Positions 1 through 64,000 of a stretch of 64,000 bases of DNA are shown piece by piece (the stretch's first letter is position 1; the number at the start of each line of letters is the position of its first letter). Where the stretch lies: NCBI RefSeq assembly GCF_003173615.1, contig NZ_QGNA01000001.1, positions 558,001-622,000 of the forward strand, in the 5' to 3' direction. The notes beneath the pieces were generated by a model. That model was not told the origin of the DNA. It saw nothing but the letters and a program-made list of their open reading frames with translations, and searched no databases. The translations under genes and the position numbers were made by a program. The DNA comes from Falsiroseomonas bella (GTDB taxonomy: Bacteria; Pseudomonadota; Alphaproteobacteria; Acetobacterales; Acetobacteraceae).

Positions 1-399
1 TCCGCATCCGGCGTCCGGCGGAGCGCCGGCGTTCGGATCGAGTAAACAACGAGACGGCGACGCTCAAACCAGATCTTGTCGTTTTTAATTCGTAATTGTT
101 TTAATTATTTTTCGTCGCTGATGAGCAATATATCCGGCGGCGAAGACGGTCCGCCTCCCCTCTCCGAATACACGGCGACGGCGCCGCGTCAGCCCGGCCG
201 GTGCTGCCGGACCGCCGGCGCGTCGGTGAGCGAATGGCGGCGCCGCAGCAGGCGCCAGGGGCTGCGTGCGCCGGCCACGCGCCAGACGCCGCCGGTGCCC
301 GCGGCATCCACCAGCGCGACATCGCGGCGGAGCCTGGCCTGCGGCACCAGCTGCATGGGACGGAACAGGCCGGCGCCGCCGCGCGAGCTCGGGATCGGC
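1..399. other. Gene-poor left edge, no supported gene
   Basis: No reading frame here has convincing protein character. Positions 5-39 can form an imperfect GC-rich hairpin, and about 60-150 is strikingly AT-rich for this genome. A 74-codon minus-strand frame (413 to 189) starts inside the 3' end of the TadE-like gene, but it is Arg/Pro-rich and matches nothing I recognise. It could be a remnant of a second pilus gene or noise. Confidence 0.4.
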
Positions 400-936
400 T
401 TAGCAGGTCGCATTGTCGAAGGCCTCGTTCTTCACGACGATCGTCGCGCGGTGGACCAGATGCTCCGGGCCGCCGAGCAGGCGCAGCCAGACGCCGCTCA
501 TGAAGGGCTCGGTGTAGGTGACGCTGTAGGTGACGACCTGTCCGCCGCGACCGGCGCCGGCCGTCGGCGGCGTGTTCATGGCGGAGGCCGCGGCATGGGC
601 GCCCGTGGTCACCTGCAGTCGCTCGGGCGACAGGATGCGTCCGCCCGCATCGGCGATGATCCAGGGAATGGCCTGGGAGCGGCAGGCGATCTCGGCGGGC
701 GCGCCGGCGCGCGTCTGCTGGCCAGTGATGCCGAAGCGGCTGGCCTTGGCGGTGGCGCGATCCAGCGTGGAGGCGACGGCGAGTTGCCAGCCCACCTCCA
801 CCACCCCGATCGCCGCCATGAGGAAAGCGGGCAGGAGGAGACCGAACTCGGCCGCGGCCGAACCGCGCCGGCGGCCCGGCCTGGCTTGCGGACCGGCGCA
901 GCGGCCTGCCCTCTCGCCCGGCACAAAGTTTCGCAT
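400..936 (-). CDS. TadE-like pilus assembly / pseudopilin protein
   Basis: A 178-residue protein with the TadE layout: a basic N-terminus, then the prepilin-like motif GSAAAEFGLLLP at residues 25-36 (Gly25 and Glu30 as in TadE/Flp-type processing sites). A single membrane segment runs to about residue 53, followed by a periplasmic domain rich in beta-prone residues. TadE-family proteins are minor pseudopilins of tight-adherence (Flp) pili. I start at the ATG at 936 because GGAG lies nine bases upstream and the prepilin motif is then near the N-terminus; a start at 1026 adds 30 residues without family character. No other tad gene (cpaB, rcpA, tadA, tadB, tadC) is in the window, so it is either an orphan or the edge of a locus to the left. 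Family is fairly sure, function inferred. Confidence 0.7.
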   Translation of the reverse strand: MRNFVPGERAGRCAGPQARPGRRRGSAAAEFGLLLPAFLMAAIGVVEVGWQLAVASTLDRATAKASRFGITGQQTRAGAPAEIACRSQAIPWIIADAGGRILSPERLQVTTGAHAAASAMNTPPTAGAGRGGQVVTYSVTYTEPFMSGVWLRLLGGPEHLVHRATIVVKNEAFDNATC

Positions 937-1475
937 CGCGTCACACTCCGCAGCCGAATGGCTCAATGTTGAGGCAATAGTCAAAAATTCGCTCCACATT
1001 GTCAAGTTACGCAATCGCAAAGACAATGTATGAAAGTGTGTCTTTTACTTTGTTATGTTTGTGCTTGATTGTCATATTCCGTAGTTTTTAGTGAGGTTTG
1101 TCGTCCGTATGGCCAATTTGTTTTTGTGTTGACTGACATTTCACACCATTGTATTCGCGCAATGGTTGTGGCGAAGGCGGCCATCTCGGGCTGGCCCGGA
1201 CGAAGCACGCCAGCAGCGGGGGGCATGCCGCCGGGTGACGGCCGGGACGGTGGCCGAGGCTCGGACCGGGCGTCCGCCCGGCAGGCCTGGACGGGCCTCG
1301 GACATACAAGGCGTGAGTCGGAAAATCGGACCGCGTCGCATGCGGCGATGCACTGCCCGCCGTGCGCAGCGCCGGCGGACACACGGATCTCGGCAGGAAA
1401 TACGGGCAGAGCGCCGACGCGCGGGCCTCCCCGGCGCGGCTGCCGGTCAGCCGCCGCGCAACGAGGCGCGACGGC
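937..1475. promoter_or_regulatory. Long intergenic region with AT-rich promoter-like DNA
   Basis: About 540 bp with no supported gene, between the DUF4175 gene and the TadE-like gene. Positions about 956-1170 are AT-rich and are the likely source of the TadE-like promoter on the minus strand. On the plus strand TTGACT (1129-1134) stands 17 bp before TATTCG, a weak sigma-70-like match. An imperfect dyad, CACACCATTG (1142-1151) and CAATGGTTGTG (1160-1170), follows. The remainder (1171-1475) is GC-rich; short frames there look like noise. Confidence 0.4.
1154..1170 (+). repeat. 17-bp repeat, copy 1 (putative operator half)
   Basis: The 17-mer TTCGCGCAATGGTTGTG occurs here and again at 10778-10794, both times in an AT-richer intergenic stretch. 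Here it is the right half of an imperfect dyad. A shared regulator site is an inference. Confidence 0.4.
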
Positions 1476-4094
1476 TCAGAAGCGGCGCAGCAGCCGGTCT
1501 ATGTAGTCCAGCTCGTCCTGGGGGCGCTCGCGCTCGGCGCCGCGCTTGCGCAGCTCCTCCTGCAGGCGGCGGGTGCGCAGCAGCTCGGCCTCGTCGGGCA
1601 CGCGGGTGTCGCTGCCATTGTCCTGGGCGCCGGGGGCCTCGCGCGTGCGCCGGCCGAGCGGATCGCGGCCGTCGCCCTGGTTCTGCGCCTGGTCCTGGCC
1701 TTCGCCCTCGCCCTGGCCCTCGCCCATCATCTCGCCGGACTCTTCGCCCTCGCCCTCGCCCTCGCCTTCCTGCTGGCCGAACTGGCGCTGCATCTGCTGC
1801 GCCATCTGGCGGGCGCCTTCCACCAGCTCGCGGATCGCGCGCTGCTGCGCGTCCCGCGCATCGCCGCCATCCATGAGCTGGTCCTGCGCCTCCCGCATCG
1901 CCTGGTCGGCGCGGCCGAGTTGCGGCGGGACCTCGCCGGTGAGGTCGCCGAATTGCTGCATCACCTCGCCCAGCGCGCGGCGCAGCGCGCGCTGCACGCG
2001 GGCCTCGCGGTTCGCTTCCGCCTGGGCCTGTTGCTCGGCCTCGGCGCGCTGCTGCTGCTGTTGCTGCTGCTGTTCCGGCGTCTGGCGGTTCCAGGGGCTG
2101 CGGCGCTGCGCCTGCTCGGCGCGGCGCTCCGCCTCCCGCCGCTGCGTCTCGGCCTCGGCGCGGCGATGGCCGCTGTCGAGCATGCGGGTCTGGCGCTGCA
2201 CCATGTCCTGCACCACGCCCATCTGCTGCTCGCCGCGCTGGCGCTGCTGGCGGCGGCGTTCCTGCTGCTCGTTGCGGGCGGAGCGGCCTTCCTCCAGCGC
2301 GCGCAGCATCTCCTCGAGCTCGGCGAGCTCGCGCTCGGCGTCCTCGGGGCGGTCCTGGCGGTTGGCCTCGCGCATGCGATCCGTGCGGCGATCGAGGTCG
2401 CGGCGGTCCATCAGCCGGTTCTGCGGATCGAAGGGCATCGCCTCCGCATTCTCCTGCTGCAGGCGCTCCGCCATGGCTTCCAGATGGCGGCGGATCGCAT
2501 CGCGCAGTTCCTGGATGCGGCGCTCCGTCTCGCTGCGCTGCTCGGCGTTGCGCTCCTCGCGCTCGCCGTTGCGCTGTTCCTCCATCTGGCGCTGCGCCTC
2601 CTGCAGCGCCTGGCGCAGCTCCTCGCGCGCCTGCTGCAGCGCACGGGCGGTGCGCTCGGCGCGGCCTTCCTCCAGCGCCAGCGCCGTCTCCCACATGATC
2701 TCCTGCGCCTCGGTCACCGCCTCCGGCCGGCGGTCGCGGGTCAGGCGGTGGCGCGCCGCGCGGAGCGCCAGGTAGGTGGTGGTGTCGTGCTCGAAGGCTT
2801 CCGGCGCGGCGGCGAGGCCATCGAGCGCCCGCCGCGCCTCGGCGCGCGCAGTGGGGTCGAGCGAGAGCGCCTTGCGCAGCGCGATCAGCGCCTGCGCCAC
2901 GGGGTGGGTGAAGCTGCGCTCCGGAAGGGTCAGCGGCGCGGCGGCGGAGACGCCCTCCTGCTCCGCGCCGTCGCGGGCGCGCAGCAGTATCTCCACCTCG
3001 AGCCCCGCCCAGGGATGGGCGGAGAGGTCGGGCGCGGACACGCCGCGCGCGTCGCGCGCCTGGGCCGGCAGCGGGATCTCCACCACATGAGGCGGCGCGT
3101 CGGGCCGCGCCTTCAGGCGGATCTCGGCATTCAGCGAGACGGCGCCCCAATCGTCCTGCACCTGCCACGGCAGGCGGATGGCCAGGCCGCGCAGCGCCCG
3201 GCCGGGCGCCTCGGTGAAGCTGGCGCGGGGCGGCTGGTCGGCCTGCACCGTCAGCGTCCAGGCCGCGACCTCGGACCCGTCGCGGCGGATCACCAGCCGC
3301 GCGCCGTGGTCCAGCACCGCCTCGGCGCCGAAGGAACGCGTGTCGAGCGCGCGGAAGGCGCTGACCGTGTTGCCGGTCTGCAACTCCGGCACGCCGCCGG
3401 TGCCGCCCGAGAGCGCGACCTGCAGACGGCTGCCGGCCGGAACGGAGGCCTCGCCGCCGGCCGGGTCGAGGAAGACGGGTGCCGCGGCGGTGTAGGCGGG
3501 CGGGGTGATCCAGGCCTCCAGACGCATTGGCGGCGGGGCGGCGGGCATCGCGACCTCGCCGGCGAAGGCGCGGCGCAGGCGCTCCGGCGCCTCCGGCCCG
3601 GCGACGACGAGTGATGCGAGCAGCGACAGGCCGAGCGCGGCGCGCAGCGCGATCGGGTCGCGCTTCGCGAGACCGGGCCGCGGCAGGCCGACGCGCAGCC
3701 TGCGGACATTCGACAGCACGCGGTCGCGATGCACCTGCCACACCGCCTGCGCCAGCGGATCGTCGCCGGCGGGCTTGTCGGTCAGCGTGGCGAGGGGGCG
3801 GTGATCGAGGCCGGATTCGCGCTCCAGCCGCCGGTCGGCGGGATCGTCGCCCGGCCAGCGGAAGCCGCGCAGGCCGTGGCGCAGCGCCACGACGAAGCCG
3901 GCGAAGAACCCGGCCGCGATGAGCATGCGCAGCCATCCCGGCAGCAGCAGCGGGATCCCGAGCAGGGCGAAGGTGAGGAAGACGCCGAGAACGCCGAGCG
4001 CCGGCCAGATGGCGGGCCAGATCGCCTCCCAGGCCAGCGCCAGCCGCGCGAGGCGGCGGCGCCGGGCCAGTGGGGCGAGCGGCGCGGGCGTCAC
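1476..4094 (-). CDS. DUF4175 / TIGR02302 family membrane protein
   Basis: An 872-residue protein matching the alphaproteobacterial TIGR02302 (DUF4175) family, whose function is unknown. The N-terminus has two or three hydrophobic segments (about residues 30-75 and 150-170). A periplasmic, Ig-like beta-rich region follows to about residue 400. The C-terminal half is very rich in Gln, Arg and Glu, probably long coiled coil, and includes a run of eight glutamines encoded near 2050-2076. The GTG start at 4094 overlaps the lysA stop by four bases (GTGA), which fixes the start and suggests translational coupling. The lysA-TIGR02302 pairing is common in related bacteria. Long open frames on the opposite strand (such as 1362-3614) are GC-bias shadows. 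Confidence 0.85.
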   Translation of the reverse strand: MTPAPLAPLARRRRLARLALAWEAIWPAIWPALGVLGVFLTFALLGIPLLLPGWLRMLIAAGFFAGFVVALRHGLRGFRWPGDDPADRRLERESGLDHRPLATLTDKPAGDDPLAQAVWQVHRDRVLSNVRRLRVGLPRPGLAKRDPIALRAALGLSLLASLVVAGPEAPERLRRAFAGEVAMPAAPPPMRLEAWITPPAYTAAAPVFLDPAGGEASVPAGSRLQVALSGGTGGVPELQTGNTVSAFRALDTRSFGAEAVLDHGARLVIRRDGSEVAAWTLTVQADQPPRASFTEAPGRALRGLAIRLPWQVQDDWGAVSLNAEIRLKARPDAPPHVVEIPLPAQARDARGVSAPDLSAHPWAGLEVEILLRARDGAEQEGVSAAAPLTLPERSFTHPVAQALIALRKALSLDPTARAEARRALDGLAAAPEAFEHDTTTYLALRAARHRLTRDRRPEAVTEAQEIMWETALALEEGRAERTARALQQAREELRQALQEAQRQMEEQRNGEREERNAEQRSETERRIQELRDAIRRHLEAMAERLQQENAEAMPFDPQNRLMDRRDLDRRTDRMREANRQDRPEDAERELAELEEMLRALEEGRSARNEQQERRRQQRQRGEQQMGVVQDMVQRQTRMLDSGHRRAEAETQRREAERRAEQAQRRSPWNRQTPEQQQQQQQQRAEAEQQAQAEANREARVQRALRRALGEVMQQFGDLTGEVPPQLGRADQAMREAQDQLMDGGDARDAQQRAIRELVEGARQMAQQMQRQFGQQEGEGEGEGEESGEMMGEGQGEGEGQDQAQNQGDGRDPLGRRTREAPGAQDNGSDTRVPDEAELLRTRRLQEELRKRGAERERPQDELDYIDRLLRRF

Positions 4095-5437
4095 GCCGCG
4101 TACCAGTCGGGCAAGCGCTGGCCGGCGAGCAGGGCTTCGGGCGTCTGGCGTTCGCGCACCACGCCGAAGCGGGCGCCGTCCACCAGGACCTCCGCGGCCA
4201 GGGGCCGCGCATTGTAGGTGCTGCTCATCGCCGCTCCGTACGCCCCCGCATCGAGGAACGCGACAAGGCTACCCGGTTCCAGGGTGGGAAGGCCACGATT
4301 TCGCGCGAAGGTGTCGCCGGTCTCGCAGACCGGACCGACCACGTCGCAGGACGAGACGGGCGCGACGTAATCGGTGGGCGAGACCGGGACGATGCCGTGC
4401 CAGGCCTCGTACATCGCCGGCCGCACCAGGTCGTTCATCGCGGCGTCGAGGATGACGAAGCGGCGCGCGCCGTTGCGCTTCGAGAGGACGACAGACGCCA
4501 GCAGCACGCCAGCCGGCCCGGCGATCCAGCGGCCGGGCTCCATCATCAGCCGCACGCCGAGATTGCCGAGCGTGGTCCGGATCGCGCCGGCGAGCGCGGC
4601 GGGGCTGGGCGCCGGTTCGTTGCGATAGGGGATGCCGAGGCCGCCGCCGCAATCCACGCGGTCCACCGGCAGGCCCTGCGCGCGCAGCGCGCGGACGAGA
4701 TCGGCCAGCGCCCGATAGGCGGCGGCATAGGCGCCCATGCCCGCGGTGATCTGGCTGCCGATATGGGTGGCGATGCCGGCGGGGCGGATGCCGGGCGTCG
4801 CGGCCATGCGGGCGTAGAGCGCGGGCGCGTCGGCCATGGCGACGCCGAACTTGTTCTCGCTCTTGCCGGTGGTGATCTTGGCGTGGGTCAGCGGGTCCAC
4901 ATCCGGGTTCACGCGGATCGCGACATCCACGGTGCGGCCGAGTTCGGTGGCGGCGGCGGAGATCATGGCGATCTCCTCCACGCTCTCGGCATTGATCTGG
5001 CCGACGCCCTGGCCGATGGCGAAACGCAACTCGCGCATCGTCTTGCCCACGCCGGAGAAGACGACGTGGTGGGGCGCGATGCCGGCCGCGAGCGCGGTGC
5101 GCAGCTCGCCTTCCGAGACGATGTCGGCGCCGGCGCCTTCGCGCGCCAGGGTGCGCAGAACGGCCAGGTTGGGGTTGGCCTTCACCGCGAAATGGATCTC
5201 GCAGTCGAGCGCGGCCTCGCTGAGCGCCGCCTGCATCGCGCGGTAGCGCCGGCGGAGCGTTGCCGCGGAATAGACCCAGGTGGGGGTGCCGATCTCGGCC
5301 GCGATGCGGGCGAGCGGCACATCCTCCATCGTCAGCCCGTCCTGGGCATGCGCGGCGAGGTCGGGGCGGCCGGCGAGAAGCTCGGCGAAGGTGGGGTCGG
5401 CGTCGTCCGGGGGAAGCGACGGGGCGGGGGCGGCCAT
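4091..5437 (-). CDS. lysA: Diaminopimelate decarboxylase
   Basis: Converts meso-diaminopimelate to L-lysine, the last step of lysine synthesis; cytosolic, PLP-dependent, fold-type III. Visible family motifs are FAVKANPN (the PLP lysine), CGGGLGIPY, EPGRW, and CETGDTFARNR carrying the cysteine that completes the active site from the partner subunit. At 448 residues it is a normal length. The first ~40 residues before the barrel are an ordinary N-terminal extension. It lies downstream of DUF2852 on the same strand with a palindromic repeat in the 103-bp gap, and its stop overlaps the DUF4175 start. Confidence 0.97.
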   Translation of the reverse strand: MAAPAPSLPPDDADPTFAELLAGRPDLAAHAQDGLTMEDVPLARIAAEIGTPTWVYSAATLRRRYRAMQAALSEAALDCEIHFAVKANPNLAVLRTLAREGAGADIVSEGELRTALAAGIAPHHVVFSGVGKTMRELRFAIGQGVGQINAESVEEIAMISAAATELGRTVDVAIRVNPDVDPLTHAKITTGKSENKFGVAMADAPALYARMAATPGIRPAGIATHIGSQITAGMGAYAAAYRALADLVRALRAQGLPVDRVDCGGGLGIPYRNEPAPSPAALAGAIRTTLGNLGVRLMMEPGRWIAGPAGVLLASVVLSKRNGARRFVILDAAMNDLVRPAMYEAWHGIVPVSPTDYVAPVSSCDVVGPVCETGDTFARNRGLPTLEPGSLVAFLDAGAYGAAMSSTYNARPLAAEVLVDGARFGVVRERQTPEALLAGQRLPDWYAA

Positions 5438-5489
5438 GCGCCAAGAATGGGGCTGGGGCGCGGGTTCGGGAAGATGAGGCGCCTCCCTT

Positions 5490-5529
5490 CTCCCTCCCCC
5501 GCATGGCGGGGGAGGGTCGGGGTGGGGGC
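5490..5529. repeat. GC-rich palindromic intergenic element, copy A
   Basis: An 11-bp inverted repeat, CCCTCCCCCGC (5492-5502) and GCGGGGGAGGG (5506-5516), with a 3-base spacer, then a conserved tail TCGGGGTGGGGGC. Sequence-related copies lie at 7361-7397 and twice at 55896-55991. The element resembles a REP-like family. It may form a hairpin in the DUF2852-lysA transcript. Confidence 0.8.
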
Positions 5530-5540
5530 CTGCGCGCCCC

Positions 5541-6047
5541 TCAGCTCTTCCGCTCGCGGCTGGCCATGAAGCGCTCGAACTCCTCCTGGTCCTTGGCGCG
5601 GCGGAGTTGCTTCACGAAGTCCGAGAATTCCGCGGCCTGCGCATCGAGCTGCCGGCGCTCCTCGTCCAGGCGGGCCAGCACGTTCTGGCGATACTCGTCG
5701 AAGGCGACGTTCCCCGTGCTGCCGAAGCCCGGAACGTGCTCCCGCACGCGTTCCCGCATGCGGTCCTTCCAGGGGGTCATCCAGGGGGCGGCCCAAGGGG
5801 CGGCATTGCAGGCCATGGCAGGTCTCCAGAGGAAGAAGAAGGCGAGCAGGGCGAGGCCGAGCGGCCACCAGAGGATGAACCCCAAAATCATCGCGGGCAG
5901 GCGCCAGCCGCGCAGCGGATGGCCGCCCCATGGGGCCCAGCGGGCCTGACGGGCCTCGCGCCGTGCCTGCTTCAGCTGCTGCTTGTGCCAGCGCCAGGCG
6001 AGGTCAGGCGGGAGATCGGAGGGCACCGCGGAGGAAGCGGCGGTCAT
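5541..6047 (-). CDS. DUF2852 family membrane-associated protein
   Basis: A 168-residue protein of the alphaproteobacterial DUF2852 family (function unknown). It has a basic N-terminal segment, one or two hydrophobic helices at about residues 50-75, and the family signature GSTGNVAFDEYRQNVLARL near residue 110. A charged helical C-terminus ends in a form of the conserved FxxFVxxLRRAKDxEEFxRFM pattern. It is preceded by a good promoter-like sequence (6096-6125) with a palindrome over the predicted start site, and lies downstream of a TetR-type regulator on the same strand. That regulator may control it; this is inferred from position. Confidence 0.9.
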   Translation of the reverse strand: MTAASSAVPSDLPPDLAWRWHKQQLKQARREARQARWAPWGGHPLRGWRLPAMILGFILWWPLGLALLAFFFLWRPAMACNAAPWAAPWMTPWKDRMRERVREHVPGFGSTGNVAFDEYRQNVLARLDEERRQLDAQAAEFSDFVKQLRRAKDQEEFERFMASRERKS

Positions 6048-6075
6048 CGTCGGTCGGCTCCTTCATGCCTGTGGC

Positions 6076-6125
6076 GTGTCGATGTGACACACATTCACAT
6101 ATCGGCCCGGGCCGCGCGATGTCAA
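6076..6125 (-). promoter_or_regulatory. Sigma-70-type promoter with palindromic operator
   Basis: On the minus strand TTGACA (6125-6120) is separated by 18 bases from TATGTG (6101-6096). A palindrome GTGTC-GATGT-GACAC (6076-6090) lies just downstream, about where transcription would start. The arrangement fits a repressed promoter for the DUF2852 gene. The upstream TetR-family protein is the obvious candidate repressor, untested. Confidence 0.55.
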
Positions 6126-6136
6126 AGGTGTTTACA

Positions 6137-6796
6137 TTACGACACACGCAGCAGGCGGCCGACCGCATCCTCCAGCACCGCCTCGGGCGGCGGCGCGCCG
6201 GAGCCGGGCGGTGGCATGCCCGCGCGTTCCAGACCCGCCAAGCCATGGGAGATCGCCCACACCTCCAGCGCGAGCAGCCGGACGCGGTTGGGGTCACCGG
6301 CCTCGGGCAGGACGCGGGCGATGGCGCCGACCAGCGCGGCGAAGGGTCCGTCGGGCGCCTGGTCGGACGGGGGCGGCGTCGGGTCGCGCCAGGCGAACAT
6401 CACGCCGTAATAGCCCGGCTCCTCCCGCGCGAAGGCGAGATAGGCATGGCCCATGGCGAGCAGCCCCTCACGCACGCCCTTGCCGATCGCGGCGTCCTTC
6501 AGCCTGGCGCCGAAGGCCTCGAAGCCGCGGCGGCAGAGTTCCGACAGCAGCGCGTCCTTGTCGCGGAAGTGGCGGTAGGGGGCGGAAGGCGAGACGCCGG
6601 CGAGGCGCGCGGCCTCGACCAGGGTGAAGCCATGCGCGCCGCGCTCGGCCGCGAGCTGCCGCGCGGCCTCGAGCAGGGCTTCCTTGAGGTTGCCGTGGTG
6701 ATAGCCGCGGCGGCAGAAGCCGAAGGGCGCGGCGCCCTCGGCCGGCTCCTCGGGCCGGCGCCCCCAGGGGCCGCGCGATGTGTGCCAGCGTGACAT
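6137..6796 (-). CDS. TetR/AcrR-family regulator with WHG domain
   Basis: A 219-residue transcriptional regulator. The N-terminal DNA-binding domain (about residues 30-85) begins RRGYHHGNLKEALLEAA and continues through VEAARLAGVSPSAPYRHFRDKDALL, a classic TetR helix-turn-helix. The C-terminal half (residues ~90-215) fits the WHG-type ligand domain, including GVMFAWRDP. The ATG at 6796 is the first start in the frame; a shorter form beginning nearer the conserved domain is possible. It is divergent from the YciI-like gene and precedes the DUF2852 promoter. The ligand cannot be told from sequence. Confidence 0.88.
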   Translation of the reverse strand: MSRWHTSRGPWGRRPEEPAEGAAPFGFCRRGYHHGNLKEALLEAARQLAAERGAHGFTLVEAARLAGVSPSAPYRHFRDKDALLSELCRRGFEAFGARLKDAAIGKGVREGLLAMGHAYLAFAREEPGYYGVMFAWRDPTPPPSDQAPDGPFAALVGAIARVLPEAGDPNRVRLLALEVWAISHGLAGLERAGMPPPGSGAPPPEAVLEDAVGRLLRVS

Positions 6797-6903
6797 TGGC
6801 CCGATATGGCATGCGCGGCGGTTCGGCCCAACCCGCGAGCGTGACTGGATCGGCCGCCTTCCCTGCCGCTACCGTGCGCGGAAACGCGAATGGGGAGGGT
6901 CCG

Positions 6904-7230
6904 ATGGTTTTCGTCGTCATCGCGAAGGACGGCAAGGATGCCGAAGCGCCGGCGCGCCGCATGGCAGTGCGTCCGCGACACATGGCGCGGATCGGACCCT
7001 GCGCCGAGAAGGGCGAGATCCTGGCGGGCGTGGCGCTGCTCGATCGGCCCGACGGCACGATGGTCGGCTCGATTATGGTGGTGGACCTGCCGGACGAGGC
7101 CGCGGTGCGCGCCTGGCTGGCGGAGGACCCCTACATGCAGGAGGGCGTTTGGAAGGATGTCACCATCCTGCCCGGACGCGTCGCGCCTCTGCCCTATCGC
7201 CCGCTGCCCGGCAGCACGCCGGGCGGATGA
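6904..7230 (+). CDS. YciI-family protein
   Basis: A 108-residue protein of the YciI-like (YCII) superfamily, a ferredoxin-like fold whose members have mostly unknown roles. The sequence opens MVFVVIAKDGKD, has a conserved His in RPRHMARIG, and ends with the typical VVDLPDEAAVRAWLAEDPY segment. I use the ATG at 6904, preceded by GGGAGG, not upstream starts that would overlap the divergent TetR gene. It is convergent with the lptM-like gene, with only six bases between stops. Confidence 0.85.
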   Translation: MVFVVIAKDGKDAEAPARRMAVRPRHMARIGPCAEKGEILAGVALLDRPDGTMVGSIMVVDLPDEAAVRAWLAEDPYMQEGVWKDVTILPGRVAPLPYRPLPGSTPGG

Positions 7231-7236
7231 AGGCCG

Positions 7237-7406
7237 TCAGCGCGCCGGATAGACCCGCGGGTAGGTGATCTGCTCCGGCGGGCCGGGCGGGCGGATGTCG
7301 CCGGTGCGGCCGCAGGCGGCAAGGAGGACGAGGACGAGGAGGAGGAGGGGTTGCGCCGCCCCCACCCCGACCCTCCCCCGCATGCGGGGGAGGGAGAACT
7401 GAGCGC

Positions 7407-7410
<4 letters not shown>
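7237..7410 (-). CDS. lptM: LptM-like small lipoprotein with repeat-derived N-terminus
   Basis: A 57-residue lipoprotein. A hydrophobic stretch ends in the lipobox LAAC (Cys33), followed by GRTGDIRPP, the usual pattern of LptM/YifL-type proteins encoded between argH and lysA. In E. coli LptM assists maturation of the LPS translocon LptDE. The start at 7410 overlaps the argH stop as ATGA. Unusually, residues 5 to about 17 ([13 protein letters not shown]) are encoded by the palindromic element described at 7361-7397, which lengthens the region before the hydrophobic core. An alternative ATG lies inside the element (7383) and would trim nine residues. Identity rests on context plus lipobox. Confidence 0.75.
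7361..7397. repeat. GC-rich palindromic element, copy B, inside lptM
   Basis: Inverted repeat CCCTCCCCCGC (7371-7381) and GCGGGGGAGGG (7384-7394) around a two-base spacer, with the flank CCCACCCCGA. It matches copy A in inverse orientation. It lies in frame within the signal-peptide region of the LptM-like gene and adds no stop codon. Confidence 0.85.
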
Positions 7411-8819
<1,409 letters not shown>

Positions 8820-8822
8820 CCT

Positions 8823-9386
8823 GTGCTGACACGCCGGCAGTTCGGCGTCCTGGGCGGGACGCTGGCCACGGCCGCCGCGGCGCGTCAAGCCGCGGCCGCC
8901 GCGGGCCCCGAGAAGCTGCGGGAGACGCCGGAAGGCCGCCCCCTGCCCGAGAACCTGGTCTTCCAGGATGCGGAGGGAAAGGAGACGCGCTTCGACGCCT
9001 TCCGCGGCAAGGGTCTCGTCGTGAATTTCTGGGCCACCTGGTGCCCGCCCTGCGTGGCCGAGATGCCCGCGCTGGACCGCGCGCACGCCGCGCTGGCGCG
9101 CGAGGGGATCGAGGTGCTGGCGCTGTCCTCCGACCGCGGCGGGCGCACCGTGGTGGAGCCCTTCTACCAGCGCACGGGCCTGCGCCACCTGGCGATGTGG
9201 TTCGACGCGCGCGGCGCGACGGGCCGCGCGCTCGGCATCCGTGGCCTGCCGACCACCGTCATCCTCGACCGGCGCGGCCTCGAAGTCGCGCGCCTGGAAG
9301 GCGAGGCCGCCTGGGACACGCCCGAGATGCTCGCCGCGATCCGCCGCCTCGTGCGCGGCGGCTCCCCCGCCAACACCACCACCTGA
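8823..9386 (+). CDS. TlpA-family thiol:disulfide oxidoreductase
   Basis: A 187-residue exported thioredoxin-fold protein. The N-terminus [12 protein letters not shown] carries a twin-arginine-like signal followed by an Ala-rich segment. The active site WCPPC sits in [18 protein letters not shown], and the cis-proline region is in [12 protein letters not shown]. TlpA-like proteins reduce periplasmic disulfides, for example in cytochrome c or oxidase maturation. The GTG start at 8823 follows GGAGG (8808-8813), which lies within the opposite-strand argH coding region. Close divergence from argH is typical for this group of bacteria. The true partner is unknown. Confidence 0.9.
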
Positions 9387-9402
9387 GCGCAGGAACACGA
9401 CC

Positions 9403-10668
9403 ATGCCGGATGACGCGATGCCCGCCACGACCTTCGAGGCGAAGCTCGACAAGCTGGCCGCGCTGGCGGTGCGCGTGGGGCTGAACCTGCGCCCTGGCCA
9501 GGAAGTGGTCATGACCGCGCCGCTGGAAGCGATGCCGCTGGTGCGCCGCATCGCGGAGCACGCCTACAAGGCCGGCGCGACGCTGGTGACGCCGCTGATC
9601 TCGGACGACGCGGTGGCGCTGGCGCGCTACCGCCACGCGCATCCGGCCGAGGCCTTCGACGTCGCGCCGGGCTGGCTGTTTAACGCCATGGCCGAGGCTT
9701 TCCGGGCTGGCGCGGCGCGGCTTGCGGTGGTGGGCGACGACCCGACGCTGCTCTCGGCCGAGGATCCCGAGAAGGTGGCGCGCGCCAACAAGGCGCGCAG
9801 CATGGCCTATCGCCCGGCGCTGGAACTGATCACCAGCTTCTCGATCAACTGGAACCTGGTGCCGGCCGCGACGCCGGGCTGGGCGCGCCAAGTGTTTCCG
9901 GGCGTGCCGGACGACGAAGCCGTGGCAAAGCTGTGGGACGCGATCTTCGCCGCCTGCCGCGTGGAGGTGGCCGATCCTGTCGCCGAATGGGCGCGGCACA
10001 ATGCGACGCTGCATGCCCGCACCGCCTTCCTCAACGGCAAGGATTTTGCGGCCATCCATTTCCGTGGCCCCGGCACGGATCTGCGCGTGGGACTTGCCGA
10101 CGGGCATCTCTGGGCGGGCGGGGCGGAGCCGGCGAAGAACGGGATCACCTGCAACCCGAACATCCCGACGGAAGAGGTCTTCACCACGCCGCACCGCCTG
10201 CGCGTGGACGGCACCGTGCGCTCGACCAAGCCGCTCGCCTACCAGGGCACGCTGATCGAGGACATTTCCGTTCGTTTTGAAAGTGGGCGGATTGTCGAGG
10301 CTAATGCGTCGAAGGGCGCCGAGGTGCTGCGCAAGGTGCTGACCACGGACGAGGGCGCGGCGCGGCTCGGGGAGGTGGCGCTGGTGCCGCATTCCTCGCC
10401 GATCTCGAAATCGGGCCTGCTGTTCCGCAACACGCTGTTCGACGAGAACGCGGCAAGCCACATCGCGCTCGGCCAGGCCTACACCACCTGCCTGCGGGAC
10501 ACCGCCGGCGTGCCGAAGGACAAGCTCGCGGAACGCGGCGCCAATGCCTCCCTGATCCATATCGACTGGATGATCGGATCGGGCGGGGTGGACCTTGACG
10601 GCGTGACGAAGTCCGGCGCCGTGGAGCCGCTGATGCGCAAAGGGGAATTCGTGGCGGGGCCGGTGTGA
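9403..10668 (+). CDS. M29-family aminopeptidase
   Basis: A 421-residue metallopeptidase of family M29 (AmpS / thermophilic aminopeptidase type), which removes N-terminal residues from peptides using a two-metal centre. The metal-ligand regions are visible: [41 protein letters not shown] and [16 protein letters not shown]. The ATG at 9403 has AGGA at suitable spacing; the longer frame reads back into tlpA. It lies 16 bp after the tlpA-like gene on the same strand and is probably cotranscribed. No signal peptide is seen, so it should be cytosolic. Confidence 0.93.
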
Positions 10669-10777
10669 GGCGGCCAGACATCTCCGGAACAGCACTGTGT
10701 CGCGGATCGCCATGAAAGCCGCAACAGACAAGCCGTAGCGCACACAAAACCATTCGGTAGATTTCAGATCTTCTGTT

Positions 10778-10794
10778 TTCGCGCAATGGTTGTG
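10778..10794 (+). repeat. 17-bp repeat, copy 2
   Basis: Second exact copy of TTCGCGCAATGGTTGTG, 72 bp upstream of the giant RTX gene in the 197-bp AT-richer intergenic region 10669-10865. An inverted half-match, ACCATT, lies at about 10749-10754. No clear -35/-10 pair could be assigned in this gap. Confidence 0.4.
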
Positions 10795-10865
10795 TTTTGC
10801 CGACCGTTGCGCACGCCTGGGTTCATGTCGTACCGAGCTCGGATCGGAACGGCATCGAGGCGCTC

Positions 10866-13800
10866 ATGGCTCGTCAGACCATCTGGTTCGGCACGCGCGC
10901 GGTGGACTTTCTCGACCCCGTCACGGGCGAGCAGATCGGCGTGCTCGACGAGGCTTCCGATTTCTTCACGCGGCGCCTCGCCTCGGGCGAATTCGATACC
11001 GACCAGGTCACCGCCCAGCAGCTTCTGGCGTTCATCGGCACGACCGAGCAGATCGCGACGCTCGGCATAGACCTGTCGGACGGCGTGGTGGACGCGCCGA
11101 ACGCACCGCGTCCGGACGTCACCCTGGTCGGCGACCTGCAGGTCGGCGAAGGCGTCGTTGCGCACAACATCGCCGATGTCACGGGCGGAACCCGGGTCAC
11201 CGACCTGACCGGGGCGCTCGGAGAAGAGGACCCCGTCCGGATCAGCGGCCATGGCCGCGCGAATGGTGCGGTCCTCGCCGCGGCGATCACGGAGGGCGGC
11301 GGGACGGGGAACTACGTCACCTTCTCGAATGGGCTGGGCTTCGGGCTGATCGGCGGCTCGGGATGGGATCCGGGCGGCAACGCCACCCGCCTGAACGACG
11401 GAGAAAGCATCACCTTCACGCTGGCCGGCGGCCGCATGCTGGCAGAGGCGAGCTTCACCGTTCGCGTGCTGAACGCCGGCGCGACCACCATCGCTCTCGA
11501 CAGCGACGGCCGCACGATCCGCGACACCAATGACGCGGCGCAGGGCGGCTTCGTGCAGGACGGATCGGCCGGCGAGGTGCTGATCCGCGACGTCGCGGAC
11601 GGCACCCGGGTGCGCATCCTGTTCGACGCCGGCCAGGTGCTGGTCGGCGATGCGGCGATCGAGGCCGCGGCATTCCTCGCCGCCTTCGCGGAGGCTGGCG
11701 GGGCTGCGCTGACGCTCGGCTCCGTGGTGGGGAATGCCATCGGCTGGTCGGCGGACGACCTGATCCTGGAGACGCGCGACGCGGAGGAGACGATCGTCAA
11801 CCGTGCACCCGATGCACGCGACGACGCCTTCGGTGCAACGCCGGGCGGCGCCGACGTCACGGCCGCGCTGCTCTCGAACGACGTCGATCCGGAAGGCCTG
11901 CCGCTGCAGGTCGTCGCAGTCGGGCCGGCTTCCTCCGGCTTCGTATCCCTGGTGGACGGCGTCGTCGCCTATACCGCCGATGCCGCTGCCTATCGCGCGC
12001 TCGGCGAAGGCCAGACGCTGGACGTGACCTTCACCTACACGGTGCGCGACGCCGGCGGGCTGGAGGACACGGCGACGGCGACGCTGACGCTGACCGGCGT
12101 GAACGACGCGCCCGTGGCAGCCGACCTGATCGTGATGGCGCCCGGCGGCAGCGCATCGTCCTGGGCTTTCCCGGCCTACGATGCCGAGCCGGGCGCGCTC
12201 GATTTCGAGATGACCTCAGGGCCGGCCAAGGGCCGCGTCACGCTGTTTCCGGGCGGCACCTTCACCTTCGACCCTGGCGAGGACTTCGCCGCTCTGCCGG
12301 CGGGCGGCTCCGAAGTGGTCTCCTTCAGCTATGTCGCCATGGACGAAGACGCGGCGCTCTCCGCGGAGCGCACGGTCACGCTCGTCGTGCTCGGGGGCGC
12401 GCTCGCACCGGGCAGCGACGCGGACGACACGGTGGCGCCGAGTGCGGCCGCGCAGCTGATCGACCCCGGCCTCGGCAACGACAGTGTGGATGCCGGGGGC
12501 GGCGACGACGCCATCCTGCACCGCGCGGGCGAGGGCCAGGACAGCGTGGATGGCGGCGACGGCCGGGACACGCTGGTCGTCGTCGCGAACGCGGTCACCA
12601 TCACCGCGGCGGGGGGCAGGCTCGTCGTGCAGACCGGCCCGGGCTCCGGCGTGACGGCCACCTCCATCGAGGAGATCGTCCTGCGCGGCACCGACGGCAG
12701 CGACAACGTCGTCATCTCGGGCGACCTCGCATCGGTCGGGGTATCGCCGAACACGGTGCGGGTGGATGGCGGAGACGGCGACGACGTGATCAACGGCGCG
12801 CTGCTTGCCGGCACGCCGCCGGTGCGGCTGGTCGCCGATGGCGGCGCCGGCAACGACCAGATCACCGGCGGCGACGCGGACGACATCCTCTCCGGCGGCG
12901 ACGGCGACGACAGGCTCGGCGGCGGCGCCGGGCTGAACGTGCTCTACGGCGGCGCCGGCGCCGACACCTTCGAGGGCGGGCAAAGCAACCAGCAGGAGGT
13001 CTTCGTCCTGGTGGCCGGCGAGGCGAATGGCGACGTGCTGCGGAACGTCGACGGCTTTGGCTACAGCGACATCTTCGTCACCCTCCCGCGCGACAACGTC
13101 TTCCTCGTCGGCTACGGCGGCGCGCCAGCGATCGACCTGGGCGGCGGGACCTGGCAGATCGGCGGCGACGTCATCCGTTTCGAAAGCGACTTCGGACCCT
13201 GGCTCCCCACCGCGGACGTCTTCATCTTCGTCCACGAGATGCCGACCGACTTCTTCACGCCCATCGCCGCGCCGGATGGCCTTGTGTTCGGCTCACCGGA
13301 TCCGAACCAGGGCTTCGCGCCGGTGGAGGTCAGCGGCACGCTTCTCGCGAACGACCGCGACCCCGACGGCTCGCCGCTCAGGATCAAGTGGGTGACCGAT
13401 GTCGTGCTGCTCGGCGTCACCTCGCCTCTCGGCGGCTGGGATGCGCGGTTCGATGTCTTCGGATCCGAGCCGGCCGTGTTCCTGCAGGGCGATGACGGCA
13501 GCCAGACGCTCACCTTGGACAGCGCCTTCTTCGGCGCCATGGCGCTAGGCCAGACGGCGGAATTCACCTTCGCCTACACGATCTTCGACCAGGCCGGCTT
13601 CGAGAGCCGTGCAACAGGCTGGCTCAGCATCGCCGGCACCGCCGACGACGCGACGATCGGCGGCGATCTTGCCGCCGCTGCCAGCCTCGCCGGCCCGCAG
13701 GTCGGCGGTCGCGCGACCATCGCCGATCCCGATATCGGCGAGGCCGTCTTCACGCTGCCTTCGGGCCTGTCCGGCAGCTACGGCCAGTTCACCTTCGATG

Positions 13801-16127
13801 TCGCGACCGGCGAGTGGACGTATCTGCTGGATGGCGAGAACGCGGATGTGCTGGCGCTCGCGCCGGATGAGACGCTGCAGGACAGGCTGCGCATCACCTC
13901 CCTCGACGGCAGCGCCGAGGCCGAGATCGTGGTCGAGCTGCGCGGCAATGCGCCGCCCGTGGCGGAGGCGGATTTCCTCTTCTACCGCGCGACAGAACCC
14001 GGCGAAGTGCTCGGGGTCATCGACATCACGGATGCCTTGCTCGCGAACGACAGCGATCCCGAAGCCCAGCCGCTTGAGATCGTCGGCGTCGGGGAGGTGA
14101 CCTTCGCGTGGGATCCGACCCCGCCGGACAGCATCATGCCGGAGGTGACGCTGCAGAACGGTCGCGTCCTGCTCGAGACGGACGACTTCTACCGGACGCT
14201 GTGGGAGCGGGAGGGGGCGACCTTCGACATCGCCTACACGATCCGCGACGCCGGCGGCCTGGAAGCCACGGTCACCGCCGGCATCACGCTGGTCGGCGTC
14301 AACGATCCTGGCACCATCACCGGATCGCTGACGGCCCGTATCGATGCGTCCAACCCCTGGGCCTTCGCCCAAGGCGAGCTCCTCATCGAGGATGCCGACT
14401 TCGGCATGTGGTTCGCGGACGCAGATCCGGCCGATGTGTCCGGGCCGTACGGCAGCTTCGGCTTCGATCCGTATTCCGGCGCCTGGAGCTTTACCTACGA
14501 TCCGACGACGCAGGCTTCCCAGGCGCTGCTGCCAGGCGACTTGGTGACCGAGACTCTGACCGTCACGCTTCTCGACGGCGGCGCCAGCCGCACCATCGCG
14601 GTCAACATCTTCGTGCCGTCCGCCGGCCCGCCGCCTGTCTTCCTTGCCGACATCGCCGCCGGCATGGGCGGCTTCCGCATGCTCGGCGACGAGGATGTCA
14701 CGGCGGACGGCCTCGGCGTGGCGCTCGCCACCGTCGGCGACCTGAATGGTGACGGCCGGTCGGACCTGATCGTCGGCGCACCGCGCAACAGCGCGGGCGG
14801 CGTCGAGGCCGGCGCCGCCTATGTGGTGTTCGGCAAGGCGGACGGCGCCGCGGTGCCGCTGGAGAACGTCGCAGCCGGCCAGGGCGGCTTCGCGATCATC
14901 GGCGAGACGGGTCAGGATCTGGCCGGCACATCGGTCTCCGCGATCGGAGACATGAACGGTGACGGGCTGCCCGAGATGCTCATCAGCGCGCTGTCGCTCG
15001 ATCCGACCGGCACGGGGCGCAATGGCGCGGCCTATGTGGTCTGGGGGCAGGCCGACAGCACGGCGGTGAACCTGGACGACGTCGCCGCCGGCACGGGCGG
15101 GTTCAAGGTGATCGGCAGCGACGGCCAGTTGGCCGGCGATGTCGTGCGAGCCGTCGGCGACCTCAACGGCGACGGGCTGCCGGACTTCGCCATCACCTCC
15201 CGCGGCAGCAACAACGGGGGCGAAAGCCCGGGCCTCGTGCATGTCGTCTGGGGCAAGGCGGATGGCGATCCGGTCGCCCTCGCCGACGTCACCGCGGGCA
15301 CGGGCGGCTTCGTCATCACCGGCGAGGATGGCGGCCAGCGCATCCTGCAATCGCTGACTTCGATCGCGGACCTGAACGGCGACGGGCTGCGCGAGATCCT
15401 GATCGGCAGCGAAGCCTGGACGCAGGGCGACGAGGCGCTGGGGCGGGCCTATGTCGTCTGGGGCAAGGCGGATGGCGGCGCGGTGGACCTCGCCGCGGTC
15501 GCCACGGGCAATGGCGGCTTCGCCATCACCCTGGGCGGCCAGGGCGCGTGGAGCGCCTCGGTGTATGTCTCCTCCCTCGGCGACATCAATGGCGACGGGC
15601 TGGAGGAGATCCTGCTCGGCTCGCCCTTCGCCGATGCGCATGCCGAGGATGTGGGCGGGGCCTTCGTCGTGTGGGGCAAGGCGGATTCCGCGCCGGTCGA
15701 GATCGACCTGGCCGGCACGGCGCCTTTCGCGGGCTTCCGCATCCAGGGGGAGGCCGCTTATGACTTCGCCGGCTTCTCCGTGGCCGACGCGGGCGACATG
15801 AACGGCGACGGCAGGTCCGACATCCTGATCGGCTCCCCGTACAACGACGCGGGCGGCGACTTCGCTGGCGCGGCCTATCTCGTCTGGGGCCAGGACGATC
15901 TGGATACGATCACGCTTTCGGGGCTGGCGCAGAACGGCCATGGCGTGAAGTTCATCGGCGCCGCACCGGGCGACGGGGTCGGCTGGGCTGTCGGCTCGGC
16001 CGGCGACATGAATGGCGACGGCCGTGGCGAAGTGCTGATCGGGCAGATCAGCTTCACGTCCCCCCTGCCCGATCCCGGCTCGGCCTATGTCGTGTTCGCG
16101 CAGTCGGATTGGATCGTCACCCCGTGA
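10866..16127 (+). CDS. Giant RTX / VCBS / FG-GAP surface or secreted protein
   Basis: A 1753-residue modular protein. Residues 1-~300 form an unrecognised N-terminal region without a signal peptide. A cadherin-like/VCBS module follows at ~311-440 (starting NRAPDARDDAF, ending TLTGVNDAP). RTX-type calcium-binding nonapeptides (GGxGxDxI/L) occupy ~535-710, and further VCBS-type modules ~918-1028 and ~1141-1251. The C-terminus from ~1261 has seven FG-GAP/integrin-alpha-like repeats, each with a calcium loop like DLNGDGLPD and a YVVWGKAD strand; seven units suggest a closed propeller. The ATG at 10866 has GAGG five bases upstream; an in-frame TTG at 10797 would add 23 residues. Such proteins are usually type I secreted adhesins, but no secretion genes are nearby and the last repeat runs to the stop. 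Role inferred. Confidence 0.88.
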   Translation: MARQTIWFGTRAVDFLDPVTGEQIGVLDEASDFFTRRLASGEFDTDQVTAQQLLAFIGTTEQIATLGIDLSDGVVDAPNAPRPDVTLVGDLQVGEGVVAHNIADVTGGTRVTDLTGALGEEDPVRISGHGRANGAVLAAAITEGGGTGNYVTFSNGLGFGLIGGSGWDPGGNATRLNDGESITFTLAGGRMLAEASFTVRVLNAGATTIALDSDGRTIRDTNDAAQGGFVQDGSAGEVLIRDVADGTRVRILFDAGQVLVGDAAIEAAAFLAAFAEAGGAALTLGSVVGNAIGWSADDLILETRDAEETIVNRAPDARDDAFGATPGGADVTAALLSNDVDPEGLPLQVVAVGPASSGFVSLVDGVVAYTADAAAYRALGEGQTLDVTFTYTVRDAGGLEDTATATLTLTGVNDAPVAADLIVMAPGGSASSWAFPAYDAEPGALDFEMTSGPAKGRVTLFPGGTFTFDPGEDFAALPAGGSEVVSFSYVAMDEDAALSAERTVTLVVLGGALAPGSDADDTVAPSAAAQLIDPGLGNDSVDAGGGDDAILHRAGEGQDSVDGGDGRDTLVVVANAVTITAAGGRLVVQTGPGSGVTATSIEEIVLRGTDGSDNVVISGDLASVGVSPNTVRVDGGDGDDVINGALLAGTPPVRLVADGGAGNDQITGGDADDILSGGDGDDRLGGGAGLNVLYGGAGADTFEGGQSNQQEVFVLVAGEANGDVLRNVDGFGYSDIFVTLPRDNVFLVGYGGAPAIDLGGGTWQIGGDVIRFESDFGPWLPTADVFIFVHEMPTDFFTPIAAPDGLVFGSPDPNQGFAPVEVSGTLLANDRDPDGSPLRIKWVTDVVLLGVTSPLGGWDARFDVFGSEPAVFLQGDDGSQTLTLDSAFFGAMALGQTAEFTFAYTIFDQAGFESRATGWLSIAGTADDATIGGDLAAAASLAGPQVGGRATIADPDIGEAVFTLPSGLSGSYGQFTFDVATGEWTYLLDGENADVLALAPDETLQDRLRITSLDGSAEAEIVVELRGNAPPVAEADFLFYRATEPGEVLGVIDITDALLANDSDPEAQPLEIVGVGEVTFAWDPTPPDSIMPEVTLQNGRVLLETDDFYRTLWEREGATFDIAYTIRDAGGLEATVTAGITLVGVNDPGTITGSLTARIDASNPWAFAQGELLIEDADFGMWFADADPADVSGPYGSFGFDPYSGAWSFTYDPTTQASQALLPGDLVTETLTVTLLDGGASRTIAVNIFVPSAGPPPVFLADIAAGMGGFRMLGDEDVTADGLGVALATVGDLNGDGRSDLIVGAPRNSAGGVEAGAAYVVFGKADGAAVPLENVAAGQGGFAIIGETGQDLAGTSVSAIGDMNGDGLPEMLISALSLDPTGTGRNGAAYVVWGQADSTAVNLDDVAAGTGGFKVIGSDGQLAGDVVRAVGDLNGDGLPDFAITSRGSNNGGESPGLVHVVWGKADGDPVALADVTAGTGGFVITGEDGGQRILQSLTSIADLNGDGLREILIGSEAWTQGDEALGRAYVVWGKADGGAVDLAAVATGNGGFAITLGGQGAWSASVYVSSLGDINGDGLEEILLGSPFADAHAEDVGGAFVVWGKADSAPVEIDLAGTAPFAGFRIQGEAAYDFAGFSVADAGDMNGDGRSDILIGSPYNDAGGDFAGAAYLVWGQDDLDTITLSGLAQNGHGVKFIGAAPGDGVGWAVGSAGDMNGDGRGEVLIGQISFTSPLPDPGSAYVVFAQSDWIVTP

Positions 16128-16370
16128 CTCGACGGTCCCGCTTCGGCCCCTCTCGCCGGAGGGCTGGAACGCCTGCGCGTTCCGGCCGTCTGATCGCCGG
16201 GGCGCTCCGCGCCGCTTGCATGAGACCGGGCGCATGAAGGTTTGACCTTCATGCCCTCAGGCGCCGGCGCTGCGCTTGGCTCGTCATGCCGAAGGCATGC
16301 TTTCGCATGACGCGCTTGCGGCGGGTATCGCAAGCCCGGCGGGGTCCGGCGGGGTAGCCTACCCCGCCGC
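16128..16370. other. Intergenic spacer with small hairpins
   Basis: 243 bp between convergent genes, without a gene. It holds several short inverted repeats: GGAACGC/GCGTTCC near 16168, GCATGAAGGT/ACCTTCATGC, and CATGCCGAAGGCATG near 16286. Only the second is strong. Confidence 0.5.
16232..16254 (+). terminator. Hairpin after the giant RTX gene
   Basis: A perfect 10-bp stem, GCATGAAGGT (16232-16241) with ACCTTCATGC (16245-16254), and a three-base loop, about 100 bp after the RTX stop. It has no following T-run, so it may be a transcript-end hairpin and not a classical intrinsic terminator. Confidence 0.4.
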
Positions 16371-17354
16371 TCAGGTCCCCCCAGAGGCCTCCAGCAGCGG
16401 CTTCCAGCGCGCGATCTCGGCCTGCCAGAAGGCCTTCGCCCCCTCCGGCGTGGTGCGCTCGCCGCTGGCGGGCAGGCTCCCGAGTTCCACCATGCGGCGC
16501 CGGACCGCCTCATCCCCCAGCATGCCGAGAAGCGCCCGGTTCAGCCGCTCCACGATGGGGCGCGGCGTGCCGGGGGGTGCGAACAGCATGTTCCAGCCGG
16601 ACATGCGCATCGCGGGCAGCCCGGCCTCCGCCGTGGTCGGCGTGTCGGGCAGGGCGGAGACGCGCTGATCGGTGGTGATCGCATAGCCGCGGACGGCGCC
16701 CGAGCGGATCTGCTCGGAGTTGTTCGTCGTCTGGTCGCAGCCGAGGTCGAGGCGGCCCGCCAGCAGGTCGTTCATCGCAGGCCCGGTGCCGCGATAGGGC
16801 ACCAGCGTCACCTGCGTGCCGATCGCCTGCTGCAGCAACAGGCTGCAGAGATGGCTGGTGCCGCCGACGCCGGAATTGCCCAGGTTGAGCTTCGTCCCCT
16901 CCCGCCGCACCACCGCGACCAGCTCCGCCAGCGTGTTCGCGGGGAAGTCGCGGCGGGCGATGATGGACATCGGCACCTCGTTGATCATGCCGATCGGCTC
17001 CATCGCCGTCGGATCGAAGCTCAGGCGTGGGTAGAGGGTCGGGATGGTCGCCTGGGCCAGGCTGCCGAACAGGATCGTATACCCGTCCGGCCGGGCGGCC
17101 GCGACGCGCCCCTGCCCGATCGAGCCGCCGGCGCCGGACACGTTCTCCACCACCACCGTCTGGCCGAGATCGGCGCCGAGCGCGGGCGCGATGAGGCGGG
17201 CGATGGTGTCGGCCGGCCCGCCTGGCGCGAAGCCCACGATCATCGTGACGGGCCGCGTGGGGTAGGCGGGCGTCTGCGCCTGGGCCGGTGCACCGCGTGC
17301 GGCCAAGGCCCCGAGCGCCAGGTGCAACAGCGGACGGCGCGCAAGACGGGTCAT
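16371..17354 (-). CDS. Bug/TctC-family periplasmic solute-binding protein
   Basis: A 327-residue tripartite tricarboxylate transporter receptor. The N-terminal signal (MTRLARRPLLHLALGALAA, then AQAQ) is followed by the family opening YPTRPVTMIVGFAPGGPADTIARL. Also visible are VVVENVSGAGGSIG, the PDGYTILFGS segment and the LPDTPTTAEAGLP motif near the end. These receptors bind carboxylates or other small organic anions in the periplasm; most genomes of this type carry many orphan copies, as here, with no tctAB nearby. The ATG at 17354 has GGAGGGAG a few bases upstream. Substrate cannot be deduced. Confidence 0.93.
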   Translation of the reverse strand: MTRLARRPLLHLALGALAARGAPAQAQTPAYPTRPVTMIVGFAPGGPADTIARLIAPALGADLGQTVVVENVSGAGGSIGQGRVAAARPDGYTILFGSLAQATIPTLYPRLSFDPTAMEPIGMINEVPMSIIARRDFPANTLAELVAVVRREGTKLNLGNSGVGGTSHLCSLLLQQAIGTQVTLVPYRGTGPAMNDLLAGRLDLGCDQTTNNSEQIRSGAVRGYAITTDQRVSALPDTPTTAEAGLPAMRMSGWNMLFAPPGTPRPIVERLNRALLGMLGDEAVRRRMVELGSLPASGERTTPEGAKAFWQAEIARWKPLLEASGGT

Positions 17355-17444
17355 GGAACTCCCTCCGGGACGATCTGCGGAACAGTTTCGCCCTGGAGGC
17401 GCGCACCGCAAGCCTTCTGCGACGGGCAGGCGCCGGGGAGGCAC

Positions 17445-17473
17445 GAAAAGGGGCGGGCCCGAAGGCCCGCCCC
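17445..17473 (-). terminator. Rho-independent terminator of the 498-residue RTX gene
   Basis: On the minus strand GGGGCGGGCC pairs with GGCCCGCCCC around a stable TTCG loop, followed by TTTT. It begins about 25 bp after the RTX stop at 17498. The strongest intrinsic terminator in the RTX region. Confidence 0.8.
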
Positions 17474-17497
17474 CGTTCCGCCGCAGCGGTGCGACGG

Positions 17498-18994
17498 TCA
17501 GATGAAGGTGTCGCCGGCCACCGTGTTGTAGACCGTCCAGCCGGTCTTGATCACGATGTCGCTGTTCGCGTTGGTGCCGATGTTGATCGGCCCGGCGCCG
17601 ACCTGCTCGTTCCACTCGACGAGCAGGAGGTACTTGCCGTCGTAGTAGTCCTGCTTGCTGTCGTAGACCGCGAAGGAGCCGGCCTCGCCCTCGCCGCCGC
17701 CATAGACCTCCAGGACCTTGTCCTTGCCGAAGCTGCGCAGGTCGAACACGTCGTTGTTGCGCGCGCCGCGGACGTCGAAGAACTCGATGGAGTCGAATTC
17801 TCCGCAGTAGTCGTCGCTGCTGCGGGCGGCCCGCACCATGCTGCCGGCGTTGCCCCAGAAGAAGACGTCGCGCTCACCGTCGTTGGTGTTCATGACGCTG
17901 TCGTCGCCCCCGGTCATGTCGATCCGGTCGCGGCCGATGCCGTCCATCATCAGGTCGTCGCCGGCGCCACCGACAATGCTGTCGTTGCCGTCGGCGCCAT
18001 CGACGGTGTCGTCGCCGTCGCCGCCCATCACGGTGTCGGCGCCCGCATTGCCCTCGACGAGGTCGTCGCCCTCGCCGCCATCCACCACGTCGTTGCCGGC
18101 CTGGCCGGCCAGGTCGTCATTGCCCGCCTCGCCGAGGACGGTGTCGTGCTGGGCGCCGCCGTCGACCGTGTCGTTGTCGTCACCACCGGCCATCAGGTCG
18201 TTGCCGCGCCCGCCGTCCATCTGGTCGTTGCCGGCGCTGCCGTTGACCACGTCGTCGCCGTCGTCGCCGGCGAGCACGTCGTTGCCGGCGCCGCCGTCCA
18301 TCACGTCGTTGCCGGCATTTCCGTTGGCGACGTCGTCTCCGCCGCCGGTGGCGATAACGTCGTTGCCGGCGCCGCCGGTGACCACGTCGGCGCCGTCGCC
18401 GGTCGTGATGTCATCGTCGCCGTCCTCGCCGTTGACAACGTTGTTGCCGTCGCCCGCGTCGATGACGTCGTTGCCCGCGCCGCCATTGACCACGTCGTCG
18501 CCGTCGCCGGTCGTGATGCCGTCGTCGCCGGCGCCGCCGCTGACGACGTTGTCGCCCTCGCCCGCGTCGATGTCGTCGTTACCGGCGCCGCCATCGACCT
18601 GGTCATTCCCGAAACCCGCGACGATGGTGTCGTTGCCGTCGAAGCCGGACACCGTGTTGTCGCCGTCGCCGGCGTTGATCTTGTCGTTGTTCCAGCCGCC
18701 CTCGATCAAGTCGTCGCCGTTGCCCATGGTGATCCAGAGGTTCGGCAGGACGCTGTTGCCAGCGAGGACCGTGTTGTCCCCGCCGAGGTCGTTGATGACG
18801 ACCTTGCGGAACTGGCCGACGCCGCCCGCATCCAGGTCGACCGGCAGCAGCAGCGGCACGACGACGCCGGGGCGCACCTCCGCGTCGGCCTCGCCGGGAT
18901 CGATGAAGCCGTTGGACAGATCGATGCTGTCATTGACGAGGGGGTCGCCGTCCAGGACGAACTTCAGGCTGTCGGGTACCTTCAAGACGAACAT
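17498..18994 (-). CDS. RTX calcium-binding repeat protein (498 residues)
   Basis: An acidic protein with a non-repetitive N-terminal ~85 residues (MFVLKVPDSLKFVLDG). Some 28 near-tandem RTX nonapeptides of the GGxGxDxI/V type follow at residues ~90-350, and a ~150-residue C-terminal domain without repeats (FFDVRGARNNDVFDLRSFGK) ends VAGDTFI. RTX arrays bind calcium and fold into a beta-roll outside the cell, and usually leave by type I secretion using a C-terminal signal. The ATG at 18994 has AGGAGA eight bases upstream; the frame's earlier start lacks this. It lies directly downstream of the LuxR-type gene on the same strand and ends at a strong terminator. The repeat DNA is nearly tandem and may vary in number between strains. 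Confidence 0.9.
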   Translation of the reverse strand: MFVLKVPDSLKFVLDGDPLVNDSIDLSNGFIDPGEADAEVRPGVVVPLLLPVDLDAGGVGQFRKVVINDLGGDNTVLAGNSVLPNLWITMGNGDDLIEGGWNNDKINAGDGDNTVSGFDGNDTIVAGFGNDQVDGGAGNDDIDAGEGDNVVSGGAGDDGITTGDGDDVVNGGAGNDVIDAGDGNNVVNGEDGDDDITTGDGADVVTGGAGNDVIATGGGDDVANGNAGNDVMDGGAGNDVLAGDDGDDVVNGSAGNDQMDGGRGNDLMAGGDDNDTVDGGAQHDTVLGEAGNDDLAGQAGNDVVDGGEGDDLVEGNAGADTVMGGDGDDTVDGADGNDSIVGGAGDDLMMDGIGRDRIDMTGGDDSVMNTNDGERDVFFWGNAGSMVRAARSSDDYCGEFDSIEFFDVRGARNNDVFDLRSFGKDKVLEVYGGGEGEAGSFAVYDSKQDYYDGKYLLLVEWNEQVGAGPINIGTNANSDIVIKTGWTVYNTVAGDTFI

Positions 18995-19138
18995 GGCGTG
19001 TCTCCTGCCGAGTATTGCCGATGGGCCGGCGCCCACGCGGTCCGGACACTCCGGCGCGCAGGAGGAATCGTGCCGTTTCGGCGCAGGAGGCCGCGCCCCG
19101 AGGATTGATGGGAAAGAAATCCGCGAAAGGTAGTTCTT

Positions 19139-20266
19139 CTACCCTGGCGCGTGGCCCTCTGCCGGTGCGGGCGGGGCCTCCGCATCGGAAAACACGGAGA
19201 GTGCCGCCGAAGCGCCGAGCAGGCGCACCACCGCCTGCACCCGGTTGGCCGCGCGGAGCCGGGCGTACAGGTCGCGCAGATGCCCGTTCAGCGTGTGCTG
19301 GCTGATGCCGATTCGCTCCGATATCGCAGCCGTCTCCAGACCGCGGCAAAGCAGCACCGCGACCTCGGCCTGTGCCCGGGTGAGGCCGAGCGTGGCCGCG
19401 ACCGCTTCCACCGTGGGCACCCCGTTCGCCGGCACCGCTGCCGCGAGCAGCACGACCGTGCGGCCGGAGCCGAGTTGCACCGGCTGCAGCCGGGCCGGGA
19501 TGGGCGTCGCGCCGCCGGCCAGACCGATGATATGCGGCTTGGCGCCCGGCGCGGCGGCCGACGCCAGGGCGCGCGCGAAGCCGGAGGCCGGATTGCCGGA
19601 CCTGTCAGTGACCCGGCGGCCGACACGCCGCAGCGGGCCTCCTGGCGCCCAGAGGCTTTCGGCCGCGCTGTTGCTCCAGATGGCCGTGCCGTCAGGCAGG
19701 AGCAGCACCACGGGCGTCGGCGCACGGCCGATCACCTCGGCCGCGGCGGCGGCGCCCGCGGAAAGGTCGGACCGCCGCACGACGAGACCCAGCGCGCCAG
19801 CCACGGCGCGCAGCACCAGAAGGTCCTGGCGGGCGAGAGGCTTTGCCTCCGCGCCCCGCAGCACATAGAGAAGCGCGGTTGTGCCGCCGGATGCGGCGAC
19901 ATCGGCAAAGCCCGCATAGCCGAACCCGTTGGGCGCAAGCCAGCCGGCATGGAAGCTCGATTGGCGCAGCAGCCGAGGCGCCACCAGTTCCTCGCCGCGC
20001 AGGGCCCGGCTGCCCCGGCCGGCCGGAAGGGCCGCCACCCATGGATCGAGGCGATGCCAGTGGGTGGCGTAGGCCGCAGCCGCGTCTTCCGTCAGGCCGC
20101 AGGCAGCGAGGACGGAGGCGTCGCGTCCGGCCCGGATAAGAAGGAAGGCGGCGCGGAACCCGAGTCCTGCTGCCAGGTCCGCGATACAGGCTTGGATGGC
20201 CGCGATCCCGCCCGGCCCATCCTCCGCGACGATCTGAGGTTCCACGCCACCTGCCCCAGCATGCAT
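19139..20266 (-). CDS. LuxR-family transcriptional regulator
   Basis: A 375-residue regulator with a C-terminal LuxR/FixJ-type helix-turn-helix (LGLTRAQAEVAVLLCRGLETAAISERIGI and on, near residues 295-355). The first ~170 residues resemble a GAF-like sensory region (GFRAAFLLIRAG, then HWHRLDPWVAALP), followed by a possible PAS-like segment (TPVVLLLPDGTAIWSN). It is not an acyl-homoserine-lactone LuxR by any motif I can see. Start is uncertain: ATG 20266 is used here, while TTG 20308 or a GTG slightly downstream are possible. It lies 144 bp upstream of the RTX gene on the same strand and may regulate it. The upstream region 20290-20345 is AT-rich. Confidence 0.85.
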   Translation of the reverse strand: MHAGAGGVEPQIVAEDGPGGIAAIQACIADLAAGLGFRAAFLLIRAGRDASVLAACGLTEDAAAAYATHWHRLDPWVAALPAGRGSRALRGEELVAPRLLRQSSFHAGWLAPNGFGYAGFADVAASGGTTALLYVLRGAEAKPLARQDLLVLRAVAGALGLVVRRSDLSAGAAAAAEVIGRAPTPVVLLLPDGTAIWSNSAAESLWAPGGPLRRVGRRVTDRSGNPASGFARALASAAAPGAKPHIIGLAGGATPIPARLQPVQLGSGRTVVLLAAAVPANGVPTVEAVAATLGLTRAQAEVAVLLCRGLETAAISERIGISQHTLNGHLRDLYARLRAANRVQAVVRLLGASAALSVFSDAEAPPAPAEGHAPG

Positions 20267-20334
20267 TCTGCCGGCGCAATGGATGCGCAACACAGGTTGG
20301 TAATACAAAACGATTCGACGTTACCGATTTCAGA

Positions 20335-20664
20335 TTATATTTTTGAGACGGCCAGGGCGTGCAGCACGCTTCGCAACGCCTTCGCATCCCTGTCACCGAA
20401 CGGGGCATCGCGGCGGGCGGCGATGACCAAAAGCCCTCCGGGCGCATCCAGGGCGGCCAGCGCGAGATGGCCTTGTTCCGTGAAGCGCGTTCCCGCGAAC
20501 CCGTTCTCCACGTCGGGGAACGGCAACGCCCCGTCGGCGGGGCGGCCGACGCGGCACAGGAGTTCTGCGGGCGCCGGCACGGCGCGGCGCCAGAGCATCA
20601 CCTCCTGGGCGTCCATGCCGGCGAGCAGGTCGGCCAGGATATGCGTGATGGAGTCCAAGCCCAT
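20335..20664 (-). pseudogene. Sensory-domain-like fragment beside the LuxR gene
   Basis: A 109-residue frame (MGLDSITHILADLLAGMDA) that ends abruptly after LRSVLHALAVSKI. Its second half (LALAALDAPGGLLVIAARRDAPFGDRDAKALRS) resembles the N-terminal sensory region of the adjacent LuxR protein, but no DNA-binding domain follows. Coding-like sequence in the same frame extends upstream to the SDR stop codon, with no ATG/GTG/TTG. It may be the remnant of a duplicated regulator or a true stand-alone small sensor. Confidence 0.5.
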
Positions 20665-20766
20665 TCCATCCTTGGGAGGGTCCTTCAGGACGGCAAGATC
20701 GGCCCCACCAGCCAGCTCCGCAAGGCGTAGAAAACTTTCTTCTTGTAACGGATTGGATAAGCCGCT

Positions 20767-21507
20767 TCAGGTCTCCGCCCCGCCATTCACCTGAATCATC
20801 TGACCGGTGACATAGGCGCCGCCCTCGCTCACCAGCATGCCTACCACGGTTGCGATCTCGGCCGGCGTGCCCATGCGGCCCATCGGGACCTTCGCGACAT
20901 AGCCCGAGCGGCTGTTCGTCACGCCCGGCACGTCGTCATCGGCCGCGATGGGCCCGGGCGAGATGGCGTTCACCGTCACCCCCTGCTTCGCGAACTCCTT
21001 CGCCAGCGACTTGGTCAGCCCCCAGAGCCCGTGCTTCGCCACCGAGACCGGCGCGCGGCCGGAATAGCCGTGGATGGCGTTCATGCCGGTGAAGTTGACG
21101 ATGCGCCCGAAGCCCGCGGCCACCATGCCCGGCAGGCAGGCCTGGGAGAGCCAGATCGCCGCCTCGACATCCACCGCCATGATGCGGCGCCAATCCTCCT
21201 CCGTCGTCTCCAGGAAGGGCTTGGCGGGGCGCAGCGCGGCGTTGTTGACCAGCACCTGCACCGCGCCGAAGGCAGCGATCGCTTCCTGTGCGATGCGGGC
21301 GCATTCCGCGCGGCTGCCGACATCGCCCATGACCACCAGCGCTTCGGCGCCGAGGGCGCGGGCTTCCGCCGCGACGGACTCGGCGGCGGCACGGTCGGTC
21401 GCGCCGTTGATCACCACGTTCAGCCCGTCCCGGGCCAGGTGCAGCGCGACGGCGCGGCCGATGTTGCGGCCGGCGCCGGTGATCAGCGCGGTCTTGCGAG
21501 CGGACAT
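20767..21507 (-). CDS. Short-chain dehydrogenase/reductase, non-canonical active site
   Basis: A 246-residue classical-length SDR with the cofactor motif TGAGRNIGRA (residues 10-19), NNAA at 88-91 and a normal C-terminus (YVTGQMIQVNGG). Aligned by eye with FabG-type enzymes over a gap-free stretch, the catalytic Ser position is Gly141, the Tyr position is Val154 (VSVAK) and the usual Asn is Asp113; only Lys158 is kept. Some SDR subfamilies with a Val at this site exist, so it may be catalytically different and not dead. It lies 18 bp downstream of the GMC oxidoreductase on the same strand and is probably in one operon with it. Substrate unknown. Confidence 0.88.
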   Translation of the reverse strand: MSARKTALITGAGRNIGRAVALHLARDGLNVVINGATDRAAAESVAAEARALGAEALVVMGDVGSRAECARIAQEAIAAFGAVQVLVNNAALRPAKPFLETTEEDWRRIMAVDVEAAIWLSQACLPGMVAAGFGRIVNFTGMNAIHGYSGRAPVSVAKHGLWGLTKSLAKEFAKQGVTVNAISPGPIAADDDVPGVTNSRSGYVAKVPMGRMGTPAEIATVVGMLVSEGGAYVTGQMIQVNGGAET

Positions 21508-21525
21508 GTCTTTTCTCTCCGGCCT

Positions 21526-23115
21526 TCAGGCGGCGCGGCGCAGGAACTCCGCGCAGCGCTCGCCTACCATCAGGGCGGCCGGCTGGATATTCGGGGATGG
21601 GATCAAGGGGAAGACGCTGGCATCGGCCACGCGCAGCCCCTCCACCCCGCGCACACGGAGCTCGGGGTCGAGCACGGCGCGGTCGTCGCTGCCCATCCGG
21701 GCGGTGCCGCAGGGGTGGAAGACCGTGCTCGCGGTGGCGCGGATGTTGGCCTCGATCGCAGCATCCGTCGTGGCCTCGGGCCCCGGGCGCAGTTCCTCCT
21801 CGATCAGGTCGCGCAGCGGCGCCTGGCGGGCGATGTCGCGACAGATGGCGGCGGCGCCGAGCATCACGCGCAGGTCGTTCGGATGATCCAGGTAGTTCGG
21901 CCGGATCACCGGCGGATCGGCGGGGTCCGGGCTGCGCAGCGTCAGCGTGCCGCGGCTGTCCGGGCGGCAGGCGCCGTAGTTCAGCATCAGCCCCGGGAAG
22001 GGCGTGAGGCCCTGGCGGTAGTCGAAGGTGGCGAAGTTGATGAAGAGAAGCTGCGCCTCCGCTTCCTCGGCGCCCGGCGTCACGCGGACGAAGGCGCTGG
22101 CCTCCCCGGCGCCGACCGCCATCGGCCCGGCCTTGCGCAGCAACCAGTCGAGCCCCATCGCCGCCTGCTTCACCTTGCTCGCCAGGATCTCGTTCAGCGT
22201 GCCGCAGGGCTTCACGCGCCAGATGAACTTGGCGATCAGGTGGTCCTGCAGGTTGCGCCCGACATCCGGGCTGTGCACGACGACGGGCAGGCCCATCGCC
22301 TGCAGCGCCGCACCGTCGCCGATCCCCGACAGCATGAGCAGCTTCGGCGTCTCCAGCGCGCCGCAGGAGGCGACGACGCAGCGCCGCGCGCGGAACGTCC
22401 CCTGCGCCGTGGCGACGCCGACGCAGCGATTGCCCTCGAAGAGCAGGCGATGCGCCTGGATGCCGGTGCGCACCTCGAGATTCGGGCGCTTCATCGCCGG
22501 GCGCAGATAGGTGCGCGCGGAGGAAGACCGGAAACGGCCATCCACGTTGAGCTGCACCGGGCCGACGCCCTCAATGCTGCTGCCGTCGTTGACGTCGCGG
22601 TGGCGCCTTATGCCGGCGGCGGCGGCGGCGTCCACGAAGGCCTGGGTGGCGCGCGCCATGCGCCGCGGCGCCATCACCCGGATCGGTCCGCTGTCGCCGC
22701 GCTCGGGCGAGGGCGGGCCGAGCCAGGTCTCCATGCGGCGGAAGGCGGGGGCGCAATCCTCATAGGACCAGCCGCGGGCCCCGGCCTGCGCCCAGCGGTC
22801 GTAGTCATGCGGGGAGCCGCGCAGGAACACCAGGCCGTTGACGCTGCCCGAGCCGCCAAGCACGCGACCGCGCGGCCAGTGAATGGCGCGGTCGTTCAGC
22901 GCCGGCACCGGCTCGGTGTTGAACTTCGGGTCGTAGACCTGGCTGCCGAACAGGCGCGCATAGCCGGCGGGCAGCGCGACCCAGGGGCTGGAATCGGGCG
23001 GGCCGGCTTCCAGCAGCAGCACGCGCGTGCCGGGATCCTCCGACATCCGCGCGGCGACGATGCAGCCGGCGGATCCGCCGCCGACGACGATGATGTCCGC
23101 TTCGACCGGCTGCAT
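21526..23115 (-). CDS. GMC-family FAD oxidoreductase
   Basis: A 529-residue choline-dehydrogenase-like enzyme that oxidises alcohols with FAD. The N-terminal dinucleotide motif VVGGGSAGCIVAARMSE is followed by LLLEAGPPD. The GMC signatures WPRGRVLGGSGSVNGLVFLRG and GALETPKLLMLSGIG are present, and near the end HPCGTARMG provides the catalytic His and SPNIQPAALMVGERCAE the second residue (Asn). The ATG at 23115 has AAGGGG upstream; the frame extends 56 residues further without family match. It is divergent from the small RTX gene and upstream of the SDR. Substrate cannot be assigned. Confidence 0.93.
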   Translation of the reverse strand: MQPVEADIIVVGGGSAGCIVAARMSEDPGTRVLLLEAGPPDSSPWVALPAGYARLFGSQVYDPKFNTEPVPALNDRAIHWPRGRVLGGSGSVNGLVFLRGSPHDYDRWAQAGARGWSYEDCAPAFRRMETWLGPPSPERGDSGPIRVMAPRRMARATQAFVDAAAAAGIRRHRDVNDGSSIEGVGPVQLNVDGRFRSSSARTYLRPAMKRPNLEVRTGIQAHRLLFEGNRCVGVATAQGTFRARRCVVASCGALETPKLLMLSGIGDGAALQAMGLPVVVHSPDVGRNLQDHLIAKFIWRVKPCGTLNEILASKVKQAAMGLDWLLRKAGPMAVGAGEASAFVRVTPGAEEAEAQLLFINFATFDYRQGLTPFPGLMLNYGACRPDSRGTLTLRSPDPADPPVIRPNYLDHPNDLRVMLGAAAICRDIARQAPLRDLIEEELRPGPEATTDAAIEANIRATASTVFHPCGTARMGSDDRAVLDPELRVRGVEGLRVADASVFPLIPSPNIQPAALMVGERCAEFLRRAA

Positions 23116-23276
23116 GCGTTCCCCTTCCCTGGGCGCCAGCCTTGCGCCGGGCGCCTCGCCTGTCCAGCGGCGGAGAACAGGGCGGAGGAATTCGCGCGCG
23201 CCCGGGAATAGGGGCGGCCGTCCTGTCGTTCGGGAGGCGGCGGGCCAGCAGCGGCGCGCAGAACGGGAGATCTCAG

Positions 23277-24140
23277 ATGGCAAACCTCTTCGGCACCGAG
23301 GACGACGACATCCTGCTCGGCACCGCCGTCGCGGACGTGATCCGCGGCCGGTCGGGCAATGACCGCATCGAGGGCCGCGACGGCAACGACCGGCTGTTCG
23401 GCGAGACGGGGAACGACACCATCCTGGCAGGCAGCGGCGCCGACACGGTGGATGCCGGGGACGGCGACGACACGGTCCTCGCCGGCATCGGCGATGACCG
23501 CGTGGTGGGCAACCTCGGCAATGACGGGCTGTTCGGCGAGGCCGGCAACGACCTGCTGCTCGACGACCACGGCAACGACACGCTGAACGGCGGCGACGGC
23601 AACGACACGATGCGCAGCGGCGAGGGCAATGATTCGATCCTGGGCGGCAACGGCAACGACGTCGCCTATGCCGGTGCGGACAACGACACCATCCTCGGCG
23701 GCAACGGCGCCGACCTGATGTATGGCGAGGGCGGCAACGACCTGATCCGCGGCGATGGCGGCAACGACCGCGCCTTCGGCGGCGACGGCGACGACACGCT
23801 GGATGGCGGGATCGGCGCGGACCGGCTGGATGGCGGGCTGAGCGCGGACGAGCTGATCGGCGGCGCCGGCAACGACACCATGACGGGCGGCGCGGGCGAC
23901 GACACCTTCTACTTCGGGCGCGGTTCGGGCCGCGACGTGATCACCGACTTCTCGGTGACCAACGACAAGTTCGAGATTCGCGACGTCCCCGGCGTGGACG
24001 ATTTTGGCGACCTGACGATCCGCGGCGACGGCGCGGGCGGCGCGCTCGTGAGCTGGGGGATCGGGGCGGACTTCGCCAGCGTGCGGCTGATCGGCGTCGC
24101 GCCCGCGACGATCACCAGCGACGACTTCTCCTTCGGCTGA
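23277..24140 (+). CDS. RTX calcium-binding repeat protein (287 residues)
   Basis: A compact hemolysin-type repeat protein. It opens MANLFGTEDDDILLGT and is RTX nonapeptides (GGNGADLMY, GGAGNDTMTG and so on) from residue 5 to about 230. A C-terminal domain follows (FGRGSGRDVITDFSVTNDKFEI, then TSDDFSFG), the usual RTX C-terminal cap with a likely type I secretion signal. The ATG at 23277 is preceded by GGGAG; earlier starts run back into the divergent GMC gene. Predicted extracellular and calcium-binding, function otherwise unknown. It is the only one of the three RTX proteins here with a standard RTX C-terminus. Confidence 0.92.
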   Translation: MANLFGTEDDDILLGTAVADVIRGRSGNDRIEGRDGNDRLFGETGNDTILAGSGADTVDAGDGDDTVLAGIGDDRVVGNLGNDGLFGEAGNDLLLDDHGNDTLNGGDGNDTMRSGEGNDSILGGNGNDVAYAGADNDTILGGNGADLMYGEGGNDLIRGDGGNDRAFGGDGDDTLDGGIGADRLDGGLSADELIGGAGNDTMTGGAGDDTFYFGRGSGRDVITDFSVTNDKFEIRDVPGVDDFGDLTIRGDGAGGALVSWGIGADFASVRLIGVAPATITSDDFSFG

Positions 24141-24185
24141 GGAGGTCGGCGGGCGGCACGCCGTGCCGCCCCTTCCGACGCGCCG

Positions 24186-24368
24186 TCACATGCGCCGGAT
24201 CGGCACCCGCTCGGCGCTCAGCCAGTCGGGCCAGCCGACCAGCTTCTCGATCGCCACGACGACGGCAACGAGGACCAGCGTGACCACCGCGATCCGCACC
24301 CACCGGCGCGAGGGCGGATTGCGGTGCCACTGCGCCAGCCGGATCAGCAGGCGCGTCAGCGGATCCAC
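24186..24368 (-). CDS. Small single-pass membrane protein
   Basis: A 60-residue protein with one clear membrane helix (RIAVVTLVLVAVVVAIEKL, residues ~25-43), a basic N-terminus and a short tail ending VPIRRM. It starts 13 bp after the Ldh2-type gene and is likely cotranscribed. I do not recognise a named family; codon use fits its neighbours. Function unknown. Confidence 0.65.
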   Translation of the reverse strand: MDPLTRLLIRLAQWHRNPPSRRWVRIAVVTLVLVAVVVAIEKLVGWPDWLSAERVPIRRM

Positions 24369-24380
24369 GCTGTCGCGCCG

Positions 24381-25466
24381 TCAGTTCGGCTCCACCACGC
24401 CGAGCCGCCGCGCCACCTGGCGGATGCCCTCCCAGGTGTCGGGCTGCAGCGGCACGCCGTTGGCGAGGCGGTCGGCCCGCGTCGTCGCCTCCTTGTCGCC
24501 CGGCGCCAGCACCGGCTGATCCGGGTCGGCGCGGTTCGCGGCCAGCACCCAGTCCACATAGGCGCGGCCGGAGGCGTGGAACTCTGCCTCGGTGCCGAAA
24601 TGCCGCGGCGAGACGTAGAAGCTCAGCATGCCGTTGGCGATGCGCGTGCGTTCGCTGATCGGGCCGGAGGTGCCGCCGCCGGTCAGCGCGCCGCCGAGCA
24701 TCTCGCACATGAAGGCGAGGCCGGATCCCTTGTGCTCGCCGAAGGCGCGGATCGCGCCGCTGCCCTTGGTGACGTCGCGCGGGCCGACCTTCTCATAGGG
24801 GCCGTAGAGCGTGTGCGGATCGCCCGACAGGCGCCCATCCGGCTCGATCAGCGCATCGGGCGGCAACGCCTTGCCGCCATTCGAGGCGACCATGACCTTG
24901 CCCTCGGCGACCAGCGAGGTCGCGAAATCCAGCACCAGCGGACGGCCGGGCAGCGGCACGCCGACGCTGAAGGGCGCGGTGGAGAAGCGGCGATCCGTGG
25001 CGCCGAAGGGCGCGACCAGCACGCTGCCCGCGACGTTCACGAAGTGCACCGAGATCAGCCCGGCGCGGATCGCGGTCTCGGCATAGTCGCCGACGCGGCC
25101 GATATGGCCGGCATTGCGCAGGCCCACCACCGCGATGCCGTGCTGCTGCGCGCGCGCGATGCCGAGATCCACCGCCTGCGGCGTCACGGTCTGGCCGAAG
25201 CCGAACTTTCCGTCGAGCAGGGCGAAGCAGCCGCCATCGGTCACGACCTCCGCCGTCTGGCCCTTCAGCACGTAGCCCGCCTCGCACCATTCGACATAGC
25301 GCGGCACGCGGGCGACGCCGTGGCTGTCATGGCCGGCGAGGTTGGCACCGAGCAGATGGGAGGAGATGCGGCCGGCTTCGGCGGCATCGCAGCCGATGGC
25401 GCGGAAGATGGCGGCAACATAGGCGTCGAGCTTCTTCGCCTCGACGAGGACCTGATCAACGGGCAT
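24381..25466 (-). CDS. Ldh2 / malate-lactate dehydrogenase family oxidoreductase
   Basis: A 361-residue NAD(P)-dependent dehydrogenase of the Ldh2/MDH2 family, which interconverts 2-hydroxyacids (malate, L-lactate, ureidoglycolate and similar) and 2-oxoacids. Visible features are AGHDSHGVARVPRYVE near residue 45, the conserved GHIGRVGDYAE region near residue 130, and EHKGSGLAFMCEMLGGALTGG near residue 255. A MarR-like regulator lies directly upstream on the same strand and a small membrane protein downstream. The exact substrate is not readable from sequence. Confidence 0.9.
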   Translation of the reverse strand: MPVDQVLVEAKKLDAYVAAIFRAIGCDAAEAGRISSHLLGANLAGHDSHGVARVPRYVEWCEAGYVLKGQTAEVVTDGGCFALLDGKFGFGQTVTPQAVDLGIARAQQHGIAVVGLRNAGHIGRVGDYAETAIRAGLISVHFVNVAGSVLVAPFGATDRRFSTAPFSVGVPLPGRPLVLDFATSLVAEGKVMVASNGGKALPPDALIEPDGRLSGDPHTLYGPYEKVGPRDVTKGSGAIRAFGEHKGSGLAFMCEMLGGALTGGGTSGPISERTRIANGMLSFYVSPRHFGTEAEFHASGRAYVDWVLAANRADPDQPVLAPGDKEATTRADRLANGVPLQPDTWEGIRQVARRLGVVEPN

Positions 25467-25534
25467 GGCGTGTTCCGTGCGGACTGACGGCGCCGAGCAT
25501 CATGCCGCGGGGCGGGCGCGGCAAGACGGGCGGG

Positions 25535-26038
25535 TCAGCGCGTCGTGGCCTGCGCCAGGGCCGCGCTGCCTTCCTGCGTCATCTGGCGCAGGGCGGCCAG
25601 CCGGCGCTCGGCTTCCAGCGCCGCGGCGGCGAGCTCGGCATAGCCCTCCTCGGCGTGGCGGAGCAGATGGTCCACCGCGGCGGCGGTCGGCTCGATCAGC
25701 AGGACGCGCGCATCCTCCGCGGAGGGGCGGCGCGTGACGAGGCCCCGCAGCTCGGCGCGGTCCAGCGCCCTGGTGACGGTGGCGGGGCTGATCACGCCGC
25801 TGGCCAGCGCGGCCAGGTCCTTGTGGGTGAGCCGACGGCCGTGGAAGGAGGCATTCAGCGCCTCGGCCACGCACCAGGTCACCTCGCGGGACCGCACGCT
25901 CGGCTGACCGACCACGCGAATGGCGATCATGCCGCGGCGCTGGGCCAGGGCATACATCTCGCTCAGCGCAGCGGCACGGACCATCAGATCCGGGGATGGC
26001 GGCCCGGTGAAGGGCGCGGGGGGCGGGGTCTTTCGCAC
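25535..26038 (-). CDS. MarR-like winged-helix regulator
   Basis: A 167-residue regulator with a winged-helix core: VTWCVAEALNASFHGRRLTHKDLAALASGVISPATVTRALDRAELRGLVTRRPSAEDARVLLIEPT shows the helix-turn-helix and the wing of MarR-type proteins in sections (residues ~52-118). A helical C-terminus follows. It sits 68 bp upstream of the Ldh2-type gene on the same strand and may autoregulate and control it; this is inference. The effector is unknown. Confidence 0.8.
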   Translation of the reverse strand: MRKTPPPAPFTGPPSPDLMVRAAALSEMYALAQRRGMIAIRVVGQPSVRSREVTWCVAEALNASFHGRRLTHKDLAALASGVISPATVTRALDRAELRGLVTRRPSAEDARVLLIEPTAAAVDHLLRHAEEGYAELAAAALEAERRLAALRQMTQEGSAALAQATTR

Positions 26039-26069
26039 CCGCCCAGGCTAGGTTGAAACGCGACCGGAA

Positions 26070-26273
26070 TCAAAGCTCCACGCCGTAGTATCGCCGCGCC
26101 TCGGCGATCAGGGCCTGCCGCGCCTCCCGCAGCACCTGGAAGACCTGATCAAGGCCCTGCTCGGCCGCTTCCTCGGCGAGGCTGCTGAGGAGCAGCGCCA
26201 TGCTGCGCAGCCTGCCCTCGATCTCCGGCGAGCGCGCGAGGCGTGCCGGTTTCGCTTCGCTCATGCGTGACAC
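26070..26273 (-). CDS. Small helical protein of unknown function
   Basis: A 67-residue, mostly helical protein (SPEIEGRLRSMALLLSSLAEEA, shown here only in part by its sense, then QVLREARQALIAEARRYYGVEL). No membrane segment, signal peptide or known motif. A second start three codons in is possible. It is 31 bp upstream of the MarR-like gene on the same strand, so probably cotranscribed. Confidence 0.55.
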   Translation of the reverse strand: MSRMSEAKPARLARSPEIEGRLRSMALLLSSLAEEAAEQGLDQVFQVLREARQALIAEARRYYGVEL

Positions 26274-26361
26274 GTCCCGGTCGCGTTCCGTCCGCGCGGA
26301 AGTAGCGCGCGCCGCGGCGACGCGCCACGGGGATCGGGTTCAGCCTGAAACGAGGCGGGCG

Positions 26362-27462
<1,101 letters not shown>

Positions 27463-27535
27463 TCAATCGTTTCCCCGTTCAGTCCTGCCGTCCGATCGCC
27501 GGAGGGCCGAGGGCCCGGCGGCGTGAATCGGCCGG

Positions 27536-28438
27536 CTACCCTTTGGTTGCGCCGGCGGTGAGGCCCGCGATGTAGTAGTCCATGAGGAAGGCATAGACGA
27601 TCACCGGCGGCAGCGCCGCCAGCAACGCGCCGGCCATCAGCTGGCCCCAGGCGAAGGTGTCGCCGCGGATCAGCTGGCTGACCACGCCGATGGTCATCGG
27701 CATCTCCTCGGGCGTGGTGATGAAGGCGGTCGGATAGACGAAGGCCGCCCAGGAGACGGTGAAGGCGAAGATCGTCGCGGCGATGATGCCAGGCAGCGCC
27801 ACCGGGATGAAGATCTTCCACAGCATCTGCATCCAGTTCGCGCCGTCGATCAGCGCGGCCTCGTCCAGCTCCTTCGGGATCGAGGCGAAGTAGCCGATCA
27901 TGATCCAGGTGCAGAAGGGCACGGTCAGGGTCGGATAGACCAGCACCAGGCCCCAGGCGCTGTTCAAGAGGCCGAGGGAGCCGACGATCTGGTAGAGCGG
28001 GATGAACAGCAACGTGTCCGGGATCAGGTAGGTGAGGAACACGCCCGTCGCCAGAGCCTGGCTGCCCCAGAAGCGCATGCGCCCCAGCGCGAAAGCGGCG
28101 AGGACGGAGATCACCATGGTGACGGCCACCACCAGCACGGTGACCTTCACGCTGTTCCAGAAGAAGCCGCGGAACATCTCGTTGCCGATCAGCGCGGCAT
28201 AGTTCTCGAGCGTCGGCGAATAGACCCACCAGGGCGTGCTGTTCAGCTGGTCGGCGATCTCGGCGCTGGTCTTGAGGCTGGTCATCAGCATGTAGACCGG
28301 CGGGGCCAGCATGATGATGGCGGCGAAGATCAGGGAGATATAGGCCGACCACAGCGCCCAGCGCCTTTCGGCGCGCAGGCTGCCGGCCTTGTGGTAGATC
28401 GACGGGAGGTCGCGGTTCGCGGCGGCAGAGGCGCTCAT
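27536..28438 (-). CDS. CUT1 ABC permease, MalG/UgpE type
   Basis: A 300-residue inner-membrane permease with six membrane segments. The coupling-helix (EAA) region is IPKELDEAALIDGANWMQML followed by the conserved helix FIPVALPGIIAATIF. It forms the channel with the MalF-type partner upstream, from which it is separated by one base, so the two are probably translationally coupled. Confidence 0.94.
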   Translation of the reverse strand: MSASAAANRDLPSIYHKAGSLRAERRWALWSAYISLIFAAIIMLAPPVYMLMTSLKTSAEIADQLNSTPWWVYSPTLENYAALIGNEMFRGFFWNSVKVTVLVVAVTMVISVLAAFALGRMRFWGSQALATGVFLTYLIPDTLLFIPLYQIVGSLGLLNSAWGLVLVYPTLTVPFCTWIMIGYFASIPKELDEAALIDGANWMQMLWKIFIPVALPGIIAATIFAFTVSWAAFVYPTAFITTPEEMPMTIGVVSQLIRGDTFAWGQLMAGALLAALPPVIVYAFLMDYYIAGLTAGATKG

Positions 28439-28439
28439 C

Positions 28440-29372
28440 TCACATCTCCTCCTTGTTCCGCCGGTTGATGCCGCGCAGCACGAAGAAGGCGATCACCGCG
28501 AGGATCGGGAACATGAACAGCGACACCGCGGCGCCGCGGGGGATGTTGCCGGCCAGGATGCCGACCTGGAAGGCGTAGGAGGCGAAGACATGCGTCAGGT
28601 CGCGCGGGCCGCCATTGGTCAGCACGCGCACGATGTCGTAGTTCGCGAAGGTCACGATCAGGCTGAACAGCACGGTGATCGAGATGATGTTGCGCATCAT
28701 CGGCAGCGTCACGTAGCGCAGCCGCTGCCAGGACGACGCGCCGTCGATCGCAGCCGCCTCGTAAAGCTGCTCCGGCACGGATTTCAGCGCTGCGAGATAC
28801 ATGATCATGAAGAAGGGCGCGCCGTACCAGACATTCACGATGATGACGCTGATCCGCGCCCACCACGGCTCCCCGAGCCAGGGGACCGAGGGCACGGCGA
28901 AGACGTTCAGCAACCAGTTGATCGAGGAGTAGGAAGGGTCGAACATCCACCACCAGCCGAGCGTGGAGAGCGCCGGCGGGATGACCCAGGGCACCAGCAG
29001 CATGCCGCGCCACTTGCGCTGCCCCTTGGTGGGGATGTGGTGCAGCATGTGCGCCAGCCAGAAGCCGATCAGCGCCTTCAGGATGACGGCGGTCACCGCG
29101 AAGAACACCGACTGGAAGATCACCATCCGGAAGGTCTCGGAATCGAGCAGGATCTCGAAGTTGCCGAGGCCGATGAAGGTGTTCATCCGGCGGTTGAGCA
29201 TGGAGAGCCAGATGGCGTAGCCGGCCGGCCAGGCGACCAGGCCGCCGATCACGAGCAGCAACGGCAACGTCATCACGAAGGCGATGGTCGATCGCCGCCG
29301 CGCGAAGCGTTTCAGGGAGGAGCCTGACGGCGCTCCCTGCTGGGCGATGGCGAGCGTCGCGCCGTCAGCCAT
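28440..29372 (-). CDS. CUT1 ABC permease, MalF/UgpA type
   Basis: A 310-residue permease with six membrane segments and the EAA coupling loop VPEQLYEAAAIDGASSWQRL followed by VTLPMMRNIISITVLF. The N-terminus carries the longer cytoplasmic extension common in MalF/UgpA proteins. It lies between the binding-protein gene (79 bp upstream) and the second permease, and shares the operon. Confidence 0.94.
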   Translation of the reverse strand: MADGATLAIAQQGAPSGSSLKRFARRRSTIAFVMTLPLLLVIGGLVAWPAGYAIWLSMLNRRMNTFIGLGNFEILLDSETFRMVIFQSVFFAVTAVILKALIGFWLAHMLHHIPTKGQRKWRGMLLVPWVIPPALSTLGWWWMFDPSYSSINWLLNVFAVPSVPWLGEPWWARISVIIVNVWYGAPFFMIMYLAALKSVPEQLYEAAAIDGASSWQRLRYVTLPMMRNIISITVLFSLIVTFANYDIVRVLTNGGPRDLTHVFASYAFQVGILAGNIPRGAAVSLFMFPILAVIAFFVLRGINRRNKEEM

Positions 29373-29451
29373 CCCGGACTCCCCGTTCGTTCGACATTGC
29401 TTGGGCCGCGCCGCGGGGACTGCGCCCCGCGGCGCGGCCTTTGACGGCGCC

Positions 29452-30810
29452 CTACAGGCCGCGCCGCATGTTGTTGATCTCGCGCTCCGCCCAGCCGAGC
29501 GCCGCGTCCATGCTCTCGCCGCCCTGCGCGATGCGCGCGATCAGCTTCGTGTTCATGCCCTGGATGTACATCTGCTGCGCCAGTTCCGGAGGCGCGGGCG
29601 AGAAGGCGATGGACTGCTTCGACTGGTGGTGCGGCTTCACCGGGTAGTTGAACTGGAAGCCCTCCGGCGGGCCCACCGTCTCCCAGATCTTGAAGTCGGT
29701 CATGGTCGCGAAGGGCGGAATGTCGTAGCCCGAGCTCTTGTTGGTGATCGCCTCCGCGCTGTCGCGCTGCGAGATGAACTCCAGGAAGCTCTTCGCCGCG
29801 TTCTTGTTGCGGCTGAAGGACCAGATGCCGGTGGTGTAGGGCAGGTAGGCGTTGAACCGTCCCTCCGGCCCGGCCGGCATCGGCGCGTACCAGCACTTCT
29901 CCGCCACGTCCGGCGCGTCACGCTTGGCCACCGCCCAGGCCGAAGGCGGGTTGAAGATCAGCGCGGAGCGCCCCGAGATCAGCGCCCGGTTGTTGGAGGC
30001 GTCGTCCCAGGCCCAGACGTCGTTGGGCAGGAAGCGCGACAGCCGCACGGCGTAGTCCACCGCCTGGCGCAGCTTGTCGTTGTTGCGGATGGTCGGCTCG
30101 CCCTTCTCGTTCGTCATGCGCGCGCCGTAGCTGTTGAACAGGGCGCCCACCCAGTCCACCGCATCGGTGAACTGGCCCATCGGCAGGCCGAAGGCGAAGC
30201 CCGCCTTCTGGCAGGCCTCGGCGGCCTTGAGGAAGGTCTCCCAGGTCCAGTTGTCGGCACCCGGGCCGCGCTCGGCCTTCGCCGGCCACATGGCGCGGAT
30301 GTCGATGCCGGCATGCTGCTGGAACAGGTCCCAGCGCACGCAGGCGGGCTTGTTCTGCGTGCCCGAGGTGGCGGGAATGCCGCGCCAGGCGCCCTGGCGC
30401 TTGGCAAGGAACTCCGCGACTTCGTTGATCGGGCCGTATTTCGCGACCAGCCGCTGGATCACGTCGTCCACTGGCTCGAGCTGGTCGGCATAGGCGCCCG
30501 GATCCCACGGCGTGAGCGAGATGGCGTCGTGCCCGCTGCGGGACTGCGCCTGCGCGGCGGCGGTCAGCTGCAGCTGGTTGCCCGTGGTGTTGATGAAGTC
30601 GAGCGAGACGTTGACGCGGTTCTGCCGGCCCCAGGTCTCCCCCAGCTCCTTCAGCGCGTCGTTGCCGCCCGGCACCCAGTGGTCCCAGAAGGCGATGCGC
30701 AGATTGCCCGCGCTGCCCTGCGCATGGACCATCGGCGCGCCGAGCGTGCCTGCCGCGAGAACGCCGGCGCCGGCGCGCAAGGCACCGCGACGGCTCACAG
30801 TCTTGGCCAT
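29452..30810 (-). CDS. ABC extracellular solute-binding protein, family 1
   Basis: A 452-residue periplasmic receptor for the CUT1 importer. The N-terminus TVSRRGALRAGAGVLAAG is a twin-arginine signal, so it is probably exported folded through Tat. The mature part begins near GNLRIAFWDHWVPGGNDAL and has the family-1 binding-protein layout. The ATG at 30810 follows AGGAAGGA at about ten bases. It is first in the operon; its upstream region (30811-31102) must carry the promoter. Substrate probably a carbohydrate, polyol or related compound, not resolvable here. Confidence 0.92.
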   Translation of the reverse strand: MAKTVSRRGALRAGAGVLAAGTLGAPMVHAQGSAGNLRIAFWDHWVPGGNDALKELGETWGRQNRVNVSLDFINTTGNQLQLTAAAQAQSRSGHDAISLTPWDPGAYADQLEPVDDVIQRLVAKYGPINEVAEFLAKRQGAWRGIPATSGTQNKPACVRWDLFQQHAGIDIRAMWPAKAERGPGADNWTWETFLKAAEACQKAGFAFGLPMGQFTDAVDWVGALFNSYGARMTNEKGEPTIRNNDKLRQAVDYAVRLSRFLPNDVWAWDDASNNRALISGRSALIFNPPSAWAVAKRDAPDVAEKCWYAPMPAGPEGRFNAYLPYTTGIWSFSRNKNAAKSFLEFISQRDSAEAITNKSSGYDIPPFATMTDFKIWETVGPPEGFQFNYPVKPHHQSKQSIAFSPAPPELAQQMYIQGMNTKLIARIAQGGESMDAALGWAEREINNMRRGL

Positions 30811-30943
30811 CTCCCCGTATTCCTTCCTGCATCGGCCGGCCGTGTATCGGCCGTGCCCCGGTTGCAACACGGTGCAGGTTAGGCATCGGCGAGCGGATGC
30901 CGCAAGCCCGTTGCAAATGAAGCCTTGTCAGGGTTTCGCCCAT

Positions 30944-30978
30944 GCGCGGGATTGCACGCGCGCGGCATTGCACGCGCG
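30944..30978. repeat. Tandem 16-bp-period repeat in divergent promoter region
   Basis: GCGCGG(G/C)ATTGCACGCGCG occurs twice with a 16-bp period (30944-30962 and 30960-30978). It lies between the binding-protein gene and the small divergent gene at 31103. It could be a regulator-binding array or chance. Confidence 0.3.
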
Positions 30979-31102
30979 ACAGTCACGATGCCGGGAAGCG
31001 GCTGCAGCGCGGGCATGCGACGACACATCTGCAGGGTGCATGGCGCAAGCCTGCTGCTGCAGCGCAACAGGAGGCCCGCCTTCCACCAGAAGGGCCGTTC
31101 GG

Positions 31103-31462
31103 ATGAAGCGCATCGTCACCGCCATCTTCGAGACCCGAGCCGAAGCCCGACGCGCCCGCGATGCGCTGCGTGCGATCGGCGTGCCGGCCGGCAGCATCGC
31201 GCTGCACAGCAAGGCCGAGCATGACATGACGCCGGCGACCGATGCGGCGCCCGGCAGCGAGCCCTGGCTGCCCTCGCTGCTCGACCTGCTGTTCCGGCCG
31301 GACCCCAACTATGCGACGCATCACGCCGCGCTCGAACAGGGCGCCGTGGCGGTGACGGCGCGCGTGGCGGCGGAGATCGCGCCGGCCGCCGCCGAGGCCC
31401 TGGAGACGGCCGGCGGGCGCTACACGCGGAACGCGACGGAGCCCGTCGCGCCGACCTCGTAG
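31103..31462 (+). CDS. Small cytosolic protein, possible stress-type fold
   Basis: A 119-residue protein beginning MKRIVTAIFETRAEARRARDALRAIGVP, a beta-alpha-beta start like small ferredoxin-fold or YflT-type 'general stress' proteins. The C-terminal half is Ala-rich and helical. ATG 31103 has AAGGG upstream. Its last 43 bases overlap the 3' end of the convergent regulator gene. No firm family; function unknown. Confidence 0.6.
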   Translation: MKRIVTAIFETRAEARRARDALRAIGVPAGSIALHSKAEHDMTPATDAAPGSEPWLPSLLDLLFRPDPNYATHHAALEQGAVAVTARVAAEIAPAAAEALETAGGRYTRNATEPVAPTS

Positions 31463-32313
31463 CCTCCCAGCCGCTCGGCGCGTGCGCGGAAGGCCTCGCC
31501 ACGTGCGAAGCCGAGCAGCGCCTGCAAGGGCGGCTCGAACCAGTCGCGCGGGCGTGCGACCAGATCGAATCGTTCCTTCACCAGCGGCACGAAGACCAGG
31601 CCGCGCAACGTGGCCTCGGCGCGGATGCCGAAGCCGGCATCGGCGCGGCCCTCGGCCACCGCCGCCGCAACCTCGTCCTCGCTCGCGGCGGGCTTCGCCA
31701 TGAAGCGCAGCGCATCGAGCCGGATCCCCGCCTCGTTCAGCAGATGCAGCAGCAGCAGGTGGCTGCCCGCCCGCGCCTGCCGGCCCGCCACGATGATGCC
31801 CTGCCGCGCCAGGTCCGCCAGCCGCGTCAGGTTGCGCGGATTGCCGGCGGGCAGGATCAGCCCCTGCTCGCGGAAGGCCCAGGTGATTCCGACCAGGGGC
31901 TCGCCCGGCAATTCCGCCCGACACGCGGCCTCGTTGAAACCACCCGTGTCGGGGTCGGGTACATGCACGGCGGCCGCCAGCGCCTCCCGCGCGGCCAGCG
32001 CCGCGAGCCCTTCCAGGCTGCCGCCGCTGCGCAGCGCGAGGCCACAGCCCGATTGCCGCACCGCCCAGTCCAGCAGCGGATCCTGGCTGCCAGCCAGGAT
32101 CGGGGGGGCGGCAAGGCGACCTTCCGGCGCCTCGGCCTGGCGGGTGAGCCAGAGCATCAGCTCCGTGCGGGGGAACAGCCACTTGCCGCCGAGCTGCACC
32201 GACGGAAGCCGGCGCCCGCGCGCCAGGTCATAGAGGGCGCGCTCCGAGAGGCGGAGCAGGGTGGCGGCCTCCTTCAGGGTCAGGATCTCGTGCAAATCGG
32301 CAAACCTCGGCAA
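31420..32313 (-). CDS. HTH regulator fused to a substrate-binding domain
   Basis: A 297-residue one-component regulator. Residues ~8-62 are an excisionase/MerR-like HTH (LTLKEAATLLRLSERALYDLARGRRLPSVQLGGKW in part). The rest resembles a periplasmic binding domain of the molybdate/tungstate class, here without a signal peptide (GLILPAGNPRNLTRLADLA, GVGIRAEA-like GFGIRAEATL). Such fusions sense oxyanions in the cytosol and control a neighbouring ABC importer; the divergent tungstate-type permease/ATPase genes fit that role. Its 3' end overlaps the convergent gene by 43 bp. Confidence 0.85.
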   Translation of the reverse strand: MPRFADLHEILTLKEAATLLRLSERALYDLARGRRLPSVQLGGKWLFPRTELMLWLTRQAEAPEGRLAAPPILAGSQDPLLDWAVRQSGCGLALRSGGSLEGLAALAAREALAAAVHVPDPDTGGFNEAACRAELPGEPLVGITWAFREQGLILPAGNPRNLTRLADLARQGIIVAGRQARAGSHLLLLHLLNEAGIRLDALRFMAKPAASEDEVAAAVAEGRADAGFGIRAEATLRGLVFVPLVKERFDLVARPRDWFEPPLQALLGFARGEAFRARAERLGGYEVGATGSVAFRV

Positions 32314-32391
32314 ACACTGGCAGCTTCGACGACGGGATCTGGTCCGGCATAAGGGCCGACGTCAAATGCCGGGTGCAGGGTTACCACCGAC

Positions 32392-33096
32392 ATGAACGAC
32401 CTGGGAACAGCGGCGACGCTGGCCCTCGGACTGATCGCCGAGGCGGATGCGACGCTGGCGCAGATCGTCGGCCTGTCGCTGCGCGTCTCGCTGATCGCGG
32501 TGGCGATCGCCGCGGCGGTCGGCCTGCCGCTCGGCGCGTTGCTGGCGGTGGCGCGGTTTCCGGGGCGGCACGCGATCGTGGTGGCGCTGAATGCGCTGAT
32601 GGGCCTGCCGCCGGTGGTCGCGGGGCTGCTGATCTACCTTCTGCTGTCGCGCAGCGGCCCGCTGGGCCATCTCGGGCTGCTCTTCACGCCGACGGCAATG
32701 ATCATCGCCCAGGCCGTGCTCATCGCGCCCATCATCGCCGCCCTTGCTCGCCAGGCGCTGGAGGCGCTGTGGGAGGAATATGCCGAGCAGCTGCGCTCCT
32801 TCGGCGCCGGCACCGCGCGCGCCGTGCCGACCCTGCTCTGGGACGGGCGCTTCGCGCTGCTGACCGTGCTGCTCGCCGGTTTCGGCCGGGCCAGCGCAGA
32901 GGTCGGCGCGGTCATGGTGGTGGGCGGCAACATCGAGGGCTTCACGCGCGTGATGACCACCGCCATCGCGCTGGAAACCAGCAAGGGCGACCTTCCGCTG
33001 GCGCTCGCGCTCGGCATCGTGCTGATGGCGGTGGTGCTGGCGGTGAATGCGCTGGCGCAGGCGGTGCGCGAGCTCGCTGCTCGGCGGGGCGCCTGA
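32392..33096 (+). CDS. tupB: Tungstate-type ABC permease
   Basis: A 234-residue permease with five or six membrane segments, matching TupB-type proteins: VALNALMGLPPVVAGLLIYLLLSRSGPLG in sections, then the coupling region EEYAEQLRSFGAGTARAVPTL and GRASAEVGAVMVVGGNIEGFTRVMTTAIALE. TupB forms the channel for tungstate uptake with TupC. It is divergent from the HTH/binding-domain regulator. No tupA is adjacent, so the receptor must lie elsewhere if the system works in the usual way. Confidence 0.85.
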   Translation: MNDLGTAATLALGLIAEADATLAQIVGLSLRVSLIAVAIAAAVGLPLGALLAVARFPGRHAIVVALNALMGLPPVVAGLLIYLLLSRSGPLGHLGLLFTPTAMIIAQAVLIAPIIAALARQALEALWEEYAEQLRSFGAGTARAVPTLLWDGRFALLTVLLAGFGRASAEVGAVMVVGGNIEGFTRVMTTAIALETSKGDLPLALALGIVLMAVVLAVNALAQAVRELAARRGA

Positions 33097-33099
33097 GCG

Positions 33100-33816
33100 A
33101 TGCGGCAGGAGGCCACCGCGCTGCCGCTGCGGGCCGAGGGGCTGCGCTTCGCGGCGGGCGGCGTGGAGATCCTGCACGGCCTGGATTTCTCGCTCGTCGC
33201 CGGCGCGCCCACGGTGATCCTGGGGCCGAACGGCGCGGGCAAGTCCGTGCTGCTGCGCGTGCTGCACGGGCTGCTCGAGCCAACCGGCGGCACCCTGCGC
33301 TGGTCGCTGCCGGCGGAGGCGGCGCAACGGCGCCAGGCGATGGTGTTCCAACGCCCGGTCATGCTGCGGCGGAGCGTGCTGGCGAACGCGCTCTATCCCC
33401 TGCGGCTGGCCGGCCTGCCGGAGGCGGAGGCAGCCGCGCGCGCGGCGCTGGACCGCGTTGGCATGGCGGCGCTGGCGGACCGCCCCGCGCGAAAGCTCTC
33501 GGGCGGGGAGCAGCAGCGGCTGGCGCTGGCCCGCGCCTGGGCGCTGGCGCCCGAGATCCTCTTCCTGGACGAGCCGACCGCCGCGCTCGATCCCGCCGCG
33601 ACGCGGCAGGTGGAGGAGATCATCGGCGCAATCGCCGCATCCGGCACCAAGGTGGTGATGACGACCCATCACCTCGGCCAGGCGCGGCGGCTGGCGGGAG
33701 ATGTGATGCTGCTGCTCGGCGGGATGCTGAATGCGCAGGGGCCGGCGGAGCGTTTCTTCGCGGCGCCGCCGACCGCGGAGGCCGCCGCCTTCCTTCGCGG
33801 GGACCTGGTGTGGTGA
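33100..33816 (+). CDS. tupC: Tungstate-type ABC ATPase
   Basis: A 238-residue ATPase that powers the tupB permease. Walker A is GPNGAGKS, the signature LSGGEQQRLALARA, Walker B ILFLDEPTAALD, and the switch His is in TTHHLGQARRLA. It starts three bases after the tupB stop, so it is in one operon. Length is typical of TupC-like ATPases. Substrate assignment depends on the permease. Confidence 0.88.
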   Translation: MRQEATALPLRAEGLRFAAGGVEILHGLDFSLVAGAPTVILGPNGAGKSVLLRVLHGLLEPTGGTLRWSLPAEAAQRRQAMVFQRPVMLRRSVLANALYPLRLAGLPEAEAAARAALDRVGMAALADRPARKLSGGEQQRLALARAWALAPEILFLDEPTAALDPAATRQVEEIIGAIAASGTKVVMTTHHLGQARRLAGDVMLLLGGMLNAQGPAERFFAAPPTAEAAAFLRGDLVW

Positions 33817-33874
33817 TGCGGCCGCCTCGGCGGGACGGTTGACCGCCGCGCCCGGCGGCCGAACGATGCGCGGC

Positions 33875-34996
33875 ATGGACACCCAGGATTTCGACGCGAT
33901 CGTCATCGGCGCCGGCATGGCCGGGGCGACGACGGCGGCGCATCTCGCCGCCACGCACAAAGTTGCGCTGCTCGAGGCGGAGGAGAGCGCCGGCTACCAC
34001 TCGACCGGCCGCTCGGCCGCGCTGTGGATCGGCAATTACGGCGGGCCGGATGCGCGCGCGCTGACGCTGGCCTCCCGCGCCTTCTTCGAGAACCCCTGGC
34101 CCGGCTTCGCCTCCGCGCCGCTGCTGGCGCCGCGGCCGGTGATCAACCTGGCGCCGGAGAGCCAGCGCGCGCATCTGGAAGCGATGATCGCGGAAGGCAC
34201 GGGCATCGAGCCCATCGCCGTCAGCGAGGTCGCGACGATGGTGCCGGCCTTGCGGCCCGGCTACGCCGTCGCCGCCTCCATCGAGCGCGACGCCTTCGAG
34301 ATCGACGTCGCCAGCCTGCACCAGGGTTTTTTGAATGTTCTCCGCAAATCGGGGGGCGTGCTGGCGCTGCGCAACCGTGCGGGGCGGATCGAACGGCGCA
34401 ACGGCGCCTGGGAGGCCGAGACATCCTCCGGCGCGGTGTTCCGTGCGCCAAAAATCGTGGACGCGGCCGGCGCCTGGGGCGACGAGGTGGCGGCGATCGC
34501 GGGCGTGGGGCGCATCGGGCTGCAGCCCAAGCGCCGCACCGCGCTGATCGTGGATCCCGGCCAGTACGACTGCACGCAGTGGCCGCTGCTCGGCGACGCC
34601 GACCATACCTGGTACGTGCGCGCGGAGGCGCGGCGGAAGCTGATGGTCTCGCCGGCCGACGAGACAGACATGAACCCGCATGACGTGCAGCCGGACGAGC
34701 TCGACATCGCCATCGCCGTCGAGCGCATGCAGGAAGCGCTGGACATCCCCGTGACGCGCATCGAGCATCGCTGGGCGGGGCTGCGCAGCTTCACGCCGGA
34801 CCGCTCGCTCGCGATCGGGCCGGATGCCGCGGCGCCGGGCTTCTTCTGGATGGTCGGCCAGGGCGGCTTCGGAATCCAGACCTCGCCGGCGGCCGGCGCG
34901 CTGATCGCTTCGCTGGTGCGCGGCGACGACCCCGGTCCGCTGGCGCCTGTCGTGCCGATGGTGGATCCCAACCGCTTCCGGAGGAGTCGCGCATGA
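33875..34996 (+). CDS. FAD-dependent amine/amino-acid oxidase (DAO family)
   Basis: A 373-residue oxidoreductase with an N-terminal FAD motif (FDAIVIGAGMAGATTAAHLA) and the DAO-family end RSFTPDRSLAIGPD, then GQGGFGIQTSPAAGALIA. Members oxidise D-amino acids, glycine or N-alkyl amino acids. Two close ATGs (33866, 33875) exist; the second gives the usual N-terminus. It overlaps the PLP dehydratase by four bases (ATGA) and heads a run with an amidase, suggesting a catabolic operon for an amino-acid or amide compound. Confidence 0.88.
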   Translation: MDTQDFDAIVIGAGMAGATTAAHLAATHKVALLEAEESAGYHSTGRSAALWIGNYGGPDARALTLASRAFFENPWPGFASAPLLAPRPVINLAPESQRAHLEAMIAEGTGIEPIAVSEVATMVPALRPGYAVAASIERDAFEIDVASLHQGFLNVLRKSGGVLALRNRAGRIERRNGAWEAETSSGAVFRAPKIVDAAGAWGDEVAAIAGVGRIGLQPKRRTALIVDPGQYDCTQWPLLGDADHTWYVRAEARRKLMVSPADETDMNPHDVQPDELDIAIAVERMQEALDIPVTRIEHRWAGLRSFTPDRSLAIGPDAAAPGFFWMVGQGGFGIQTSPAAGALIASLVRGDDPGPLAPVVPMVDPNRFRRSRA

Positions 34997-35967
34997 CGCT
35001 GCCGAGCCATGACGATGTGCGCGAAGCCGCCGCGCGCATCGCACCGCACATCATCCGCACGCCGATGCTGCGCCACCGGCTGCTGGACGAGATCACCGGC
35101 GGCACCATCCTGGTGAAGCCGGAGCCGCTGCAGCGCACCGGCAGCTTCAAGCTGCGCGGCGCGACCAACGCCGCGCTGAAGCTCGATCCCGCGCTGCGCA
35201 AGGCCGGCGTCGTCACGCATTCCTCCGGCAATCACGGCCAGGCGACCGCCTGCGCCGCGGCCATGCTGGGCATGCCCGCGCTGATCGCGATGCCGATGGA
35301 TGCGCCCGCGATCAAGGTGGAGAGCACCAGGCGCTGGGGCGCCGAGATCACCTTCTTCGACCGCAAGACCACCGACCGCGAGACGCTGGCGCAGACGCTG
35401 GCGGCCGAGCGCGGCGGCACGGTGCTGCCGCCCTTCGACCACCCGGACGTCATCGCCGGCCAGGGAACCCTGGCGCTGGAGCTGATCGAGGACGCGGCCG
35501 CGGCGGGCCTCACGCTGGATGCGCTGGCCGTCTGCACCGGCGGTGGCGGGCTGGTCGCGGGCTGCGCGCTGGCGGTGGAAGGCGCCTCCCCGGCCACGCA
35601 GGTCTGGGCGGTGGAGCCGGAGGGCTGGGACGACACCAAGCGCAGCCTGGAAGCCGGCGCGCGCATCGCCAATGACGGGCAGGGCGAGACGATCTGCGAC
35701 GCGCTGCTTTCCTTGCGCCCCGGCGAGATCACCTTCGCGGTGAACCAGCCGCGCCTCAAGGGCGGCGTCGTCGTCACGCGCGCCGAGGTGTTCCGGGCGA
35801 TGCGCTTCGCCTTCGAGCATCTGAAGATCGTGGCGGAGCCCGGCGGCGCGGTCGCGCTGGCCGCGGTGCTGGCGGGCAAGCTCGATGCGCGCGGCCGCAC
35901 GGTCGGCGTGGTGGTGAGCGGCGGCAACGTGGACCCGGCGGTCTTCGCCGAAGCGCTGGCGGCATAG
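34993..35967 (+). CDS. PLP-dependent serine/threonine dehydratase-like enzyme
   Basis: A 324-residue fold-type II PLP enzyme. The PLP lysine is in RTGSFKLRGA, the substrate loop is SSGNHGQA, and the phosphate-binding glycines are in CTGGGGLVAGC. It lacks the regulatory ACT-like domain of biosynthetic threonine dehydratase, so it is likely catabolic (serine, threonine or a hydroxyaspartate-type substrate). It overlaps the FAD oxidase by four bases and precedes the AtzG-like/amidase pair. Confidence 0.92.
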   Translation: MTLPSHDDVREAAARIAPHIIRTPMLRHRLLDEITGGTILVKPEPLQRTGSFKLRGATNAALKLDPALRKAGVVTHSSGNHGQATACAAAMLGMPALIAMPMDAPAIKVESTRRWGAEITFFDRKTTDRETLAQTLAAERGGTVLPPFDHPDVIAGQGTLALELIEDAAAAGLTLDALAVCTGGGGLVAGCALAVEGASPATQVWAVEPEGWDDTKRSLEAGARIANDGQGETICDALLSLRPGEITFAVNQPRLKGGVVVTRAEVFRAMRFAFEHLKIVAEPGGAVALAAVLAGKLDARGRTVGVVVSGGNVDPAVFAEALAA

Positions 35968-35993
35968 GCCGAGGTCAGGGGGAGAAGGGGCGG

Positions 35994-36182
35994 ATGCAGG
36001 AGAAGGATGTGCTGGCGGCGGCGGTCGGGCTGGGCGCGCCCTGGCCGGCGCGGGATGGCGAGATCGCGGAGGCGATCGCGACGGCCCGCAAGACCATCGG
36101 CGGCTTCACGCGGCCGGCGGATGAGAAGGCCGAGCCCCTGCCCGCCTTCGTCGTGCCCGCCGCCAAGGAGCCACGCCGATGA
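35994..36182 (+). CDS. AtzG-like small subunit (DUF4089)
   Basis: A 62-residue protein with the DUF4089/AtzG pattern: VLAAAVGLGAPWPARDGEIAE, then a proline-rich tail (FTRPADEKAEPLPAFVVP). AtzG-type peptides form a complex with amidase-signature hydrolases such as AtzE and are encoded just before them. Here the stop overlaps the amidase start by four bases (ATGA), which supports a paired function. Family call by resemblance and context. Confidence 0.8.
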   Translation: MQEKDVLAAAVGLGAPWPARDGEIAEAIATARKTIGGFTRPADEKAEPLPAFVVPAAKEPRR

Positions 36183-37576
36183 GCGTCGTGCCCGAGGACA
36201 TGACGCTCGCCGAAGCGTCGCGCGCCATCGCGCGCCGGAACCTCTCGCCGGTCGAGCTGCTCGATGCGCTGCGCGCGCGCTTCGAGGCGCTGGAGCCGCG
36301 GCTGAACACCACCATCCGCCCCCTCTGGGACGAGGCGCGGCAGGAGGCGGCGAAGGCCGGGCGCCGCATCGCGCGCAGCGGGCCACGCTCGCCGCTGGAT
36401 GGGCTGCCGGTCGGCCTCAAGGACATCATCGACATCGCGGGCCACCCGACCACCTGCCATTCGCGGCTGCTGCTGGACAACCACAAGACCGAGGATGCGG
36501 CGGTGGTGGCGCGGCTGCGCGCGGCGGGCGCGGTGTTCCCGGTGAAGCTCGCGACGCATGAATTCGCCATCGGCGGGCCGGCCTTCGACCTGCCCTTCCC
36601 TCCCGCGCGGAACCCGTGGAACCCGGGGCATCATCCCGGCGGCTCCTCCTCCGGCTCCGGCGCGGCGGTGGCGGCGGGGATCCTGCCGGCCGCGCTCGGC
36701 ACCGACACCGGCGGATCGGTGCGCAACCCGGCGAGCCAATGCGGCATCGTCGGCATGAAGCCGACCTATGGCGTGGTCTCGCGGCGCGGCGTGTTTCCGC
36801 TGGCCTATTCGCTCGACCATGTCGGGCCGATGACGCGCGACGTCGCCTCCAACGCGATGCTGCTGAACGCGATGGCTGGGCACGACGCGGCCGATCCCGG
36901 CAGCGTGTCGCTGCGGGCGGAAAACTACGCACGCAACCTGCGCAAGGGGCTCAAGGGCCTGCGCATCGGCTATGTGCGGAACTGGCACGAAAAGGACGAC
37001 CCGGCGACGCCGGAAGTCGCCGCGGCGCTCGACGGCGCGGCGAAGCTGCTGCGGCGGGAGGGCGCGACGCTGCGCAACGTGACGCTGCCGCCGCTCGGCG
37101 AGTTCGGCGCGGTGAACCGCACCATCTCCCTCTCGGAAGCGGCGGCGATCCACGGGCGGTGGCTGCGCGAACGGCCGGAGGGCTATTCCGCGCTGACCCG
37201 CAAGCGGCTGCTGCCGGGCCTGTTCATCCCGGCCGAGGCCTATGTGCAGGCGCAGCGCCGGCGGCGGGAACTGACCGCCGCCGTCGCCGCGGCGCTGGAG
37301 GAGGTGGACCTGCTGCTGACGGCGAGCAGCCTGGACCCCGCATGCCGCATCGACGACGCGGCGGCCGTCGAGGTGACCTATCCGCGCCAGGCGCGCACGC
37401 CGCTGAACGTCACGGGCCACCCGGCCCTGACGCTGATGTGCGGCGTCTCGCGCGAGGGCGGGGTGCCGCTGTCGCTGCAGCTGGTCGGGCGCTGGTTCGA
37501 AGAGGCGACGATCTACCGCGCCGCCGCGGCCTATGAGCGCGCCGCGCCGTGGAAGGACCTTCGACCGCCTGTGTGA
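36179..37576 (+). CDS. Amidase-signature hydrolase, AtzE/AtzF-like
   Basis: A 465-residue amidase with the Ser-cisSer-Lys triad: Lys in GLPVGLKDIIDIAG, the loop GGSSSGSGAAVAAG, and GTDTGGSVRNPASQCG carrying the nucleophile. It hydrolyses amides; pairing with an AtzG-like subunit suggests a carboxybiuret- or ureide-like substrate, but this is inference. It closes the 33875-37576 run. Confidence 0.93.
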   Translation: MSVVPEDMTLAEASRAIARRNLSPVELLDALRARFEALEPRLNTTIRPLWDEARQEAAKAGRRIARSGPRSPLDGLPVGLKDIIDIAGHPTTCHSRLLLDNHKTEDAAVVARLRAAGAVFPVKLATHEFAIGGPAFDLPFPPARNPWNPGHHPGGSSSGSGAAVAAGILPAALGTDTGGSVRNPASQCGIVGMKPTYGVVSRRGVFPLAYSLDHVGPMTRDVASNAMLLNAMAGHDAADPGSVSLRAENYARNLRKGLKGLRIGYVRNWHEKDDPATPEVAAALDGAAKLLRREGATLRNVTLPPLGEFGAVNRTISLSEAAAIHGRWLRERPEGYSALTRKRLLPGLFIPAEAYVQAQRRRRELTAAVAAALEEVDLLLTASSLDPACRIDDAAAVEVTYPRQARTPLNVTGHPALTLMCGVSREGGVPLSLQLVGRWFEEATIYRAAAAYERAAPWKDLRPPV

Positions 37577-37586
37577 CGCGGCCGCG

Positions 37587-38786
37587 CTACCGCCGCCGCA
37601 GCTCCGGCAGCGCGGCGGCGAGCGCGGTGATCGCCATGAAGACGGCGCCGAGCAGGAACACCGCGTTCGGGTGGCCGGCATCCATCAGCCAGCCGAACAT
37701 CAGCGGCGCGATCATGCCGCCGATGTTGAAGCCGGTAGAGACGATGCCGAAGGCCGCGCCCGCCTGGCCCGGCGGCGCCGCCGCGCGCACCATCATGTCG
37801 CGCGAGGGCATGCAGAGCCCGCTCAGCACGCCGGAGGCGCCGAGCAGCGCCACCACCGCGATCCCCGGCAGCGGCAGCAGCGCGACGCAGAGCGTGATGG
37901 CGGAGGCCGCGGCGAAACCGCCCGCCGCGACCAGCCCGTGCCGCTGCGCCCGATCCGCCAGCCCGCCGCCGAGCAGCACGCCGGTCGCGGAGCCGACGAG
38001 GAAGGCGGTCAGCGCGGCGCTCGCCAGGGTCAGCGACAACCCATGCCCCGCGACCAGCGAGGCGACGGCGAAGCCGTTGGTGCCGCCGATGGAGAGCGCG
38101 ATCAGCACGAAGAAGCCGGTCAGGCCAAGGATCGCCGGGCTCAGCACGCGCGGCTTCGGCCCGGCGCCCGGCTTCGCCGCCTGCGGCTTCACGTCGCGCG
38201 GGCAGGCAATCCAGACGAAGGCGGCGACCGCGAAGGCAAGCAGCCCGGCGCAGAGCACCGCGGCCTGCACGCCAAAACCCGCGGCCAGCGCCAGCATCAG
38301 CGCCGGCGCGGCGGCGCCGCCCGCATAGCCGGCGAAGGTGTGCAGCGAGAAGGCGCGGCCCATGCGCGGCCCGCCGATGCCGCCATTCAGCAGCGCGTAG
38401 TCGGCGGGGTGATAGGTCGCATTCGCCAGCCCCGCGATGGCACCGGCCAGGATCATCCAGGCATAGCCGCCGAAGATCGCGAAGCTGGTGAAGGCGATGC
38501 CGCCGGTGACGAGGCCCGCGGTCAGCACGCGGCGCGGCCCGATGCGGTCCACCACGAAACCCATCGGCGCCTGGGTCAGCGCCGAGACCACGCTGAACAC
38601 CGTGACGACCAGGCCGAGTTCCAGGAACCCCACGCCGAGCTGGTCCCGCAGCAGCGGGAACAGCGGCGGGAAGACCAGCATGTGCATGTGGCTGAGCGCA
38701 TGCGCCGCCGCGACGGCGGTGAGCAGCCTGCGTTCGGCGCCGGTCCAGCCTGCAGCCGGCGCGGCGGTGGCGGTCGCGGTGCTCAA
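37587..38786 (-). CDS. MFS transporter
   Basis: A 399-residue, twelve-helix major facilitator. The loop between helices 2 and 3 contains the MFS motif variant GFVVDRIGPRRVLTAG, and the fold has the usual central cytoplasmic loop (PQAAKPGAGPKPR). The start is TTG at 38786, overlapping the polA stop as TTGA, so translation is probably coupled; no ATG exists before the first helix. Probably a drug or metabolite exporter; substrate unknown. Confidence 0.88.
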   Translation of the reverse strand: MSTATATAAPAAGWTGAERRLLTAVAAAHALSHMHMLVFPPLFPLLRDQLGVGFLELGLVVTVFSVVSALTQAPMGFVVDRIGPRRVLTAGLVTGGIAFTSFAIFGGYAWMILAGAIAGLANATYHPADYALLNGGIGGPRMGRAFSLHTFAGYAGGAAAPALMLALAAGFGVQAAVLCAGLLAFAVAAFVWIACPRDVKPQAAKPGAGPKPRVLSPAILGLTGFFVLIALSIGGTNGFAVASLVAGHGLSLTLASAALTAFLVGSATGVLLGGGLADRAQRHGLVAAGGFAAASAITLCVALLPLPGIAVVALLGASGVLSGLCMPSRDMMVRAAAPPGQAGAAFGIVSTGFNIGGMIAPLMFGWLMDAGHPNAVFLLGAVFMAITALAAALPELRRR

Positions 38787-41647
38787 TGCGCCTCCGCCCA
38801 GGAACGCCCGTGCCCCACCTCGACCGAGAGCGGCACGGAGAGCGTGGCGGCGTTCTCCATCACGTCGCGCACCAACGCGGCGGTGGCCTCCACCTCCGCC
38901 TCCGGCACCTCGAAGACGAGTTCGTCATGCACCTGCAGCAGCATGCGGGCATTCAGGCCGGCTTCGCGCAGGCGGTGCGGGATGCGCACCATGGCGCGCT
39001 TGATGATCTCGGCGGCGCCGCCCTGGAAGGGCGCGTTGATCGCGGCGCGCTCGGCGCCCGCGCGGCGCGCCGGGTCCTTCGCACCGATGTCGGCGATCCA
39101 GATCTTCCGCCCGAACGGCGTCTGCACGTAGCCGCGTGTGCGCGCATCCTCCTTGATCCGCTCCATCGCGTCGCGCACGCCGGGATACTGGGCGAAATAG
39201 GCGTCGATGATCGTGCGCGCCTCGCCGGGGGGAATGCCGAGCCGCGCCGCCAGGCCGAAGGCGGACATGCCGTAGATCAGGCCGAAATTGATCGTCTTGG
39301 CGCGGCGCCGCGCTTCCTTGTCCACATGCGCCGGATCGAGCCGGAAGATGTCGGCGGCGGTGCGGCTGTGGATGTCCTCGCCGCGCGCGAAGGCCTGCTT
39401 CAGGCTCGGCACGTCGGCGACATGCGCCAGGATGCGCAGCTCGATCTGGCTGTAGTCGGCCGAGAGCAGCACATGGCCCGGCTCGGCGACGAAGGCGCCG
39501 CGGATGCGCGCGCCTTCCTCGGTGCGGATCGGGATGTTCTGCAGGTTCGGATCGTTGGAGGAGAGGCGGCCGGTGGTGGTCACCGCCATCGCGTAGTCGG
39601 TGTGGATGCGGCCTTGCGCATCGGCGGCCTGCGCCAGCGCCTCCACATAGGTGGATTTCAGCTTCTGGATCTGCCGGTGCTGCATCGCGACCTGCGCGAT
39701 CCCCACGCCCTGCGCGGCGAGCTCCTCCAGCACGGAGGCATCGGTGCTCCAGGCGCCGGTGAGCTTGCTGCGACGGCCGCCCGGCAGCTTCATCTCGTCG
39801 AACAGGATTTCGCCCAGTTGCTTCGGCGAGCCGACATTGAAGGGGCGGCCTGCCAGCCCGTGCAGCTGCTTCTCGTACTGCGCGAGCTTGCCCGAGAAAT
39901 CCTCGCCGATGCGGGCGAGCTCGGCGGCGTCGATCCTGATGCCGCGCAGCTCCATGTCGCGCAGCACCGGCACCATGCGGCGCTCCACCTGCTCGTACAG
40001 TGCCAGCGCGCGGGCTTCGCGCAGCCGCGGCCGCAGCAGCAGCCAGAGGCGGAGCGTGACGTCGGCATCTTCCGCCGCATAGGCGGTCGCCTTCTCGAGC
40101 GGCACCTTGCTGAAGGGGATGCGGGCGCGGCCGGTGCCGGTGACGCTGTCATAGGTGACCGGCTGATGGCCGAGATGCTGGCGGGAGAGCTCATCCATGC
40201 CCTGGCCCCAGCGCCCGGCATCCATGGAGTAGGAAATCAGCATCGTGTCGTCGACGGGGGAGACGTCGATGCCGCCATTCTCGGCGCGGCACAGCACTTC
40301 CACGTCGTATTTGGCGTTGTGCAGCACCTTGAGGACCGCGGGGTCCTCCAGCAACGGCTTCAGCGCGGCGAGCGCCGCGGCGGCATCGAGCTGCTCCGGC
40401 TTCGCCTCGCCCATCAGGTCGCCGCTGCCCTCGTGGCCGAGCGGCACGTAGCAGGCCTTGCCCGGCGCGACGGCGATGGAAAGGCCCACCAGGCTGCAGC
40501 GCAGGCAGTTCAGCCCGTCCGTTTCAGTATCGAAGCCGATCACGCCGGCTTCGCGGGCGGCCGCGATCCAGCCATCGAGCGCCGCCATCGTCGTCACGGT
40601 TTCGTAAGGCCCGAAAGGCGCCTCCTGCGGCGTGGCGACGGGGGCGGCGGCTTGCTGCACCGCATGGCGCACCGGGCGCGCCGTGCCCGCGCCGTCGCCG
40701 AAGCCGAGCCGCGCGAGCAGGCTGCGGAACCCGTTCTCGCGCAGGAATTTCTCGAGCGTCGGCGCCTGCGGCGCCTTCGCCACCATCTTCTCGACGGGAA
40801 CGGGCATCGGCGCATCGGCGTCGAGCTGCACCAGGCGCCGGCTGATCCGCGCCTTCTCGGCATTCGCGATCAGCGCCTCGCGCCGCTTCGGCTGCTTGAT
40901 GTTCTCCGCCTTGGAGAGCAGCGTGTCCAGGTCGCCGTATTCGGTGATGAGCTGCGCCGCGGTCTTCACGCCGATGCCCGGAACGCCGGGGACATTGTCG
41001 GTGGAATCGCCGGCGAGCGCCTGCACCTCCACGACCTTGTCCGGCGTCACGCCGAATTTCTCGAGCACCTCCGGCTCGCGGATCGGCTTCTGCTTGATCG
41101 GGTCAAGCATCTCCACGCCCGGCCGGATCAGCTGCATCAGGTCCTTGTCGGAGGAGACGATGGAGACGCTGCCGCCTTCGGCGACGAAAGCCTTGGCATA
41201 GGCGGCGATCATGTCGTCCGCCTCGTAGCCCGGCTGCTCGATGCAGCAGACGCCGAGGGCGTCCGTCGCCTCCCGGATCAGTTGGAACTGCGGGACGAGC
41301 TCGGGCGGCGGCTCCGGCCGATGCGCCTTGTACTCGGGATAGATTTCGTTGCGGAAGGTGAGGCGCGCGCTGTCGAACACCACGGCGATGTGGCTCGCCG
41401 CATGCTTCGAGAGGAATTGCGCCAGCATCTGCGTGAAGCCGTAGACGGCGTTCACATGCACGCCATCGGGGCGGGTCATCGGCGGCAGGGCGTGGAAGGC
41501 GCGGAAGATGTAGCCCGAGCCGTCCACCAGGATCAGCCGCTTCTGGCCCGGCGCGACCGGGCCGAGGCCGTTGCCGTTGCCGTTCGCCCCGGCCTCCGGC
41601 GCCGTGCGCGTCGCGCCTTCGGGGGCGCTAGTGTCCGTGATCGTCAC
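38783..41647 (-). CDS. polA: DNA polymerase I
   Basis: A 954-residue repair and Okazaki-processing polymerase. Residues ~35-320 are the 5' nuclease (LILVDGSGYIFRAFHALPP), ~350-540 the 3'-5' exonuclease with an intact acidic motif (GFDTETDGL), and the rest the polymerase: SADYSQIELRILAH (motif A), KTINFGLIYGMS (motif B) and QVHDELVFEVP (motif C). All three activities look intact. I use the GTG at 41647, which has GAGGG upstream and overlaps the zinc-finger gene by 20 bases; an in-frame ATG at 41668 is possible. Confidence 0.97.
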   Translation of the reverse strand: MTITDTSAPEGATRTAPEAGANGNGNGLGPVAPGQKRLILVDGSGYIFRAFHALPPMTRPDGVHVNAVYGFTQMLAQFLSKHAASHIAVVFDSARLTFRNEIYPEYKAHRPEPPPELVPQFQLIREATDALGVCCIEQPGYEADDMIAAYAKAFVAEGGSVSIVSSDKDLMQLIRPGVEMLDPIKQKPIREPEVLEKFGVTPDKVVEVQALAGDSTDNVPGVPGIGVKTAAQLITEYGDLDTLLSKAENIKQPKRREALIANAEKARISRRLVQLDADAPMPVPVEKMVAKAPQAPTLEKFLRENGFRSLLARLGFGDGAGTARPVRHAVQQAAAPVATPQEAPFGPYETVTTMAALDGWIAAAREAGVIGFDTETDGLNCLRCSLVGLSIAVAPGKACYVPLGHEGSGDLMGEAKPEQLDAAAALAALKPLLEDPAVLKVLHNAKYDVEVLCRAENGGIDVSPVDDTMLISYSMDAGRWGQGMDELSRQHLGHQPVTYDSVTGTGRARIPFSKVPLEKATAYAAEDADVTLRLWLLLRPRLREARALALYEQVERRMVPVLRDMELRGIRIDAAELARIGEDFSGKLAQYEKQLHGLAGRPFNVGSPKQLGEILFDEMKLPGGRRSKLTGAWSTDASVLEELAAQGVGIAQVAMQHRQIQKLKSTYVEALAQAADAQGRIHTDYAMAVTTTGRLSSNDPNLQNIPIRTEEGARIRGAFVAEPGHVLLSADYSQIELRILAHVADVPSLKQAFARGEDIHSRTAADIFRLDPAHVDKEARRRAKTINFGLIYGMSAFGLAARLGIPPGEARTIIDAYFAQYPGVRDAMERIKEDARTRGYVQTPFGRKIWIADIGAKDPARRAGAERAAINAPFQGGAAEIIKRAMVRIPHRLREAGLNARMLLQVHDELVFEVPEAEVEATAALVRDVMENAATLSVPLSVEVGHGRSWAEAH

Positions 41648-41852
41648 CCGCGCCCTCGGCCAGCACATAGGTGCGCGAGCAATAGGGGCAGGTCACCTGC
41701 CGGTCCTCGATCCGCAGATAGACCAGCGGATGCCCCAGCGCGCCGCCGCCGCCGTCGCAGCCGACGGTGCGGGCCTGCACCGTGATGGTCTCCTGCGGCG
41801 TCACGCCGGGCAGCATCACCGGCGTGTAGCCCGTCTGTCGCTGGTCGCGCAT
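41628..41852 (-). CDS. CHCC-type zinc-finger protein
   Basis: A 74-residue protein of the zf-CHCC family: VGCDGGGGALGHPLVYLRI supplies Cys and His, and TCPYCSRTYVL the two remaining Cys. The eukaryotic relative is NDUFS6 of complex I; bacterial roles are unclear. It overlaps polA by 20 bases on the same strand. Confidence 0.85.
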   Translation of the reverse strand: MRDQRQTGYTPVMLPGVTPQETITVQARTVGCDGGGGALGHPLVYLRIEDRQVTCPYCSRTYVLAEGAGDDHGH

Positions 41853-41899
41853 GAGGGATCCCTGCTTCGATGGCGCGGAACATAGGCGCGGCGGCCGGA

Positions 41900-42826
41900 T
41901 CAGGCCAGCCGCCCGGCCTGGCGCCGCTGGTCATAGGCGCGGGCGTGCAGGACCGCGAGGCCGTGCAGCGTGTCGTCCACGCCGGCCTGCCGCGCGGCCT
42001 CCGCCAGGAAGCCCAGGATGTGCTCGGCCTCGGTCCGGCCGCCGGCTTCCAGGTCCCGCAGCATGGAGGCGGTGTAGGCGCTGGCGGGGTCGGAGAACAA
42101 CGCGCGGTAGCTCTCCATGAAGGCGGGCGTCATCGCATGGCCCTCCGCCGCGGCGATGGCGGCGTTGCGCTCCAGCAGGGTCACGAGGAAGTCCCGGCCG
42201 CCGGCGCGGACGATCTCGCCCACATTGGCCCGCATCAGCACCGTGCCGGCGGCGACGGTGCCGAGATGCACCAGCTTCTCCCACATGCGCCGGCGGATGT
42301 CGGGGACGGCCTCCGCCGCCAGGCCCCGGGACTTGCCGAGCGCCTGCGCCAGGGCGGCGGCGCGGCCGTCCAAGCGGCCGTCCTGCTCGCCGAAGGTCAG
42401 CCAGCGCCAGTCGCCGAGGTGCCTCACCACCCCCTCCGGCGTCAGCGTGGCCTGGCACTTGGCGAGCCCGCCCCAGACGCGCTCGCGCCCGAAGGCCGCG
42501 TTCAGCGCCTCCATATGGGCAAGGCCGTTCAGCACGGGCAGCACGCAGGCGCCGGCCTCGACAGCCGGGCGGCTCGCGGCGATGGCCGTATCCAGGTCAA
42601 AGGCCTTGCAGGAGAGCAGCACGGCATCGAAGCCCTTCCCGGCCTCGGCCGTGGTCTCAACCGTGCGGTGGATGTCCCCGAGCGGGCTCTCCACCCGCAG
42701 CCCGTCCCGCGCCAGCTGTGCCGCCCGTCCGGGCCGGACCAGGAACACGACATCGAGGCCCCGCTCCAGCGCCCTGCCGCCGAAATACCCCCCGAGCGCC
42801 CCCGCCCCCAGAACCAGCAGCCGCAT
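41900..42826 (-). CDS. panE: Ketopantoate reductase (PanE/ApbA) family
   Basis: A 308-residue NADPH-dependent reductase with the Rossmann start MRLLVLGAGALGGYFGG and the conserved SCKAFDLDTAI and WEKLVHLGTVAAGTVLM segments, the latter with the catalytic Lys in KLVH. In pantothenate synthesis it reduces ketopantoate. The family also includes other 2-oxoacid reductases, so the exact role is uncertain. ATG 42826 has GGAGGGG upstream; the frame continues 14 codons further. Confidence 0.85.
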   Translation of the reverse strand: MRLLVLGAGALGGYFGGRALERGLDVVFLVRPGRAAQLARDGLRVESPLGDIHRTVETTAEAGKGFDAVLLSCKAFDLDTAIAASRPAVEAGACVLPVLNGLAHMEALNAAFGRERVWGGLAKCQATLTPEGVVRHLGDWRWLTFGEQDGRLDGRAAALAQALGKSRGLAAEAVPDIRRRMWEKLVHLGTVAAGTVLMRANVGEIVRAGGRDFLVTLLERNAAIAAAEGHAMTPAFMESYRALFSDPASAYTASMLRDLEAGGRTEAEHILGFLAEAARQAGVDDTLHGLAVLHARAYDQRRQAGRLA

Positions 42827-42906
42827 CCCGCCCCCTCCCCCTGCCATCTCCCGATGCACGCCGGACATAGGCGCGTTACATCTTCGGGCGCAAACTGGTC
42901 ACCGCA

Positions 42907-44553
42907 ATGCGCCGCCTGCCGCTCGTCCTGATCGTGCTTGCCCTGCTCGGCGCCGCCGGGTGGTGGATGGGTGCGCCCGCGGCCCAGGGCACGACGTCCG
43001 GCTGGCTGCCCCGCTGGCTGCCGGGCTGGGCGACCGGCGCCGCGCCGGACGGACCCCGGCCGCGGCTGGCGGAGGTGGACCGGGGCAACATCACCGCCGT
43101 GGTCTCGGCCACCGGCACGGTGAACCCCGTGCTGTCGGTGCAGGTGGGCAGCCAGCTCTCCGGCCAGATCCGGGAGCTGTTCGCCGATTTCAACAGCCGG
43201 GTGACCGCCGGGGAGCCGGTGGCCCGCCTCGACACGCGCACCATCGAGGCCCGCCAGGCCGCCGCCCAGGCCGACCTGCAATCGGCCACCGCCGCCGTGC
43301 TGGTGGCACGCGCCAATGCGGACAAGTCGGCCGCCGACCTCGCCTCCGCCCGCGCGCAGCTCGACTCCGCCCGCGCCCGGCTGGACAGCGCGGAAGCGCA
43401 GATGCGCGACGCGGAGGCCGAGCTCGATCGCGCGCAGCAGTTGCGCAACCGCGGCGTGAACGCCGAGCGTGACCTCTCCCGCGCCCGCTTCCTGGCCGAG
43501 CGGCTGCGCGCAGAGACCGCCGCCGCCCACGCCTCCATCGCACAGCAGGAAGCCCAGCTGCTGGGGGCGGAGGCGGCGCAGCGCACCGCCGCGGCGCAGG
43601 TCACGGCGGCGGAGGCCGCGCAGGCGCAGCGCGCCGCGCAGCTTCGCCAGGTCGAGGTGGACCTGGCCAATGCGACGATCCGCGCACCGATCGACGGCGT
43701 GGTGATCTCGCGCAACATCGACATCGGCCAGACCGTCGCGGCCAGCCTGCAATCGCCGATCCTGTTCATGATCGCCGCCAGCCTGGACGAGATGGAGGTC
43801 TGGGCCACGGTGGATGAGAGCGACATCGGCCGCATCCGCGCCGGGCAGGAGGTGACCTTCACCGTCGCCGCCCACCCGGCCTTCCCGCTGCAGGGCCGGG
43901 TCAAGGAGATCCGCCTCTCCCCCACCACGCTGCAGAACGTCGTGACCTACACGGTCGTCGTCGCCGCGCCGAATGTCGGCGGGCGGATGCTGCCGGGGAT
44001 GACGGCGAACATGCGCATCATCGCCGACCGGCGCGAGAACGTGCTGCGCGTGCCCAACGCCGCGCTGCGCTGGCGCCCGCCCGGCAGCACCGCCGAGGGC
44101 GGGGCGGAGGTGCAGGGCAGCAGCGCCATGATCGAGCAGGCGCTGCGCGAGCTGGAGGACCTGACGCCGGCCCAGCGCGCCGAGATCGCCGCCGCCGAGG
44201 CCGAGTTCCGCGAACGCATGGCCTCCCTGCCGCAGGATGGCGATGCGCGCCGCGTGCAGTCACAGGCGGCACGAAGGCGGCTGATCGCGCGCTTCAACGG
44301 CGTGCTGAGCGGCGAGCAGCGCGCGCGCCTCGCTTCCGCGCGCGGCGGCGGTCAGGGCCGCGGCACCGCGGGTACCGTGTGGGTGGTGGATGAGGCCACC
44401 GGCGCGCCCCGCGCCGTTCCGGTGCGCAGCGGCCTGACCGACGGCACCATCACCGAGATCCTTGCCGGCCTCGAGGAAGGCGCGCAGGTGGTGATCGGCA
44501 CGGAGCGCGCCACGGCCCGCGCCGGCGCCGGCAGCGCGCTCCGGGGCTTCTGA
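42907..44553 (+). CDS. MacA/HlyD-type periplasmic adaptor with LTxxQ-like insert
   Basis: A 548-residue membrane-fusion protein: one N-terminal membrane anchor, a lipoyl-like half (SVQVGSQLSGQIRELFADFNS), a long alpha-hairpin (~105-245), the second lipoyl half (ATIRAPIDGVVISRNIDIGQTV) and beta-barrel domains. Near residues 405-485 an unusual helical segment is inserted (SAMIEQALRELEDLTPAQRAE to LSGEQRARLASARG in outline), with LTPAQ and LSGEQ resembling the LTxxQ motifs of CpxP/Spy-type proteins. It ends with the usual VVIGTERATA. It is the first gene of a MacAB-type operon and overlaps the ATPase by one base. Confidence 0.93.
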   Translation: MRRLPLVLIVLALLGAAGWWMGAPAAQGTTSGWLPRWLPGWATGAAPDGPRPRLAEVDRGNITAVVSATGTVNPVLSVQVGSQLSGQIRELFADFNSRVTAGEPVARLDTRTIEARQAAAQADLQSATAAVLVARANADKSAADLASARAQLDSARARLDSAEAQMRDAEAELDRAQQLRNRGVNAERDLSRARFLAERLRAETAAAHASIAQQEAQLLGAEAAQRTAAAQVTAAEAAQAQRAAQLRQVEVDLANATIRAPIDGVVISRNIDIGQTVAASLQSPILFMIAASLDEMEVWATVDESDIGRIRAGQEVTFTVAAHPAFPLQGRVKEIRLSPTTLQNVVTYTVVVAAPNVGGRMLPGMTANMRIIADRRENVLRVPNAALRWRPPGSTAEGGAEVQGSSAMIEQALRELEDLTPAQRAEIAAAEAEFRERMASLPQDGDARRVQSQAARRRLIARFNGVLSGEQRARLASARGGGQGRGTAGTVWVVDEATGAPRAVPVRSGLTDGTITEILAGLEEGAQVVIGTERATARAGAGSALRGF

Positions 44554-45302
44554 TGAGCGGCGCGCTCATCGAGACCGAGGGCCTGACCCGCCACTACCCC
44601 GCCGGCGAGGGCGTGGTGGCAGCGCTGCAGGATGTCTCGGTGGCGGTCGAGCCCGGCGCCTTCGTCGCCGCCATGGGCCCCTCGGGCTCCGGCAAGTCCA
44701 CCTTCCTCAACCTGGTCGGCTGCCTCGATCGCCCGACCCGCGGACGCTACCGGCTGATGGGCGACGACACCGCGGCGCTGTCCGCCGACCGGCTGGCGGA
44801 GCTGCGTTCCCGCCGCCTCGGCTTCGTCTTCCAGTCCTTCAACCTGCTGCCGCGGGTGGATGCGCTCGGCAATGTCGAGCTGCCGATGATCTATCGCGGC
44901 GTCGGCCGCCGCGCCCGGCGCGACCGCGCGGCGCAGGCGCTGGCGATGGTCGGCCTGGGCGAGCGGCTGCACCACCGGCCGAGCCAGCTCTCGGGCGGCC
45001 AGATGCAGCGCGTGGCGATTGCGCGCGCCCTGGTGAACGGGCCGGACCTGCTGCTGGCGGATGAGCCGACCGGCGCGCTGGATTCGGTGACCGGCCTCGA
45101 GATCATGGCGCTGTTCCAGGCGCTGAACGCCGCGGGTGTCGCGATCCTGATGGTGACCCACGACGCCGAGGTCGCGGCCTTCGCCACGCGCACGCTGCGC
45201 TTCCGCGACGGGCGGCTGGTGTCGGACACCCGCCATGCCCCGCGCGACGCGGCCGAGGCGCTGGCGGCGATGCGCCCAGGCGCGCAGGGCATCGCCGCGT
45301 GA
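44553..45302 (+). CDS. MacB/LolD-type ABC ATPase
   Basis: A 249-residue ATPase: Walker A GPSGSGKST, signature LSGGQMQRVAIARA, Walker B LLLADEPTGALD and switch His in VTHDAEVAAFA. It powers the FtsX-type permease encoded next; in MacB the two are one polypeptide, here they are split. Stop and start overlap both neighbours, so the three genes form a tight operon with the adaptor. Confidence 0.95.
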   Translation: MSGALIETEGLTRHYPAGEGVVAALQDVSVAVEPGAFVAAMGPSGSGKSTFLNLVGCLDRPTRGRYRLMGDDTAALSADRLAELRSRRLGFVFQSFNLLPRVDALGNVELPMIYRGVGRRARRDRAAQALAMVGLGERLHHRPSQLSGGQMQRVAIARALVNGPDLLLADEPTGALDSVTGLEIMALFQALNAAGVAILMVTHDAEVAAFATRTLRFRDGRLVSDTRHAPRDAAEALAAMRPGAQGIAA

Positions 45303-46624
45303 CCGTCTACCGCCCGAGCCTCACTGCCACGCCGAGCGCGACGCCGGCGGCCGCGCGCATCCTGCCGCCGCTGCCGCCGACCCGGCCGGGCATGGACCTG
45401 GCCGAGGCGCTGCGCGGCGCGCTGGCCGCGCTGGCGGCGAACAAGCTGCGCGCGATGCTGACCGCGCTCGGCATCTTCATCGGCGTCGCGGCGGTGATCG
45501 CGACGGTCGGCGTCGGCGCCGGCGCGCGGGAGCAGGTGCTGGCGCAGATCCGCTCGCTGGGCTCGAACCTGCTCGTCGTCACGCCGGGCAGCTTCAACAT
45601 GGGCGGCGTGCGGCTGGGCGCGGGGGCGCGGCAGAACCTGACATGGGACGATGCGCGCGTGATCGAGCGCGACCTGCCCGCGGTGGAGGTGGCCGGCGCC
45701 TTCATCCGCAGCCAGCAGCAGCTCGTCGCGCAGAACCAGAACTGGCCGACCTTCGTGCAGGGGATCGACCCCGAATATCTCGTGGCCCACGAATGGGGCC
45801 TGGCCTCGGGCCGCTTCTTCACGCCGGAGGAAGCGGCCGGCGGGCGCAAGGTGGCGCTGCTCGGCGCGACGGTCGCCCAGAACCTGTTCGGCGACGAGGA
45901 CCCGGTGGGGCGGCAGGTGCGCATCCGCACCACGCCCTTCGAGGTGGTGGGCGTGCTGGCCTCCAAGGGCGAGGGGCAGGGCGGCTGGGACCAGGACGAC
46001 ATCGTGCTGATCCCCTTCTGGACCGCGCGGCGCTCCATCATGGGCGCCTCCCGCGCCTGGTTCCGCTCGGTCAACGCGATCAGCGTGAAGGTGCATGAGG
46101 GCGAGGACATGAAGCTGGTCGAGGAACAGCTGCGCGCGCTGTTCCGCCAGCACCACCGCGTGGTGGCGAACGAGCCCGACACGGTGAACATCCGCAACCT
46201 GGCGGAGGTGGCGGCGACCCGCGACGCCTCGGCCCGCACGCTCTCCACCCTGCTCGCGGCGGTTGCCGCCGTGTCGCTGCTGGTGGGCGGCATCGGCGTG
46301 ATGAACATCATGCTGGTGAGCGTCACGGAGCGCACGCGGGAGATCGGGCTGCGGCTGGCGGTTGGCGCCAGGCGCCGCGACATCCTGTGGCAGTTCCTGC
46401 TGGAGGCGGTGACACTCGCGCTGCTCGGCGGCGCGGCGGGTGTCGCGGCGGGGATCGGCGTGTCGCAGCTGATGTCGCAATGGGCCGGCTGGCCCGTGCT
46501 GATCCAGTGGGACGCCGTGGCGCTGGCGGTGGGCGTCTCGGGCCTGACGGGCCTGTTCTTCGGCTTCTGGCCGGCGCGGCGGGCGGCTATGCTGGACCCG
46601 ATCCAGGCGCTGCGCAGCGAATAG
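45299..46624 (+). CDS. MacB-type ABC permease (FtsX domain)
   Basis: A 441-residue permease: an N-terminal membrane helix around LRAMLTALGIFIGVAAVIATVG, a ~220-residue periplasmic domain, then three C-terminal helices with SVTERTREIGLRLAVGARRRD, the FtsX-family signature. The GTG start at 45299 overlaps the ATPase stop as GTGA. With the adaptor it should form a tripartite exporter that needs an outer-membrane TolC partner encoded elsewhere. Substrates of such systems include macrolides, peptides and lipids. Confidence 0.93.
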   Translation: MTVYRPSLTATPSATPAAARILPPLPPTRPGMDLAEALRGALAALAANKLRAMLTALGIFIGVAAVIATVGVGAGAREQVLAQIRSLGSNLLVVTPGSFNMGGVRLGAGARQNLTWDDARVIERDLPAVEVAGAFIRSQQQLVAQNQNWPTFVQGIDPEYLVAHEWGLASGRFFTPEEAAGGRKVALLGATVAQNLFGDEDPVGRQVRIRTTPFEVVGVLASKGEGQGGWDQDDIVLIPFWTARRSIMGASRAWFRSVNAISVKVHEGEDMKLVEEQLRALFRQHHRVVANEPDTVNIRNLAEVAATRDASARTLSTLLAAVAAVSLLVGGIGVMNIMLVSVTERTREIGLRLAVGARRRDILWQFLLEAVTLALLGGAAGVAAGIGVSQLMSQWAGWPVLIQWDAVALAVGVSGLTGLFFGFWPARRAAMLDPIQALRSE

Positions 46625-46652
46625 CGCGCGCCTGCCAGGAGGAAGGACCGAC

Positions 46653-47450
46653 ATGCCCGAGAGTGCCGCCGACCGTTTCCGCATCCCCTCGCTGCGCGAC
46701 CGCGTCAGCCCGGAGGAATGGAATGCCCGCGTGGACCTCGCCGCCTGCTACCGGCTGATGGCCGTCTACGGCATGGACGACATGGGGGCGAACCACATCT
46801 CGCTCGCCGTGCCGGGGGAGGAAGGCGCCTTCCTGATCAACTCCTACGGCATGCTGTACGAGGAGATCACGGCCTCCTCGCTGACGAAGATCGACATCCA
46901 CGGCAACGTGCTGATGAAGCCGGAATTCCCGGACGGGCTGAACTACGGCGTGAACCGCGCGGGCTTCGTGATCCATGGCGCGATCCATCAGGCGAAGCCC
47001 GAATACAAATGCGTGATCCACACCCACACCTGGCCGGGCATGGCCGTCAGCAGCCTGGAATGCGGCCTGCTCCCGATGAACCAGACGGCGATGCGCTTCG
47101 CCAAGATCGGCTACCACGACTACGAGGGCGTGGTGCTGGACGTGGCCATGCAGGAAAAGCTGGTGAAGGACCTGGGCGACTTCCCGGCGCTGATCCTGCG
47201 CAACCACGGGCTGCTGACGGTCGGCCGCACCATCGGCGAGGCCTTCAACTGGATGCATCGCCTGGAACTGTCCTGCAAGGCGCAGCTTGCCGCGCAGGCG
47301 ACCGGGCAGAAGATCATCCAGGTGCCGCAGAAGGTGGTGGAGGAGACCTGGAACAACTACCAGCCCGGCACCCGCCGCCCCTATGGCGTGATGGAATGGC
47401 CGGCGCTGCTGCGCAAGCTCGACCGGATGGATCCCAGCTACCGGACGTGA
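46653..47450 (+). CDS. Class II aldolase/adducin family protein
   Basis: A 265-residue zinc-dependent class II aldolase-fold protein. The His ligands are in CVIHTHTWPG and LILRNHGLLTVG. It resembles fuculose-phosphate aldolase-like proteins that lack a clearly assigned substrate. It lies 28 bp after the exporter operon with its own ribosome site (AGGAGGAAGG), and may or may not be cotranscribed. Confidence 0.9.
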   Translation: MPESAADRFRIPSLRDRVSPEEWNARVDLAACYRLMAVYGMDDMGANHISLAVPGEEGAFLINSYGMLYEEITASSLTKIDIHGNVLMKPEFPDGLNYGVNRAGFVIHGAIHQAKPEYKCVIHTHTWPGMAVSSLECGLLPMNQTAMRFAKIGYHDYEGVVLDVAMQEKLVKDLGDFPALILRNHGLLTVGRTIGEAFNWMHRLELSCKAQLAAQATGQKIIQVPQKVVEETWNNYQPGTRRPYGVMEWPALLRKLDRMDPSYRT

Positions 47451-47490
47451 TGCGAGGCGGGCTCTGCCGCTTACGGAGGAGCCGCCGCGC

Positions 47491-48138
47491 TCAGTTCCCG
47501 AACAGGCGCTGCATCCGCAGCAGCATCTCCGGCAGGGAGAGGCCGCTCTGCGCCGAAGCCGCGGGCCCGCTGCCTTCCGGCACGCGGGCGCGGTAGCGGG
47601 CCAGGGCATCGCGCGTCCGCTCAAGCCGCAGTTCCGTCGGCTCCGCATTGGTGGCGCCGGCGCCGAAGCCGACCATGCGCACCAGCGCGGTCTGCGCCGT
47701 GGGCAGTTCCTCGGCGGCGCGGGCCATGTCCTCCGGCTTCGGGGCGCAGACCAGGTTCCGGCCTTCCAGCGTGCAGGGCATCTCGAAGAAGCGGTTGGGC
47801 GGGAAGCGCAGCTGCGCCGTGCCGGTCAGCGCCAGCAGCCCGCGGCCGGCGGCCTCCAGGCTGAGGTCGCGGGCCGTCACCACGGGCACCAGCTTGCCGC
47901 CGCGATCCTGCACTTCCAGCAGCAGGGAGGAGCCCGCAGCCGCCTGCGCGCGTTCCACCGGCTCGCGATGGCGGAGCTGGCAGTCGGCGCGGTCGGTCAT
48001 GCGGTCCGCGAGGCAGGAGAGGCGCCAGCTGCCGATCTCCTCCGGCGGCACGGCCGCCGGCGTGCTGGTCTGCGCCGCGGCGGCGGTAGCCAGGCCGACG
48101 CCGGCGAGGATCGCAAGGATGTTGGCGCGCGCTGTCAT
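47491..48138 (-). CDS. Secreted protein, possibly IalB-like
   Basis: A 215-residue exported protein with a cleavable signal peptide (MTARANILAILAGVGLATAAAAQT). The mature start GSWRLSCLADRMTDRADCQL resembles invasion-associated locus B (IalB)-type proteins, with paired cysteines that may form disulfides. The C-terminal ~70 residues show no family match. IalB call is tentative. Confidence 0.6.
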   Translation of the reverse strand: MTARANILAILAGVGLATAAAAQTSTPAAVPPEEIGSWRLSCLADRMTDRADCQLRHREPVERAQAAAGSSLLLEVQDRGGKLVPVVTARDLSLEAAGRGLLALTGTAQLRFPPNRFFEMPCTLEGRNLVCAPKPEDMARAAEELPTAQTALVRMVGFGAGATNAEPTELRLERTRDALARYRARVPEGSGPAASAQSGLSLPEMLLRMQRLFGN

Positions 48139-48173
48139 GCGCGGAAAGATAGGCCGATCGGAGGGCTTGTTCC

Positions 48174-49004
48174 ATGACCAGCGTGCGGTTTCCCGATGGC
48201 ACGACGGTGCCGGCGCTCGGCCAGGGCACCTGGCATATGGGCGAGCGTGGCAGCGACCGGCGGCGTGAGGCCGACGCCCTGCGCCTCGGCCTCGATCTCG
48301 GCCTGACGCTGATCGACACGGCGGAGATGTATGCCGAGGGCGGCGCCGAGGAGGTCGTGGCGGAAGCCATCGCCGGACGGCGGGACCAGGCTTTCCTCGT
48401 CTCCAAGGTCTATCCGCACAACGCGTCGCGCACGAAGCTTCCGCGGGCGCTGGATGCCTCTCTGCGCCGGCTGCGGGTGGAGACGCTGGACCTCTATCTG
48501 CTGCACTGGCGCGGTTCCGTGCCGCTGGCCGAGACCGTGGAGGCGATGGAGCGCGCGAAGGCGGACGGGAAGATCCTGCGCTGGGGCGTGAGCAACCTGG
48601 ATGTGGACGAGCTGGAGGAGCTTGGTCCCGCGCTGAAGGACTGCGCGACCGACCAGGTGCTGTGGAACCTGGAGGCGCGCGGCGTGGAGTTCGACCTGCT
48701 GCCCTTCTGCGCGAAGCATCGCATGCCCGTGATGGCCTATTCCCCGGTCGGCCAGGGCGGCGCGCTGCTGCGGCACCGCGCGCTGGCGGAGATCGCCGAG
48801 CGCCATGGCGCGACGCCGGCGCAGGTGGCGCTGGCCTTCGTGCTGGCGAAGCCCGGCGTCATCGCCATCCCGAAGGCGGCCGACCCGCAGCACCTGCGCG
48901 ACAACGCGAAGGCGCGCGACCTCAAGCTGACCCAGCAGGATTTCCGGGGGCTGGACGCCGCGTTCCCGCCGCCGAAGCGGAAGCGCTCGCTGGCGATGCT
49001 TTAG
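48174..49004 (+). CDS. Aldo/keto reductase
   Basis: A 276-residue TIM-barrel NADPH reductase. The catalytic tetrad is complete: Asp and Tyr in LIDTAEMYAEG, Lys in FLVSKVYPH, His in LYLLHWRG. The end has the cofactor segment VIAIPKAADPQHLRDNAKA. It is divergent from the secreted-protein gene, with 35 bp between starts. Substrate unknown. Confidence 0.93.
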   Translation: MTSVRFPDGTTVPALGQGTWHMGERGSDRRREADALRLGLDLGLTLIDTAEMYAEGGAEEVVAEAIAGRRDQAFLVSKVYPHNASRTKLPRALDASLRRLRVETLDLYLLHWRGSVPLAETVEAMERAKADGKILRWGVSNLDVDELEELGPALKDCATDQVLWNLEARGVEFDLLPFCAKHRMPVMAYSPVGQGGALLRHRALAEIAERHGATPAQVALAFVLAKPGVIAIPKAADPQHLRDNAKARDLKLTQQDFRGLDAAFPPPKRKRSLAML

Positions 49005-49040
49005 GGGGCGGAGGCCGCGCGCCCCCAGAATTCCCTTGTA

Positions 49041-49075
49041 AGTCCAAATTCGGACATGATATCCGCATCTGGACT
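49041..49075. promoter_or_regulatory. Dyad operator upstream of the toxin-antitoxin genes
   Basis: AGTCCAAAT (49041-49049) and ATCTGGACT (49067-49075) form an outer inverted repeat (8 of 9 pairs), with a smaller imperfect palindrome GTCCAAATTCGGAC inside the left half. GAGGAGG at 49078-49084 is the antitoxin ribosome site. The placement fits an autoregulatory operator, as is usual for toxin-antitoxin operons. Confidence 0.55.
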
Positions 49076-49090
49076 CCGAGGAGGCTCCGT

Positions 49091-49582
49091 ATGCTCGGCC
49101 GTGCCGTACCGCTGGCTTCGCCCCTCGACGCCGCTCGCTTCGCGCCGGCCGCCCGGCGGCGGTTGGGCGGTCCGGGCCTGCGCGCCTTCCAGCACATCGC
49201 CGACCTCTGGCGCCTCACCGAAGCCGAGCGACTGCTGGTGCTAGGCCTGCCGTCCCGCTCAACCTTCTATGGCTGGCTCAAGGCGGCGGAGGTGACCCTG
49301 CCGGTGGATGTGCTGCTGCGCATCTCCGCCGTTCTCGGCATCCACAAGGCCCTGCGCATCCTGTTCGAGACCGAGGCCGAGGGCGCCGCCTGGCTGCGCG
49401 CCGCGAATGCCGCGCTGCCCTTCGCCGGCCAGGCGCCGCTCGCCCTGATCACGGGCGGCACACAGGACGGCCTGATGCAGGTGCGGCGCTTCCTCGATGC
49501 CGCGCGCGGCGGGCTGCACATGGCGCCCAATGCTGCCGACGAGGCGCCGCCCTGGCGCGACGACGACATCGTGATCGCGTGA
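49091..49582 (+). CDS. Xre/MbcA/ParS-type antitoxin
   Basis: A 163-residue antitoxin. The N-terminal HTH region is LTEAERLLVLGLPSRSTFYGWL and the following helices; the C-terminal toxin-binding domain (DUF2384) appears as AAWLRAANAALPFAGQAPLALITGG. It neutralises the RES toxin encoded next and probably binds the dyad upstream. ATG 49091 has GAGGAGG six bases upstream. The toxin start overlaps its stop as GTGA. Confidence 0.88.
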   Translation: MLGRAVPLASPLDAARFAPAARRRLGGPGLRAFQHIADLWRLTEAERLLVLGLPSRSTFYGWLKAAEVTLPVDVLLRISAVLGIHKALRILFETEAEGAAWLRAANAALPFAGQAPLALITGGTQDGLMQVRRFLDAARGGLHMAPNAADEAPPWRDDDIVIA

Positions 49583-50256
49583 GCGACACGCCGCGCTGCG
49601 CGCCGCCGCAGCCTTGCCATCGCCTGATTCCCTCTCGCTTCCCGCCGGTCCAGGCCTTCGACTTCTGCACCTCGCCCGAGGAACTGGAGGCGGTGATCGA
49701 GCTGGAAGGCTGGACCAACGACAGGCTGGTCGCCGAACGCCTTGCGCGGCTCGACCGCGACGAGTGGGTGTTCGGCGTGCCCAATGCGAGCGTCGTCATG
49801 GCCGCCTTCCTCCACGCCGCGCCGGCCGGCACGCGCTTCGCCGGACCGGAGCTCGGCGCCTGGTACGCCAGCGCCGCGCTCCGCACCGCAATCGCCGAGG
49901 TCGCGCATCATCTGCGGCGCGAGGCGGTGGCGCTCGGCCGGGCGGCGATGCGGCGGAGCTACCGCGCCTATCGCGCGACGCTCTCGGGCGATGACTGGCG
50001 CGACCTGCGCATCGCCGCGCCACCGGGCGTCCTCGACCGGCACAGCCACGCCGCGGGCCAGCTGCTTGGCGAGGCGGCGCGCGCCGCCGGCGAGGCCGGC
50101 TTCGTGTATCCCAGCCTGCGTCATGCGGGCGGCGTGAACATCGTCGCGTATCGGCCACGCCGCATCGGCGCGGTGACGCAGGCCGAGCATTTCGACATCA
50201 CCGCGCCGCGACAGGGGAAGGTTGTCGCGCGACTGCTGCGGGGTGGCTACCAGTAG
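49579..50256 (+). CDS. RES-domain toxin
   Basis: A 225-residue toxin of the RES family, whose characterised members deplete NAD+ or ADP-ribosylate targets. The conserved region begins HRLIPSRFPP (residues 14-23). Also visible are a region like TRFAGPELGAWYASAALRTAI and YPSLRHAGGVNIVAY near the end. It starts at GTG 49579, overlapping the antitoxin. Its last ten bases overlap the convergent trmO gene. Confidence 0.88.
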   Translation: MSDTPRCAPPQPCHRLIPSRFPPVQAFDFCTSPEELEAVIELEGWTNDRLVAERLARLDRDEWVFGVPNASVVMAAFLHAAPAGTRFAGPELGAWYASAALRTAIAEVAHHLRREAVALGRAAMRRSYRAYRATLSGDDWRDLRIAAPPGVLDRHSHAAGQLLGEAARAAGEAGFVYPSLRHAGGVNIVAYRPRRIGAVTQAEHFDITAPRQGKVVARLLRGGYQ

Positions 50257-50708
50257 CCTTCCATGATCTCGCGCGCCCAGCCGGGCTCGCGAATCTCGCC
50301 GCGCGGGTCGAAGCCGGTCATGTGCGGCTTGATGTCGAGCACCGGCGTGCCGTCGATCGCGTCCAGCCCCTGCACGCGCAGCGTCATGCCGTCCACGCCC
50401 AGCAGCCGGCAGGTCGTCACGCCGATGCGGTTCGGCCGCGGCGAGCCGCGCTGCGCGAGGATCCCCACCCGCGGCCAGTCCGTGCGGCCACGCGGATGGC
50501 GCGCGTTGCGCTCCAGCTTCGCCGGGTCCAGGCGGTCGAAGACGAAGACCACGACGATGTGGCTGAAGCTGTCGAGGCCGAGCGCGGCATCCGGGCCGAG
50601 TTGCGCCGGGTCCAGCACGATCTCCGCCGTGACGCTGTCCCAGGCATCGTCCACCGGCTCGGCGCGCCCGCCGCGCACGAACCCGATGGGAACGACCGAA
50701 AGACTCAT
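50247..50708 (-). CDS. trmO: tRNA (t6A37) N6-methyltransferase TrmO
   Basis: A 153-residue TsaA/TrmO-type protein that methylates t6A at position 37 of threonine tRNA using S-adenosylmethionine. Seen: FSHIVVVFVFDRLD, the RVGILAQRGSPRPNRIGVT motif and VLDIKPHMTGFD. The start overlaps the TRAP dctM stop as ATGA. The family mostly runs longer at the C-terminus; this is a compact form. Confidence 0.88.
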   Translation of the reverse strand: MSLSVVPIGFVRGGRAEPVDDAWDSVTAEIVLDPAQLGPDAALGLDSFSHIVVVFVFDRLDPAKLERNARHPRGRTDWPRVGILAQRGSPRPNRIGVTTCRLLGVDGMTLRVQGLDAIDGTPVLDIKPHMTGFDPRGEIREPGWAREIMEGYW

Positions 50709-52135
50709 TGGAAGATCGGCACCTGCGGCGTGTCCGGCACGGCGGGTGGGGGGGGCAGGTCGATGATGACCGTGCTCGGGTCCACCTTCGGGCCGCGGTC
50801 CAGCCAGTAGGTCACGCTCTCCGGCCAGAAGATCACGATCGCCACCAGCAGCAGCTGCAGGCCGAGCCAGGGGATTGCGCCGAGATAGATGTCCTTGGTC
50901 AGCACCTCCTTCGGCGCGATGCCGCGCAGGTAGAACAGCGCGAAGCCGAAGGGCGGATGCATGAAGCTGGTCTGCATGTTGATGCAGATCAGCACGCCGA
51001 ACCACACCAGGTCGATGCCGAGGTTCTTCGCCACGGGCGCCAGCAGCGGGATGACGATGAAGGCGATCTCGAAGAAGTCGAGGAAGAACGCCAGGAAGAA
51101 GATGAAGATGTTGACGAAGATCAGGAAGCCCGTGGCGCCGCCCGGCAGGTAGGACAGCAGGTGCTCGATCCAGATGCCGCCATCCACGCCCTGGAACACC
51201 AGGCTGAAGACAGTGGCGCCGATCAGGATGTAGATCACCATCGCCGTGATGCGCGTGGTGTTCGCCATGGCCTGGCGCACCAGCGGCCAGCTCAGGCGGC
51301 GGTTGATTGCCGCCAGCACCACCGCGCCGACCACGCCCATCGCGCCGGCCTCGGTCGGCGTCGCCAGCCCCATGAAAATTGTGCCCAGCACCATGAAGAT
51401 CAGCACGATGGAGGGCACCATGCCCTTCAGCACGCGCCACCACAGGCGCCAGTCGCGCGGCACCAGGGCCTCCGGCGGCAGGGGCGGGACCTTCTGCGGC
51501 GCGACGATGCTCACCACCGCGATGAAGGCCAGGAACAGCGCGATCTGCAGCAGGGACGGGCCGATGGCGCCGGCATACATGTCGCCGACCGACTGCCCCA
51601 GCTGGTCGCCCAGCACGATCAGCACGAGGGAGGGCGGGATCACCTGCGTGATCGTGCCACTGGCCGCGATCACGCCGGTCGCGATCCGCATGTCGTAGCC
51701 GTAGCGCATCATGATGGGCAGGCTGATCATGCCCATCGCGATCACGCTGGCCGCCACCGTGCCGGTGATGGCACCCAGGATCGCGCCGACGATGATCACC
51801 GCATAAGCCAGCCCGCCGGGAATCTTGCCGAAGAGCTGCCCGGTGCCTTCCAGCAGGTCCTCCGCCAGGCCGCAGCGTTCCAGGATCGCCCCCATCAAGG
51901 TGAAGAAGGGGATCGCCAGCAGCAGGTCGTTGGAGAGGATGTTGAAGACGCGCAGCGGCAGGTTGTTGAGGAAGGCGTCGGGGAACAGCCCGATCTCGAT
52001 CGAAAGGAAGCCGAAGAACAGCCCGACCGCGGCCAGCGAGAACGCGGCCGGGAAGCCGAACAGCAGGAACAGGATCAGGCCGCCGAACATCAGCGGCGGC
52101 ATCAGGTCCTCGGAGGGGATGCCGAACAGCGTCAC
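50705..52135 (-). CDS. dctM: TRAP transporter large permease (DctM)
   Basis: A 476-residue, about twelve-helix TRAP transporter channel subunit. It begins MTLFGIPSEDLMPPLMFGG from a GTG at 52135 that overlaps the dctQ stop (GTGA). Conserved segments include PFFTLMGAILERCGLAEDL, IAASGTITQVIPPSLVLIVLGDQ and LATPTEAGAMGVVGAV. A long upstream open frame that would give a 1459-residue protein is not real. Substrate is set by the missing DctP receptor. Confidence 0.94.
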   Translation of the reverse strand: MTLFGIPSEDLMPPLMFGGLILFLLFGFPAAFSLAAVGLFFGFLSIEIGLFPDAFLNNLPLRVFNILSNDLLLAIPFFTLMGAILERCGLAEDLLEGTGQLFGKIPGGLAYAVIIVGAILGAITGTVAASVIAMGMISLPIMMRYGYDMRIATGVIAASGTITQVIPPSLVLIVLGDQLGQSVGDMYAGAIGPSLLQIALFLAFIAVVSIVAPQKVPPLPPEALVPRDWRLWWRVLKGMVPSIVLIFMVLGTIFMGLATPTEAGAMGVVGAVVLAAINRRLSWPLVRQAMANTTRITAMVIYILIGATVFSLVFQGVDGGIWIEHLLSYLPGGATGFLIFVNIFIFFLAFFLDFFEIAFIVIPLLAPVAKNLGIDLVWFGVLICINMQTSFMHPPFGFALFYLRGIAPKEVLTKDIYLGAIPWLGLQLLLVAIVIFWPESVTYWLDRGPKVDPSTVIIDLPPPPAVPDTPQVPIFQ

Positions 52136-52737
52136 TGCTCGGGCCTCGCGTAGGAGGCGTGGATGCGCCCTTCGGGCACATGGATGCCGCGCAGCAGCGC
52201 GACGCGCTTGATCAGCTCCGACAGGCCCTGCAGCGTGATCAGGGCGAAGCCCAGCGGCATCAGGATCTTCACCGGCCAGCGGATCAGTCCGCCGGGGGAG
52301 GAGGAGGTCTCGGCCCGCACCCAGGATTCCACGAAGAAGGGCCAGGTCATCCAGGCGAGCAGCGCCATGGCGGGCAGCAGGAACAGGCTGATCCCGATCA
52401 CGTCCACCCAGATGCGTCGCCGTTCCGACAAGGCGCCGTAGAGCACGTCCACCCGCACATGCTCGTTGCGGAACAGCGTGTAGCTGCCGCCGAGCATCAC
52501 CACCGCGGCGAACAAGTACCACTGCCCCTCGAGCGAGGCGTTGGAGCCGAGCGAGAAGCCGTAGCGCAGGAAGGCGTTGCCGGCCGAGAGCGCGCAGGCC
52601 AGCAGCACGCACCAGTCCGCCACGCGCCCGAGGCGCGCGTTGAGCGAATCGACCAAGCGGCTGAAGGCGAGCAGGGCGCCCATGGGCCTTGGCGTTTCTC
52701 CCGGCGGGGGCGGCTTCGGCGCCGCGGAGCCGGCCAC
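52132..52737 (-). CDS. dctQ: TRAP transporter small permease (DctQ)
   Basis: A 201-residue, four-helix partner of DctM. The core LACALSAGNAFLRYGF and NEHVRVDVLYG matches DctQ family proteins. ATG 52737 or 52683 may be the start; the first is shown. No dctP lies on either side, the upstream neighbour being the divergent Hyf-like operon. Confidence 0.88.
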   Translation of the reverse strand: MAGSAAPKPPPPGETPRPMGALLAFSRLVDSLNARLGRVADWCVLLACALSAGNAFLRYGFSLGSNASLEGQWYLFAAVVMLGGSYTLFRNEHVRVDVLYGALSERRRIWVDVIGISLFLLPAMALLAWMTWPFFVESWVRAETSSSPGGLIRWPVKILMPLGFALITLQGLSELIKRVALLRGIHVPEGRIHASYARPEQ

Positions 52738-52873
52738 TTAGCGCCGGGGGGCGCGGATGGAAAGCTTCCGGGCCGGGCGGCGCGCGGATGAAGGCTTCTT
52801 CAAGCGTGCGCCCCTTCTGCCCGGTCCCCGCGGCCCGTAAGCTCCCCCTCGTGCCGATGCTGCTCCCCGCCCC

Positions 52874-54892
52874 GTGCTGACGGCGATCCTCCTCACCCTG
52901 CTCGGGCTGGTGCTGCTGGCGCTGGCCATGCCGGTGCTGGCCGGCCGCCGGATCGCGCCGCGGCTGGCCCATGGCGGCTCGGCGCTGGCCTCGGCGGTTT
53001 TCGTGCTGATGGCGGTCGCCGCCCTGGCCGGGGGTGGGGCGCCGGTGGCGGAGCTGCCCTTCGGCACGCCCTTCGGGCCGCTGCTGGTGGCGCTGGACGG
53101 GCTTTCGGCCTGGTTCCTGCTGCTGCTCGGCCTGGCGGGGCTCTGTGCGTCGGTCTTCGCGCTGGCGCATGAGGATGCGGCGCCGGCGCGGGCGCTGCTG
53201 GCCTATCCGCTGTTCCTCGCCGGCATGGCGCTGACACTGCTGGCGGCGGACGGCGTCACGCTGCTGCTCGGCTTCGAGGCGATGTCGCTCGCGAGCTGGG
53301 CGCTGGTGGCGTCCGACCATGCGAAGGCGGAGAATCGCCGGGCCGCCCGGCTGTATCTGGTTTTCGCGGCGCTGGCGGCGGTCTGCCTGGTGCCGGCGCT
53401 CGGCCTGCTGGCTGGACCGGGCGGCGACCTGGCCTTCGCGGCGATCCGGGAGGCGCCGCCGGATGGCTGGCGGGCGGCGCTGATCCTGGCGCTGGTCGTG
53501 GCCGGAGCCGGGGCCAAGGCGGGGCTGGTGCCGCTGCATGCCTGGCTGCCGCTCGCCCATCCCGCGGCGCCGAGCCATGTCTCGGCGCTGATGTCGGCCG
53601 CCATGACCAAGGTCGCGCTGTATGTCGCGGCGCGGATGCTGCTCGATCTCGGCGGGCCGGCGCAGCCCGTGTGGTGGGGCGTGCCGCTGGTCGCGCTGGG
53701 CGCGGCCTCGGCCGTGCTGGGCGCCTTGCGCGCCAATCTGGAGGAGGAGGGAAAGACCCTGCTCGCCTTCTCCACCATCGAGAATGTGGGGCTGGTGGCG
53801 GTGGGGCTCGGGCTGGCGGCCTGCTTCCGCGCGGCCGATCTCGGGGCGCTGGCGGCGCTGGCGGCGGGGGCGGCGCTGCTGCATGCGCTGAACCACGGGG
53901 TCTTCAAGACGCTGCTCTTCCTCGGCATGGGGGAGGTCGCGCATGGCGCGGGATCGCGGCTGCTGGACCGGCTGGGCGGGCTGATCCACGCGATGCCCTG
54001 GACCGCCGCCTGCATGCTGGTGGGCGTGGGCGCGGCGGCGAGCCTGCCGCCGCTCTCGGGATTCGCGAGCGAATGGCTGCTGCTGCAGGCGCTGATCGCC
54101 GCCTGGCGCGTCGGTGACCTGACGGTGCAGATGCTGGTGCTGGTCGCCGCCGCCATGGTCGCGCTGGCCGCGGCGCTGGCGGCGGCGGCGATGGTGCGGC
54201 TGTTCGGCCTTGTGTTCCTCGGCCGGCCGCGTTCCCCGCGCGGGGCGGGGGCGCATGAGGGCAAGGGCGCCGCGCGCCTCTCCCTGCTGTTGCCGGCCGG
54301 GCTGACGGTGCTGCTCGGCCTGCTGCCCGGACCGATGCTCGCGCTCGGCGGCGGCGCGCAGGCGCTGCTGACCGGGCAGGCGATGGAGGGGCGCGCCGGC
54401 CTCGCCTTCGTGGCCGTCGGGGACGGCGCGGCCGCCTATTGGCCGCTCGGCGCCGCGCTGCTGCTCGCGCTCGCGCTGTTCGGCGTCTGGCTGCTGGTGA
54501 AGCGCGGCACGGAGGAACCGGCGCGCGGCCCCGCCTGGGATTGCGGCTTTGCCGCACCGCCGCAGCACCTGCCCTTCGGCGACCCGCTGACCCAGCCCAC
54601 CGCGGCCGGCATGGGTCAGCCGCTGCGCCGCATGCTCGCCCAGCCCGTGCTGGCGGTGACGGAGCGGGTGGAGATGCCGGAGCCCGGCACGGTGGCGCCG
54701 GCGCGGATCGCGATGTCCTTCGGCGATCCTGCCTTCGCGCTGCTGCTGGCGCCGCTGGCGACCGCGCGGGATGCGGTGGTGGCGCGGACGGAACGGCTGC
54801 GCGACCTCTCCATCCGGCAATGCCTGATGCTGCCCTTCGCCGCGCTGGTCGCGCTGCTGCTGCTGGTGGCTTGGTTGGAGGGCGGCGCGTGA
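52874..54892 (+). CDS. hyfB: Hydrogenase-4/complex-I-type antiporter-like subunit (HyfB-like)
   Basis: A 672-residue, multi-helix proton-pumping-type membrane subunit of the NuoL/MrpA superfamily. The central region (LLLGFEAMSLASWALV, then GAGAKAGLVPLHAWLPLAHPAAPSHVSALMSAAMTK in parts, and ALNHGVFKTLLFLGMGEV) has the conserved channel Lys and Glu residues. It has the long C-terminal extension seen in HyfB. Start GTG 52874. It is first in a run of seven genes. The stop lies within a 19-bp repeat that is copied at the next start. Confidence 0.9.
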   Translation: MLTAILLTLLGLVLLALAMPVLAGRRIAPRLAHGGSALASAVFVLMAVAALAGGGAPVAELPFGTPFGPLLVALDGLSAWFLLLLGLAGLCASVFALAHEDAAPARALLAYPLFLAGMALTLLAADGVTLLLGFEAMSLASWALVASDHAKAENRRAARLYLVFAALAAVCLVPALGLLAGPGGDLAFAAIREAPPDGWRAALILALVVAGAGAKAGLVPLHAWLPLAHPAAPSHVSALMSAAMTKVALYVAARMLLDLGGPAQPVWWGVPLVALGAASAVLGALRANLEEEGKTLLAFSTIENVGLVAVGLGLAACFRAADLGALAALAAGAALLHALNHGVFKTLLFLGMGEVAHGAGSRLLDRLGGLIHAMPWTAACMLVGVGAAASLPPLSGFASEWLLLQALIAAWRVGDLTVQMLVLVAAAMVALAAALAAAAMVRLFGLVFLGRPRSPRGAGAHEGKGAARLSLLLPAGLTVLLGLLPGPMLALGGGAQALLTGQAMEGRAGLAFVAVGDGAAAYWPLGAALLLALALFGVWLLVKRGTEEPARGPAWDCGFAAPPQHLPFGDPLTQPTAAGMGQPLRRMLAQPVLAVTERVEMPEPGTVAPARIAMSFGDPAFALLLAPLATARDAVVARTERLRDLSIRQCLMLPFAALVALLLLVAWLEGGA

Positions 54893-54921
54893 GCGCGCCG
54901 ACGTTGGAGGGCGGCGCGTGA
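54874..54921. repeat. 19-bp direct repeat spanning hyfB stop and hyfC start
   Basis: GTTGGAGGGCGGCGCGTGA occurs exactly at 54874-54892 and 54903-54921, 29 bp apart. Each copy holds a GGAGG ribosome site and a GTGA stop/start. The first copy ends hyfB and opens a ten-codon frame whose stop lies in the second copy, which in turn starts hyfC. Confidence 0.85.
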
Positions 54922-55877
54922 TCGTCCTCGCCGCGATCCTGACCCAGCTCTTGCACCTGGCCTTGGTGCTGGTGGCGGCGCCGCTGGTGGTCGGCGGCGT
55001 GCGCTGGCTGAAGGCGCGCATGATGGGCCGCATCGGCCCGCATCCGCTGCAGCCCTGGCGCGACCTGCTCAAGCTGCTGCGCAAGCGGCCGGTACTGGCG
55101 GAGAATGCCAGCTGGATCAGCCGTGCCGCGCCTTATGTGGCCGTGGGCGCCGCCGTGGCGGCGCTGGCGCTGGTGCCGAGTTTTTCACGCGCGATGCTGT
55201 TCGCCCCGATGTCGGACCTGCTGCTGATCGCGGGGCTGCTGGCGCTGGGCCGTGTCGCGCTGGCGCTCGCGGGCATGGATGTCGGCACCGCCTTCGGCGG
55301 GCTCGGCGCGGCGCGCGAAATGTCCTTCGCGGCGCTGGCGGAACCGGCGCTGCTGCTGGTGGCGCTGAGCTTCGCGATCCTGGCCGGCAGCACCGGCCTC
55401 GAGCAGATCGCCGCCACCTTCCAGGACGGCGCGGTGGGGCTGCGCGTCTCGCTGGCGCTGGCGCTGATCGCGCTCTGTGCCGTGGCCGTGGCGGAGAATG
55501 CGCGCATCCCGGTGGACAACCCGGCGACGCATCTGGAACTGACGATGGTGCATGAGGCGATGATTCTGGAAGCCTCCGGCCGGCATCTGGCGCTCTGGGA
55601 AGCGGCGGCGGCGCTGCGGCTGACGCTGTGGCTGGCGCTGATCGTCGCGGTGTTCCTGCCCTTCGGTACGGCGCCGGCGGGTTTTGCGCCGTTCGGCTGG
55701 GTGCTGGGCGTGGTGGCTTGGATCGCGAAGATGGCGCTGCTGTGCTTCGCGCTTGCGGCGTTCGAAAGCGCCATCGCCAAGATGCGCGTCTTCCGCGTTC
55801 CGGAGTTTTTGGGGGCCGCGCTGTTGCTGGGGCTGCTGGGCGCGATCCTGTTGTTCGTTTCGACGAGGCTGGCGTGA
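54918..55877 (+). CDS. hyfC: Hydrogenase-4/complex-I-type membrane subunit (HyfC / NuoH-like)
   Basis: A 319-residue, about eight-helix subunit equivalent to NuoH/HycD. The conserved early segment GGVRWLKARMMGRIGPHPLQPWRDLLKL and the cytoplasmic loop NARIPVDNPATHLELTMVHEAMILEASGR (in parts) match the quinone/large-subunit interface region. GTG 54918 is the start. Confidence 0.93.
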   Translation: MIVLAAILTQLLHLALVLVAAPLVVGGVRWLKARMMGRIGPHPLQPWRDLLKLLRKRPVLAENASWISRAAPYVAVGAAVAALALVPSFSRAMLFAPMSDLLLIAGLLALGRVALALAGMDVGTAFGGLGAAREMSFAALAEPALLLVALSFAILAGSTGLEQIAATFQDGAVGLRVSLALALIALCAVAVAENARIPVDNPATHLELTMVHEAMILEASGRHLALWEAAAALRLTLWLALIVAVFLPFGTAPAGFAPFGWVLGVVAWIAKMALLCFALAAFESAIAKMRVFRVPEFLGAALLLGLLGAILLFVSTRLA

Positions 55878-55895
55878 TGGGTGAGGTCGGCCGCG

Positions 55896-55991
55896 CCCCC
55901 ACCCTGACCCTCCCCCGCACTGCGGGGGAGGGAGCGGAGCGCGCCGCCAATCACTCCCTCCCCTGCTTGCGGGGGAGGGCTGGGGTGGGGG
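55896..55991. repeat. Two GC-rich palindromic elements, copies C and D, in inverse orientation
   Basis: Copy C (55896-55935) and copy D (about 55953-55991) are related to copies A and B, each with a ~10-bp CCCTCCCC...GGGGAGGG palindrome. They face each other around a 17-bp core. They fill the 154-bp hyfC-hyfE gap, the largest gap in the operon. Confidence 0.85.
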
Positions 55992-56031
55992 CACGACTGA
56001 CAGCGCAGGATCGTGTGCGGATACCGCGCCC

Positions 56032-56706
56032 ATGACATCAGGCTTCGGCACCCCGGCCTACGACGTCTCGCACCTGATCGGCGGCGGCGTGCTGCTGCTG
56101 TCCTTCGTGATGCTCTACCAGCGTCGCATCGGCGCGGTGATCAACGTCTTCGCCGTGCAGGGCGCGCTGCTCGCCTGCGCCGCGGCGTGGCAGGGATATG
56201 TGCAATCCGCGCCGGAACTCTATCTGACCGCGTTGATCGCCTTCGGCGCCAAGGCCGTCGCGATTCCCCTGGCGCTGCGTCTGCTGGTCGGGCGGCTCGG
56301 GCTGCACAAGGCGGTGGAGACATCAATCGGCATCGGCGCCTCGCTCGCTGCCGCCATCGGGCTGGTCGGGCTTTCCGTACTTGTGGTGCTGCCCGTGACA
56401 GCGGGCGGCGCGACGCCGCTGGCGCGGGTGGACCTGACCATCGCGCTGTCCGTCGTGCTGTTGGGGATGCTGGCGATGATCGCGCGACGCAACGCGATCA
56501 GCCAGGTGATCGGGCTGCTGACGCTGGAGAACGGGCTGATCCTGGCGGCCGTCGGCGTCGCGGGCATGCCGCTGGTGGTGGAGCTTTCGACCGCGGCGCT
56601 GGTGCTGATGGTGGCCCTCGTCGCGGCCGTCGTCGTGTTCCAGATACGCGACCGGCTGGATACGCTCGACACGCATGTGCTCGACCGGGCGCGGGGCGAC
56701 AGCTGA
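56032..56706 (+). CDS. hyfE: Hydrogenase-4 component E-like subunit (HyfE)
   Basis: A 224-residue membrane protein with about six or seven helices; the core IARRNAISQVIGLLTLENGLILAAVG is typical of HyfE/MrpC-NuoK-like subunits, with a conserved Glu. It overlaps hyfF by one base. Confidence 0.88.
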   Translation: MTSGFGTPAYDVSHLIGGGVLLLSFVMLYQRRIGAVINVFAVQGALLACAAAWQGYVQSAPELYLTALIAFGAKAVAIPLALRLLVGRLGLHKAVETSIGIGASLAAAIGLVGLSVLVVLPVTAGGATPLARVDLTIALSVVLLGMLAMIARRNAISQVIGLLTLENGLILAAVGVAGMPLVVELSTAALVLMVALVAAVVVFQIRDRLDTLDTHVLDRARGDS

Positions 56707-58157
56707 TGCCGCTGCCCTGGGTCCTGGTGTTCTTTCCCTGGCTCGGCGCGGTCGCGCTCGCGCTGATCCCGCCCCGCTTCGGCGTGGGCCGCTTCGTCAA
56801 TATCGGCATCGCCGCGGGCTCGCTGGTGATCGCGCTGCTGCTGCTCGGCCATCCGCATGGCGAGCAGGGCTGGACGCGCACCGATGCGCTCAACCTCCCC
56901 TTCGTCGCGGTCTCCGCGCTGGTCGGGCTGACCACCGCGATCTTCTCCGCCGCCACGCTCGACGCCGAGAAGTTCGACAGCCTGCGGATCCGCGCCTACC
57001 ACACCGCCTTCCAGGTCTTCATGGGCGCGCAGTTCCTGGCGCTCGTCTCCGACAATCTCGGCGTGATGTGGGTGGCGATCGAGATCGCGACGCTCGCCTC
57101 CGTGCTGATGGTCGGCGTGCACGGCACCCCCGCCGCCATCGAGGCCGCCTGGAAGTTTTTCGTGCTGTGCGGCGTGGGGATCGCACTCGCGCTGTTCGGG
57201 ACGATCCTTTTGTACCTCGCGGCGCAGCCGGTCGTCGGCAGCGGCGATCCGGGGCTTTCCTGGGCGGCGCTGCAGGCCGTGGCGGCGAACTGCGATCCGG
57301 GGCTGCTCTCGCTGGCCTTCGTCTTCCTGCTGGTGGGCTACGGCACCAAGGCGGGCCTCGTCCCGCTGCATTCCTGGCTGCCGGATGCCGAGGCCGAGGG
57401 GCCGCTGCCGATCTGCGCCGTGCTGTCCGGCCTGCTGCTGAACGCGGCGCTGCTGGCCATCCTGCGCGCGGAATCCATCGTCGGTGCGAACCCCGCCGCG
57501 CTGCCGCCCGGTCCCTTCCTGATCGGCTTCGGCCTGCTCTCCCTGCTGCTCGCGGCCTTCTCGCTGTGGCGGCGACGCGATGCGCGGCGGCTGTTTGCCT
57601 GGAGTTCGATCGAGCATGTCGGCCTCGCGACCCTCGCCTTCGGCATCGGCGGCGCGGTGGCGAACCTGGCCGGCATCATCCACCTGCTCGGCCATTCGCT
57701 GGTGAAGAGCGGCGTCTTCTTCGCCGTCGGCGCCGCGGCGCAGCTCAAGGGCAGCCAGAAGCTGCAGGACATCGGCGGTCTGGTGGCGAGTCATCCGGCG
57801 CTGGGCTGGGGCCTGGCGCTCGGCATCGCGGCGCTGGCGGGCATGCCGCCCTTCGCGCTGTTCCTCTCGGAGTTGCGCCTGGTCGCGGAGGCGGCGGCGC
57901 AGATCCCGTGGCTGGTCGTGCCGATCGGCCTCGGCCTGCTCACCGCCGCCGCGGCGCTGATCCGCGCCTTGCAGCAGCTGTGCCTGGGCGAGCCGACGCG
58001 CGACAACCCCGTGCCCGGCGCCTTCCACCTGCCGGGCGGGTTGGCCTGGGCGACGGTGCCGGTCTGGCTGCATTTGGCGCTGGCCGCCGCGCTGATCCTG
58101 CTGGCGCCGCCGGCCTTCACCGCGCTGCTGCGCGGCGGTGCGGAGATCCTGGGATGA
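56706..58157 (+). CDS. hyfF: Hydrogenase-4 component F-like antiporter subunit (HyfF)
   Basis: A 483-residue, multi-helix NuoN/MrpD-type subunit. Conserved: VGYGTKAGLVPLHSWLPDAEAEGP and HLLGHSLVKSGVFFAVG. With HyfB it gives two antiporter-like modules; HyfD, the third in E. coli hydrogenase-4, is absent. Overlaps the next gene by four bases. Confidence 0.92.
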   Translation: MPLPWVLVFFPWLGAVALALIPPRFGVGRFVNIGIAAGSLVIALLLLGHPHGEQGWTRTDALNLPFVAVSALVGLTTAIFSAATLDAEKFDSLRIRAYHTAFQVFMGAQFLALVSDNLGVMWVAIEIATLASVLMVGVHGTPAAIEAAWKFFVLCGVGIALALFGTILLYLAAQPVVGSGDPGLSWAALQAVAANCDPGLLSLAFVFLLVGYGTKAGLVPLHSWLPDAEAEGPLPICAVLSGLLLNAALLAILRAESIVGANPAALPPGPFLIGFGLLSLLLAAFSLWRRRDARRLFAWSSIEHVGLATLAFGIGGAVANLAGIIHLLGHSLVKSGVFFAVGAAAQLKGSQKLQDIGGLVASHPALGWGLALGIAALAGMPPFALFLSELRLVAEAAAQIPWLVVPIGLGLLTAAAALIRALQQLCLGEPTRDNPVPGAFHLPGGLAWATVPVWLHLALAAALILLAPPAFTALLRGGAEILG

Positions 58158-59674
58158 GCGGCGCTGCGTCCGACCTGATCCGTCGCGGCGCGCCGCAGGG
58201 CTGCCGGCCCTTCGAGCGGTACCTGCTGACGCAATCCGCCTTCGCCGGGCTGCGCGATGCGCTGCCGCAGGAACCGACGCTCGCGCTGCTCTCCCTCTGG
58301 GCCGAGCCTTCCGCGATCCACGCCGCCTTCCTGGACGAGGCGGCTGAACGGGGCACGCTGCTGCTCGCTTCCTGCTTCGCGACGGAACAAAAATACCCGG
58401 CGCTGTCGCCGGTGCGGCCGGGGGCGGTGCGGTTCGAGCGCGCGATCCGCGACCTCTGGGGCCTGACGTCGGAGGGCGGCGTTGACCTGCGCCCCTGGCT
58501 GGATCACGGCCGCTGGCCGGTGCAGGCGCCGCTCTCGGCAAGGCCCTCGCGCGATCCCGTGCCGCCGCTGCAGCCGGAATTCCTGCCGATCGAGGGCGAG
58601 GGGTGGCACCAGATCCCCGTCGGCCCGGTGCATGCCGGCGTGATCGAGCCCGGCCATTTCCGCTTCACCGTGCAGGGCGAGACGGTGGTGCGGCTGGAGC
58701 AGCTGCTCGGCTACACGCACAAGGGCACGCTCTCGCTCATGGTCGGCAAGTCGCCGCGCGCGGCGGCGCGCTTCGCCGCGCGGCTCTCGGGCGACACGAC
58801 GGTGGCGCATTCCCTCGCCTTCGCCCTCGCCGCGGAGGCCGCGATCGGCGCGCAGCCGCCCCGGCGCGCGGTGCTGCTGCGCGCCGCGATGCTGGAACTG
58901 GAGCGGATCGCGAACCACCTGAATGATTGGGGGTTCATCTGCAACGACGCCGCCTTCGTCTATCCGCATGCGCGCTGCGGCGAGTTGCGCGAAGGCGTGC
59001 TGCGCGCCAACGCGGCCGCCTTCGGGCACCGGCTGATGATGGATGTGGTGATCCCCGGCGGCCTTTCCGTGGACATCGCGCCGGGCGGCGAGGCGGCGAT
59101 CCTCGCCGCACTGGCCGCGGCGGAAGCCGAGATCGCGCCGCTGCTGACGATCTACGAGACGCATGCCAGCCTGCAGGACCGCGTGGTCGGCACCGGAACC
59201 CTGAAGCCTGATCTCGCCGCGCGCTTCGCCGCGGGCGGGCATGTCGGCCGTGCTTCCGGCCGCGGCTTCGATGCACGCCGCGTGCTGCCGCATGCGCCCT
59301 ATGACGCCATCGCCTTCGAGGTGCCGGTGCTCGCCGAAGGCGACGTGGATGCGCGGGTGCGGGTGCGCGTGGCGGAGTTGCGGGAAAGCATCCGGATCGT
59401 CCGCGCGCTGCTCGCCGCGCTGGAACCCGGCGAGATCCACCAGCCGCTGCCGCAGAAAGGCGGCGAGGGCATCGCCGCCGTCGAGGGCTTCCGGGGCGAG
59501 ATCCTGACCTGGATGGCGCTCGATGATGGCGGGATCATCCGCGCCGTGTTCCCGCGCGATCCCTCCTGGCTGCAATGGCCGCTGCTGGAAGCAGCAATCG
59601 AGGGAAACATCGTCGCGGACTTCCCGTTGTGCAACAAGTCGTTCAACTGCTCCTACAGCGGGGTGGACCTGTGA
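58154..59674 (+). CDS. NuoCD/HyfG-like large subunit without [NiFe] ligands
   Basis: A 506-residue protein: an N-terminal NuoC-like part and a NuoD/HyfG-like large-subunit domain (residues ~150-506; VGPVHAGVIEPGHFRF, GYTHKGT). Where HycE/HyfG carry RxCGxC, this has RLSGDTTVAH with Ser212 and Thr215. At the C-terminus, in place of DPCxxC, there is only CNKSFNC (Cys493, Cys499; spacing differs). It therefore should not bind a NiFe centre, and looks like the large subunit of an energy-converting-hydrogenase-related (Ehr) complex or a complex-I-like module. What it reacts with is unknown. Confidence 0.9.
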   Translation: MSGAASDLIRRGAPQGCRPFERYLLTQSAFAGLRDALPQEPTLALLSLWAEPSAIHAAFLDEAAERGTLLLASCFATEQKYPALSPVRPGAVRFERAIRDLWGLTSEGGVDLRPWLDHGRWPVQAPLSARPSRDPVPPLQPEFLPIEGEGWHQIPVGPVHAGVIEPGHFRFTVQGETVVRLEQLLGYTHKGTLSLMVGKSPRAAARFAARLSGDTTVAHSLAFALAAEAAIGAQPPRRAVLLRAAMLELERIANHLNDWGFICNDAAFVYPHARCGELREGVLRANAAAFGHRLMMDVVIPGGLSVDIAPGGEAAILAALAAAEAEIAPLLTIYETHASLQDRVVGTGTLKPDLAARFAAGGHVGRASGRGFDARRVLPHAPYDAIAFEVPVLAEGDVDARVRVRVAELRESIRIVRALLAALEPGEIHQPLPQKGGEGIAAVEGFRGEILTWMALDDGGIIRAVFPRDPSWLQWPLLEAAIEGNIVADFPLCNKSFNCSYSGVDL

Positions 59675-59692
59675 TGGCGAAGGCGGCCTGAC

Positions 59693-59926
59693 ATGGCGCG
59701 CTTCCCGACCCTGGCGGGCGAGGCCGCCGGCGCCTCCGGCATGTTCACCGTCACCCTCGTGAAGCCCGGAAAGGGCCGGCAGGTGGCCGAGCACTGGGCC
59801 TATGACGAGCGCGGCCAGGCCCTGGCCGAGCTCGGCCTGATCGCGGAGCGCGTGCCGCCGGGCACCGAGCTGGTGCTCCGCGACCCCGAGGGCAACGACC
59901 TGCTGCGCATCGCGCGGCTGGCCTAG
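59693..59926 (+). CDS. Unrecognised 77-residue protein in the Hyf-like operon
   Basis: A compact, soluble-looking protein (MARFPTLAGEAAGASG, then VTLVKPGKGRQVAEHW and RDPEGNDLLRIARLA). It starts 19 bp after the large-subunit gene and ends 11 bp before the small-subunit gene, both on the same strand. I know no equivalent in the E. coli hyf or hyc operons. No cysteines, membrane helix or signal peptide, so it is not an Fe-S subunit. It could be an assembly or accessory subunit; this is a guess from position. Confidence 0.65.
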   Translation: MARFPTLAGEAAGASGMFTVTLVKPGKGRQVAEHWAYDERGQALAELGLIAERVPPGTELVLRDPEGNDLLRIARLA

Positions 59927-59937
59927 GAGGAGACCCG

Positions 59938-60477
59938 ATGCTCTGGCCACGGCTCGGCAAGCGCCTGCTCGGCCGCCCGCTGACGGATGCGGCGCCCGCG
60001 GCGCCGGATGAGGTGGTGCAGGCCCTGGCAGCGCGGCTGGAGGCGACGGCGCGCGCCCGGCTCGGCCGCAGCCTGGCCATCCGGGAGGTGGATGCCGGCA
60101 GCTGCAATGGCTGCGAGCTGGAGGCGAACGCCATGGCCGGCGTGCTCTACGACATGGAGCGCTTCGGCCTGCGCATCGTGGCCAGCCCCCGCCATGCCGA
60201 TGTGCTGCTGGTCACCGGCCCCGTCACCCGCAACATGCGGGAGGCGCTGCTGCGAACGCGGGAGTGCACGCCCGATCCCTGCTGGATCGTCGCCGCCGGC
60301 GACTGCGCGGCGGATGGCGGCGTGTTCAAGGGCAGCTACGGGGTGGAGGCCGGCGTGGCCAATGTGCTGCCGGTGGACCTGGTGATCCCCGGCTGCCCGC
60401 CCACGCCGCTGCAATTGCTGGAAGGGCTGCTCTCCCTGCTGGAGGCGCAGGAGCCGCGCCGGCCGGGCCAGGGCTGA
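59938..60477 (+). CDS. hyfI: NuoB/HyfI-like Fe-S small subunit
   Basis: A 179-residue protein that should carry one [4Fe-4S] cluster, the N2-type cluster of complex I. Four cysteines are in the expected places: SCNGCE (Cys56, Cys59), GDC (Cys123) and PGCPPTP (Cys153). ATG 59938 has GGAGGAGA upstream. It closes the operon. No ferredoxin-like HyfA or HyfH gene is adjacent. Confidence 0.93.
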   Translation: MLWPRLGKRLLGRPLTDAAPAAPDEVVQALAARLEATARARLGRSLAIREVDAGSCNGCELEANAMAGVLYDMERFGLRIVASPRHADVLLVTGPVTRNMREALLRTRECTPDPCWIVAAGDCAADGGVFKGSYGVEAGVANVLPVDLVIPGCPPTPLQLLEGLLSLLEAQEPRRPGQG

Positions 60478-60586
60478 GCGACAGCCCGTCACGCCTGGCG
60501 GAGGCCGGGCCAGCCCCCGTCATCGGGCCCGCCGGCTCGCCGCCGGCAGGCCCCCGGGCGACGGAAGGCGGCCCGACGGGCGGCGC

Positions 60587-61042
60587 TCAGCGCGCGCGGT
60601 AGTCCCGGTGGCAGGCGGCGCAGACGCCGCCGGTGCTGCGCAGCATGTCGGCGGTGACCCCGCCGCTCGCCGCCGCCGTCTTCATCGTGTTCAGCGCGGC
60701 AATCATGTTCTGCGCACGCGTTCCGAAATCGGCGCGGTTGGCCTCGATCGCGGCGAGCGCGCGGGTCTGGCCCTCGCCCGTGCCCTGCGCGACCGGCGGC
60801 GTCAGGCTGTTGGCGGGGAAGCGACCGGGCAGCGACTGGTAGAAGGCGATCATCTGGTCCACGCGGGCGACGATCGGCGCCTGGTCGCCGCGCGACTGCA
60901 CCACGGCGCCGATCGCTTCCATGTTCTGGCCCATCTGCCTGAGGCCCGCGCGGCGCTCGGAGATCACGTCGCCCTGCGCCATCGCGGCGCCGGCCATGCC
61001 AAGCCCCGCGGCCATCGTGGCCGCCAGCATCCATACCCGCAT
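60587..61042 (-). CDS. Cytochrome c'-type protein
   Basis: A 151-residue exported c-type cytochrome. The signal peptide (MRVWMLAATMAAGLGMAGAAMAQ) is followed by RRAGLRQMGQNMEAIG, the typical first helix of cytochrome c', and the haem motif CAACH is near the end, as in this four-helix family. The family binds NO and may protect against it. ATG 61042 has GGAGGGG six bases upstream. It is convergent with the Hyf-like operon. Confidence 0.92.
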   Translation of the reverse strand: MRVWMLAATMAAGLGMAGAAMAQGDVISERRAGLRQMGQNMEAIGAVVQSRGDQAPIVARVDQMIAFYQSLPGRFPANSLTPPVAQGTGEGQTRALAAIEANRADFGTRAQNMIAALNTMKTAAASGGVTADMLRSTGGVCAACHRDYRAR

Positions 61043-61132
61043 CAGCAACCCCTCCTTGTGGGAAGGCGGGATGCTTGCAGCACCTGTATGACCGCGCAAC
61101 GGTGCGTTGCGTGACGAAGCGTTGCGCCCGGC

Positions 61133-61161
61133 TTGCCGCGCCGCGGGGGCTTCGCTATACG
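61133..61161 (+). promoter_or_regulatory. Promoter-like sequence of tRNA-Pro
   Basis: TTGCCG (61133-61138) is separated by 17 bp from TATACG (61156-61161), placing a start near 61168, about 50 bp before the tRNA. Each box matches four of six sigma-70 consensus bases. Confidence 0.45.
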
Positions 61162-61217
61162 GCCGGCCTCGCCGCGGTGCCGCGCCGACGACGACCGCCC
61201 CCGGGCGGTCGCCATGC

Positions 61218-61294
61218 CGGAGTGTAGCTCAGCCTGGTAGAGCACTGTGTTCGGGACGCAGGGGCCGGAGGTTCGAATCCTCTCACTCCGACCA
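61218..61294 (+). tRNA. tRNA-Pro (anticodon CGG)
   Basis: A 77-nt cloverleaf with encoded CCA. The acceptor stem CGGAGTG pairs with CACTCCG. The anticodon arm CTGTG-TTCGGGA-CGCAG gives anticodon CGG (codon CCG), and the T arm has GGTTCGAATCC. Preceded by a promoter-like pair and followed by a strong terminator. Confidence 0.95.
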
Positions 61295-61312
61295 GACGTC
61301 GCAGCGCGCGAG

Positions 61313-61348
61313 AACCCCGCCAGGAGGCCCCTCCTGGCGGGGTTTTTT
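61313..61348 (+). terminator. Rho-independent terminator after tRNA-Pro
   Basis: AACCCCGCCAGGAGG pairs with CCTCCTGGCGGGGTT around a two-base loop (15-bp stem), followed by TTTTTT. It begins about 19 bp after the tRNA. Confidence 0.92.
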
Positions 61349-61351
61349 CGT

Positions 61352-61546
61352 TCAGCCGTCGGCGCGCGCCGCCCAGAACATCAGCGCCCGCGCCGGCCAG
61401 ACCCAGGCGATGCCGGCCACGGTGAAATAGGCCAGCTGCACCAGCCAATGCAGGTGCAGCACCCAATCGGCCATGGCGACGACGGCCCCGACATAGAGCA
61501 GGAAGCCGAGAAGGCCGACGATCAGGGCGAGCAGCGGGCGGGGCAT
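61352..61546 (-). CDS. DUF2842 family small membrane protein
   Basis: A 64-residue protein with two membrane helices (LLALIVGLLGFLLYVGAVVAM, then LAYFTVAGIAWVWPARALMFW). The layout, with WxxP between helix 2 and the end, is that of DUF2842, common in alphaproteobacteria, of unknown function. ATG 61546 is chosen because the longer frame has a non-homologous Ala/Pro-rich front. Confidence 0.8.
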   Translation of the reverse strand: MPRPLLALIVGLLGFLLYVGAVVAMADWVLHLHWLVQLAYFTVAGIAWVWPARALMFWAARADG

Positions 61547-61722
61547 CGCGGCGCATGTGGCCCGGCCTTGCGGGGCTGCCAAGCCCGCGCGCGGCTGTTG
61601 CGGCGGCCCCGCCCGAAGCGTAGCTTGGCCGTGAGGAAGGCAAGCGACAGGCTGGCGCACCCGCGGCGGGGCGCCCCGCGTTCGTGCGCATTCCGGCCCG
61701 ACAGACGAGCACGACGCCGACG

Positions 61723-62292
61723 ATGGATGACAAGACGAGCCCCGCCGCCCTTTCGCGGCTGGACGCCGATCCGGGCATCGACCTCAAGGACCACATCCGC
61801 GGAATCCCCGATTTCCCAAAGCCGGGGATCCTGTTCTACGACATCTCCACCCTGCTGCGGCATGCCAGCGCCTGGCGAACCGCCATGGCGCGGCTTGCCG
61901 AGACGATCGCCCCCCACAAGCCCGACGTGCTGGCGGGCATCGAGAGCCGCGGCTTCCTCGTCGCCGCGCCGCTGGCGCTGGAACTCGGCCTCGGCTTCGT
62001 GATGCTGCGCAAGCCGCGCAAGCTGCCGGGCCTGACCATCGGGCTGAACTACGCCCTCGAATACGGCACCGATCGCATCGAGATGCAGGCCGATGCCGTG
62101 CAGAAGGGCCAGCGCGTGGTGGTGCTGGACGACCTGCTCGCCACCGGCGGCACGATGTCGGCCGGCATCTCCCTGCTGCGCCAGGCCGGCGCGGTCGTGC
62201 CCTGCGCGGCCTGCCTGATCGAGCTGACCTTCCTCAAGGGGCGCGATCGCCTCGATGTCCCGTTCGAAGCGCTCGTCGCCTACGACAGCTGA
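61723..62292 (+). CDS. apt: Adenine phosphoribosyltransferase
   Basis: A 189-residue purine-salvage enzyme that makes AMP from adenine and PRPP. Conserved: [18 protein letters not shown], the [15 protein letters not shown] segment, and the PRPP loop [13 protein letters not shown]. The following sensor kinase starts 38 bases before its stop. Confidence 0.95.
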
Positions 62293-64000
62293 TCCGGCGG
62301 CGCCCGACGGCGCCGCCGCGATCGCCGAGGCCGCGCGCTTCGCCGAGGCGATCGCGACGGCGGTCGCCGCCGCGCCGACGGGTGTGGTGATCTCCGATCC
62401 CAACCTGCCGGACTGCCCTATCGTCTTCGCCAACCCCGCCTTCCACCGCATCACCGGCTATCCGCCGGAGGAGGTGCTGGGCCGGAACTGCCGCTTCCTC
62501 CAGGGCCCCGGCAGCGCGCCTGCCTCGGTCGCGGCGATCCGGCAGGCCATTGCGGAGGCGCGGGCGATCGACATCAGGCTGGTGAACTACCGCCGCGATG
62601 GCACCCGGTTCGTCAACGAGTTGCACATCTCCCCCGTGCGCGACGCCGCCGGGAAGCTGCTGTATTTCCTCGGCATCCAGCACGACGTGACCGAGCGCGT
62701 GAAGGCCGAGGAGGCCGCCCGCCGCGCACGCCGCGCCGCGGAGCGCGCCAACGCCGAGAAATCCGAGTTCCTCGCCTTCGTCAGCCATGAGGTGCGAACG
62801 CCGCTGAACGGCGTGCTCGGCACGCTTTCGCTGCTGCTCGACACGCCGCTCGATGCCGAGCAGCGCGCCTATGCCGAGACGGCGCGGCGGTCGGGCGAGA
62901 CGCTGCTCTGGACCGTCAACGAGCTGCTGGACCTCTCGCGCATCGAGGCCGGCAAGCTCGATCTGGAGGAGATCGGCTTCGAGCTGGCCCAGCCGGTGCG
63001 GGACGTGCTGTCGCTGCAGGCGGCCGCGGCGGCGGACAAGGGGCTTCGGCTGACCGCGAATCTCGACGCCACGCTGCCGGCGCGGGTCATGGGCGATCCG
63101 GGGCGCCTGAAGCAGGTGCTGATGAACCTGGTGGACAATGCCATCAAGTTCACCGCCGCCGGCAGCGTCGAGATCAGCGTGCGGCGCGACGGGGCGCGGA
63201 TGGATTTCGCCGTGCGCGACACCGGGCCGGGAATCAGCCCCGCACTGCGCCGGCGGCTGTTCCGCCGCTTCCAGCAGGCCGATGCCGGCACCGCGCGGCG
63301 CCACGGTGGCTCCGGGCTCGGCCTGATGATCTGCCGCCGCCTGGTCGGGCTGATGGGCGGCGAGATCGGGCTGGAGAGCGAGCCCGGCAGCGGCAGCGTC
63401 TTCCGCTTCGCCCTGCCGCTGCGCGAGGCACCGGCCGAGGCCCCGGCGGAGCAAGCTGCCCCCGCTGTCGCGCCGCTGCCGCCGCGCCGCGCGGGCGAGG
63501 AACCCTTCGCCCGCCTGCTGCTGGCCGAGGACAGCGAGGCGAGCCAGCTCGTCGCCGCCGCCATCCTGCGCAAGGCCGGCTACGAGGTGGACCTGGTGCG
63601 CGACGGGGAAAGCGCGGTGGAGGCGGCGGCGAGCGGGGCCTATGACGCGATCCTGATGGATGTCCGCATGCCGGGCCTCGACGGCCACGCGGCGACGCGC
63701 CGCATCCGCGCGCTGGAAGGGCCGGCGGGGCGGGTGCGCATCCTGGCCCTCACCGCGTCCGCCATGCCGGCCGATGTGGAGCGCAGCCTGGCCGCCGGGA
63801 TGGACGCGCATCTGACCAAGCCGGTGGACCGGGCAGGGCTGCTCGGGGCGGTCGCCGCCCTGCTCGGCGCCGCGCCGGCGCGGCCGAGGGTGGCGGCGCC
63901 GCTGGCGGAGCCCGGTCCCGCCCATGCCCTGCTGGTGCGGGACACGCTGGAGGAGCTGCGCGCGGCGGTCGGTCCCGGGCGCCTGCCCGACCTGATCGGC
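62255..64000 (+). CDS. LOV-domain hybrid histidine kinase (partial, runs off the right edge)
   Basis: At least 582 residues; the frame has no stop before position 64000. Residues ~30-150 are a PAS/LOV domain with the flavin-binding core GRNCRFLQG (Cys79), which in blue-light receptors forms the flavin adduct. A HisKA domain follows with the phospho-acceptor His178 in [15 protein letters not shown], then HATPase ([28 protein letters not shown]). A response-regulator receiver ([41 protein letters not shown]) is near residues 420-545. The last visible residues ([15 protein letters not shown]) may open an Hpt domain. Start ATG 62255 overlaps apt by 38 bases in another frame. Confidence 0.88.

Follow-up and report, generated by a model that had tools for sequence, protein, structure and literature searches.

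What might be the reaction of a complex that is assembled from hydrogenase 4-like subunits, and whose large subunit has no cysteines to hold a [NiFe] centre? The question is raised by seven genes, all on the + strand, at positions 52874-60477 of a 64,000-nucleotide stretch of Falsiroseomonas bella DNA (the window). A sequence-only reading had described them as encoding HyfB, HyfC, HyfE, HyfF, a NuoCD/HyfG-like protein, a 77-residue protein and a HyfI-like subunit, and all seven were found as placed, with profile matches for the named subunits (Table 1).

Table 1. Genes of the operon, with positions in the window
Feature	Coordinates	Strand	Remarks
HyfB/HyqB, antiporter-like membrane subunit	52874..54892	+	672 aa, GTG start
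HyfC/HyqC, NuoH-like membrane subunit	54918..55877	+	319 aa, GTG start; PF00146 E=3.9e-35
HyfE/HyqE, NuoK/J-like membrane subunit	56032..56706	+	224 aa
HyfF/HyqF, second antiporter-like membrane subunit	56706..58157	+	483 aa; 1-base overlap with hyfE
HyfG/HyqG, NuoCD-like large subunit without [NiFe] ligands	58154..59674	+	506 aa; 4-base overlap with hyfF
77-aa ORF (x77) between G and I	59693..59926	+	no Pfam match above cut-off
HyfI/HyqI, NuoB-like small subunit	59938..60477	+	179 aa; PF01058 E=5.6e-31

Identity and spread of the operon

HyfB and HyfF both match PF00361 (E=8.8e-46 and 1.5e-44, respectively), and their best NCBIfam matches are the models of hydrogenase 4 subunit B (E=3.3e-174, 581 bits against a cut-off of 667) and subunit F (E=1.1e-155, 519 bits against a cut-off of 533). 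HyfE best matches the NCBIfam hydrogenase 4 membrane subunit (E=1.4e-18) and also hits PF00420 (E=9.7e-5), each under its cut-off. The failure of all three to reach the curated hydrogenase-4 cut-offs is as expected, since they are relatives and not true hydrogenase-4 parts. HyfG, which ends in ...SYSGVDL, matches PF00346 (E=1e-34) and PF00329. The operon thus has homologs of B, C, E, F, G, and I of E. coli Hyf/Hyc, but lacks the ligand cysteines, HyfA, HyfD, HyfH, HyfJ, and an adjoining maturation protease; HyfG stops where the HycE sequence continues. The absence of HyfD and of a ferredoxin-type subunit had been pointed out in the sequence-only reading. Both are indeed missing from the operon, but the lack of HyfD says little, because the operon encodes B and F, both of the antiporter type, and the missing ferredoxin subunit is common to the family. 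The core of complex I is likewise represented by NuoB, NuoCD, NuoH, NuoK/J, and NuoL/M/N-like parts; unlike complex I, the loci have no NADH-module genes nearby.

In published descriptions of Ehr (energy-converting hydrogenase-related) systems (PMC6349859, PMC12342949, PMC10284858, PMC7304191, PMC7894505), the complexes of Geobacter, Nitrospira, Margulisbacteria, and CPR bacteria combine a group-4-like large subunit without NiFe ligands with antiporter-like membrane subunits, and by that description the window operon is of the same make, although the formate dehydrogenase linkage of some described Ehr complexes is not seen here. The closest studied relative, which the earlier reading missed, is the hyq operon of Azorhizobium caulinodans, called an "endo-hydrogenase" on the basis of in vivo H2 phenotypes; its authors found no CxxC motifs (PMC2650096, PMC2930871, PMC3357923). 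As judged from these published descriptions, with sequence comparisons made against copies from the species and genera named there (Rhodopseudomonas palustris, Bradyrhizobium, Azospirillum, and R. johnstonii 3841), the window shares with Hyq six structural subunits in the identical order B-C-E-F-G-I, a NuoCD-fusion large subunit without both CxxC motifs (504 aa in HyqG, 506 aa in the window), a pair of Cys spaced by six residues and located 13 and 7 residues short of the C-terminus, and a small subunit with the four N2 cysteines. It differs from Hyq in its extra 77-aa ORF and in having no hyqR-like gene before hyfB. We consider it to be, with a probability of about 0.9, a hyq-type operon of the Ehr kind, that is, a minimal relative, with six subunits, of both complex I and the group-4 hydrogenases.

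In the literature searched, we found no cross-naming between the Ehr and Hyq work, and the one paper that contains both names is a dataset paper, in which they stand as entries in a list of tripeptides. Joining Ehr, whose function is unknown, to Hyq, which has in vivo hydrogen phenotypes, creates a testable conflict: either an enzyme free of metal ligands handles H2, or the published phenotypes stem from something else. The sequence-only reading was therefore right that the Ehr class fits, but the same operon had been studied as hyq, so that its reaction is better called disputed, between H2 phenotypes on one side and missing ligands on the other.

A homologous large subunit was found in 86/200 sampled genomes of the order, spread over 26/51 genera (E<=1e-60). 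Gene calls on 152 loci, made with a custom codon-bias caller, gave the B-C-E-F-G-I order in 94 of the 115 loci with room for it, and in 3 more with x77 included (a VOC gene between G and I was not scored as a break). Given this frequency and recurring order, the locus is not a chance assembly. The ORF x77 is confined, among the 200 sampled genomes of the order, to six of the window's genus, each with a single copy that always sits between G and I. Its predicted fold is beta-beta-alpha-beta-beta (pLDDT 79.9, in a model built on two sequences), for which no PDB match was obtained at E<=0.001.

No homologs of HyfA, HyfH, HyfJ, HycB, HycI, HycH, or NuoEFG were detected in 148 loci at E<=1e-5. HycF, the homolog of HyfH, gave one weak match (26.8% identity) at the far edge of the stretch around locus L120, and a double-[4Fe-4S] motif occurred in 1/2407 ORFs. 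It follows that no electron-input module travels with the operon. The recurrent neighbors in the 148 loci were a small HTH gene (42 loci), a TRAP pair (28 and 26), an aldo/keto-reductase-type gene (24), and DUF1489 (21), as named by Pfam from one member per group, with DctM named by eye. We rejected the idea of a linked electron donor, as there was no conserved partner gene. A hyqR gene precedes hyqB in 38/67 rhizobial-clade loci, compared with 1/50 others, and that sole non-rhizobial locus (L160), left out of the tree on account of its shortness, has its nearest relatives in the rhizobial clade. Neither a NifA nor a sigma-54 consensus was found upstream of the window operon, and the two sites occurred together in 0/118 other loci, the rhizobial ones included, in a scan that may have been too strict.

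The large-subunit cavity and the pump residues

When HyfG is aligned with E. coli HycE and HyfG, the four ligand columns, all cysteine in the two E. coli proteins, read S212, T215, S500, and G503, which confirms the earlier report of Ser212 and Thr215 in place of the N-terminal ligands. Across 145 large subunits, the window included, these columns together hold a single cysteine, at 212, and never one at 215, 500, or 503; four cysteine ligands were not found in the large subunit. The differently spaced Cys pair said to replace the C-terminal DPCxxC is C493/C499, which adjoins the ligand columns without lying in them. The pair exists as described, with S500 and G503 in the ligand columns, but is not family-wide. 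As a general ligand set it was rejected, both positions being non-Cys in 13/125 large subunits that bear the cavity signature. C263, C493, and C499 of the window are, by position, the counterparts of A. caulinodans residues 258, 491, and 497, the three cysteines proposed in 2012 to be invariant. All three co-occur in 98/145 sequences, namely 74/80 of the rhizobial clade and 24/65 outside it, and all three are missing in 9/125 signature-bearing large subunits. The distribution shows the proposed catalytic cysteines to be dispensable outside one clade.

The polar residues conserved in the cavity are D214, D297, D469, N494-K495-S496-x-N498, Y501, and D505. Among the 125 sequences selected for K495/N498/D505, residues D214, D469, D489, Y501, and G503 are found in 125/125 and D297 in 123/125. 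The NuoCD His and Tyr columns, which we take to be the quinone ligands of complex I, read I164 and G213 in the window, and His occurs at 164 in 4/145 sequences. What was once the metal cavity lacks both the [NiFe] cysteines and the complex I His/Tyr pair, and has conserved polar residues of its own. The best PDB match of HyfG, both by sequence and by fold, is HycE (TM 0.83 for a model whose alignment comprised the window and 48 of the 73 named large subunits available). Confidence in the model is low for residues 139-190 and 486-506, which form the cavity, and no claim about the pocket rests on it.

The N2 [4Fe-4S] ligands of HyfI are C56, C59, C123, and C153, and the four cysteines occur together in 137/139 small subunits. 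Pump-type residues are also retained: HyfB has E135, K215, K246, K345, and E400 (each kept in 103-104/118 copies), HyfC has the acidic loop residues E193, D200, E207, E213, and E218 (119-121/129), and HyfF has E126, K215, K334, and E389 (123-127/132). Their loss follows that of the cavity signature. The full HyfB set was present in 101/101 copies with the signature and 0/15 without it, the HyfC set in 112/115 and 0/12, and the HyfF set in 119/122 and 0/8. The joint loss could look stronger than it is where divergent membrane subunits align poorly, and related copies do not count as independent cases. Copies without the signature occur at scattered places in the tree (a quick build in which 42/145 inner branches are open and the NuoCD branch is very long, with no named Ehr outgroup), and one of them (L037) is a near neighbor of normal copies. 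Because cavity signature and pump residues are lost together, the two belong to one coupled machine, and the joint loss marks residues worth mutating. The N2 cysteines are intact in 17/18 signature-less copies whose HyfI was read; among the 15 with HyfB read, N2 is kept in 13, lost in L071 (three of the four cysteines), and was not read in L072. N2 can thus persist without pumping.

Candidate reactions

We suggest that the complex may act as a redox-driven ion pump. The electron donor would be a separately encoded, soluble low-potential carrier that docks on HyfI; since no electron-input subunit is encoded, ferredoxin or flavodoxin is the best guess. Electrons would pass via N2 between this carrier and a small acceptor in the remodeled cavity, most likely a quinone, and the redox step would drive, or in reverse be driven by, movement of H+ or Na+ through B, C, E, and F. 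We hold this mechanism as a whole at slightly below even odds, a little higher than before the co-loss result, which raised our confidence in it. The I164/G213 pair speaks against a complex-I-like quinone site, and a ferredoxin:quinone reaction does not account for the H2 phenotypes that deletion of hyq has in A. caulinodans.

It is possible, though unlikely, that the pump is the same and that, in place of a quinone, the cavity takes NAD(P), a sulfur species, or some other small molecule as acceptor or donor. MBS is a sulfur-reducing relative. A cavity unlike those of both hydrogenase and complex I would suit such a reaction, and PMC6349859 ascribes a ferredoxin:NADP reaction to Pyrococcus Mbx, described there as hydrogenase-related, but the flanking genes differ from locus to locus, and none for a linked oxidoreductase or a substrate recurs among them.

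Less likely again is the H2:quinone oxidoreductase proposed for Hyq, with a reversible H2 reaction at a non-[NiFe] site coupled to proton movement. Its support is physiological: deletion of hyqRI in A. caulinodans raised H2 evolution ~15-fold at 20 uM O2 and lowered it to 0.4-fold at <1 uM O2; nodule H2 evolution was 27 in the hup hyq double mutant versus 0.30-0.36 in the wild type and single mutants; H2 recycling reportedly persists when the full hup/hyp operon is deleted; and, according to a statement for which no data are presented, it also takes place in a hyq-positive strain that lacks hup/hyp. Against this stand the near absence of cysteine from the ligand columns and the patchy occurrence of the three proposed cysteines outside the rhizobial clade. 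Moreover, the deletion removes the regulator hyqR as well, the words "complementation" and "complemented" are absent from PMC2650096, PMC2930871, and PMC3357923, and the Hyq authors state that no cell-free assay was at hand.

The host genome bears on this conflict. In a genome-wide PF00374 search, HyfG was the sole match, so that no canonical hydrogenase large subunit lies nearby or elsewhere in it; the [FeFe] hydrogenase model PF02906 had no match, HypD gave 0, in line with the earlier remark that hyp maturation genes are absent here, and no nitrogenase was found. In lacking nitrogenase, another [NiFe] large subunit, and HypD, the host is unlike A. caulinodans. For the same reason, together with the missing [FeFe] enzyme, it suits a hydrogen test, since none of these could hide hydrogen turnover by the complex. 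The complex is not a [NiFe] hydrogenase. The broader statement that it should not be a hydrogenase agrees with the missing ligands, second PF00374 protein, and HypD, but conflicts with the published Hyq phenotypes.

We find it very doubtful that the complex is formate-linked, with a formate dehydrogenase handing electrons to HyfI as in the FDH-Ehr model. In the Ehr literature, FDH-Ehr is proposed for Riflemargulisbacteria and Saganbacteria, and Geobacter Ehr subunits are described as reaching higher levels on formate than when hydrogen is present. A search of the host did find an Fdh-alpha protein over cut-off, but on another contig and unlinked to the operon, and an FdhF-type match occurred in 1/148 loci (24.7% identity). 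The host enzyme also carries a NuoG-like N-terminal domain. Such a domain is the mark of NAD-linked enzymes. A separate NuoG with an adjoining NuoH-like gene is encoded as well (named by eye).

A complex with a vestigial redox part, moving ions independently of redox or under redox gating, would fit the antiporter-like subunits and the loss of both known catalytic sites, but it is highly improbable given the near-invariant N2 ligands, kept even in most signature-less copies, and the loss of pump residues exactly where the cavity signature is lost. Very improbable too is that the complex reacts with H2, in line with the A. caulinodans genetics, with neither NiFe ligands nor Hyp proteins; it would then be a fourth, unrecognized kind of hydrogenase, and would occur in many alphaproteobacteria that had not been suspected of hydrogen metabolism, the host among them.

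Nitrogen fixation and phototrophy among carriers

Carriers were defined by E<=1e-60 in the order sample and E<=1e-100 in the class sample, with the host in both. Nitrogenase is absent in 82/86 carriers in the order and 21/24 in the class (no nifD), so that the recycling of nitrogenase H2 is not the general role; this also weighs against the H2:quinone proposal. At the order level, nitrogenase was found in 4/86 carriers versus 5/114 non-carriers (p=1), and at the class level in 3/24 versus 5/265 (p=0.021), so that any link with nitrogen fixation is weak at best and consists of the class-level enrichment. HypD is absent in 72/86 (order) and 18/24 (class) carriers; the 14/86 order carriers with HypD over cut-off compare with 5/114 non-carriers (p=0.006), one further carrier with a match under cut-off having been scored absent. 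The three nifD-positive class carriers all have HypD too, and ordinary [NiFe] hydrogenases may serve them.

Genes resembling bchL or bchX, recognized at the order level from nifH-model scores, were found in 33/86 carriers and 9/114 non-carriers, and by genus in 11/14 versus 15/37 (p=0.027, counted by hand). A link to phototrophy was nevertheless rejected as lineage confounding, as the order-level enrichment vanishes at the class level, where bchX occurs in 1/24 carriers, the host itself, versus 19/265 non-carriers. The host has both a bchL-like and a bchX-like gene, and bch models were applied to these two.

The operon, its host and its surroundings

The sequence-only reading had described a seven-gene Hyf-like operon in the window, and this description was confirmed, as the genes are found at the coordinates listed in the table below and family models agree with, and back, the gene names. 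The hydrogenase-4 models of NCBIfam matched below their cut-offs. The hyfE and hyfF genes overlap by 1 base, and hyfF and hyfG by 4 bases, an arrangement that would fit a translationally coupled operon.

Coordinates of the operon and of nearby genes in the window
Feature	Positions	Strand
RES-domain protein gene (PF08808)	49579-50253	+
TRAP transporter DctQ gene (PF04290)	52132-52737	-
hyfB	52874-54892	+
hyfC	54918-55877	+
hyfE	56032-56706	+
hyfF	56706-58157	+
hyfG	58154-59674	+
77-codon ORF (x77)	59693-59926	+
hyfI	59938-60477	+
Cytochrome c' gene (PF01322)	60587-61099	-

The host genome, of which the window is a 64-kb part, comprises 5.94 Mb in 14 contigs, with a tool-estimated completeness of 100% and a GC content of about 0.69-0.73. 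It contains bchL and bchX, both over cut-off (C1:1528300-1529500 and C1:1548200-1549400, on host contig C1), and given these bacteriochlorophyll genes, the host is probably an aerobic phototroph. Five molybdopterin oxidoreductases are located together on another contig, C9: NarG and an Fdh-alpha with a NuoG-like N-terminus, the latter over cut-off, plus Fdh-like, TorA/BisC-type, and PhsA-like proteins, all below cut-off. In the window, the DctQ gene and the ORF preceding it, which was named DctM-like by eye, are divergent from hyfB, while the cytochrome c' gene is adjacent to the 3' side of hyfI and convergent with it. The RES-domain protein is of a type that serves as the toxin in RES-Xre toxin-antitoxin pairs.

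For comparison, 152 loci were gathered: 72 genome stretches and, from at least 574 named loci, the 80 best. After removal of near-identical large subunits, 148 loci were left. The gene order B-C-E-F-G-I is found in 94 of the 115 loci with room for the whole operon, and three more have the same order with x77. Possible electron-input subunits were searched for with E. coli queries (E<=1e-5) up to 10 kb on either side, less on short contigs. Under these settings, HyfA, HyfH, HyfJ, HycB, HycH, HycI, NuoE, NuoF, and NuoG matched at none of the 148 loci, HycF gave one weak match (locus L120; 26.8% identity), and FdhF gave one match (locus L140; 24.7% identity). Flanking genes differ widely across the loci. 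No electron donor therefore accompanies the operon. A protein of roughly 845 amino acids is encoded near the operon in both L140 and locus L141, on different strands, and it is the L140 copy that is weakly FdhF-like. The clusters of the TRAP pair recur near 26 and 28 of the 148 loci, mostly immediately upstream and divergent.

The large-subunit cavity and the pump residues

It had also been claimed that the large subunit lacks the [NiFe] ligands, and the alignment bears this out: S212, T215, S500, and G503 of the window's HyfG stand in four columns that are all Cys in E. coli HycE and HyfG. Among 145 large subunits (the window and 144 loci, the other 4 of 148 being dropped for a called protein of <440 amino acids), a single Cys is found in column 212, and columns 215, 500, and 503 have none. 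Among solved structures, the closest by sequence is that of formate hydrogenlyase HycE (7z0s_E, E=4.4e-44), with NuoD proteins ranking behind it, and HycE is likewise the best match by fold (TM 0.83). The window's protein ends at L506. The residue before it, D505, is invariant here and occupies the same column as the Asp of the HycE CTDR; HycE extends further and is presumably cut at this point during maturation. The columns that hold His and Tyr in NuoCD, which we take to be quinone-site residues, read I164 and G213 in the window. With both the ligand Cys and the His/Tyr columns substituted, the cavity is not a [NiFe] site, and it is not the quinone site of complex I either.

In 125 large subunits selected for K495, N498, and D505 (the signature-bearing copies), D214, D469, D489, Y501, and G503 are kept without exception, H168 is kept in 124, and D297 in 123. 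At the D297 and D469 columns, HycE/HyfG have Gly/Ala and NuoCD has Ala/Thr. The 20 signature-less sequences all derive from same-family genome stretches that were chosen to include divergent matches.

The four ligands of cluster N2 in the small subunit (C56, C59, C123, and C153) read CCCC in 137 of 139 sequences (the window and 138 loci; 10 of the 148 loci are without a usable HyfI), the exceptions being locus L071 (GCGS) and locus L119, which has a gap at the fourth position. In the membrane arm, antiporter-type charged residues are kept in 103-104 of 118 B and 123-127 of 132 F subunits, and the acidic loop of C in 119-121 of 129. When these residues are sorted by signature, with two copies per subunit unplaced, the full B set (E135, K215, K246, K345, E400) is present in 101/101 signature-bearing versus 0/15 signature-less copies, the full F set (E126, K215, K334, E389) in 119/122 versus 0/8, and the full C set (E193, D200, E207, E213, E218) in 112/115 versus 0/12. 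Cluster N2 is intact in 13 of the 15 signature-less copies with B counted; it is lost in L071, and L072 is unread.

Signature-less copies occur at several positions in the tree, with locus L037 sitting among normal relatives, and because of this spread several independent losses of signature and pump residues are likely. We interpret the co-loss as a functional coupling of cavity chemistry with pumping in normal copies, and the signature-less copies as descendants that are uncoupled or decaying. The size of the effect may be inflated, because divergent membrane proteins align poorly and because copies share ancestry. The loci that have lost the signature along with B, F, or C pump residues are L071-L079 and L083, together with the scattered L037, L049, L057, L058, L059, L061, L066, and L082. 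Their N2 Cys are mostly kept: three of the four are gone in L071, all four are retained in L073, L075-L079, and L083, and L072 and L074 are unread.

Relation to Hyq and a candidate reaction

In a quick tree of large subunits, the window groups with its genus (support 99) within a 26-row group (support 93), and the rhizobial copies fall in an 80-row clade (support 100). Both emerge, along with three other lineages, from a single unresolved fork, and we therefore do not call them sisters. Within the 80-row clade, 67 loci include B, and a hyqR-like gene lies ahead of it in 38 of these versus 1 of 50 other loci; the latter, L160, was left off the tree because of its short length, and it most resembles members of the 80-row clade. 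Identity between the window and Rhizobium johnstonii 3841 is 41% for B, 55% for C, 50% for E, 50% for F, 53% for G, and 64% for I. Going by shared description (group-4-like and without NiFe ligands), we would equate Hyq with the Ehr complexes. In the literature searched, the only paper with both the strings "Hyq" and "Ehr" uses them as tripeptides.

In Azorhizobium caulinodans, expression of the hyqRBCEFGI operon is reported to be NifA-dependent, and a hyqRI deletion, which takes out hyqR too, slows growth on N2 and changes H2 evolution to 15-fold higher at 20 µM O2 and to 0.4-fold below 1 µM O2 (PMC3357923, PMC2650096, PMC2930871). Nodule H2 evolution was 27 µmol per g per h in a hup hyq double mutant versus 0.30-0.36 in the wild type and single mutants. 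The words "complementation" and "complemented" appear in none of the three texts. The authors state that they had no cell-free assay available, that both CxxC motifs are missing from HyqG, that eight genera share three conserved Cys, and that non-diazotrophs are generally without hyq (PMC3357923, PMC2650096, PMC2930871).

The clade that includes the copies from Rhodopseudomonas, Bradyrhizobium, and R. johnstonii 3841 has all three proposed Cys in 74 of its 80 sequences, versus 24 of 65 sequences elsewhere. The window has all three (C263, C493, and C499, judged equivalent to the Hyq Cys by position), and nine signature-bearing sequences have none. In the order sample, nifH is over cut-off in 4/86 carriers of a homologous large subunit and 5/114 non-carriers; in the class sample, nifD is found in 3/24 carriers versus 5/265 non-carriers (p=0.021). 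Nitrogenase enrichment in carriers is thus weak and at class level, and most sampled carriers are not diazotrophs. The search for hyp genes suggested by the sequence-only reading was run over the full host genome for HypD, and none was found; HypD is over cut-off in 14/86 carriers of the order and 6/24 of the class. NifA and sigma-54 consensus sites occur together in 0/118 upstream regions (sigma-54 alone in 1, a NifA box alone in 9), in a scan that rhizobial loci also fail and that may be too strict.

The intact N2 site and pump residues, the missing NiFe ligands and quinone His/Tyr, the co-loss of cavity and pump residues, and the lack of an encoded donor form the basis of a candidate mechanism. 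N2 would exchange electrons, in either direction, with a soluble carrier on HyfI; a small acceptor would be held in the HyfG cavity; and the redox reaction would be coupled to ion movement. Ferredoxin as the carrier and quinone as the acceptor are guesses. We keep as a rival that the complex reacts with H2, as suggested by the hyq phenotype, the observation that argues most strongly against a simple ferredoxin:quinone pump.

The gap between hyfG and hyfI

Of 200 genomes sampled from the order, six encode the 77-amino acid x77; all six belong to the window's genus and have a single copy, located between G and I. Elsewhere, G and I lie close together or are separated by a Glyoxalase_7 (VOC) gene, whose family was assigned from the L081 copy alone. 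The VOC gene is found in 12 of 148 loci (L036, L038, L039, L044, L058, L081, L087, L097, L099, L100, L101, and L106), none of them in the rhizobial clade, and L087, from the same genus as the window, has both it and x77. Locus L098 has another ORF call in the gap. The x77 model (pLDDT 79.9) has a beta-beta-alpha-beta-beta fold, and no PDB entry matches it at E<=0.001. We infer that x77 is a lineage-specific accessory rather than a core part of the complex.
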